Assembly (NCBI GenBank): GCA_016928995.1 | Contig: JAFGJS010000079.1 | Coordinates: forward strand, 1-35,808 | From: Candidatus Sumerlaeota bacterium | GTDB taxonomy: Bacteria; Sumerlaeota; Sumerlaeia; JAFGJS01 | Reading direction: 5' to 3' | Length of the DNA: 35,808 nt | Shown: positions 1-35,808 of the stretch, in pieces | Position numbering within the stretch: position 1 is the first letter of the stretch | How the letters are laid out: the number at the start of each line of letters is the position of its first letter | Translations under genes and position numbers: made by a program | Notes under the pieces: generated by a model | What the model was told of the DNA's origin: nothing | Seen by the model: the letters and a program-made list of their open reading frames with translations, nothing else | Database searches by the model: none

Positions 1-19
1 AACGTCGTTTCTTCATCCT

Positions 20-51
20 GAGAATCCATCCTTTCCGTGGTATGGATTCTC
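20..51. repeat. inverted repeat, 10-bp perfect arms
   Basis: GAGAATCCAT (20-29) is repeated inverted as ATGGATTCTC (42-51) around a 12-nt loop. Neither side has a clear T-run, so it could be a weak terminator of a plus-strand gene lying left of the window, or a plain palindrome. I see no coding signal in 1-299; the rest of that stretch holds only the terminator at 178-217. Confidence 0.4.
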
Positions 52-177
52 TCATTTCCCATGGTACAGATTAAAGGGGCAAGTACCGAGCGGTTCTCGA
101 AAAGGGCTAAAAAACCCGTTCCATCACACGGCAGAGTCAAGATTTGCCCAGTGTGATCAACAGTCCAAATCTGAACC

Positions 178-217
178 ATGAAAAAAGATCGGGATTCGCC
201 TTTGCTGGCGAATCCCG
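178..217 (-). terminator. intrinsic terminator of the large secreted-protein gene
   Basis: GGGATTCGCC (191-200) pairs with GGCGAATCCC (207-216) around a 6-nt loop, with one more C-G pair outside. Read on the minus strand, the hairpin is followed four bases later by TTTTTT (186-181). It lies about 85 bp beyond the stop codon at 300, the expected place for termination of the minus-strand gene. Confidence 0.8.
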
Positions 218-299
218 GATGATGCTCCAGATTATCCCTTAACGAATTCCAAAAAACGGGCTAGCCAAGCCGCTGTTTTGCCTTTCAGTCGCCGAAGTG

Positions 300-3200
300 T
301 TAGTCATTAAAGAAGTGCACCACGACCGGAACGGCCTCGTCTCCCAAATCCGTGTCAGGACGCGATTGGGACTCGATGGTAATATTGGTGATGTGTTGAT
401 AGGTGTTCAGTCCAAGCATAATCTTGGTGACCTTGAGTTTGGTTTTGGCGGAGACATAGAAAGTCCGATTAGTCCCGAGGTTGGTGGTGACTTTGATCTT
501 CGCATATCCCTGGCCGCGCGAGTTGGGATTAAGCACATCGAAATACACAATGTTTGAGTACGGCACATATACATTCATCGTTTTTTCGAAAATCGTATCT
601 GGCGCGACGGGATCCAGGGAATAACTCCCGCCGTTATTCACCTCGATCGACAATTCGGAGTCGTCGTAGTTCACGTAATCCACGCGTAAGGCATAGTCGC
701 CGATGACGCCGGATAGCGACTGCGATGACAGCAGCTGCGACAGGTTAATCGAATATCCGTCGACCTGGTGCTCGAATTTATAAGCGATGCCATAGGGCTC
801 CGCAACTTGCGAGGCAAGAATGGGGCCGTATGATCGATAGAGATACACTTCAACATAATCGTTTTCAGGATTCTGAGATGGGAACGCAAGGTCGAGATAT
901 GTCATGCCTTTGGGGAAGAAATAGGATTCCAGCATTTCCTTCGTATCATCTTGAAACATCGCCTCCAACCTGGAGGAGACGCCGGTCAGATTCTCGCGAT
1001 TGTCGGGAGACATGACATAGTGGAGCGGATAGCCTGTGCCTGTCGTGCCTTCCACGAGTCTATCGTTCTCGAAGATACTATCATCATTCAATCTCTCCCA
1101 CGTATCCCATACCATGCTGGCTCCGCGAATGCCATATCGTTTGAAAAGTTCGGTTTGAATCCATAGCGCATCTTCGACTTTTTCGAAGAGGTCATCGGAA
1201 TCAAAGTAGTATTTCGATTTAGGCTCTGAAACGGTCTCTTCGTCCTTTAAAGCGCCCATAATGTGGAGTTCGCTGCTCCATGCGGGCTTGGCGAGTCCGA
1301 GACCGTCATGGCGCATCGAGCGCATCGCTTTCTGGAGATAGGGTTCACGGCGATCCGCGAATTCTTCGAGATATTCATCTGGATTTGTATAGGGTGCAGC
1401 TGCGGTTTCACCGTCCGCCCAGGGATAACGATCGCGGTTGAAGTGAACTCCTGTGCAATCGAAATTTGAGGCGTTAAAGGCGAACGGGCTTAAGGGTACA
1501 CGCGCTTCTGTGATTGTCTCAACAGGGCCTGCGCCGCCGGGGTATTGTGTCCAATCATAATGGTATTCTACGGCATTATATCGATCGGGGGAAGGGCCGT
1601 AATCCGTGTCGCCAACCGGACGCCTTTGGCGGTAATTGCTGAATACCGAGTTGCCGACGAGAGGGGCTGTCTCACCGGCGTATGGGGCTATAATCGCCGC
1701 TTTGCATGCATTCGCCCATCGAATGGTCAGAGCGTCGGCAAGCTGCTCTTTGCCCTCCGGTGTTGTTGTGTCATAAGGCGTTGAAGTTCCAGCCAGAGTC
1801 ACCTGTGATACAATTCCGTCAAATGGCGGTGTCGAAACACAACGAGCATAGTGGTCAGCATTGGATGAATTATCATAACCGGAATAATGGGGAGGGTCGA
1901 AAGGATTTGATTCATTATTTCCTTTTGTGGTGAACTTGGCTTCGACCATGGGGTTGACCATGAATTTCAATCGAGGTTTGCTTTGTTGCGCGCATATCGC
2001 GACTTCCTCAGTGCGGAATCGAGCCATAAATTCTCCCCAGAAAAGGGTGAACTGGTTCATGTTATACTTATCGGCGTAATCATATAAATTAGAGATAGTA
2101 TCGTTTCCGAACTTATCACCCGGGAGCAAGTATATAAAGTTCTGATACTCCAGATCGACCAAACTTTCCGTGGCTCGAACATGGGTGCCAAAACCTGTGC
2201 ATGGAGTCCCGGTATCATGCCATTCAGTGCATTCGCTATCGTTAGCGTGAGGTGCGAAATATGCTTGCGGAACCTCCCAAGCGCTCAGCTCCACGACGAT
2301 ATCACGGCTATTTGCCTTGATCATAAATTTGACCATATTATCAATATAGTTGATATTGAATGTTTCGCCAGCCGGAGGATTCTCTGTCACCGCCTTGGCG
2401 TCAACATATACCCGGATTAGATTGTAGCCTTCCGTTTGACACCGATCTAGAAAATCATCGATGTAGCCGCTGCTATCCTTCTCGGTATAGTAAGAGTTTC
2501 TGAAATTCACAGCGGTATGATGACCGTCTGCTTCGTCATCTTCGATATGACACCAGCTATAACCCAACGGGATGAATTCATTTCCATCGAGGGTGAAGGT
2601 GGCAGGCATGATTTTCTGAACGAACATGTCGCTGCCGCCGCCGCTGTAGCTGCCGCTTGCGGAGAGTCCAGGGACAACTTCATAACCGCTCGTGGCGTAC
2701 CCCGTCATCACAGCATGTCCATAATCGACCACATCGAGATCCAAACCATAGGAGTCCGAAGGAAGATTATCGGAACCATAGGTGTTGATTGTGATTAGTT
2801 CTCCATCGGGTGTGAATTGTCCGTGAAGCGATTTATGTTGGGTGTAGGAGACACTATTCTGGACCTTCGTGATCGTGGCGCTTCCGTATACATGGGGATA
2901 GCCGTCGGGATCCAGGTCAATCGCCCACCCGCCGTCATCATAGCATGCGATGGTATCGGTGCCATCATAGCCGAACTGAGTCGACCATTGCTTATCGAGA
3001 TCGGCGTCGTATTTGATCAGAATAAACTCCTCGCTCATCGCTTCGCCGTATGAATGAGCAGTGGCTCCTGTCGCTCGCGGAGAATTTGATTGACCCGTAA
3101 TGTAGATATCCCTGTTCCCCTCATCGTCGATATTAAGAGCGATGTCGCGCGCGTAATCGAAATAACCGGCGCTGCCGTTGGTGTCACTCTCATCACTGTT

Positions 3201-4169
3201 GTTATAATTGTTGAGATTGATAGACTTTATGTAAAATGTAGAATAAAGATTATAGTATGTGCCGTGATCCATGTAAATATAGTTATTGTTGATGGGCATG
3301 TAGATCTTATTGTTCGATGTATCAACGACCATCTTGCCGGGAATGTTGTCTGTCGTGTCGCCGATGTAGTCGCATTTCACAATATTCTCATCGCCGCCGC
3401 CAGGAATTCCATCCCCTAGAGTCAGGCGACAGATAAAACTATTATATCCCGTGGATACATTATAATAGCTATGCCCAGATGATGAATAATAAGCAAGATT
3501 ATACGATGTTGAGGCGCCAAGAATATGGAGTGTTCCATCGCTGCCGAGGAAGCAATCGACTGCGAAGTCGTCTCCCGCTCCACCGTAGAGATATCTTGCC
3601 GATGCGTTTGGATTGTTGGCATAGTTTCCACTGGCATCTCTCAGTAAATAATACTTTATGATTATATTAGAAGTATTTTCAGTCGGGGAGCTTGGGTAGT
3701 TATATGGCGCCCAAGCGCTAAACTGACTTACGGGAGATGTGGAATGACCAATGACGAAAAGAAATTCATATCCATAGTAGTTCACAAAAGAGAGGCTGAC
3801 AAACTCTTCATCTCCATCCATCGATATGATATCCTCCCATACGTGTTCATTTCCTACGCCGTCGTACCATTTGCATAGATTCCCGTCATTGTCATATTTC
3901 GCGAGGAAGGCATCTTTGCCTTTGTTGTTGACGCTGTTGTCTTTAAAACCCGCGACGAATGTGGAGTATGAAACGACATTGTTATGCAATTCTTTGTAGG
4001 CATAAACAGCGTTGCCGTGATCATCGCCGGAGGTTCCATAATAGCTGGCCCAGGACGGAATGTTCGTGCCGAGTTGCGCGAAGGCTTCTGCCGTCAGCGC
4101 GACGAGAATTCCCAGCGCCGCGAGAGTCGTGATGAATTGACGCGGCCTTGATGTTCTTGGTGTGTTCAT
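300..4169 (-). CDS. large secreted protein: beta-propeller-like N half plus glycoside-hydrolase-like C half
   Basis: The 1289-residue product begins with a clear signal peptide (basic N-region, hydrophobic core about 12-28, cleavage near AFAQ). Residues about 35-520 are rich in Gly, Asp, Tyr and Asn and contain repeated segments of the type YGTSGDDHGNAVY, YLYGGAGDDFAVD and FGYDGTDTIACYDD, like SBBP-type propeller repeats. Residues about 535-1140 resemble a TIM-barrel glycoside hydrolase such as a cellulase-like fold (NLIRVYVDA, VELSAWEVPQ, YNAVEYHYDWTQYP, KPAWSSELH), with a beta-sandwich tail after that. Specific catalytic residues cannot be assigned with confidence. The ATG has a good ribosome binding site (GAGGA, 8-9 nt upstream), and an intrinsic terminator follows. 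The gene is lower in GC than its neighbours, suggesting a different evolutionary rate or transfer. Probably an exported polysaccharide-binding or -degrading enzyme; the substrate is unknown. Confidence 0.85.
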   Translation of the reverse strand: MNTPRTSRPRQFITTLAALGILVALTAEAFAQLGTNIPSWASYYGTSGDDHGNAVYAYKELHNNVVSYSTFVAGFKDNSVNNKGKDAFLAKYDNDGNLCKWYDGVGNEHVWEDIISMDGDEEFVSLSFVNYYGYEFLFVIGHSTSPVSQFSAWAPYNYPSSPTENTSNIIIKYYLLRDASGNYANNPNASARYLYGGAGDDFAVDCFLGSDGTLHILGASTSYNLAYYSSSGHSYYNVSTGYNSFICRLTLGDGIPGGGDENIVKCDYIGDTTDNIPGKMVVDTSNNKIYMPINNNYIYMDHGTYYNLYSTFYIKSINLNNYNNSDESDTNGSAGYFDYARDIALNIDDEGNRDIYITGQSNSPRATGATAHSYGEAMSEEFILIKYDADLDKQWSTQFGYDGTDTIACYDDGGWAIDLDPDGYPHVYGSATITKVQNSVSYTQHKSLHGQFTPDGELITINTYGSDNLPSDSYGLDLDVVDYGHAVMTGYATSGYEVVPGLSASGSYSGGGSDMFVQKIMPATFTLDGNEFIPLGYSWCHIEDDEADGHHTAVNFRNSYYTEKDSSGYIDDFLDRCQTEGYNLIRVYVDAKAVTENPPAGETFNINYIDNMVKFMIKANSRDIVVELSAWEVPQAYFAPHANDSECTEWHDTGTPCTGFGTHVRATESLVDLEYQNFIYLLPGDKFGNDTISNLYDYADKYNMNQFTLFWGEFMARFRTEEVAICAQQSKPRLKFMVNPMVEAKFTTKGNNESNPFDPPHYSGYDNSSNADHYARCVSTPPFDGIVSQVTLAGTSTPYDTTTPEGKEQLADALTIRWANACKAAIIAPYAGETAPLVGNSVFSNYRQRRPVGDTDYGPSPDRYNAVEYHYDWTQYPGGAGPVETITEARVPLSPFAFNASNFDCTGVHFNRDRYPWADGETAAAPYTNPDEYLEEFADRREPYLQKAMRSMRHDGLGLAKPAWSSELHIMGALKDEETVSEPKSKYYFDSDDLFEKVEDALWIQTELFKRYGIRGASMVWDTWERLNDDSIFENDRLVEGTTGTGYPLHYVMSPDNRENLTGVSSRLEAMFQDDTKEMLESYFFPKGMTYLDLAFPSQNPENDYVEVYLYRSYGPILASQVAEPYGIAYKFEHQVDGYSINLSQLLSSQSLSGVIGDYALRVDYVNYDDSELSIEVNNGGSYSLDPVAPDTIFEKTMNVYVPYSNIVYFDVLNPNSRGQGYAKIKVTTNLGTNRTFYVSAKTKLKVTKIMLGLNTYQHITNITIESQSRPDTDLGDEAVPVVVHFFND

Positions 4170-4424
4170 AGGTGGTTTCCTCGAATTAGTGAGATTGGAT
4201 GGCTCCTGTCATGCTCCTAATGATTTCCCCATGAACTCCATGGAAGTCATTGAGCCGGTCGCGGATTTTCAATCATGCAGGATGGATTGTCAAAAGGATA
4301 TCAACGCTTTTTGATTCAATAACTGATGTTACGCAGTGCGCGATGATGGCATCTTTCAATCAGGACGCCTGCCACGCGCTGCCGCAAGCAAGATGCCTGT
4401 GCCACATTTTCGCCGGCAATCCGC

Positions 4425-4590
4425 TCACACAGTCACGGCGGCCATGGCGGGGTCGCTCATGGGGCTGAGTTGCATACGGGCATCGAAGTATTGGGCGCGG
4501 TAGGCGATGGTTCCGCTCTGGCCGGGCGGCATAATGTGGGTGTACGGGCTGTTGGCAGCGCCGGCCAGCAACGGATGTTTTACAACGATC
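4425..4590 (-). pseudogene. C-terminal remnant of a fibronectin-like-family gene
   Basis: Minus-strand translation into the TGA at 4427-4425 gives a convincing protein tail containing HPLLAGAANSPYTHIMPPG, then IAYRAQYFDARMQLSPMSD and a hydrophobic end. No start codon precedes it; the frame runs back into the hairpin at 4588-4617 and then a stop. It looks like the last third of a small FN3-type protein of the same broad kind as the broken gene just upstream on the same strand, left after a deletion that joined it to that gene's 3' flank. The family link is inference from composition and position. The rest of 4170-4424 shows nothing recognisable. Confidence 0.5.
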
Positions 4591-4617
4591 AGGCGGGAGA
4601 AAATTCTCCCGCCTGAT
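4588..4617. repeat. 14-bp-arm inverted repeat, possible terminator
   Basis: ATCAGGCGGGAGAA (4588-4601) and its exact complement TTCTCCCGCCTGAT (4604-4617) form a very strong hairpin about 45 bp after the stop of the FN3-type gene on the minus strand. No run of T follows on either strand, so classical intrinsic termination is uncertain. It also marks the junction between that gene and the degraded fragment at 4425-4590. Confidence 0.55.
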
Positions 4618-4661
4618 TCTTCACCAATGCCCCTCGTTAATGAAAAGCTGCTTCATTTCAT

Positions 4662-5267
4662 TTACAGCGTCCGGCGGTTCGTCACGTTGCTGAAGGGGGA
4701 GGCGCCGGTGCTGTTGATGGCTTTGACGGCAAAGAAGTATTGCTTGCCTTCCTCCAGGCCGTCCACGGTGAAGCGGCTCGACGTGGGATTGCCCACGGGG
4801 CGCATTTCCGTGGTGCTGGCCGTTTCGCCGATGTACACCGTGTAGAACGTGGCGTTGGCCGACGGCTCCCAGTTGAGCGCGATGGCGTCCGCCGAGACTT
4901 CCGACGCTTCCAATCCGATCGGCGCGGCGGGAACGGGACGCTTGGCCGGCTCTTTGCGGCTGGTGTGGCCGAACGCGGCCAGGATCGGCTTGAACAGCGC
5001 CTTGGCCACGTCGCGGATGGCGATGTATTAGTCCTTGGCCGGGCCTTCCACCAGTTCCCGCAGTTCGGCGCGCAGCTGCGACAAGGTGGCTTCGACCGCC
5101 TCCACCTGCGCCAATTTGGTTTGAATGGCGTCGGCGGTGACGGTCACACCCTCGGCGGACGGCGCGTTGGACGGCCAGTCCGATCCGGCCTGCGTGATGC
5201 CCTGCGCCATGTTGCGCAGATCGTTTTCCATGATCAGCGGGTTCGTGCTCGGTCGATTGATTCCCAT
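4662..5267 (-). pseudogene. fibronectin type III protein interrupted by one in-frame TAA
   Basis: Two minus-strand reading frames, 5267-5028 (79 codons, beginning MGINRPSTNPLIMENDL) and 5027-4662, lie in the same frame and are separated only by the TAA at 5030-5028. Reading through joins a helical N-terminal segment (VEATLSQLRAELRELVEG) to a helical linker (YIAIRDVAKALFKPIL) and then a single FN3 domain (PIGLEASEVSADAIALNW to the NRRTL end). The layout, a helical N-half then FN3, is that of small FN3 proteins common in environmental bacteria. One C-to-T change of a CAA codon would create the stop. Recent inactivation, a sequencing error or genuine readthrough are all possible. The downstream piece has a GTG at 5009 but no good ribosome binding site, so separate translation is less likely. 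Confidence 0.7.
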
Positions 5268-5426
5268 GTTTCCATTTTCCTTTCGTGAGATTTAAAGCCC
5301 GAATCATTCGCGGCATACTGCATTCGACGCCGGAATCCTGAATAGGTTTCTCAATTTCTTATAAAAAAACCCCGGTTCCGGTAAAACCAAGGCTAATTCC
5401 AATGATTTCAGCGCATTAAGCACATG

Positions 5427-5447
5427 AAAAAAAGCACGCCGGCGTGC
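5427..5447 (-). terminator. minus-strand intrinsic terminator beside the 22-bp array
   Basis: GCACGCCGGCGTGC (5434-5447) is a perfect palindrome. On the minus strand it is followed at once by seven T (5433-5427). The stem is short (five pairs with a CCGG loop) but GC-only at its base. It sits 6 bp outside the last unit of the array at 5453-5716, so it would end a minus-strand transcript that crossed the array. No minus-strand gene ends here, because the FN3-type gene starts further left. Confidence 0.55.
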
Positions 5448-5452
5448 GTCAG

Positions 5453-5716
5453 GAGTGGTCCAGTCAAATAGAATGACCGCTCAACCTAAATCGATATACC
5501 ACTCCGGACAAATAGTCGGAGTACTCCGAATAAATAGTGTGACCAGTTCGACTAAATAGCTGGACCAGTCCGCATATATAGACTGACCGCTCAATATATA
5601 TAGTACGGCCACTTCAAACAAATATAAAGACCGCTCCGAATAGAACGTTTGAGCGCTCCAGCTCAATATCCGGACTGTTCCGGTCAAATTGTATGACCGT
5701 TCGAAAAAATAGAAAC
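5453..5716 (+). repeat. array of twelve phased degenerate 22-bp units
   Basis: The stretch divides without any insertion or deletion into twelve 22-bp units starting at 5453, 5475, 5497, 5519, 5541, 5563, 5585, 5607, 5629, 5651, 5673 and 5695. Column by column, positions 1-4 are mostly GACC, position 7 is always T, position 8 is nearly always C, and positions 13-19 read close to TAAATAG. Positions 10-12 and the last three bases vary freely. The period is not a multiple of three, so it is not coding, and there are no identical repeats with spacers as in CRISPR. The 22-bp step is about two helical turns, placing all cores on one face of the DNA. The remaining flanks (5268-5426, 5717-5882) hold no gene I can support. 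Confidence 0.9.
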
Positions 5717-5882
5717 ACCTTTTCAGCGAAGGCGATTCGGCGCACGCCTGCCGTCCTGCGGCCGATGACGTCCTCGCAGGATTGGGCGGCGTCTGAATAT
5801 GCGAACCTGAATCTGTGCGTCCGCGTCTGCGAATCGTCAGTTTTTATTTGACCCTGCGACTTGTTTCTTTTTGAGTGCGGAT

Positions 5883-7562
5883 ATGCCATCATCAATTCCA
5901 CTTAACGATTCCAAAGCATTCTTTCGTTCACCGGCCGGGCTGCTGCTGATTACGCTTGTGCTGATCGCGTGCCTGCGGCTTTACGGCGCGGCATACCACT
6001 CGCTCTGGCAGGACGAGGCAGTCTGCGTCTACAAGGCGCAGGACGGCTTCGCCCGCACCGTGGAGATTCTGCGCCAGGAAAATCAGCCGCCGCTGTACCA
6101 CTTCACGCTGCACATCTGGATGCGTCTCTTCGGCGACGATCCGGGGCCGTTGCGCATGCTTTCGTTCCTCTGCGGATTCCTGCAGATCCTGCTTATCGCC
6201 TGGACCGCCCGCGTGCTCTTCAACGGCCGCACAGCGTGGTGGGCCTTGCTGATCGCCGCCGTGTCGCCCGCGCTGATCGAATTCTCTCAGGAAATCACTC
6301 CATACGCGCTATACTGGCTGCTGAATTCCGCCGCGTGCCTATGTTTTGTGATCGGCATGGAGAAATCGGGACGACGCACAGCCGAGGGCGGCTGCGCCAG
6401 ATCAAGCTGGGCGCGATGGACGCTGTACGCCGTGCTGCGCGCCGCGTCGATTTACATGCATTACTTCGGTCTGTTCTTCCTGATGGCCGAAGGACTCTGG
6501 GCCTTGATCCAATTCTTCGGCCGCCGCCGCGCGTTTTTCGCCTGGTGTGTGTCGCTTGCGGGCATCCTGCTGTTCTTCGCGCCGTGGCTGCCGATTTTTC
6601 TCGAGCAGCGCCGCCGCGTCGCGGGTGGATTCTGGGTGCAGAGCATGGCGCTCACCGATCCCAAGAGCGTGATCCTGCCCTGGGCCAACATGCTGCGCCA
6701 ATGGGTTATGTGGTTCCCGCAGGTCCAGCACAAGCCCTGGATTTACATCACTCCCGCGGCGCTTCTGCTTTTTCTCGGATTGGCTGCCTGGGCGATTTTT
6801 CGCGGGGGGCGTCTGCTGTTCGCAAAGAAGCTCTTCAGCACAGCCGAGGGTGAATCTGCCACATCAGAAGCAGTCGAGGCGCGCGGCATTGCGCTTTGCT
6901 TGATCTACTTCTTACTGCCGCCGGTCACGGTCACCGTTCTCGCCCTGCGTGGTTCCGCGCCGTTCACGCCCAAGTATCTCCTGGGCTCCGCGCCGTTTTT
7001 CTACATCCTCGTCGCGCACGGCGTTGGGCTCATCTCTCAGAATGCCTTGCGCAGAACCTTGGGAGGCGTCTGCGTCGGACTCACGCTCATCGGCGCGTTG
7101 CTCTGCGTCGCCGCGCCGGATTACCGGCCGCCGGAGTTCAATCGCGCCGGCAGGCAAATTCAGGCGGCATGGCAAGACGGCGATCTGGCCGTTGTGTATG
7201 ACAGCGACACGTTCGCCGGTATGCATTATTACCTGCGCGCGCTGCATCCCGAGATCATCTGGCATTGCCCTCCGGATTATGAGGCGCCGTTCTGGCAGGG
7301 GCTGGAGGGCTACGATCAGTCGAAAATCACGCCGGACATCGCCCCCTGGATCGCCTCGCGGCCGCGCATCTGGATCTGCATGCGGCTGCATAACTCACAG
7401 CCTTGGGCGAAGGACTACGTGGTGTCATTGCGCGAGCAAATCCCCGAAGCGGCGCTCAGCGACGCGGGTTATCGCGTCGTCAGCCATCGCATTTACCTCG
7501 GCGTCGAGGTCTGCGAACTGGTCGCTGATCAAGACGCGACGCATCGCCGCGCTCCAAATTGA
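5883..7562 (+). CDS. GT-C family (GT39/PMT-like) membrane glycosyltransferase
   Basis: The product is 559 residues from the ATG at 5883; a TTG at 5871 is in frame but neither has a strong ribosome binding site. After one N-terminal membrane segment comes a periplasmic loop with LWQDEAV and later ENQPPLYHFTLHIWMRLFG, the acidic DE and PPLY motifs of GT-C transferases that use polyprenyl-phosphate sugars. About ten further hydrophobic segments follow, then a soluble C-terminal domain (DLAVVYDSDTFAGMHYYLRA). Such enzymes glycosylate proteins or envelope lipids at the outer face of the inner membrane. It lies downstream of the 22-bp array, which reads toward it, and converges with the TauE-type gene 3 bp away. 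Acceptor and sugar are unknown. Confidence 0.85.
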   Translation: MPSSIPLNDSKAFFRSPAGLLLITLVLIACLRLYGAAYHSLWQDEAVCVYKAQDGFARTVEILRQENQPPLYHFTLHIWMRLFGDDPGPLRMLSFLCGFLQILLIAWTARVLFNGRTAWWALLIAAVSPALIEFSQEITPYALYWLLNSAACLCFVIGMEKSGRRTAEGGCARSSWARWTLYAVLRAASIYMHYFGLFFLMAEGLWALIQFFGRRRAFFAWCVSLAGILLFFAPWLPIFLEQRRRVAGGFWVQSMALTDPKSVILPWANMLRQWVMWFPQVQHKPWIYITPAALLLFLGLAAWAIFRGGRLLFAKKLFSTAEGESATSEAVEARGIALCLIYFLLPPVTVTVLALRGSAPFTPKYLLGSAPFFYILVAHGVGLISQNALRRTLGGVCVGLTLIGALLCVAAPDYRPPEFNRAGRQIQAAWQDGDLAVVYDSDTFAGMHYYLRALHPEIIWHCPPDYEAPFWQGLEGYDQSKITPDIAPWIASRPRIWICMRLHNSQPWAKDYVVSLREQIPEAALSDAGYRVVSHRIYLGVEVCELVADQDATHRRAPN

Positions 7563-7565
7563 ATC

Positions 7566-8480
7566 TCACCAGAATATTTTTGAAACGGCGAAAATGCCCA
7601 GCCCCAGCGACGCAATGCCCACTGCCCGTCGCATCGCGATTTCCGATACGCGCTTGACGGTCAACGTGGACAACGGCACGGACATCATCGCGCCCGCGCA
7701 GAGCGGCAACGCCAGTCCCCAGCCGATCGACTTGCCCGCGGCCAGATACGCGATCAGGCCCGTAATGCAAACCAGGGATTCGGCCAGCGACGTGACCGCG
7801 ACGGCCTTGCGCGGCGACAGTCCGGAAACCACCTGCCCCGCCGTCACCAGCGGCCCATAGCCGCCGCCGCTGAGTCCCTTATTGAACGCCGCCACGATGC
7901 CGATCGTGATGATCGAATTCCGGCGGTACTTCAATTGCCTGCCCGCGCACCATAGCGTGATAACGCCCATGCTGATGACGATCACGCCGATCAGCAGCGT
8001 CAGCAGCGTTTTGGAGATGCGGATCGCCAGAAACACCGCGAGCAGCGTGCCGATAACGCTCAGCAGAGACAACCACATCGCGGTCGACTTCGCCTCGCGA
8101 TCACGCAAAAAATCCACATTGCCGTCGCGGTGGTGCAGCATCGCGGCGGACAGCCCGGTGAGAAACTCACTCAATAAAACACACGGCACAACCTGCAACG
8201 GCTCCATTCCGCAAAGCAGCAGCAACGGAGTCAACGTCGTGCCATAACCCATGCCCAGCGCCGAATCCACATATTCGCAGATCAATGCGGAGAAAAAAAT
8301 CGCCAGCACCGTGAAGCGGGACATTTCTGAAAAACCAGGGATTTCCCAACTGAGCGACGGGATCGCGCCTTGCAGCAAATACGCCCCGATGATGACAATC
8401 ATGGCCGCGCCCCAGATGCGAATGCGGCGGCTATTGATGAGCGCAATCGGTCCTACCTGTTTGGATACTGCCTCTTGCAT
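7566..8480 (-). CDS. TauE/SafE family (TSUP) sulfite/organosulfonate-type exporter
   Basis: This 304-residue integral membrane protein has about eight hydrophobic segments in two halves and the family signature CEYVDSALGMGYGTTLTPLLL near residue 61, with the second-half counterpart FNKGLSGGGYGPLVTAGQV. Family members move sulfite, sulfoacetate, other organosulfonates or related anions across the inner membrane; the substrate here cannot be read from sequence. The ATG at 8480 is preceded by a strong GGAGAGGGG. A sigma-54-type promoter lies about 40-60 bp upstream, and a sigma-54 activator gene is transcribed divergently from the same spacer. This suggests expression is induced by that regulator. 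Confidence 0.9.
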   Translation of the reverse strand: MQEAVSKQVGPIALINSRRIRIWGAAMIVIIGAYLLQGAIPSLSWEIPGFSEMSRFTVLAIFFSALICEYVDSALGMGYGTTLTPLLLLCGMEPLQVVPCVLLSEFLTGLSAAMLHHRDGNVDFLRDREAKSTAMWLSLLSVIGTLLAVFLAIRISKTLLTLLIGVIVISMGVITLWCAGRQLKYRRNSIITIGIVAAFNKGLSGGGYGPLVTAGQVVSGLSPRKAVAVTSLAESLVCITGLIAYLAAGKSIGWGLALPLCAGAMMSVPLSTLTVKRVSEIAMRRAVGIASLGLGIFAVSKIFW

Positions 8481-8526
8481 GAAAAACCCCTCTCCCCATT
8501 TTTTTTAACTGATCTTTCTTAGCTTT

Positions 8527-8543
8527 ATGCACATTGCATGCCA
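8527..8543 (-). promoter_or_regulatory. sigma-54 promoter for the TauE/SafE gene
   Basis: On the minus strand TGGCATG (8543-8537), four bases, then GTGCAT (8532-8527) match the sigma-54 pattern TGGCACG-N4-TTGCA. The essential GG and GC dinucleotides have the exact required spacing of 10 bases. The start of transcription would fall near 8517, giving a leader of about 37 nt before the ATG at 8480. A sigma-54 activator gene immediately across the spacer strengthens the call. Confidence 0.7.
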
Positions 8544-8651
8544 TTCTGGACCGGGGAAGTTTCTCGGACTCAAGTATTCATTTCTCAATATTCTACATCG
8601 ACAGCGAAGAGTTTGCATTATTACCATGGCATTCATACCTATTAAATATAA

Positions 8652-8681
8652 TTGACAATCATTTATATAACAATGTAAAAA
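8652..8681 (+). promoter_or_regulatory. sigma-70-type promoter of the sigma-54 activator gene
   Basis: A perfect TTGACA (8652-8657) is followed after 18 bp by TAAAAA (8676-8681), a weaker -10 element, in a very AT-rich stretch. It lies 25-54 bp before the ATG at 8706, which has AAAGGA as ribosome binding site. The dyad at 8664-8691 overlaps the -10 region. Confidence 0.5.
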
Positions 8682-8691
8682 CTGTTATATA
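8664..8691. promoter_or_regulatory. dyad TATATAACA-N10-TGTTATATA, probable operator or enhancer site
   Basis: Nine-base perfect arms (8664-8672 and 8683-8691) flank ten bases. The dyad overlaps the activator gene's own promoter and lies about 150-175 bp upstream of the predicted sigma-54 start of the TauE/SafE gene, a usual distance for an enhancer. Binding by the adjacent Fis-type HTH protein would allow both autoregulation and activation. That partner is inferred from position only. Confidence 0.5.
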
Positions 8692-8705
8692 TAAAGGAAA
8701 GTGCC

Positions 8706-10286
8706 ATGCGAAAATTCAAGGATCTGATGCTCGATGTCTGGCGCGAAGTCTCCCAGCACCTGGAAATCGGCCAATCGATTTCCGCTATCGCCAGACTCCT
8801 GGAACGCGAACTGCCGCTGAAACAGCTCTGCCTGCGTCAATTGCTGGAGCAGGAATGCTGTCTGATCGATCTGGCGCAATGGCGAGTCGGCAACGATGCG
8901 CCGCCGCCGGCGCGGACGACGCTGACACATACGCAGGTCAATCGGATCCTAAAATGGCGTCAGGATTCCAAGGCCATCGTTCATGCGCCTGGCGAACGAC
9001 TGCATCCATTGCTGCGATTAACAGCGCCGGAACATGCATCATCCGCGGCAGCAATGCTTGCATCGGCCTTCACCACGTCTCAGCATGAGCATGGTGTATT
9101 GATCGCCGTGGCCAAGCCGAAGGCGCGTTTCACACAAAAACATGCGCAGTTTTTCCAGATGCTTTCCAGGGCGGTGCTGGCGGCGATAGAAAACGACAGC
9201 CGTCTGCGCGAGCTGGAGCAGCTCCGCAAGGCTGCCGAGGCCGACCGGCAATCGCTGCTCCGGCGTTTGGGCCGCGATGAACTCGCCGAGGACGCCATCG
9301 TCGGCGCAAACACCGGCTTGCAGGAGGCGATGCGCCGTGTGGAACTCGTGGCGCAGTCCGGCGCTCCCGCGCTCATCCTGGGCGAAAGCGGATCGGGCAA
9401 GGAACTGGCCGCCCGGGCGATCCATCGCCGTTCCGCACGCTGCGATGGTCCGTTCGTCCGGGTCAATTGCGGCGCCATCCCGCCGGAGTTGATCGACTCT
9501 CAGCTCTTTGGTCATGAAAAAGGCGCCTTCACCGGCGCTGTCGATCAACGGCAGGGCTGGTTTGAACGCGCGGATGGCGGAACCCTGTTTCTGGATGAAA
9601 TCGGCGATCTGCCACTGGCCGCGCAAGTGCGATTGCTGCTCGTGCTGCAAGACGGATGGCTCGAGCGCGTCGGCGGACACAAGCCGATTCAGGTCGATGT
9701 GCGGATCGTCGCTGCGACCCACAGCGATCTGCCCGCGATGGTCGGCGAGGGCAAATTCCGCGAAGACTTGTGGTATCGCATCGCTGTGTTTCCCATCATC
9801 CTGCCGCCTTTACGCGAGCGCAAAGACGACGTCCCCGAACTCGCCCGGCACTTCGCCAGGCGAGCGGCGCGGCGATTCGGTCTGCGTCCGGTCATGCCGG
9901 CGGAGGATGACATCCAGCTTTTACGACAATATGACTGGCCGGGAAACGTGCGGGAATTTTCCGCCGTGATCGACCGCGCCGCTATCCTGGGCGACGGCGT
10001 CCGGCTGGAAATCGCCAAGGCGCTGGGCATGAGCCCCAGGAAACTCAATGAAGCCGCCGTTGAAATGGCGTCATCCATTGACGCTCAAATTCCTGCCACC
10101 TTGACGCAGAGTTTTCCTTCTCTCGAACAAGCGACACGAGAGCACATCGAGCGAGCCTTGCAGCTGACCAACGGCCGCGTGGAAGGTTTTTTTGGCGCCG
10201 CGCGACTGTTGCGCGTCAATCCCAACACTCTGCGCTCAAAGATGCGCAAGCTCAGTCTTGACCGAACTGCTTATGCCCAAACGTGA
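8706..10286 (+). CDS. sigma-54-dependent transcriptional activator with GAF-like N-domain
   Basis: The 526-residue protein has three parts. Residues 1-185 look like a GAF-type sensor domain (not a response-regulator receiver). Residues about 195-425 form the AAA+ core, with Walker A GESGSGKE (226-233), GAFTGA (273-278, the sigma-54 contact loop), Walker [10 protein letters not shown] (about 294-302), an arginine-bearing FREDLWYRI segment and WPGNVREF (411-418). A C-terminal Fis-type HTH follows (about 485-518, [20 protein letters not shown]). All ATPase motifs are intact, so it should open sigma-54 promoters in response to a ligand sensed by the GAF domain. It is divergent from the TauE/SafE gene, whose promoter is sigma-54-like. 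ATG 8706 has AAAGGA 8 nt upstream. Confidence 0.93.
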
Positions 10287-10400
10287 TTGCGACGGGCGAT
10301 AAGCTCTTGACGGCTTCACGATCCATCATGAATGATCGGCGGGATTCACTCAACCGGTCGAGGCCAGGCACGAGGCGCATTTGAGCGCGGGAGATGATCG

Positions 10401-12575
10401 ATGAGCATTGGGGCGTTGGGCTCCCGGCGGCTTCATATCGAGCATGACGCCGGTAAGCGCAAACTCGGGGGAGAAGGCAAACCGGAATCCTCCAATTGTG
10501 ATATTGTTGATCGATTGCGCTCGCCGCAAGCACGGAACTGCCTGCTGGGTCTGCTTCTCGCCATCGCCACCATCTTCGCCTATCAGCAAGCCTGGAACGC
10601 CGGGTACATCTGGGACGATGACTTCTACGTGACGGATAACGAACTGCTGCATGCCCCAGACGGCTTAAGACGCATCTGGTTTTCGCAGGATTCCCCTTCC
10701 CAGTATTTCCCGCTGACTTACACATCGCTGCGCATCGAGTACGCCCTCTGGGGTTTGAATTCCTCGGGCTATCATTGGACGAACATCCTGCTGCACGTGA
10801 TCAATGCGTTGCTGCTGTGGTTGGTCTTGGCGCGTTTGAAACTGCCCGGACCATGGCTGGCGGCGGCGATTTTCGCGCTGCATCCGGTTCATGTGGAATC
10901 CGTCGCCTGGATCACGGAGCGCAAGAACACCCTCTCGCTGTTTTTTATGCTGCTCTCCACGCACGCCTGGCTCGCGTTCGCCGAGGAGCGCCCCAAGACA
11001 TTGTGGCGCTATTACGCGCTGGCGCTGCTCCTCTATGCGCTGGCGCTGTTCAGCAAAACCACCGCCTGCACGCTGCCCGCCACGCTGATTCTGGTTTTAT
11101 GGTTGAAGGAAAAACCGATTAACTGGCGGCGATGGGTGCAGGTCATTCCGTTCCTTATCCTGGGCGTCGCCATGGGCCTGTTCACCATGTGGTGGGAGCG
11201 CCATCATCAGCACACCACGGGCAAGGACTTCGGCTACGGCATGCTGGACCGGCTGCTCATCGCCAGCCGCGCCGCGTGGTTTTACATAGGCAAGTTGATC
11301 TGGCCGCGCAACCTCACCTTCAGCTATCCGCACTGGACGATTGATCCAAGCGATCCGTTGGCCTACAGCTGGCTGGCGGCCTGCATCGCGCTGGGCGCGG
11401 CTGTGGCGTACGTCCGGCGATTTTTCGGACGCGGCATCGAAACCGCGCTGGTCTTTTTCGTAGCCATGTTAAGCCCCGTGATTGGCTTCATCATGCTTTA
11501 CACCTTCTGGTACACCTTTGTCGCCGACCACTACCAGTACGTGGCCAGCATCGGACTCATTGCGCTGGCGGCTGGCGGGATCACCATGGCGTTCCGTCGT
11601 ATCGATCAGAAAAATCCATATATCAAGCCTGTGCTATGCTGTGCGCTATTGGTGGCGCTGGGCGTGCTGACCTGGCGGCAGTGCGCGATGTATGAAAATA
11701 GTGAGACGCTATGGCGGGCGACGATTGAGCGAAATCCCGAAAGCCTGATGGCTCACATCAACCTGGGCAGCGAACTTTCCGCCAGGGGAGATGTGGACGA
11801 GGCGATGGAGCATTTTCAGCGAGCGCTGGAGATTCAGCCTGGAGACGCCGTGGCCGCTTACAGCTTGGGCAACGCCTTGCTGCGAAAAGGGCGGCTGGAC
11901 GATGCGATGCCGCTGTTTCAGCGGGCCGTGAAGAACGATCCCGGCGATCTGCTGGCTCATTATAACTATGGCGTTGCCTTGATGGAAAAAAGGCGGGTAG
12001 ACGAGGCGATTGCGCGCTATCAAAAAGCCCTGACCATTGATCCGAAGTACTCCCCGGCGCACTACAATCTCGGCATCGCCCTGTTCCAAAACAAACAGGC
12101 GGATGAGGCGATTGCTCATTTCAAGCAAGCCTTGGAACTTCAACCCGGCTTTGCGGCTGCGTATCATAATCTTGGCATCGCCTGTTCCTCGCTCGGACGG
12201 CAGGGGGAGGCAGCGGAGTATTTCAAGCAAGCCGTGGAATTGGAATCCAACAATGTGGCGGCGCTGAATAAGCTCGCCTGGATTCTGGCGACGTCGCCCT
12301 TGGATTCGCTCCGGGACGGCGCGCATGCCGTCCGTTGCGCCGAACGCGCATCATGGCTCACCGGTCATGCGGACCCGGTCTTGCTCGCCACGCTGGCGGC
12401 GGCTTATGCCGAGGCCGGGCGATTCGACGATGCCGTGAAGACCGTCCGGAAAGCCCTTCATCTCGCCCAGGTCCATAATCTTCCTATCACGGATTCCATC
12501 AAGGAGCAACTCGCGCTCTACAAAGGCGGCGCTCCCTATCGCGATACCGGTCAATCCAATACAGCAACACAATGA
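10401..12575 (+). CDS. multi-TM protein with C-terminal TPR repeats (TMTC-like)
   Basis: The product has 724 residues. A cytoplasmic N-terminus of about 45 residues precedes roughly ten membrane segments (about 46-440). These contain IWDDDFYV near the first loop and HPVHVESVAWITERKN, both typical of TMTC-like and PMT-related bacterial membrane proteins. Residues about 448-620 are five canonical 34-residue TPRs, starting at LMAHINLGSELSARGDVDEA, and two more divergent ones follow. Such proteins are often annotated as putative O-glycosyltransferases or tetratricopeptide membrane proteins; the acidic DDD loop fits a GT-C catalytic site but is not proof. The ATG has a GGGAG upstream. The 114-bp gap after the activator gene shows no terminator, so cotranscription is possible. 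Confidence 0.85.
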   Translation: MSIGALGSRRLHIEHDAGKRKLGGEGKPESSNCDIVDRLRSPQARNCLLGLLLAIATIFAYQQAWNAGYIWDDDFYVTDNELLHAPDGLRRIWFSQDSPSQYFPLTYTSLRIEYALWGLNSSGYHWTNILLHVINALLLWLVLARLKLPGPWLAAAIFALHPVHVESVAWITERKNTLSLFFMLLSTHAWLAFAEERPKTLWRYYALALLLYALALFSKTTACTLPATLILVLWLKEKPINWRRWVQVIPFLILGVAMGLFTMWWERHHQHTTGKDFGYGMLDRLLIASRAAWFYIGKLIWPRNLTFSYPHWTIDPSDPLAYSWLAACIALGAAVAYVRRFFGRGIETALVFFVAMLSPVIGFIMLYTFWYTFVADHYQYVASIGLIALAAGGITMAFRRIDQKNPYIKPVLCCALLVALGVLTWRQCAMYENSETLWRATIERNPESLMAHINLGSELSARGDVDEAMEHFQRALEIQPGDAVAAYSLGNALLRKGRLDDAMPLFQRAVKNDPGDLLAHYNYGVALMEKRRVDEAIARYQKALTIDPKYSPAHYNLGIALFQNKQADEAIAHFKQALELQPGFAAAYHNLGIACSSLGRQGEAAEYFKQAVELESNNVAALNKLAWILATSPLDSLRDGAHAVRCAERASWLTGHADPVLLATLAAAYAEAGRFDDAVKTVRKALHLAQVHNLPITDSIKEQLALYKGGAPYRDTGQSNTATQ

Positions 12576-12626
12576 CCACCAGGCTTTTCGATGATTGATT
12601 AAGCGGATTATTGCAGAAGGAAGGAA

Positions 12627-12702
12627 TGGAGCCAATGGGGAGACTCGAACTCCCGACCCACGCATTACGAATGCGTTGCTCTACCAGCTGAGCTACATTG
12701 GC
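12627..12702 (-). tRNA. tRNA-Thr (anticodon CGT)
   Basis: The minus strand folds into a complete cloverleaf: acceptor stem GCCAATG/CATTGGC, D-arm GCTC/GAGC with GG in the loop, anticodon stem ACGCA/TGCGT with loop TTCGTAA (anticodon CGT, reads ACG), T-arm GGGAG/CTCCC with TTCGAGT, and discriminator T. The body is 73 nt and CCA is encoded (12629-12627). Confidence 0.97.
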
Positions 12703-13025
12703 TCACGTTGCATTTTCGAAACGCCTCGGGCTTCGCGAAAATGCGGCGGGATTATTGAGCGGCGTCCATCGGCTGTCAACAGCAAATTGCCGCTTTTAAG
12801 CCTGCTTGATGCAATTTCCTATGGATTATTGCCCATGGATGATTGCGTATCGCGCATGGTCAGGGGAGGAGCTGATGCCTGTTTTGGTTTTCAGCCATCG
12901 ATCTCAACACGGATCGAGAACTTTTTGCTCGCGGAACCTGTAATTCATTGAATTTCAAAGCGGGTGCTTGTTAGGCTGCATTCATCGCATGTCACGCGAG
13001 ATCACCTCTTCCTGAAAGGCGGCGC
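12703..13025. other. intergenic stretch with one inverted repeat
   Basis: These 323 bp separate the tRNA from the nucleoside phosphorylase gene. The only structure I find is the inverted repeat GCATTTTCG (12710-12718) / CGAAAATGC (12736-12744), just 5' of the tRNA on its own strand; it may shape the tRNA precursor. No coding signal is convincing. Confidence 0.5.
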
Positions 13026-13838
13026 ATGTCCGGCAAGGCTGCGGAAATCGCGGAGCGCATCGCTCCGGTGTTGCGCGAAAAACCGCTGGCGGCGATCGTC
13101 AGCGGTTCCGGCCAATCGCGGTTGGGACGGCGGCTGGGGCTGAAGCCTATCGCCGCGATGAGCGCCTTGCCGCATTTCCATCGGCCCACGGTCGCCGGAC
13201 ATTCGGGCGAGATCATGGCCGGCCGCATCAGCGGCGCGCCTGCGATGCTGTTCGCCGGGCGCTGCCATTTTTACGAAGCGCCGGAGCCAGAGCAAGTGTC
13301 GCTCGCCGTGCGCGTCTGCGCGGCGCTGGGCGTGCCGCGCGTGATTTTGCTGAATTCGGCCGGCGGCTTGAATGCAGCATTTGAGCCGGGCGAGCTGATG
13401 CTGATCACGGATAGCGTCAATCTGCAATTCCGCACGCCGCCGCTCAGCCAGCCGCAAGGCCATGAACGCGCCGGGTTGAACCTGTGCGACATGTTTTCGC
13501 TGGAACTGATTCATATCGCGCGCGAGCAGGCGCTTCAGGCAAAGATCCGGTTGCACGAAGGAACCTACGTCGCGATGCCCGGTCCGGCGTATGAGACGCG
13601 GGCGGATATCGAGATGTTGCGCATGGCCAGCGGGGACGCCGTAGGCATGTCCACGCTGCCCGAAGCATACGCGGCGCACGACGCCGGGCTGCAAACGCTG
13701 GCGATCTCCGTCATCACTAACTCCTGCGTGCGACCGGCCGCCGAGACGACGCATGCAGAGGTGCTGCAGAACGCCGCCCACGCGGAAGACAATCTTGCCC
13801 GGCTGCTGCGGGCGATCCTGAAAAAACTGGCGCAATAA
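13026..13838 (+). CDS. purine nucleoside phosphorylase (class I trimeric type)
   Basis: At 270 residues this is the usual length of the trimeric PNP family, which splits (deoxy)inosine and (deoxy)guanosine with phosphate into base and pentose 1-phosphate in purine salvage. Expected motifs appear in order: VSGSGQSRLG (phosphate-binding start), GHSGE, GRCHFYEA (phosphate/ribose His), NSAGGLNAAFEPGELMLITD (NAAGG-type motif with Ser for Ala), MPGPAYETRADIEMLR (purine-binding Glu), GMSTLPE and SVITNSC (purine-binding Asn). It is followed after 2 bp by the RadC fusion gene, so the two are very likely one transcription unit. Confidence 0.92.
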   Translation: MSGKAAEIAERIAPVLREKPLAAIVSGSGQSRLGRRLGLKPIAAMSALPHFHRPTVAGHSGEIMAGRISGAPAMLFAGRCHFYEAPEPEQVSLAVRVCAALGVPRVILLNSAGGLNAAFEPGELMLITDSVNLQFRTPPLSQPQGHERAGLNLCDMFSLELIHIAREQALQAKIRLHEGTYVAMPGPAYETRADIEMLRMASGDAVGMSTLPEAYAAHDAGLQTLAISVITNSCVRPAAETTHAEVLQNAAHAEDNLARLLRAILKKLAQ

Positions 13839-13840
13839 CG

Positions 13841-15322
13841 ATGCTGGACGATCTGCAAATCATCGACATGGTGGAGCGCATCAAGGCCTGCGTGTTGCAA
13901 GGCCAATCCGACGCGTTGGAGCGCGTGCGCGCCGAGTTTGATAAGGCCGGCAACCAGCCGCCGCAATTCTACAAGCAGAAATTGCTTTCCGTGCTGTTTG
14001 ACATCGAGGACGAGCATCCCGCCGGGCGCCGCAAGTTGCGCGATCTGGTTTGCCGCCTCGAGCAGCCGCCCGAGGAACTGCTGGACGCCAACGCCGTGTC
14101 CGAGGAACCGGCGATCTATCCGGCGCGCCTGCAAGCAGAAAATCCGTGGGAGAAGCATCCGCAATGGAAACGCCGCGATGAACTGCGCCAGACGCTCGCG
14201 CAATTCGGCGCGTCCGGCGAGGCGCAATCGCCGTTGATTCGCCGGTTTCAGGCGTTAGAGAATCCGCGCGCGATCTATGACGCCGCGCGCAAGGAACTGC
14301 CGTCGCTCAGCGGCTTGCGCGTGTATCGCTTTCTGCTCAAAGCCGGACTGCCGTCCATCGTGCCCGATCAGCCGCGCCGCACGCTGCTCGACCGCTTGAA
14401 CCTTGTGCTGCAACAGGAATCCCACAACGCCTGGCCGGAGCGTTTCTTCGCCGCTAGCGCACGGCTTTCGCACTTGTCCAGCGAGCCGTTCTGCGCGCTG
14501 AATTATCTGCTTGGCGTATTCAGCGGCGCCGTGATTCAGCGCGACTTCACGCCCATCTGCACGCGCCGTCCGCGCTGCCATCTCTGCCCCGTGCAGCAAT
14601 ACTGCGCCTACTTTCGTTTTCATCGCGCCGACGCATCGACGCGCGAAGGCTCAAAACTGCTCCAGATCAAGGCGTCCGAACGGCCGCGCGAACGCTTGAT
14701 GAATCAAGGCGCCCAGGCCCTCTCCGACGCCGAGGTGCTGGCGATCCTGCTGCGCAGCGGCACGCGCAAGCTCAGCGTGCTGGAACTCGCGCAGCACGTG
14801 CTGGACCGGTTTGGATCGCTGGCTCGCATCGAGCAAGCCCCGATTGAGGAAATCAGCCAGGTTCCCGGCATCGGTCCGGCCAAGGCGGCGGAGCTCAAAG
14901 CCGCCTTCGAAGCCGGCAAGCGCATCCTGCGCGAACAAGCCGCCACGCCGGAGATGGATCAGAGTTTCAAGATTTTCGCCTATTGCCGTTCGCGGCTCGC
15001 GCTTGAGGAGCAGGAGCAGTTCTGCATCTTGTTGCTGAACACCAAGAACCGGCTGATCCGCGAGATCGTCGCCACGCGCGGCACGCTGGAAAACAGCCTC
15101 GTGCATCCGCGCGAGGCGTTCAAGGAAGCCATCCGCTCCGCCGCCTCGGCGATCGTCTTCGTCCACAACCACCCCAGCGGCGACCCGTCGCCCTCGCGCG
15201 AGGATATCCAGCTCACCGAACGCCTCGTGCAATCCGGCAAGCTCCTCGGGATCCGCGTCCTCGACCACATCATCGTCGCCGGCAATAACTACTACAGCTT
15301 CGCCGATCGCGAGCTGTTGTGA
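13841..15322 (+). CDS. radC: fusion: endonuclease-III-like Fe-S domain + RadC
   Basis: The 493-residue protein is more than twice normal RadC length. Residues about 270-493 are a full RadC: the N-terminal UPF0758 segment (PRERLMNQGAQALSDAEVL), a helix-hairpin-helix (VPGIGPAKAAELK, about 341-353), and the JAMM-type HNHPSGDPSPSREDIQL (H442, H444, D455). Residues 1-260 resemble an HhH-GPD glycosylase of the Nth/MutY type. LPSLSGLRVYRFLLKAGLPS aligns with the hairpin and following helix, D176 (IVPDQPRRTLLDRL) sits where the catalytic Asp is expected, and four Cys (240, 246, 249, 255) end the domain like the [4Fe-4S] loop, but with C-x5-C first spacing instead of C-x6-C. The GVG hairpin and catalytic Lys are not evident. 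The start lies 2 bp after the PNP stop, so translational coupling is likely. Confidence 0.85.
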   Translation: MLDDLQIIDMVERIKACVLQGQSDALERVRAEFDKAGNQPPQFYKQKLLSVLFDIEDEHPAGRRKLRDLVCRLEQPPEELLDANAVSEEPAIYPARLQAENPWEKHPQWKRRDELRQTLAQFGASGEAQSPLIRRFQALENPRAIYDAARKELPSLSGLRVYRFLLKAGLPSIVPDQPRRTLLDRLNLVLQQESHNAWPERFFAASARLSHLSSEPFCALNYLLGVFSGAVIQRDFTPICTRRPRCHLCPVQQYCAYFRFHRADASTREGSKLLQIKASERPRERLMNQGAQALSDAEVLAILLRSGTRKLSVLELAQHVLDRFGSLARIEQAPIEEISQVPGIGPAKAAELKAAFEAGKRILREQAATPEMDQSFKIFAYCRSRLALEEQEQFCILLLNTKNRLIREIVATRGTLENSLVHPREAFKEAIRSAASAIVFVHNHPSGDPSPSREDIQLTERLVQSGKLLGIRVLDHIIVAGNNYYSFADRELL

Positions 15323-15383
15323 TCATATTATCAGCGCCGTTCATTCATGCAGCAGCAGACTGCGATTCCAGACAGCGCAATTG

Positions 15384-17660
15384 TCACTCTTCGAGCAACT
15401 TCTCCAGCCGTTCGAGGCGTTCTTTCAGGTCATGGATTTGAGCATCTTTCTGTTTCAGCTCGGCTTCGTGCTTATTCAGCAATTCGTTTTGCCGTTTCAA
15501 CAACTCGTTCTGGAAAATCGGAATCAGCTGGTAGGCGATGGAGAACGGTCTGCCGCTGGCGTCGTAGATGACAAGGTCTTTCAGACCAAGCGCATCGAGT
15601 TGTTCGGCGATGTAACCCAGCGTCGCCGCGCCGCTGTCCTTGTAGTTGTAGGTCACCGGTTGCAGATCGAGCAGTTTCGAGATGTCCAGGGCAACGGGCT
15701 GGATGTTTTCCTTGAATCGTGCGCTGGATGTCGCGATGAGTATTTTGCCCGCGCCGTTGATTTGAAGCGCCGTGCCGGAGCCGTCCGGGAGGTTTGGCGC
15801 GATTATGTTGCCCAGGACTCTGAGGCTTTCGACAGACATCGCGCCCACGTTCACGACGTGCAATTCGGCAACAGAAGAGACGTCCAGAACTTCCACGCCT
15901 TTATCCGTGGTTGAGGCCACATAGGCGTAGTCGCCCTGAACGGCGATGGATTTGGCGCCTTCGAGTTCAGTCTCAGCCGTGTCTGTGATCGTGCCGACGG
16001 GCGCTGGATTCGCCGGATCGGAGAGATCCAAAACCGAGACACTGTCGCTAAAATACATCGCGATATACAAATAGCCGTCTCGGCCCTGAATGTCGCTGAC
16101 AGTGCTGTAAGGATTTCCCTCGTTGTCATAGGAGACCATACGCACAAACGCCGGATTGGCCGGATCGGAAACGTCCAGCACATTCACGCCAGGACCATCC
16201 GAATCCCCAACATACGCATAGTCGCCGGATACATAGATGCAACAAGGATTCGTCAGATTCGACTGTGCATTGTCGAAAATCGCGCCGGCATGCGTCGGGC
16301 TGGTCGGATCGGAGATGTCCAGAATCTCGACGCCGTCATCGAAGCCGGCAGTGATATACGCATAGTCGCCTTGCAGATAAATGCTGATGGCGCCATGAAG
16401 CGCGGTCTCGGCGTTATCGAAGAGTCCGCCAACATGCGTCGGGCTGGTCGGATCGGATACGTCCAGGATCTCCAGACCCTCGTTCCAGGCGGTCACATAG
16501 GCGTAGCCGTCCCGGATAACAACGCTGTTGGCGCCACTGAGATGCAGTTCCGCATTATCCGCCAGCGTAAGAACGTGCGCCGGATTCGCCGGATCGGAAA
16601 CATCCAGAATTTCAAGTGTATTGATATTCGTTGAAACCGCATACGCATAGTCGCCCTCAACGCAAATATCATAAACCTGGCTAATTCCAGGCGCTTCAGC
16701 TCTGGCGATCGCCCCGGCATGCGTCGGATTCGCCGGATCGGAAATATCAATGACTTCCATGCCCTCAAACCACGAGACCACAAACGCGTAGTCGCCCTGC
16801 ACGGCAATGGCCCAGGGAGTGTTCATCAAGGTCTCGGCGTTATCGCTGATCGCTCCGAAATGAAGCGGATCGCCCGGCGTGGTTTCGATGCCGCTCAGGC
16901 TTCGGATCGTCATGCCGCCCGCGTCATTGCCTTGCGCAAGAACGGCGACAATATCCTGCAACTCATTGGCCGGATCGGCGTCGGCGTCGTTTGCAAGCGC
17001 GCTGAGGTCGACGCTGTTGCCGTTGCTGATGGAAAGAACCGGCGAAGTGAAACTGAGCGTCTGCGTCTCATCAGCCGCCAGGGCGTAGCCGGCGGTCGTC
17101 GCATGATCGGCGGCCGATGCATGTTCGACCGTGATATTGTCAGGCACTTGCGCGTCAGTCGCCGCGCCGGAAAGGTCTTGCAGGTTGTGCGAGTGCGCGG
17201 CGGCCGCCAGCGCCGAGGAATCGATGCCGTCCAGCATGTCGGCGTCCAGGCCGCTGCCAGCGCCCTGTTGAACCACCGTCTGCGCGAACAACACGCTGTT
17301 GACTTTCACTCGTTCAGGGAAAATATCCGCTGGATCAATCGCGCCATCTGGCATGCTGGCGCTGTCGATCGCCAGTTCGTAATAAAGCTCATCCGCCTGC
17401 GACGCTTCCGCAGGCGGCGTCAGTTCAATCGAGAATCGCCCGGTCGATGAAAGCGTCGTGCCGCTGGTAATCGTGTCGCCGATGGCAACCCCACTCGTCG
17501 CCGCGTCGTAAAATTGCACGCGATACTCCCGCGTTCCGCTCAACGGATCACCAGCTGCATCGCTTAATTGTCCCTGAATGACAATCGACTCCGGCGCAGC
17601 CTGCGCTGCAATGGCGATCAATGCAAAAATCCAAATGAACGCAAAATGCTGTTTTTTCAC
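15384..17660 (-). CDS. secreted LVIVD beta-propeller protein with S74-type chaperone tail
   Basis: The product has 758 residues and a GTG start supported by AAGGAG 6-7 nt upstream. A signal peptide (about 1-22) is followed by an Ig-like N-domain (ESIVIQGQLSDAAGDPLSG), then a tail-fibre-like linker (LDADMLDGIDSSALAAAAHS). Next come seven repeats carrying the pattern V-x-G-D-Y-A-Y-V...LDVSDPANP, about 50 residues each, which should close a seven-bladed propeller. After VLGNIIAPNLPDGSGTAL comes SSARFKENIQPVALDISKLL, the start of an intramolecular chaperone (peptidase S74/endosialidase-type) domain, ending in a long coiled coil. Such chaperones trimerise and cut themselves off phage tail spikes. 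Here they suggest a trimeric surface or secreted fibre. Confidence 0.88.
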   Translation of the reverse strand: MKKQHFAFIWIFALIAIAAQAAPESIVIQGQLSDAAGDPLSGTREYRVQFYDAATSGVAIGDTITSGTTLSSTGRFSIELTPPAEASQADELYYELAIDSASMPDGAIDPADIFPERVKVNSVLFAQTVVQQGAGSGLDADMLDGIDSSALAAAAHSHNLQDLSGAATDAQVPDNITVEHASAADHATTAGYALAADETQTLSFTSPVLSISNGNSVDLSALANDADADPANELQDIVAVLAQGNDAGGMTIRSLSGIETTPGDPLHFGAISDNAETLMNTPWAIAVQGDYAFVVSWFEGMEVIDISDPANPTHAGAIARAEAPGISQVYDICVEGDYAYAVSTNINTLEILDVSDPANPAHVLTLADNAELHLSGANSVVIRDGYAYVTAWNEGLEILDVSDPTSPTHVGGLFDNAETALHGAISIYLQGDYAYITAGFDDGVEILDISDPTSPTHAGAIFDNAQSNLTNPCCIYVSGDYAYVGDSDGPGVNVLDVSDPANPAFVRMVSYDNEGNPYSTVSDIQGRDGYLYIAMYFSDSVSVLDLSDPANPAPVGTITDTAETELEGAKSIAVQGDYAYVASTTDKGVEVLDVSSVAELHVVNVGAMSVESLRVLGNIIAPNLPDGSGTALQINGAGKILIATSSARFKENIQPVALDISKLLDLQPVTYNYKDSGAATLGYIAEQLDALGLKDLVIYDASGRPFSIAYQLIPIFQNELLKRQNELLNKHEAELKQKDAQIHDLKERLERLEKLLEE

Positions 17661-17966
17661 GACGCTCTCCTTGTGGGAAATATTTGTGTATTCTTCTAAC
17701 CCTTTCTATTGGGCGATGTAAATGATAGTTTGGCCGTTCAACGGAAAATTTCGTTGAAGACAGTCATTGGAATGAAGCATTTTCTTGCTTAAGATCTGAG
17801 CGGCCGTCGTTATATGAGGGATTAAAGAATGTCATCCATATCGAGCGCTGAGAGCACAGTATCATCGCTGCCCAACGAGAGAGATGGCTCGAAATCCGGA
17901 TTGGATCAAATATCTATGCATGGCAAGGCCAAGGCGTTCACAGCGCGGCGAGCATTTAGCCGGATA
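17661..17966. other. intergenic stretch, nothing recognised
   Basis: These 306 bp lie between two minus-strand secreted-protein genes. I see no terminator, RNA fold or convincing small gene. The segment near 17796-17810 shares the string GAGCGGCCGTCG with 28765-28777, probably chance or a scrap of a dispersed repeat. Confidence 0.4.
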
Positions 17967-19166
17967 CTATTCCGGCGCGCTCTGGCGGTCGCTGTAATTC
18001 ACTTTCACCTCATGAATCTTGGCGATGTCGTTGAGGATTTCGATGATCAACAGGCCATCGCAATACTGCGGCGCATCGCCCTGAACACGAAACTCCGACC
18101 AGTGCGCTTTTTTATTGATTTCCGCAGCCGGCAGGTCAAAGCGGTTATCGGCATCTTTTGGAACCATCACGCCTTTTTCATCGGCAAGGTTAAGAAAAAC
18201 ACGACCGAGCGCCTCGCGTTTGCCCGGATTGTCATCCCAGCGCACCTCGACTGAATCGATGTAGCCCGGATCGATCTTCAGGGATAACTCGGATCCGTCA
18301 TCAGGCTTGATGATCTGGCCGACTTGATATTCCTGCGAAGAGGGTTTCTCGATCGCGTCTTGCGGCGGCTGGCCGGTGCTTTCGACATAGTCCACCCGGA
18401 AACGATACCCCCAGGCGTTGTCATCGACGATTTGCAGGATCACCTTGCCGCGGCAATACAGCGGCGCTTCAGCGGTAAATCCCGACCAATGGCCTTTCGT
18501 GTCGATGTCCATGCAACCCGGTCCGTGCAGTTCGGGATCCGCTGCTTCATCGGGCGTCAGCATAAACTGCTCAAAGGGCGCGTCGATAAAGACGCGTCCG
18601 CCCGCTTCATTCTTCTCGCCGACGCCGTCGTGCCAGAAGACCTCCACATGCTTGATATAGCCTTCCTGCACCTTGAAGGCATAATTGCGGTCATCCTTCG
18701 ATAACATCTTGTTGACAGTATAGTTGCGGATGTCGCCTTTGACATAAGAACCTTCCGTCAAAGGCTTGGCCGGCGCTTCGAAGCTCTCGATGTATTCCAG
18801 GTCGGCGGCTTCGTAATCCAGGTCGTGGCCCTCTAATTCCGGCTTGAGCGCATCGAGCCGCTTGTTGAACTCCTCGCTATGCTTTCCGGCCGTCTCGGCG
18901 TAGGGCGACACCTTGCCGATGACATCCTGCACCTCTTTCGTTTGTTTTCTCTCTTCGATCCGCCCCTTGGCATCTTCGCAATCAGGATCCGTGTAGGCCT
19001 TCACGGCCTCATCGGAGGTTACCGGGATATAGGTCTTGCCGCCGGCGATTTTCGGGGTTGATGAAATCTTCGGGGCAGTTGGAATCTTTTGCGCTTGCGA
19101 CGAGGTTTGCGCGAAGACAAACGCGATCAACAAAGCGATTGATAAGATCAAAGTACGGTTCGACAT
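17967..19166 (-). CDS. secreted protein with a duplicated beta-rich domain
   Basis: The start is taken as the ATG at 19166 because GGAG lies 9 nt upstream; an earlier in-frame ATG at 19190 has none. This gives 399 residues with a signal peptide (NRTLILSIALLIAFVFAQTS). A linker with a helical stretch precedes two homologous domains. In residue numbering from the ATG, the first runs about 150-265 (YVKGDIRNYTVNKM to YRFRVDYVE) and the second about 280-395 (YQVGQIIKPDDGSELS to HEVKVNYSD). Both share the order GYI-x-x-VEV-W-D, GRVF, HWS-F, Y-C-G, I-L-x-V-x-Y, with one or more Cys each, and look like all-beta binding modules. I do not recognise the family; it is likely periplasmic or extracellular. 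Confidence 0.8.
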   Translation of the reverse strand: MSNRTLILSIALLIAFVFAQTSSQAQKIPTAPKISSTPKIAGGKTYIPVTSDEAVKAYTDPDCEDAKGRIEERKQTKEVQDVIGKVSPYAETAGKHSEEFNKRLDALKPELEGHDLDYEAADLEYIESFEAPAKPLTEGSYVKGDIRNYTVNKMLSKDDRNYAFKVQEGYIKHVEVFWHDGVGEKNEAGGRVFIDAPFEQFMLTPDEAADPELHGPGCMDIDTKGHWSGFTAEAPLYCRGKVILQIVDDNAWGYRFRVDYVESTGQPPQDAIEKPSSQEYQVGQIIKPDDGSELSLKIDPGYIDSVEVRWDDNPGKREALGRVFLNLADEKGVMVPKDADNRFDLPAAEINKKAHWSEFRVQGDAPQYCDGLLIIEILNDIAKIHEVKVNYSDRQSAPE

Positions 19167-19377
19167 GGCTGGTCTCTCCTTTATTTGCATGCTCAGGGCA
19201 GAGTTTTTTATCTCAATCTGAGATCAGTGGCTCCAAGATTCAAACATAAAAACATCCCACCTGTTTGGGGCGCTGATGCTAAACAACAAGCGCCGCGAAA
19301 AGCAATCAATTTCGAGCCCTGCGGAGCTGGATTACACGCCACCAATGAACCTTAATTCAGATCGCGTCGCCCACGAA

Positions 19378-19533
19378 TCACTCATCGGATGATTGCGGAT
19401 CGAATTCATCCAGCCAATCGCGGGCGGTTAGTTTGTGGGGATGGCTCTCTCCGAGGGAATCGCGAAAGATTTTATACGCCCGGTCCTCCACATGGAGTTC
19501 GGATTGATGACAGATGGATTTCGAATAGTACAA
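19378..19533 (-). CDS. possible short ORF or gene fragment, 51 residues
   Basis: From a TTG at 19533 to the TGA at 19380-19378 the minus strand encodes 51 residues including SELHVEDRAYKIFRDSLGE and HPHKLTARDWLDEFDPQ, with charge balance and codon pattern like a real protein. It begins 1 nt after the stop of the next short ORF upstream. There is no ribosome binding site, so it may be translationally coupled, or both may be pieces of a decayed gene. Function unknown. Confidence 0.3.
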   Translation of the reverse strand: MYYSKSICHQSELHVEDRAYKIFRDSLGESHPHKLTARDWLDEFDPQSSDE

Positions 19534-19534
19534 T

Positions 19535-19684
19535 TTACTGTTCGCTTGTTTGAGCGGTCAACCGGAAATGGCGAATGAGATCGTCATCGCCGTGAGAGTC
19601 GATTGTGCATTGGATCGATGAGTTTTGCGACAAAACATGAATCCGGTAGAAATCGTCATAGACAGATGAATGATCAGCGCGCAT
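19535..19684 (-). CDS. possible short ORF, 49 residues
   Basis: ATG 19684 to TAA 19537-19535 on the minus strand gives 49 residues, including SSVYDDFYRIHVLSQNSS and CTIDSHGDDDLIRHFRL, protein-like in composition. No ribosome binding site is visible. With the following ORF it fills the otherwise empty 550-bp gap 19191-19741, whose remaining parts (19191-19377, 19685-19741) show nothing I recognise. Confidence 0.3.
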   Translation of the reverse strand: MRADHSSVYDDFYRIHVLSQNSSIQCTIDSHGDDDLIRHFRLTAQTSEQ

Positions 19685-19741
19685 AATCTGGCTTAATTAA
19701 CAAATCATTGGCGATTCGCGGATTCGCAACGCTTTTATAAC

Positions 19742-21031
19742 ATGGCCCAAACCAGCAGTGAACATCATCAGACCGATCAGGACGAGGTGCGGCGGCATCT
19801 GAAGTTTAACTTCATGGCGCACGGGATTGAGGGCGCGCTGTTTACTGGCGCGATGGCCTTTGTGGACGTCAATATCGTGCTGCCAGAGATCATCCGCTCG
19901 CTGGCGGGGCCGGAATGGCTGATCGCCTCCACGCCGATCCTGATGCGCCTGGGCATCCTTGGTCCATCGATCATCACTTCGGTTTGGGTTGAGCGCGTAA
20001 AGTGGTTGAAGCCGCTGCTGATCGTCATCGGTTTCTTTCAACGCATCCCATTTCTCTTCGCCGGACTGGCGCTACTCATGCTGGGTCAAAGCAGCCCGTT
20101 GTTCTGTCTGGTCGCGGTGGTCTTGGCGTTTCTGCTTTCTGGTTTTGTCGCCGGACTCACGATCACGGGCTGGCAGGAATTCGTCTGTAAGACGATTCCG
20201 GACGTGCGGCGCTCCTCGCTCTGGGCCTTCCGCAGCATCACCGCCGCCCTGATGGGCCTGGGCGCCGCATGGGTCGTGAAAAAGTCCCTCGACGCCTATC
20301 CCGGCATGCAAGGCATCGGAATTCTGCACATCATCGCGTTCATCTTCATGATGGGATCGCTGGCCGTGTTTTCCGCGATCCGGGAGACTGATGTTCCGCC
20401 GCAAAACACCGATCCCCGGCCGGACTTGCGCCGGTTCTGGAAGACCATCGCCGCCTCGGTGCGCACGGATAAGAACCTGCGGTTCTATCTGCTCTCGCGC
20501 CTGCTGACGAATTCGAGTTTAATCTGTCTGCCGTTCCTCAGCATCCACACGCTGCAAACTCTGAACAAACCTCAAGACTTCCTCGGCGTCCTATTACTGA
20601 TGAAAACGGTGGGCATGATCATCGGCAATTTCATCGGCGGATGGCTTGGCGACCGCACTGGCGGCAAGGCGGCCATGCTCATCGGCGCCGGCGCCTGGGC
20701 CTTGACCTGCTTCGCTTCAGGATTCGCCGGCGCGGAATGGCAGTTCCATCTGATTTTTCTGCTGATGGGCTTCGCCTTCGCCCTGCAGTGGGTCAGCTTC
20801 TTTTCGCTGGGCACGGAACTTGCCCCGAAGCAGAAGCGTATCGCCTATCTGACCGCCATCTCCTTCACCAGTCTGATCGGCGCAATCGCCACCGTGACCT
20901 TGACGGCCATCCTGAAGGAAAGCGGAACGGAATACAGCGCGCTGGCCATGCTCGCCGGCGCGGGCATGGTTTTCGTGCTGCTGTTCATCACGCAAATCAA
21001 CGAGCCGCGCAAGGCTGCAAAAACCGCTTGA
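19742..21031 (+). CDS. MFS transporter, first of a tandem pair
   Basis: This 429-residue protein has twelve predicted membrane segments and major-facilitator character: the loop 2-3-like VWVERVKWLKPLLIVIGFFQR and the mid-protein loop DRTGGKAAMLIGA. Its N-terminal signature RRHLKFNFMAHGIEGALFTGAMAFVD is shared almost position by position with the next gene. The substrate cannot be inferred. The ATG has no clear ribosome binding site. It is divergent from the short ORFs and followed after 94 bp by its paralogue. Confidence 0.88.
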   Translation: MAQTSSEHHQTDQDEVRRHLKFNFMAHGIEGALFTGAMAFVDVNIVLPEIIRSLAGPEWLIASTPILMRLGILGPSIITSVWVERVKWLKPLLIVIGFFQRIPFLFAGLALLMLGQSSPLFCLVAVVLAFLLSGFVAGLTITGWQEFVCKTIPDVRRSSLWAFRSITAALMGLGAAWVVKKSLDAYPGMQGIGILHIIAFIFMMGSLAVFSAIRETDVPPQNTDPRPDLRRFWKTIAASVRTDKNLRFYLLSRLLTNSSLICLPFLSIHTLQTLNKPQDFLGVLLLMKTVGMIIGNFIGGWLGDRTGGKAAMLIGAGAWALTCFASGFAGAEWQFHLIFLLMGFAFALQWVSFFSLGTELAPKQKRIAYLTAISFTSLIGAIATVTLTAILKESGTEYSALAMLAGAGMVFVLLFITQINEPRKAAKTA

Positions 21032-21125
21032 ATGTGCATTTTCCCATAGACAAGGATCCAGACCCAGAGTAATAACCCCGGCTTCGATCACCGGTCATTT
21101 CTTTCTTCTTTGGACATAAAAAAAT

Positions 21126-22424
21126 ATGTGCGTCAACACAGCGGAACTTTACCAGCGTCACCGCGATGATATGCGCAAGAATCTGCGCTTCAACTTTCTG
21201 GCCCACGGCATCGAAGGCGGATTGTTCACGGGCGCAATCGCCTTTGTCGATCAAACCATCGTCCTCCCGGAGGCCGTGCATTCGTTAGGCGGACCGGGCT
21301 GGCTGATCGCGGCCACGCCGCTATTGATGATCATCGCGTTTAACGCTCCGACGATCTTTACCTCGATCTGGATCGAACGTCTGCCGAAGATGCACCCGTT
21401 TGTGCTGGTGACAGGATTCTTTCAGCGCATTGTCTTCTTCATCGCGGGGATGATCCTGGTTTTTCTGGCCAAGGAAAATCCCTTGCTGGGTTTGCTCGCG
21501 GTGGCGCTGACGCCCTTGATCTCCGGTTTTCTCGGCGGAATCGGTATGACTGCCTGGCAGGAGTTCGTGGCCAAAACAATCCCCGAAAACAAACGCTCCT
21601 CGCTGTGGGCTTTTCGTAATATCTTTGGCGCGGCAATGGGCGTCGTCGCCGCGAAAGTCATTCAATGGACGCTGGCCGCTCATCCCGGCGCTGTCGGTTT
21701 CGGCATCCTGCACTTGATCGCTTTCGGTGTGATGATGGCCTCCTGGATCGTCTTTTCACTGATTCGCGAAACGAATCTGCCCCCGCAAAACACAGCGCCG
21801 CGCATCGACTGGAGCAAATACTGGAGCCAGTTGGCCGGAATGGTGCGCAAGGACCGCAACTTACGGCTGTTTCTCTATACGCGCCTGCTGGCCAGCACGC
21901 CGTTTATCTGCCTGCCCTTTCTTAGCATCCACACCCTGAAGACGCTGGATCAGCCGCAGGAGTTCCTCGGCTGGCTGATTCTGATGTCCACGCTCGGGGG
22001 AGTCGCCGGCAATATCGTTGGCGGCGTGATCGGCGATTACGCCGGTGGAAAGACAGTGATGGTCGTCAGCACGGCGGGATTTTTGATCATGTGTCTCGCC
22101 TCCGGACTGGTCGTTGAGCAGTGGCAGTTCATGGCGCTCTTTGTGTTGATGGGCGTGGCGGGATCCATGCAGGCGGTCAGCAGCATGACGCTCAGCATGG
22201 AACTGGCGCCGATGCATCAGCGCATCTCGTATCTGGCCACAATGTCCTTCACTGGTTTGATCGGCTCGCTGGTGGTCGTGCCAGTCACGGCGGTATTGAA
22301 AGAGATGGGATGGAGTTATTTCCAGCTTTCCATCGTCGCATCTATCGGTATCGCACTGATGCTGATCATCATGATGCGCATCAAAGAGCCGCGAACATCA
22401 GTCCCGCCATTTCAAGTTTCGTAA
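21126..22424 (+). CDS. MFS transporter, second of a tandem pair
   Basis: This 432-residue, twelve-segment major-facilitator protein is a clear paralogue of the gene just upstream: same start (RKNLRFNFLAHGIEGGLFTG), same TAWQEFVAKTIPENKRSSLWAFR loop and the same RDKNLR/RKDRNLR cytoplasmic segment before helix 7. The two genes arose by tandem duplication and have diverged to roughly half identity by eye. No intrinsic terminator is seen between them, so they are probably cotranscribed. Substrate unknown. Confidence 0.88.
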   Translation: MCVNTAELYQRHRDDMRKNLRFNFLAHGIEGGLFTGAIAFVDQTIVLPEAVHSLGGPGWLIAATPLLMIIAFNAPTIFTSIWIERLPKMHPFVLVTGFFQRIVFFIAGMILVFLAKENPLLGLLAVALTPLISGFLGGIGMTAWQEFVAKTIPENKRSSLWAFRNIFGAAMGVVAAKVIQWTLAAHPGAVGFGILHLIAFGVMMASWIVFSLIRETNLPPQNTAPRIDWSKYWSQLAGMVRKDRNLRLFLYTRLLASTPFICLPFLSIHTLKTLDQPQEFLGWLILMSTLGGVAGNIVGGVIGDYAGGKTVMVVSTAGFLIMCLASGLVVEQWQFMALFVLMGVAGSMQAVSSMTLSMELAPMHQRISYLATMSFTGLIGSLVVVPVTAVLKEMGWSYFQLSIVASIGIALMLIIMMRIKEPRTSVPPFQVS

Positions 22425-22526
22425 GAAGCGGTGGCGCTTAAGTCGCAAAGCCTCAATCAGCAGCGTTGTCTTCCTTGACTGGCAATGAGTTCAAATGCCA
22501 CTATTATGATCTTAGTTGTATTTTAT

Positions 22527-22555
22527 TTGACACGGATTCCGGCTGATTATACAAT
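22527..22555 (+). promoter_or_regulatory. strong sigma-70-type promoter
   Basis: TTGACA (22527-22532), a 17-bp spacer and TACAAT (22550-22555) form a near-consensus promoter on the plus strand. Transcription would start near 22562 and give a leader of about 124 nt before the likely ATG at 22686. Confidence 0.7.
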
Positions 22556-22685
22556 TCGGTAGAAATTAGTCTGGGTGAAGGATGGCGCTATTTTCCGGCA
22601 TGGTCGCCGGGAATATAGTGCGATGACGGGGAGAGTTGCTCGATTCACGCGAAAAACTTCCAATTCGTTGAGGAGCGCCGTAATT

Positions 22686-22991
22686 ATGTCCGACAACTCG
22701 TTCATGCCGCCGTTCAGTTCTACGATCTTAAAGGTCGAGAAGTTGCGCCAATTATTGCAGGAAATCCATCAATCCGCCAGCGACGTGCGCGTTCAAGTCA
22801 AACGGGATTCACTGCGGGACACGACGCAACAGGATGCGTCAGAGGCGCCGCTGGATCGAATTCCAGACTTGCTTGAGCGCCGCGGCGCGTATGGAGCAAA
22901 AATCACTTACCGTTACCAGGAGCAGGAATGGCGCGACGACCTGAAGGTCGTGCCGGGAGGCGTCCGCCTGATTCGCATTAAAGTGGAGTGA
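22686..22991 (+). CDS. small hypothetical protein, about 101 residues
   Basis: The ATG at 22686 (MSDNSFMPPF) is chosen because GAGGAG lies about 11 nt upstream and codon use becomes regular there; the same frame is open back to a GTG at 22575. The protein has a helical middle (VEKLRQLLQEIHQSASDVRVQVKR), a polar linker and a small beta-rich end (GAKITYRYQEQEW, DDLKVVPGGVRLIRIKVE). I do not recognise a family. A near-consensus promoter upstream supports expression. It is monocistronic by position. Confidence 0.6.
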   Translation: MSDNSFMPPFSSTILKVEKLRQLLQEIHQSASDVRVQVKRDSLRDTTQQDASEAPLDRIPDLLERRGAYGAKITYRYQEQEWRDDLKVVPGGVRLIRIKVE

Positions 22992-23331
22992 TTCATCCAT
23001 CCTGTTCGCTCATTGATTGATGCAGAAAAAAACGACCGATAAAAGAGCCGATTTGCGCTTTTTGTTTTCAATTCGTCCTGACGATTGGCTTTACGCCTAA
23101 TCTGCATTGCTTAGATTCAGTCTTATTAATCAGAGCGTATTGCCAAACCGCTTTAAGCTTGTTGCGATAATCGCAACTTTTTCAGTGGCGGAGGCATGCC
23201 CTTGCAATATATACTACAACTTCTGTGTTTAATCATCAGTTGCGAGCCGATACGGTAGTTTAGGCTGGTGGGGCGCTGGCCGGGGGCGGCCTGGACGGGC
23301 GAGGCGATTCTTTCTTCACGGAGCATTGGGC
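22992..23331. other. upstream region of the hydrogenase operon
   Basis: These 340 bp hold the palindrome at 23161-23177 and an AT-rich CAATATATACTAC stretch (23205-23217), with TATACT as a possible -10, but no well-matched -35. No gene is seen. The last 60 bases before the NuoE-like start are very GC-rich. Confidence 0.45.
23161..23177. promoter_or_regulatory. perfect palindrome GTTGCGAT-A-ATCGCAAC
   Basis: Eight-base perfect arms surround a single central A, about 155 bp upstream of the first hydrogenase gene. On the plus strand TTTTT follows, so it could be a weak terminator hairpin (seven pairs, TAA loop). The near-perfect symmetry and position equally suit a dimeric repressor or redox-sensor operator. 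I cannot name the regulator. Confidence 0.5.
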
Positions 23332-23850
23332 ATGTTGCGGACGGAACAGGATGTGTTGCGGCAGGATATTGTGGCGTTGGCGGATCGCCTGGGGCGCGGG
23401 CGCGAGAGTCTGCTGCCGATCCTCCAGGAGGTGCAGCGCAAGTATTGCACGATCTCGGATTACGCCATGCAGATCATCGCGGATGAACTCAGGATTCATC
23501 CGGTCGAGGTCTATGGCGTGGTGACGTTTTACAGCTTCCTGGACTTCCGCCCCAAGGGCCGCTTCGTCATCCGGCTGTGCCGCACGATCTCCTGCGATAT
23601 GAAGGAGAAGAATCGCGTGGCGCGGCAGCTGGAGAACGACCTGGGGATCAAATTCGGCCAGACCACGCCGGACGGCAAGTTCACCCTGGAGTGGGCGAAC
23701 TGCATCGGGATGTGCGACCAGGGTCCGGCGATGCTGATCAACGAGCAGGTCTTCACCAACGTGACGCCGGAAGGGGTGCATGAGATTCTGGAGGGCTGCC
23801 GGCGCGTTTTCGGCGTGCATGCGCTGGAGCGGGGAGGGGCGCGGCGATGA
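23332..23850 (+). CDS. hndA: NuoE-like [2Fe-2S] subunit of NAD(H)-linked [FeFe] hydrogenase
   Basis: The product has 172 residues from ATG 23332, chosen over TTG 23326 because ACGGAG lies 8 nt before it. It is the thioredoxin-fold [2Fe-2S] subunit matching NuoE, HndA or HydC. The helical N-half (LLPILQEVQRKYCTISDYAMQ) and the sequence VYGVVTFYSFLDFRPKGRF are typical. The four cluster ligands are the two Cys of LCRTISC and the two of CIGMC. It passes electrons between the flavin subunit and the hydrogenase. Its stop overlaps the next start (ATGA, 23847-23850), so translation is coupled. Confidence 0.92.
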   Translation: MLRTEQDVLRQDIVALADRLGRGRESLLPILQEVQRKYCTISDYAMQIIADELRIHPVEVYGVVTFYSFLDFRPKGRFVIRLCRTISCDMKEKNRVARQLENDLGIKFGQTTPDGKFTLEWANCIGMCDQGPAMLINEQVFTNVTPEGVHEILEGCRRVFGVHALERGGARR

Positions 23851-25064
23851 AGATGCGGCGTTCTTCCAAGATGAACACCCTGATGGGGCCGTTGACCTTC
23901 GATGACGCGAAGCCGGAGGCGGGGCTGCGCAAGAGTCTGGAGCTGGAGCCGGACGACGTGCTGGAGCTGATGACGGAGTCGAACCTGAAGGGCCGCGGCG
24001 GCGCCGGATTTCCCACGGGCGCGAAGTGGCGCCTGGCGGCCGGGGCGGACGACGAGGACAAATACGTGGTGTGCAACGCGGACGAGGGGGAGCCCGGCAC
24101 GTTCAAGGACCGCGTGCTGCTGGCCGAGTACCTGGATCTGGTGGTTGAGGGGATGACGATCGGCGCCTGGGCCATCGGCGCGCGTCACGGCGTGATTTAC
24201 CTGCGCGGCGAATACAGCTACCTGCGCTCGCATCTGGAGGCCGTGTTGAAGCGGCGGCGCGAGGACAATCTGCTGGGCTGCAACATCATGGGCCGGCTCG
24301 ATTTTGACTTCGACGTCGAGGTCATGATGGGCGCGGGGGCTTACGTCTGCGGCGAGGAGACGGCCTTGATCGAATCGATGGAGGGCCAGCGCGGCGAGCC
24401 GCGCAGCCGTCCGCCGTACCCGGTGACCAAGGGCTACCTGGGGCATCCAACGATCATCAACAACGTGGAGACCTTCGCCTGGGCCGCGTGCATCATCGAC
24501 CGCGGCGCGGAATGGTTCCGCGAGCATGGCACGCAGCACTCCTCGGGCCTGAAGATTTTCAGCGTGAGCGGCGACTGCGCGCGCCCCGGCGTGTACGAAT
24601 TTCCGCTGGGCGTCACGGTCGAGGACGTGCTGCGGGAAGTCGGCGCGCCGGAGGCCAAGGCGGTGCAGATCGGCGGCGCGGCCGGCTTCACGCTCCCGCG
24701 CAGCCAGTTCGGGCGGCAGATCGCCTACGAAGACGTGCCGACCGGCGGCTCGATCATCATCTTCGGCAAGGACCGCGACATGCTCAAGGTGGCGAAGAAT
24801 TTCCTCGAATTCTTCGCCGACGAATCCTGCGGGCAATGTACGCCGTGCCGCGAGGGCAACCGGAAGCTGCTGGAAGGCATTGAAATGCTCGAGCGCGGCG
24901 AATGCTCGATGCATTACCTGCGCGAGCTCTGCGCCCTCGGCGAGACCATGCGCCTGGCCAGCAAGTGCGGCCTGGGGCAGACCAGTCCGAATCCGTTCCT
25001 CAACACCGTGGAGTTCTTCAAGGACGAACTGATCGGACGCATCGACAAAACCGAAACGGACTGA
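23847..25064 (+). CDS. hndC: NuoF-like flavin/NADH subunit of [FeFe] hydrogenase (short form)
   Basis: This 405-residue protein carries the NADH site GRGGAGFPTGAKW (near residue 49), the FMN site NADEGEPGTFKDR, the GAYVCGEETALIES block and a [4Fe-4S] site (SCGQCTPCREG with the fourth Cys in KCGLGQTSP). It is about the length of complex I NuoF. It lacks both the extra N-terminal [2Fe-2S] thioredoxin-like part and the C-terminal two-cluster ferredoxin domain usual in HndC/HydB of bifurcating hydrogenases. It oxidises or reduces NAD(P)H. GGGAGGGG precedes the ATG, which overlaps the NuoE-like stop. The third subunit follows after a 346-bp insertion-like gap. Confidence 0.92.
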   Translation: MKMRRSSKMNTLMGPLTFDDAKPEAGLRKSLELEPDDVLELMTESNLKGRGGAGFPTGAKWRLAAGADDEDKYVVCNADEGEPGTFKDRVLLAEYLDLVVEGMTIGAWAIGARHGVIYLRGEYSYLRSHLEAVLKRRREDNLLGCNIMGRLDFDFDVEVMMGAGAYVCGEETALIESMEGQRGEPRSRPPYPVTKGYLGHPTIINNVETFAWAACIIDRGAEWFREHGTQHSSGLKIFSVSGDCARPGVYEFPLGVTVEDVLREVGAPEAKAVQIGGAAGFTLPRSQFGRQIAYEDVPTGGSIIIFGKDRDMLKVAKNFLEFFADESCGQCTPCREGNRKLLEGIEMLERGECSMHYLRELCALGETMRLASKCGLGQTSPNPFLNTVEFFKDELIGRIDKTETD

Positions 25065-25082
25065 AGGGAGTCGCAAAAAAAA

Positions 25083-25346
25083 CACCACAGAGCGCACAGA
25101 GATCACAGAGATTTCATAATTGTGTTTGCAGCGCGGCTTGCTCTGTTGAAAAGCTCTGAATTGATGATCGCACTCGTACTTGTACGCGTACTCGTACTCG
25201 ATAATAAGTTACAATCTGGCGTGAAAGCGATGAATTCGAGTACGAGTACGAGTGCCGCTACGCTGAGTACGAGTACGAGATAGAGTTTTCAACAAAACAA
25301 GCACAGCTCAAATCCATTCTCTGTGTTCTCTGTGAACTCTGTGGTG
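25083..25346. mobile_element. 264-bp palindromic MITE-like element inside the hydrogenase operon
   Basis: The ends are 29-bp inverted repeats (25083-25111 and 25318-25346, starting CACCACAGAG) with four mismatches. Inside, TGTTGAAAA-type segments (25144-25152 and, inverted, near 25285-25293) and runs of alternating GTACTCG/CGAGTAC units (25171-25200, 25236-25253, 25265-25279) are also self-complementary, so the whole element can fold into one long hairpin. It encodes nothing. The CACAGAG-rich ends resemble dispersed intergenic repeats of environmental bacteria. It fills the gap between the NuoF-like and HydA-like genes (25065-25410), leaving only short flanks. Confidence 0.75.
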
Positions 25347-25410
25347 AATAATTAAATGACTCCTATTCAAAGCGCCGCATCAACCCGAAGGACCAAGAAG
25401 GAAGCAACCG

Positions 25411-27336
25411 ATGAGTGAAACCATCGATCACAATAAAACCCGCGCGCCGCGCAGCCAGCGCATGTTCGGACAGGAACGGCCGCCGGAAGGCGAGCAGGCG
25501 CCGCAGAAAATCCCCGTGCAGATCGACCACGTCGAGCTCGAGGTGGAGGCCGGCGCGACGATCCTGAAGGCCGCGCGCCAGATCGGCGTCCGCATCCCCA
25601 CGCTCTGCTACCACGACGACCTGTGCGTCGCGGGCGTCTGCAGGATCTGCGTCGTCGAGATCGAAGGCGAACGCACCCTGCACGCCGCCTGCTCCTATCC
25701 CATCACGCGCCCCATCAAAGTCCTGACCCACACGCGCAAGGTGCGCCAGGCGCGGCGGCACATCCTCGACCTGATGCTCAGCCGCCATTACGGCGAATGC
25801 TATTCCTGCGCGCGCAACAACAACTGCGAACTGCAAAGCCTGGCCAAGGAATACGGCGTCGACTACTTCCGCTTCGGCCATCCGGAGCAGCCGCTCTACG
25901 CCATCGACAGCTCCAGCCACGGCGTCGTGCGCGACATGAACAAATGCATCCACTGCCGCCGCTGCATCCGCACCTGCATCGACCTGCAGGAAGTCGGCGT
26001 GCTCGACGTGCAGAACCGCAGCTACGAATCCAAAGTCGTCACCTTCATGGACAAGCCCCTCGCCGACGTGATCTGCATCAACTGCGGACAATGCACCAAC
26101 CGCTGCCCCACCGGCGCGCTGAACGTGAAGAACCCGACCGACGAAGTCTGGGACGCCATCGACGACCCCGCGAAGCACGTCGTGATCCAGACCGCGCCCA
26201 GCCCCCGTGCGGCCATCGGCGAATGCTTCGGCATGCCCCCCGGCACGCCGATGACCTTCCAGATGAACACCGCGCTGCGGCTCTGCGGCTTCGACAAAGT
26301 CTTCGACACCAACTTCACGGCCGACCTGACCATCCTCGAAGAAGGCGCGGAGCTGCTCCAGCGCCTCTACCGCGCGCTCGTTGAGGGCGACAGCAAACAA
26401 GCCCTGCCGCAATTCACCAGCTGCTCGCCCGGCTGGATCAAGTACATCGAACACTTCTACCCCGAGATGCTACCGCACCTCTCCACCGCCAAAAGCCCGC
26501 AGCAAATGTTCGGCGCGCTGATCAAAACCTTCTACGCCGAAAAGGCCGGCGTCGATCCCGCCAGCATCGTCACCGTCGCGCTGATGCCCTGCACCGCGAA
26601 GAAATACGAATGCAACCGCCCCGAGATGTGCGCCAGCGGCTACAAAGACATCGACTACGGCCTCACCACGCGCGAACTGGCCAAAATGATGACCGAAGCC
26701 GGCATCTTCCTGCCCGACATGCCCAAGTCCGGCTTTGACGACCCCTTCGGCGCCCCGACCGGCTCCGGCGTGATCTTCGGCGCCACCGGCGGCGTGATGG
26801 AATCCGCCATGCGCACCGTGATCGAGCTCGTCACCGGCCAGCTCGTCGAAGACTTCTACGCGCACGCCAACATCGTCCCCCTGCGCGGCTTCGAGGGCAT
26901 CCGCTACGTCGAGATCCCGATTCAGGAAGTCGGCCCCGTGCCGGAGCTCATCGCGCACCTCGTGCTCGACTGGAACTGGCTCAAGGGCTTCACGCTGAAA
27001 GTCGGCATGGCCCACGGCACCGCCAACGCCAAGCGCGTCCTGGACGACATCAAGGCCGGCGGCCGCTTCAGCGCATGCCACTTCATCGAATTCATGGCCT
27101 GCCCCGGCGGCTGCCTCGGCGGCGGCGGCCAGCCCATCCCGACGACTCCCGAGATCCGCGCCGCCCGCGCGCGGGCGATCTACGACGAAGACATGAATTA
27201 TACCGTGCGCAAATCGCACGAAAACCCCGCCCTGCTGCGCCTCTACAAGCATTTCCTCAAAGACGGCCCCTGCGGCCCAGCAAGCCACAAGCTCCTCCAC
27301 ACCCACTACACCCCCAGAGGAAAATACATCGTGTGA
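25411..27336 (+). CDS. hndD: [FeFe] hydrogenase catalytic subunit, HndD/HydA type
   Basis: The 641-residue protein is modular. A [2Fe-2S] ferredoxin domain (about 34-110; CYHDDLC, CRIC, CSYP) is followed by the His-Cys3 [4Fe-4S] region (HYGECYSCARNNNCELQ). Two [4Fe-4S] motifs come next (CIHCRRCIRTC near 179 and CINCGQCTNRCPTG near 222), then the H-cluster domain with TSCSPGW (336-342), MPCTAKKYE (C394), and EFMACPGGCLGGGG (C564, C568). The small-subunit-like tail LLHTHYTPR ends the protein. It makes or uses H2 with electrons from the NuoEF-like pair. The first motif has Ser where canonical TSCCPxW has its second Cys. The ATG has AAGGA 8-10 nt upstream. No hydEFG maturases are nearby. Confidence 0.95.
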   Translation: MSETIDHNKTRAPRSQRMFGQERPPEGEQAPQKIPVQIDHVELEVEAGATILKAARQIGVRIPTLCYHDDLCVAGVCRICVVEIEGERTLHAACSYPITRPIKVLTHTRKVRQARRHILDLMLSRHYGECYSCARNNNCELQSLAKEYGVDYFRFGHPEQPLYAIDSSSHGVVRDMNKCIHCRRCIRTCIDLQEVGVLDVQNRSYESKVVTFMDKPLADVICINCGQCTNRCPTGALNVKNPTDEVWDAIDDPAKHVVIQTAPSPRAAIGECFGMPPGTPMTFQMNTALRLCGFDKVFDTNFTADLTILEEGAELLQRLYRALVEGDSKQALPQFTSCSPGWIKYIEHFYPEMLPHLSTAKSPQQMFGALIKTFYAEKAGVDPASIVTVALMPCTAKKYECNRPEMCASGYKDIDYGLTTRELAKMMTEAGIFLPDMPKSGFDDPFGAPTGSGVIFGATGGVMESAMRTVIELVTGQLVEDFYAHANIVPLRGFEGIRYVEIPIQEVGPVPELIAHLVLDWNWLKGFTLKVGMAHGTANAKRVLDDIKAGGRFSACHFIEFMACPGGCLGGGGQPIPTTPEIRAARARAIYDEDMNYTVRKSHENPALLRLYKHFLKDGPCGPASHKLLHTHYTPRGKYIV

Positions 27337-27350
27337 TGAATAGATGGAAC

Positions 27351-27393
27351 AAATCAATGGACTGCGTCCGATGCGGATTCAGTCCATTGATTT
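27351..27393. repeat. 14-bp-arm inverted repeat between convergent genes
   Basis: AAATCAATGGACTG (27351-27364) and its exact complement CAGTCCATTGATTT (27380-27393) flank 15 bases. The right arm lies within the last codons of the kinase gene, whose stop is 27381-27379. Lying between two convergent 3' ends it could stop transcription from both sides, although no T-run follows on either strand. Confidence 0.65.
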
Positions 27394-28563
27394 GCCGCGG
27401 AGAATGTCGAACACCTGCGCTGAGGGAGAATTTGGCAGCAGATCTTCATTGTGCGGATCAAACAGGCTGGCGGCGATGGCGCGGCGGCTCCAGAACGCGC
27501 CGGGCTTGAGGTCTTGCAGCGCGCCGCCTGGCAACTGGCCGATGTGCTGAACGTCATGCGCGTATAGCGCGATGTTTTGCGCTTTCAGCATGCCGTCTTC
27601 ATCGAGCATCATCACCAGGTCCGGTCCGCCGCGACGGCCTCGGCGCTTCAAGATCGCCACGCTCGGACCGCTCCAATACAGCAGCGCGCCTTCCGTGAAA
27701 TCATCCCGCCGCCGGTTGCGTCGTATGATGCTTTCCAGCATACGCGCCATTTCGCGCGCGTTGGCGAAGCGCTTCTCCGGCGCCTTTTGCAGCGCGCAGT
27801 CGATCAATTCGAAAAAACGCGTATCGAGATCGGGCGCCAACGTGCGTAGGTCTGGATGCGGATCGGTCAGAATCGAACGCTTCAATTGCTTCAGTTCGTT
27901 CGCCTTGAACGGCAGCTGTCCTGCCAGCAGTTGGAAGAACATGATGCCGAGTGAAAAGACATCGGAACGCGCATCGAGCGGATGCCCCATGATCTGTTCG
28001 GGCGACATGTACGCCGGAGTGCCGATGACTTCCTTGGTCGGCTCGCTCGGGAAATCGCGCACGCTGCGCGCGATGCCGAAGTCCATCAAACGCACCTGGC
28101 CGTCGTTCTGCACCATCACGTTTGCCGGTTTCAGATCCAGATGCATCACGCCCTCCTCATGGGCGTAGGCCATGGAGTAAAGCACGCTGAGCATGACGTG
28201 GATCACCTGGTCGAACGGCAGGCGTTTCTGCGCGCGCAGAATCTCGTTCAGCGGCTTGCCTTCAAGCAGCTCCAGCACGATGTAGGGATGGTCCTCATGC
28301 TCGCCCAAGTCGTACACCTGCACGATGCCGCGGTTGTTCAACCGCGCGGCCAGGCGCCCTTCCTTAAGCAGCGACTCCACCATGAAGTCGCGCTGATTTT
28401 CAGTAAGCGATTGCGGCAGCGAGACGATCTTGATCGCCACTTCGCGGTCCAGGTGCGGATCGTATGCGCGGAACACCGCGCCCATCGCGCCCTTGCCGAT
28501 CTCGCCGCGCAGTTCATAGCGGCCCACCATGGCCTTGGATTCGATTTTCTTGAGCAGAGCCAT
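27379..28563 (-). CDS. Hanks-type serine/threonine protein kinase, non-RD form
   Basis: The product has 394 residues. The kinase domain (about 16-285) has the Gly loop GKGAMGAVF (23-31), the ATP Lys in AIKIV (K45), the catalytic loop HLDLKPANV (141-149, D143, N148), DFG (161-163) and SPEQ at the end of the activation segment (from 187). The Arg before the catalytic Asp, normal in bacterial PknB-like enzymes, is Leu, so this is a non-RD kinase and may not depend on activation-loop phosphorylation. After the kinase domain comes a tail of about 110 residues (YWSGPSVAILKRRGRRGG, FWSRRAIAASLFDPHNE) that I do not recognise. There is no membrane segment, so it is cytosolic. It converges with the hydrogenase operon. 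Confidence 0.92.
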   Translation of the reverse strand: MALLKKIESKAMVGRYELRGEIGKGAMGAVFRAYDPHLDREVAIKIVSLPQSLTENQRDFMVESLLKEGRLAARLNNRGIVQVYDLGEHEDHPYIVLELLEGKPLNEILRAQKRLPFDQVIHVMLSVLYSMAYAHEEGVMHLDLKPANVMVQNDGQVRLMDFGIARSVRDFPSEPTKEVIGTPAYMSPEQIMGHPLDARSDVFSLGIMFFQLLAGQLPFKANELKQLKRSILTDPHPDLRTLAPDLDTRFFELIDCALQKAPEKRFANAREMARMLESIIRRNRRRDDFTEGALLYWSGPSVAILKRRGRRGGPDLVMMLDEDGMLKAQNIALYAHDVQHIGQLPGGALQDLKPGAFWSRRAIAASLFDPHNEDLLPNSPSAQVFDILRGKSMD

Positions 28564-28912
28564 CGTTCACGATCCATTTCCCGCAATGCCCATCATGCGT
28601 CGCGCGCAGAAATTGGACCAATGCTTTGCGGCGAAAGAAGAGATGATGCGACATGAACGTGAAACCAGGAAGGTCTCGCGATTCGAGGGAGGGATTGCCT
28701 GGCATACAAAACCGCAGGCAATCATCAAATGCTTGTGGATTCCCAATGTCATTGGCATCTCAGTTTGAGCGGCCGTCGCCGCTGGTCAACATCCGTAATC
28801 GCCGTCCGCCTACGCGGACATTCAGCATCAATCGCAACAGGAGTCACTCGGCGGATATGCCAATCACCGCCAATTATTGAAAATAATAGGTGTCTGGCTG
28901 AAAAGAATGCAA

Positions 28913-28942
28913 GCATTTTATTGCATAGCATTTTATTGCATA
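28913..28942. repeat. perfect 15-bp tandem duplication
   Basis: GCATTTTATTGCATA occurs twice head to tail with no mismatch, in a non-coding AT-rich stretch. Each copy also contains the shorter inverted pair TGCA/GCAT, so the pair may act as a binding site or be a simple slippage product. Confidence 0.7.
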
Positions 28943-29131
28943 AAGGCATTGAAGAATTATGAACTGCGTGCGGAATGATCGACGGCCTTGCTGGAAAAGC
29001 GCTTTTGTTGAAAGTTTTTTCACTCTCAATAACGATGTGAATGCTGGCTCCTCTGGCAGCGTCTTAGGAGAGTTTAAAATTCATCGTAGAGGCGCAGAGA
29101 AATTTTATTGCGGTTCTCGAAAGTTCTACCG

Positions 29132-29183
29132 CATCCTTTGAATGTGGCACAGCCGCCTTCGGCTGTGTTTTTCCCATTCGGAT
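29132..29183 (+). repeat. dispersed repeat, copy 1, with terminator-like hairpin
   Basis: This 52-bp sequence, starting CATCCTTTGAATGTG and ending CATTCGGAT, matches 33919-33972 at about four of five positions. It contains CACAGCCG (29148-29155), CCTT, CGGCTGTG (29160-29167) and then TTTTT, a textbook intrinsic terminator on the plus strand, but no plus-strand gene ends here. It is better read as a mobile or dispersed intergenic unit carrying its own terminator-like hairpin. Confidence 0.75.
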
Positions 29184-29284
29184 AAAACTATCGCGAGATG
29201 CTTTTTATCTGCTGTGAAGGCAATAATTGACATCCCCATACACTCTGTGTCTTTGTGCGAGAAATGTCATTATTCGCCGTTCCC

Positions 29285-29479
29285 TTAATGCTTCAGCACA
29301 AACGGAACTTCCACCGGACGGCGGTTGGGATCATTGCGGAGTTGTTCATAACGACCTGTTTCTTTGAGGATGGCCACAGTTTCATACAGCCACTTTAAAT
29401 AATCATGATGTGGCAGCTTTTTGCTGGGCCGCTGGCATGATTCAGGGATATCGAATTTGGGTAGAATTAACTTATCCAT
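29285..29479 (-). CDS. small protein coupled to nucleotidyltransferase, 64 residues
   Basis: The ATG at 29479 shares its A with the TGA of the upstream gene (TGATG), so translation is coupled; an earlier in-frame ATG would overlap that gene by 54 bp. The 64 residues (MDKLILPKFDIPESCQR, HHDYLKWLYETVAILKETGRY, end PVEVPFVLKH) are charged and partly helical, with no membrane segment. I do not know the family. Its position suggests a partner of the nucleotidyltransferase, as in antitoxin-toxin pairs, but this is inference. Confidence 0.7.
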   Translation of the reverse strand: MDKLILPKFDIPESCQRPSKKLPHHDYLKWLYETVAILKETGRYEQLRNDPNRRPVEVPFVLKH

Positions 29480-30006
29480 CAGATCAATTCCTTTAACCGC
29501 ATATATAATCGGACATTTCCATATTTTATGCAAAGATCTTTTAGCTTTTCATTGGTCAATTCGTCGCCCGAGAATCGGGCGATCTCAACAATGTCCGCAA
29601 GATCTTTCGCTTCCCGTTTCGGATTGTTTTTGATGGCGTACAGTTTCAGGGCGATCATGTCCTCTGGATGCGGCACGCGCCATGAGATTTTCTGATCGTG
29701 ATATTCGCTGCCTCGATCCCACATATATTCAAATGATTTTCTGTCAACGAGCATGATATCGAGATCGATAGCATTGGTCGCTGGATGGCTGAATCGAGAA
29801 AATCCGGCCTTTGAATCAAAACAACTATATCCTTTGTCATTCAAAATTGTTATGACCATTTCCAAATCTTCATCACAAATCATCCAATCAGTATCCGCAG
29901 TTAATCTTTGATGATTATAGAACTGCATGGAATGTCCGCCGATCAGCAATGTCTTGATCTGATGCTCTCGAAAATCATCGGCAAGCGCATAGAAAATTTC
30001 ATACAT
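29479..30006 (-). CDS. nucleotidyltransferase-fold protein (AbiEii/DUF6036-like)
   Basis: The product has 175 residues. The nucleotidyltransferase motifs are IGGHSMQFYNHQRLTADTD, with GG at 23-24 followed by Ser, and D38-x-D40; a third acidic pair is D81-L-D83 (AIDLDIMLVD). The tail HPEDMIALKLYAIKNNP with KREAKDLADIVEIAR is typical of AbiEii-like and related proteins of toxin-antitoxin or defence pairs. The ATG has TGGAGA 8 nt upstream and lies only 16 bp after the radical SAM gene stop, so it could ride on that transcript. The gene is clearly AT-richer than its neighbours, suggesting recent acquisition with the small gene that follows. Confidence 0.8.
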   Translation of the reverse strand: MYEIFYALADDFREHQIKTLLIGGHSMQFYNHQRLTADTDWMICDEDLEMVITILNDKGYSCFDSKAGFSRFSHPATNAIDLDIMLVDRKSFEYMWDRGSEYHDQKISWRVPHPEDMIALKLYAIKNNPKREAKDLADIVEIARFSGDELTNEKLKDLCIKYGNVRLYMRLKELI

Positions 30007-30022
30007 CGTGCTATCTCCATAA

Positions 30023-31453
30023 TCATCGATTGGCGATGAAGTCTTTGAGTTGGATCAGGCCGTATTTGATGTATTGGAGCGCTTCGGCGGGGGAGTGGGA
30101 TTTCTTCAGCGTCTGGATGATGTAGCGCGGGCGCATGTAAATTTTGCGCAGCGCCCTGCGCCGCATATGGCCGAGCTGCTCGCGGGTGAAATGTTTCGTG
30201 GCGTGCGCCGGATCGCCGTAAGCCTCCACGGGGATTGCGTCAGGATCGAGCAGCCCTTCCTCCACGAGCTGCTTGTGATAGGCCGTGCCGGGAAAGGGAT
30301 AGGCGTAAAAAATTTCGTAAAAGTCGGCGTTGAGTTCGATGAAGAAGCGGATGTTCTCCTCGATATGCCGCTCCGTCTCCCACGGCAGCCCCAGCAGCAT
30401 ATAGACGCTGGTGTAAATGCCGGCCCGTTTGGTCATGGCGATGGCCGCGCGCGCCTGCTCCGCCGTGGCCTTCTTATTGATCTTCTCCAGCGTCTCGGGC
30501 ACGCCGCTCTCCACGCCGAAGGCGATGATCCAGCAGCCCGCCTGCTTCATCAGCGGCAGCAATTCCTCGTGGATCGTGTCTACGCGGCTGTTGCAGGCCC
30601 AGTCGATTTCGAGTCCGCGCTCGATGATCGCTTCGCAGAGCTGCTTAACCCACGTCTTGTTTTGTGTGAAGAGATCGCTGCGGAAAAGGAAACTGCGGAT
30701 GCCGTACTTCTCCACGCACTCCGTAATTTCAGCGATCACGTTTTCCACGGAGCGATAGCGGTTGCGCTTGCCGCCGACCATCGGCGCCAGGCAGTAGGAG
30801 CAGCTGAACGGACAGCCCCGATTCGTGATCAGCGTCGTTTGAAGCTCGCCGTTGTCCGGCCGGCGATACAGGCTGTTGTTCACCAGGTGCCGCGCCGGAA
30901 AGGGCAGTTTGTCGAGATCCTCGATGTAGCCGCGATCCGCATTGCGGATGATCTCGCCATTCTCATCGCGCCAGGTGATGCCCTTGACTTGCGGCAACTG
31001 CGTTTCGCCGCGCGCCAGTTCCATCGCCGTCTCTTCATATTCGCCGCGAAAGACCAGATCGAGCGCCGCATATCGCTCCAGCGTGTCCACGTCGCGCACG
31101 TTGAAATGCGCGCCCTTGGCCATCGTGACGATTTCCGGATCGACTTCCTTGGCCAGCGCGGCGGCCTGCATATCCTCTACGAGCGAGGGCGTCGTGATGC
31201 TCAGCACGATGCCATCCGGTTTCCACTCGCGCAGATCATTGCGCAACTCGTCCCACGAATGCCCCTCGCCGGGATAATCCTTCACGCGGCACTCGCCGCC
31301 GCCCGCCTCGAACGCCGAGGCGCAGTACATCAGGTCGATCGGCGGCCGGAGCGAGACGGTCTTCAGATCTTTGATCGGCGTCTGACAGCGGTCCTCGCGG
31401 ATGAACTTCCCGGTCGGCGGCACGATGAGGAAAATTTTGCGCAATGGTTTCAT
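30023..31453 (-). CDS. B12-binding-type radical SAM protein
   Basis: The product has 476 residues. The N-terminal 150 residues resemble a cobalamin-binding Rossmann-like domain (KIFLIVPPTG, PPIDLMYCASAFEAGG, PDGIVLSITTPSLVED). The radical SAM core follows with the cluster motif NRGCPFSCSYCLAP (Cys-x3-Cys-x2-Cys, near 210-220), VESGVPETLEKINK and LLGLPWETERHIEENI. The C-terminal helical part is basic. Related enzymes methylate or rearrange lipids and cofactors; the substrate is unknown. The ATG at 31453 has no good ribosome binding site. The 75-bp spacer before it carries the same motif as the 22-bp array, reading in the gene's direction. Confidence 0.88.
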   Translation of the reverse strand: MKPLRKIFLIVPPTGKFIREDRCQTPIKDLKTVSLRPPIDLMYCASAFEAGGGECRVKDYPGEGHSWDELRNDLREWKPDGIVLSITTPSLVEDMQAAALAKEVDPEIVTMAKGAHFNVRDVDTLERYAALDLVFRGEYEETAMELARGETQLPQVKGITWRDENGEIIRNADRGYIEDLDKLPFPARHLVNNSLYRRPDNGELQTTLITNRGCPFSCSYCLAPMVGGKRNRYRSVENVIAEITECVEKYGIRSFLFRSDLFTQNKTWVKQLCEAIIERGLEIDWACNSRVDTIHEELLPLMKQAGCWIIAFGVESGVPETLEKINKKATAEQARAAIAMTKRAGIYTSVYMLLGLPWETERHIEENIRFFIELNADFYEIFYAYPFPGTAYHKQLVEEGLLDPDAIPVEAYGDPAHATKHFTREQLGHMRRRALRKIYMRPRYIIQTLKKSHSPAEALQYIKYGLIQLKDFIANR

Positions 31454-31473
31454 ATTCGTGTATCAGTCGGACG

Positions 31474-31517
31474 CGTCAGATAGGTCCGACCAGTCGGACT
31501 ATTTAGAACAATAGCAT
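31474..31517 (-). promoter_or_regulatory. two 22-bp units of the array motif upstream of the radical SAM gene
   Basis: Read on the minus strand, 31517-31496 ends in TAAATAG plus three bases, and the next 22 bp (31495-31474) start GACTGGTCGGACC, so the TAAATAG core and the GACY..TC block fall at the same unit positions as in the array at 5453-5716. The segment also contains the dyad GTCCGAC-CA-GTCGGAC (31484-31499). It lies 21-64 bp before the ATG at 31453, the place for a promoter or operator. Confidence 0.6.
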
Positions 31518-31528
31518 GGCGCCTGATT

Positions 31529-33445
31529 CTACCGATTTTTTGTTTCAATCTCTTCCTGCAATGCGGCAATCGCTGCATCGAGCGCCATCGCACCTTGGTC
31601 TCCGGCGCCATGACGCCGCACGGCGACCTGTCCGCTTTCCGCTTCGCGCCGGCCGATGATGAACATCGCCGGCACCTTCTGCATTTCAGCGTCGCGGATT
31701 TTCGCGCCCAGTTTGTTGTCCGATTCGTCCAGCTCCGCGCGAATTCCGGCTTCTTTCAAGGCGTTGACCGTTTCGCGCGCTTTCCCGACGAGCTCGTCGT
31801 TCATCGGCAGCACGCGAACCTGCAACGGCGCGAGCCACAGCGGGAAGTTGCCTTCGCAATGCTCGATCAAGATGCCCAGGAAGCGTTCGATCGAGCCGAA
31901 GATCGCGCGATGCAGCATCACCGGACGATGCTTTTCGCCGTCCGGGCCGACGTATGTCAGGTCGAAACGCTCAGGCATGCTGAAGTCGAGCTGGATCGTG
32001 CCGCACTGCCAGGAGCGATTCAGGCAATCCTTGATGTGGAAGTCGATCTTCGGTCCGTAGAATGCGCCGTCGCCGGGATTGAGCTGAAAGTCGATCTCCA
32101 GGTGATTCAACGCCTGTTCCAGCGCCTTGGTCGCCTTGTCCCAGATCTCGTCGCTGCCGATGGCCTTCGCCGGCTTGGTGGAGAGTTCGATGTGCACATC
32201 GTCAAAGCCGAACATCGAATAGAACCGGCGCATCAGATCGATGCATTCGATCACGGAATCCTCGATCTGCTCCTCGGTGCAGAAAACGTGCGCGTCATCC
32301 TGCGTGAAGCAGCGCACGCGAAACAGCCCGTGCAGCACGCCGGAAAGCTCGTGCCGGTGCACATGGCCGAACTCCGCGACCTTCATCGGCAGCTCGCGGT
32401 AGGAATGCAGACCTGAGCGATAGACCAGCAATCCGCCGGGGCAGTTCATCGGCTTCACCGCAAAATCGCGCTCGTCGATTTTGGTGAAGTACATGTTTTC
32501 CTTGTAGTTGTCCCAGTGCCCGCTCTGATGCCAGAGATCCTCGCTGAGGATTTGCGGGGTTTTGATCTCCTGATAATCCAGCTTGCGCAGTTCCGTGCGC
32601 ATCGCGTCCATCAGCAGATTCCAGACGATCGTGCCCTTGTTGTGGAAGAACGGAAAGCCCGGCCCTTCATCGTGGAAGCTGAACAGATCGAGCTCGCGTC
32701 CGATCTTGCGATGATCGCGCTTCTTCGCCTCCTCGATCAGGCGCAGGTATTCATCCAGGTCTTTCTGTTTGGGGAATGACGTGCCATAAACGCGCTGCAG
32801 CTGCTGGTTGTTCTGATCGCCCAGCCAGTAAGCCCCGGCCACGCCGGTCAGTTTGAACGCCTTGACCAAACCTGTGCGCGGCAGATGCGGACCGCGGCAA
32901 AGATCCACGAAATCCCCGTGGCGATAGACCGACACCGTCTCCGCTTCCGCCATCTTGGCCTGCATCAGTTCGACCTTGAAATGCTCGCCCATTTCATTAA
33001 ACAGCTGGATCGCCTTGTCGCGCGGCATCTCCTCGCGCATGATGGGCTGATCTTCTTTCACGATTTTCTGCATCTCCGCCTCGATGGCGGCAAGGTCCTC
33101 GGTCGTCACCGGCCGAGGCGTCTCCATATCGTAAAAATAGCCGTCGTCCAGCGCCGGGCCGGTGGCCAGTTTGGTTCCAGGCAGCACACGCTGGGTGGCC
33201 AGCGCCATGATGTGCGTCGAGGTATGGCGGAAAATATCGCGCCCCTCGGCGTCGTTGAAAGTCAAAATGCGCACCGTGCCAGCGTGCGGGACTTGGGCGT
33301 TCAGGTCCATCGGCTGATCATCGAGCATCGCGCCCAGCGCATTGCGCGCCAGGCCGGCGCTGATCGACTCGGCCACCTGCAAAAAAGTGGCGCCATCCTC
33401 ATAGGATCGTTTCGAACCATCCGGGAATTGAAGTTCAAGCGGCAT
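31529..33445 (-). CDS. thrS: threonyl-tRNA synthetase
   Basis: The start is taken at ATG 33445 (MPLELQFPDGSKRSYEDG) because GGAG lies 9 nt upstream and the protein then begins directly with the TGS domain; the open frame reaches 33538. The 638 residues follow the normal order: TGS (1-65), editing/second additional domain with HTSTHIMALA, class II core with KPMNCPGG (zinc Cys), RVRCFTQDDAHVFC and GDGAFYGPKIDFHIKD, motif 3 HRAIFGSIERFLGILIEH, and the anticodon-binding domain. It charges tRNA-Thr. A CGCCGC/GCGGCG hairpin (33475-33497) lies in the leader, of unknown role. The usual infC neighbour is absent. Confidence 0.97.
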   Translation of the reverse strand: MPLELQFPDGSKRSYEDGATFLQVAESISAGLARNALGAMLDDQPMDLNAQVPHAGTVRILTFNDAEGRDIFRHTSTHIMALATQRVLPGTKLATGPALDDGYFYDMETPRPVTTEDLAAIEAEMQKIVKEDQPIMREEMPRDKAIQLFNEMGEHFKVELMQAKMAEAETVSVYRHGDFVDLCRGPHLPRTGLVKAFKLTGVAGAYWLGDQNNQQLQRVYGTSFPKQKDLDEYLRLIEEAKKRDHRKIGRELDLFSFHDEGPGFPFFHNKGTIVWNLLMDAMRTELRKLDYQEIKTPQILSEDLWHQSGHWDNYKENMYFTKIDERDFAVKPMNCPGGLLVYRSGLHSYRELPMKVAEFGHVHRHELSGVLHGLFRVRCFTQDDAHVFCTEEQIEDSVIECIDLMRRFYSMFGFDDVHIELSTKPAKAIGSDEIWDKATKALEQALNHLEIDFQLNPGDGAFYGPKIDFHIKDCLNRSWQCGTIQLDFSMPERFDLTYVGPDGEKHRPVMLHRAIFGSIERFLGILIEHCEGNFPLWLAPLQVRVLPMNDELVGKARETVNALKEAGIRAELDESDNKLGAKIRDAEMQKVPAMFIIGRREAESGQVAVRRHGAGDQGAMALDAAIAALQEEIETKNR

Positions 33446-33580
33446 AGCCAGCGCTCCAGATAATATTTCGCAAACGCCGCGATCACAGTCTGCGGCGAAA
33501 CGAATTCGAATTCTGCGCACTCCAGCATCGACCGTCAAGCGGGGAATCGTGAGAATTCAAACGGCGCCGCATTGCCAGTA

Positions 33581-33899
33581 TCGCATGAGCAATCACCTGA
33601 AAGGCGAAAAATCAGTAGCAGAGAACGACTGGCCATATTTTAAGAGTGCTGAAAATTTCGAGAATCGCATGCACAATCGCCTGAAAGGCGAAAAGTTCGT
33701 AGCCGAGGGCAACGCCCTCGGAAGGAAGACCACATGGATCAAGCCCTATAAGGACGCCACAAATGTTCTAAAATTTTTGATCGAAGCGCGGCCATTTGTG
33801 ATGCCCCCGCAGGGCATGAATGATATGAACGATATTCCGAGGGCGTCGCCCTCGGCTACGAACGATCAGCCTTTCAGGCTGAAAACATGGATAGCGCAT
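33581..33899. repeat. cluster of three dispersed-repeat copies with nested hairpins
   Basis: Copy A (33581-33628) and copy B (33665-33722) are direct repeats built on CGCATG, CCTGAAAGGCGAAAA and GTAGCCGAGGGC. Copy C (33836-33899) is the inverted form, CCGAGGGCGTCGCCCTCGG then GCTACGAACGATCAGCC and CTTTCAGGCTGAAAAC. Hairpins GAGGGC-AAC-GCCCTC, GAGGGC-GTC-GCCCTC and ATGCCC-CCGCA-GGGCAT sit inside. B and C together bound a 115-bp segment in inverted orientation, like a small non-autonomous element. No gene is present between thrS and the gene at 34146. Confidence 0.75.
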
Positions 33900-33918
33900 C
33901 TCATGAATGTAATGTCAA

Positions 33919-33972
33919 CATCCTTGGAATGTGACACTGCCGCCCTTGGCTGTTTTCTCTTTCCATTCGGAT
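33919..33972 (+). repeat. dispersed repeat, copy 2
   Basis: This 54-bp sequence starts CATCCTTGGAATGTG and ends CATTCGGAT like 29132-29183, but its central hairpin is eroded (ACTGCCGCCCTTGGCTGT) and the T-run is broken by C. It is an older, degraded copy. It directly follows the repeat cluster at 33581-33899. Confidence 0.7.
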
Positions 33973-34103
33973 TTATCCGTTTGGAATTTTTACAATGCTC
34001 AATTTGTGCGACTTATGTCCGCTTAAAAAAAGCGAAAATTTTTTTCATGATTTTCCCCCGAAAATACTCCTTATATATAGAGACTTGAAATATACCGGCT
34101 GAC

Positions 34104-34119
34104 GGGGCATGATTGCCCC
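34104..34119 (+). promoter_or_regulatory. hairpin in the leader of the beta-helix gene
   Basis: GGGGCA (34104-34109), TGAT, TGCCCC (34114-34119) form a strong small hairpin 12 bp upstream of the AGGAGA ribosome binding site of the gene at 34146. It may protect or modulate the leader, or be the tail of the neighbouring repeat cluster. The AT-rich stretch 34061-34079 could hold the promoter, but no clear -35/-10 pair is seen. Confidence 0.4.
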
Positions 34120-34145
34120 CGATATATCATCAGGAGAATAAAAAA

Positions 34146-35519
34146 ATGAACGCAAGCATCAAACGGAACACGAAAGCGCTGTTTTTCATTACATGGGCAG
34201 CGCTGATTCTGCTGCTGGCGAACTTCGCCCAGGCGACGCAGGAGGTGGAGTTCAACTACAACGGCCGGGTGAAGCACAACGGTACGCCCTTCGACGGCAC
34301 GGGCTACTTCAAGTTCGCGCTGGTCAATCAGAATGGCCAGACCACGTACTGGTCCAACGACAGCACCAGCGTCACCGGCAGCGAACCGTCAGGCTACATC
34401 GAGTCGCAAGTGATCGACGGCTTTTTCAACGTGGCGATCGGCGACACGCTGACTGGTATGGATCCGCTGATCCCCACGGTGTTCAACGAAGACGAACGCA
34501 TCTATCTGCGCGTCTGGTTTAGCCACGACATCGGCGCCCCATTCCAGCGCCTCAATCCCGACCGCCGCGTGGTCAATCCCGCCTTGCTCGGTCAGCAATC
34601 TTTCGATGAGGACATCACGCTTTACGTGGACGCCGAAAACGGAAGTGACTCCAACAACGGCCTGACCACCGACACGGCGAAAGCTACGATCCAGACGGCG
34701 GTGAATTTATTACCAAGCCGCATCAATTCAAATATCACCATCAAAATTTTCCCGGGAACATACATGGAGGAAGTTGAACTGTTAGGCTTTATCGTTTCAC
34801 CGCAAAAAGAACTTAAGATTATCGGCGATGAATCTTGGACTCCAGAGTCGGCTTCTGAACCGAATGTTCGCATCACAGGTACATCTTCGATTTCGGTTCC
34901 CGCGATTGAACGGGAAAATTGCATCTCAATCATCAATGCAAACAAAATTACGATTCAAGGAATCAAATGCGACTACGCTGTCCGAGGAGTATACATCAGC
35001 CAAAGCGCTAATATTAAATGGGAGGCTTGTGAGACGTCTCAATGCAATAATGGTGTACTTGTAGAGGCTTCCGTTGTCACTTTGGAGAAATCCTACTCTC
35101 ATGACAACACATATGGTGGATTTACAATGCAAAGCCAATCCCGTATGAGCGTCATTCAATGTAAAGGAGTCAATAACGCTATAGGTATTCAAGTCACGAC
35201 GGGGTCTATCGGAGGATGTTCGAATTGTGTATTTACAGATAACACTGCAAGAGGAATGTATATTTGCTCATTATGTAATGTTGAAGTTGGTGGGAGTTTA
35301 GGGCCGAGTGTATTTTCCAACAATGGCGAGTCAGGCGTTTATGTGCTTAACCATAGTGGAATAGGATTGACAGGGGATTTTACACATGAGTTTAACAACA
35401 ATGGAAGCTATGGCATCTGGGCGAGAAGGTATTCGTCAGTGGAAACCGTAGCAGAATATACTGCAACGGGAAATGGTGTTTCATCCACACTGGCATCACA
35501 AGTCAGCACAATTTTTTAA
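34146..35519 (+). CDS. secreted right-handed beta-helix protein with Ig-like N-domain
   Basis: The ATG at 34146 is supported by AGGAGA 8-10 nt upstream and gives 457 residues with a signal peptide (ALFFITWAALILLLANFAQA). The N-domain (about 30-155) reads VEFNYNGRVKHNGTPFDGTGY...NVAIGDTLTG and recalls the N-domain of the LVIVD protein at 15384-17660. From LYVDAENGSDSNNGLTTDTA a pectate-lyase-like parallel beta-helix begins (IKIFPGTYMEE, ISIINANKITIQGI, GVYISQSANIKWE, GVLVEASVVTLEKS, GGFTMQSQSRMSVI), ending near the stop. The coding DNA shifts from GC-rich to AT-rich near 34690, at the domain junction, suggesting a domain swap. Probably a surface or exported carbohydrate-binding or -cleaving protein. 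Confidence 0.85.
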   Translation: MNASIKRNTKALFFITWAALILLLANFAQATQEVEFNYNGRVKHNGTPFDGTGYFKFALVNQNGQTTYWSNDSTSVTGSEPSGYIESQVIDGFFNVAIGDTLTGMDPLIPTVFNEDERIYLRVWFSHDIGAPFQRLNPDRRVVNPALLGQQSFDEDITLYVDAENGSDSNNGLTTDTAKATIQTAVNLLPSRINSNITIKIFPGTYMEEVELLGFIVSPQKELKIIGDESWTPESASEPNVRITGTSSISVPAIERENCISIINANKITIQGIKCDYAVRGVYISQSANIKWEACETSQCNNGVLVEASVVTLEKSYSHDNTYGGFTMQSQSRMSVIQCKGVNNAIGIQVTTGSIGGCSNCVFTDNTARGMYICSLCNVEVGGSLGPSVFSNNGESGVYVLNHSGIGLTGDFTHEFNNNGSYGIWARRYSSVETVAEYTATGNGVSSTLASQVSTIF

Positions 35520-35739
35520 ATGTTTTGGGATAACTCAATAAGTATACTGACGTTATGAGTTGTGATTGAATCGGGCCGACGGTGTAATATGTATAGTTTA
35601 TTTAGTGATTGACATTTGGTGGAAGTGTTTCAGCGTACAGGCCCGTCGGCGGTGGGGTGAATGCTGGCGATGCTGTTATTCTTATCGGCGGAACGGCGGA
35701 TGTTATCAGTATCGCATCGAATATTCTTCCAGCGTATCG
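35520..35739. other. short intergenic stretch with weak inverted repeats
   Basis: AACTCAATAA (35532-35541) and TTATGAGTT (35553-35561) pair with one bulge and may end the beta-helix transcript, though no T-run follows. GCCGACGG (35575-35582) and CCGTCGGC (35643-35650) are a further distant inverted pair. No gene is seen. Confidence 0.35.
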
Positions 35740-35808
35740 TCAGACTTTTTCCAGGATTTCCTTGGTGATCTTGCCGGGATGGCCGCCGGGGTATTTGCCG
35801 TTGAAACA
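35740..35808 (-). CDS. 3' end of an unidentified gene, cut by the window edge
   Basis: Entering from the right edge, the minus strand reads FNGKYPGGHPGKITKEILEK then Val and TGA (35742-35740), with GC-rich third positions typical of this genome's genes. Only 22 residues are visible. I do not recognise the family. Confidence 0.6.
   Translation of the reverse strand, partial: CFNGKYPGGHPGKITKEILEKV

Follow-up and report, generated by a model that had tools for sequence, protein, structure and literature searches.

The window analysed here, a stretch of 35,808 nucleotides which represents the entire contig C122 of a draft genome of Candidatus Sumerlaeota bacterium (4.55 Mb in 161 contigs, 92% complete), raises the question why a run of short, strongly diverged repeats in the gap between two divergent genes keeps a strict 22-bp phase. 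We see about an even chance that this array represents a platform of cooperative sites for a local DNA-binding protein, which is placed in a divergent regulatory region.

The array consists of twelve contiguous head-to-tail units of 22 bp (264 bp in total, positions 5453 to 5716, plus strand) with the consensus GACCRSTCCRNNYAAATAGNNN, and no additional units flank it at 5431 or 5717. Its self-identity amounts to 0.52-0.53 at lag 22 and to 0.52 at lag 44, as compared to values of at most about 0.33 at the remaining lags from 5 to 59, and the identity of 0.19 at lag 11 indicates that there is no 11-bp sub-repeat. When the array was shuffled 2000 times under preservation of dinucleotides, the best identity over lags 5 to 60 averaged 0.318 and never exceeded 0.377, and the 22-bp phase is therefore not due to chance. 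The twelve phased units described in the initial annotation are thus confirmed, as is the phase itself in the comparison with shuffled sequence which had been named there as a possible refutation. Tandem Repeats Finder reports just a fragment of 2.9 units, since the divergence of the copies is too high. The postulated lack of indels applies to the spacing between the units, but not to the interior of the last one (5695 to 5716, plus strand), where the AAATAG block is directly read 1 bp nearer to the unit start. Since 22 bp correspond to 2.1 turns at 10.5 bp per turn, the suggested exposure of all sites on one DNA face would strictly require a helix with about 11 bp per turn. As judged from the degenerate and contiguous units, which are separated by a 3-bp linker only and lack unique spacers, the array is not a CRISPR, as had already been proposed.

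The refined unit reads GA(C/G)Y-R(S/T)TC-CRnnYAAATAG-nnn, with C, G or T occurring at position 6. T7 is invariant in all 12 units, followed by G1, A2, A14 and A16 (11 of 12 each), C8 and T17 (10 each), and C3, C4, C9 and G19 (9 each), with G as the only alternative at position 3 and T at position 4. Only purines (G or A) are found at position 5, A and G share position 10 equally (six units each), and position 13 contains T or C plus one A. Positions 11, 21 and 22 carry zero information and positions 12 and 20 little, so that the earlier view of positions 10-12 and 20-22 as free applies fully to the former three, but has to be abandoned for the A/G-restricted position 10. The first 8 bp of the unit, GASYRSTC, form a weak dyad about their centre, whose complementarity is 0.54, while column-permuted arrays reach a mean best value of 0.44 (p 0.022); in unit 4, the dyad is a perfect 14-bp palindrome (TCGGAGTACTCCGA).

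A view on the genomic context shows that the array is intergenic, with the start of a divergent gene about 170-190 bp away on either side. It is noncoding, given that its 22-bp period is not divisible by 3 and that a matching gene is absent. The left neighbour is the remnant of a gene for a small fibronectin-III-domain protein (4662 to 5267, minus strand), which contains an in-frame TAA at 5030-5028 and is probably a pseudogene. Beyond the TAA, an out-of-frame fragment resembles the tail of another gene. The right neighbour codes for a PMT_2-type glycosyltransferase (5871 to 7562, plus strand, with a possible alternative ATG start at 5886) which has distant relatives only. At the array itself, the GC content changes from about 0.48 to 0.62. 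Further to the left, a protein of 1289 amino acids with a signal-peptide-like start is encoded at 300 to 4169 (minus strand), in a stretch of low GC content (0.47-0.50) relative to most of the window; a Pfam search with this protein gave no match. A sigma-54 promoter as target of the sigma-54 activator encoded at 8706 to 10286 was rejected, with no site found near the array and fewer sites in the window than expected by chance, and a GC-skew turning point considered as replication landmark turned out to be a local effect only.

Searches for the motif beyond this locus show that the array is a single-locus orphan in its own genome and among relatives at class level, the nearest ones available for comparison. 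A profile of two adjacent units recovered this array alone from the whole genome, plus chance-level matches; the same profile retrieved nothing convincing from 38 other genomes of the class and, under stricter filters, no array from 385 other genomes, which include the class relatives. A second copy was likewise absent from blastn searches of the own genome and the other genomes. Across the genome, single sites show no enrichment (131/133 as compared to 145/168 in reversed-pattern controls), and the counts obtained with a position weight matrix are at or below those of permuted matrices. Neither a regulon nor conservation can therefore be claimed as support, and the further target sites or conserved orthologous promoters that may be expected of an operator array were not found in these searches. 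The initial annotation had named precisely this outcome, a motif occurring only here and not in relatives, as evidence against its reading as protein-site array; this reading retains the phase, the column conservation, the weak dyad and the divergent intergenic position on its side. Note that a purely local regulator would give the same lack of further sites.

A de novo scan of 1.94 Mb (43% of the genome) revealed further phased degenerate intergenic arrays with motifs unlike that of the window array, which shows that arrays with a two-turn phase occur repeatedly in this genome. The strongest one (C80:1134-1511, L182) consists of 18 units of 21 bp (CTTCATTTGCCTCATTTGAAG), and its clear dyad (CATTTGAAGCTTCAAATG) spans the unit boundary and reaches a complementarity of 0.68 versus 0.47 in permuted arrays; the similarity of its units falls strongly with distance (Mantel r -0.57), as in ordinary tandem duplication. 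The 21-bp motif occurs also at C30:6599-6869 (L221), at C93:47005-47046 (L224) and weakly at C73:57179-57257, in addition in another family of the class (G006:C142:939-1101, L216), with a single occurrence in a more distant genome (G356:C16:3511-3548, L247). The array in G006 is located just upstream of a gene resembling the M subunit of type I restriction-modification systems. Like the window array, the 21-bp family is intergenic, degenerate and strictly phased at two turns with a dyad per unit, but it differs by its unrelated motif, its occurrence at several loci and in a second bacterial family, and the gradient observed in the C80 array. Another short array (L107:17497-17620, G000:C128), which sits in the gap ahead of a long ORF, contains CCCTTRTARGG-like boxes at distances of 22, 22, 22, 23 and 23 bp, as read from the sequence. 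Repeats of other types were also noticed, namely perfect TGCGTTAT repeats running into a contig end (L192 11430-11518, G000:C98) and hexamer-type GAGCAA/CGACTT repeats recurring in intergenic gaps (L139 17389-17436, L160 10290-10337, L123 101-142). The other phased arrays cut both ways, fitting either a shared protein-platform design or a common tendency towards amplification of short units, and they weaken both the uniqueness of the window array and its purely functional interpretation. A design of the lineage in which long intergenic arrays of degenerate dyads at two turns serve regulatory or chromosome-organising roles, each locus or family having its own motif and its own binder and the window array being a single-locus case, appears doubtful to us.

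The array might alternatively be a decayed minisatellite without function, derived from an amplified 22-bp unit whose copies have drifted, with a column pattern reflecting mutational bias and a small sample; we consider this unlikely, but deserving serious weight. The restriction of the motif to one locus without conservation in the class, the decayed left neighbour, the GC shift and the capacity of the genome to produce other phased tandem arrays, including a 21-bp one with a duplication gradient, all agree with such an origin, and the single locus, the lack of enriched single sites, the absence of the motif from the class relatives, the decayed neighbour and the other arrays speak at the same time against the platform. 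The divergence pattern within the array points in the other direction. Column conservation is more uneven than an equal-rate star phylogeny gives (variance test, p ~0.001), which bears out the column-concentrated conservation noticed initially, and fixed and free columns occur side by side, with identities of about 0.7 in the conserved and about 0.34 (near background) in the free columns at nearly all unit distances. The identity between units is flat with distance (Mantel r -0.09, p 0.26, with the limited power of 12 units). Thus, neither of the patterns predicted for a neutral minisatellite, neighbours more alike than distant units and equal divergence across columns, is observed. Moreover, an identity to the consensus of 0.69 (31% divergence) translates to about 105 substitutions in 264 bp, which should have been accompanied by five or more indels if at least 5% of the mutations were indels, yet the unit boundaries are unmoved. 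Taken together, the uneven columns, the flat distance profile and the unmoved boundaries are three tests that point to selection, while the differences between the units are rich in transitions (columns 4, 5, 8, 10 and 13) and leave mutational bias some room. The fixed helical register in combination with column-specific conservation and the lack of neighbour similarity fit an array of protein sites as found in operators, and the array probably lines up docking sites for a DNA-binding protein.

A further alternative, which we rate as rather improbable, is a noncoding RNA transcribed from the minus strand leftward through the array and ending at a terminator-like hairpin (GCACGCCGGCGTGC) followed by TTTTTTT (5447-5434, minus strand), which is located 5 bp from the array and behind no same-strand ORF; a second, weaker hairpin with a T-run lies beyond it (5368 to 5394, minus strand). 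By analogy to sponges of the CsrB type, an RNA with twelve copies of CUAUUUAUUCGGASYGGUC could titrate an RNA-binding protein. The main support comes from the hairpin itself: 19 of the 27 noncoding hairpins of this type in 1.94 Mb of the genome directly follow a same-strand ORF and therefore look like real terminators, and this one belongs to the 8 orphans. However, it could instead stop readthrough from the convergent TauE gene, no sigma-70-like promoter and no Rfam match were found for the proposed RNA, and tRNA is the only Rfam RNA in the contig pieces that carry the remaining orphan terminators. Folding is favourable for the minus strand (z -5.0), but the fold energy of the array is matched by 13 of 150 column-shuffled arrays, or by 25 of 150 if the terminator is included. 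The fold therefore follows from the DNA motif, and RNA structure was dismissed as a selected feature beyond the motif. We regard it as highly improbable that the array belongs to a replicon or mobile element, i.e. as an iteron array, a plasmid-type centromere or a transposon end with tandem transposase sites. Tandem iterons of 17-22 bp exist, and together with the F-plasmid centromere they show that such layouts occur; the GC shift at the array would also agree. Against this, no rep, par or transposase family was detected among the scanned window proteins, and the partition-type role suggested initially loses ground with the lack of a ParA/ParB-like gene among them. Phage records yielded no blastn match to the array, and the single match in plasmid records lies within a gene and is at chance level. 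A second transposon end or spaced site clusters did not rise above permuted matrices, and the contig bears genes for a tRNA and for threonyl-tRNA synthetase. A search for TnsA gave no match, and its control was likewise empty. Pattern scans of viral contigs gave an 11-bp perfect tandem repeat, a chance match or no match at all; the first pattern used there fails to match the window array itself and represents a loose test only.

For the reading as protein platform, comparison with known motifs did not match the repeats to any of them. In LytTR operators, 9-bp direct repeats are paired at a distance of about 21-22 bp, but these operators comprise only two repeats of another sequence, and a LytTR regulator was rejected after no LytTR match was obtained in the 92%-complete assembly, with positive controls in 5 genomes. 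None of the scanned window proteins matched Rrf2, and the initial hint at Rrf2-type operators is unsupported. Response-regulator multi-site arrays (ArcA, PhoB, OmpR) resemble the array in being degenerate direct repeats in helix phase, and in ArcA sites, the centres of added repeats are 11 or 22 bp apart (PMC3798270); however, the number of repeats in ArcA sites is 2-5, at a core spacing of 11 bp, whereas the array contains 12 units at 22 bp without an 11-bp sub-repeat. BldC multimerises cooperatively, head to tail, on direct repeats that are imperfect and vary in number (PMC5859096), but these repeats are about 9 bp long with the consensus AATTXXXX(C), different in length and sequence from the 22-bp unit. 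The F-plasmid centromere parS/sopC shares with the array the number of twelve tandem units and the internal inverted-repeat motifs (PMC6238139), but its units are 43-bp plasmid-partition repeats, as compared to degenerate 22-bp units on an apparently chromosomal contig without a par gene in the window. The array may work like the multi-site operators of ArcA or BldC, an analogy in the mode of action and not a claim of membership in either family.

In the proposed platform, twelve equivalent sites of about 19 bp, two helical turns apart, would carry a cooperative protein assembly between the gene for the PMT_2-type glycosyltransferase and the divergent fibronectin-III gene remnant. Each unit may be read as two blocks, the weak dyad GASYRSTC and the AT-rich YAAATAG one turn further on, with a 3-bp free linker separating the units. 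The 22-bp spacing would let adjacent protomers touch, and through these contacts the assembly might activate or silence the flanking promoters; protein binding, cooperativity and action on these promoters are what we infer from the layout of the array. If it is bound by a protein, the array would be, for a pair of bacterial genes, an operator or nucleoprotein platform of unusual length. If it is functionless, it would be a tandem array that keeps perfect spacing despite a drift of about one third of its bases, and would serve as a warning against taking phase as function.
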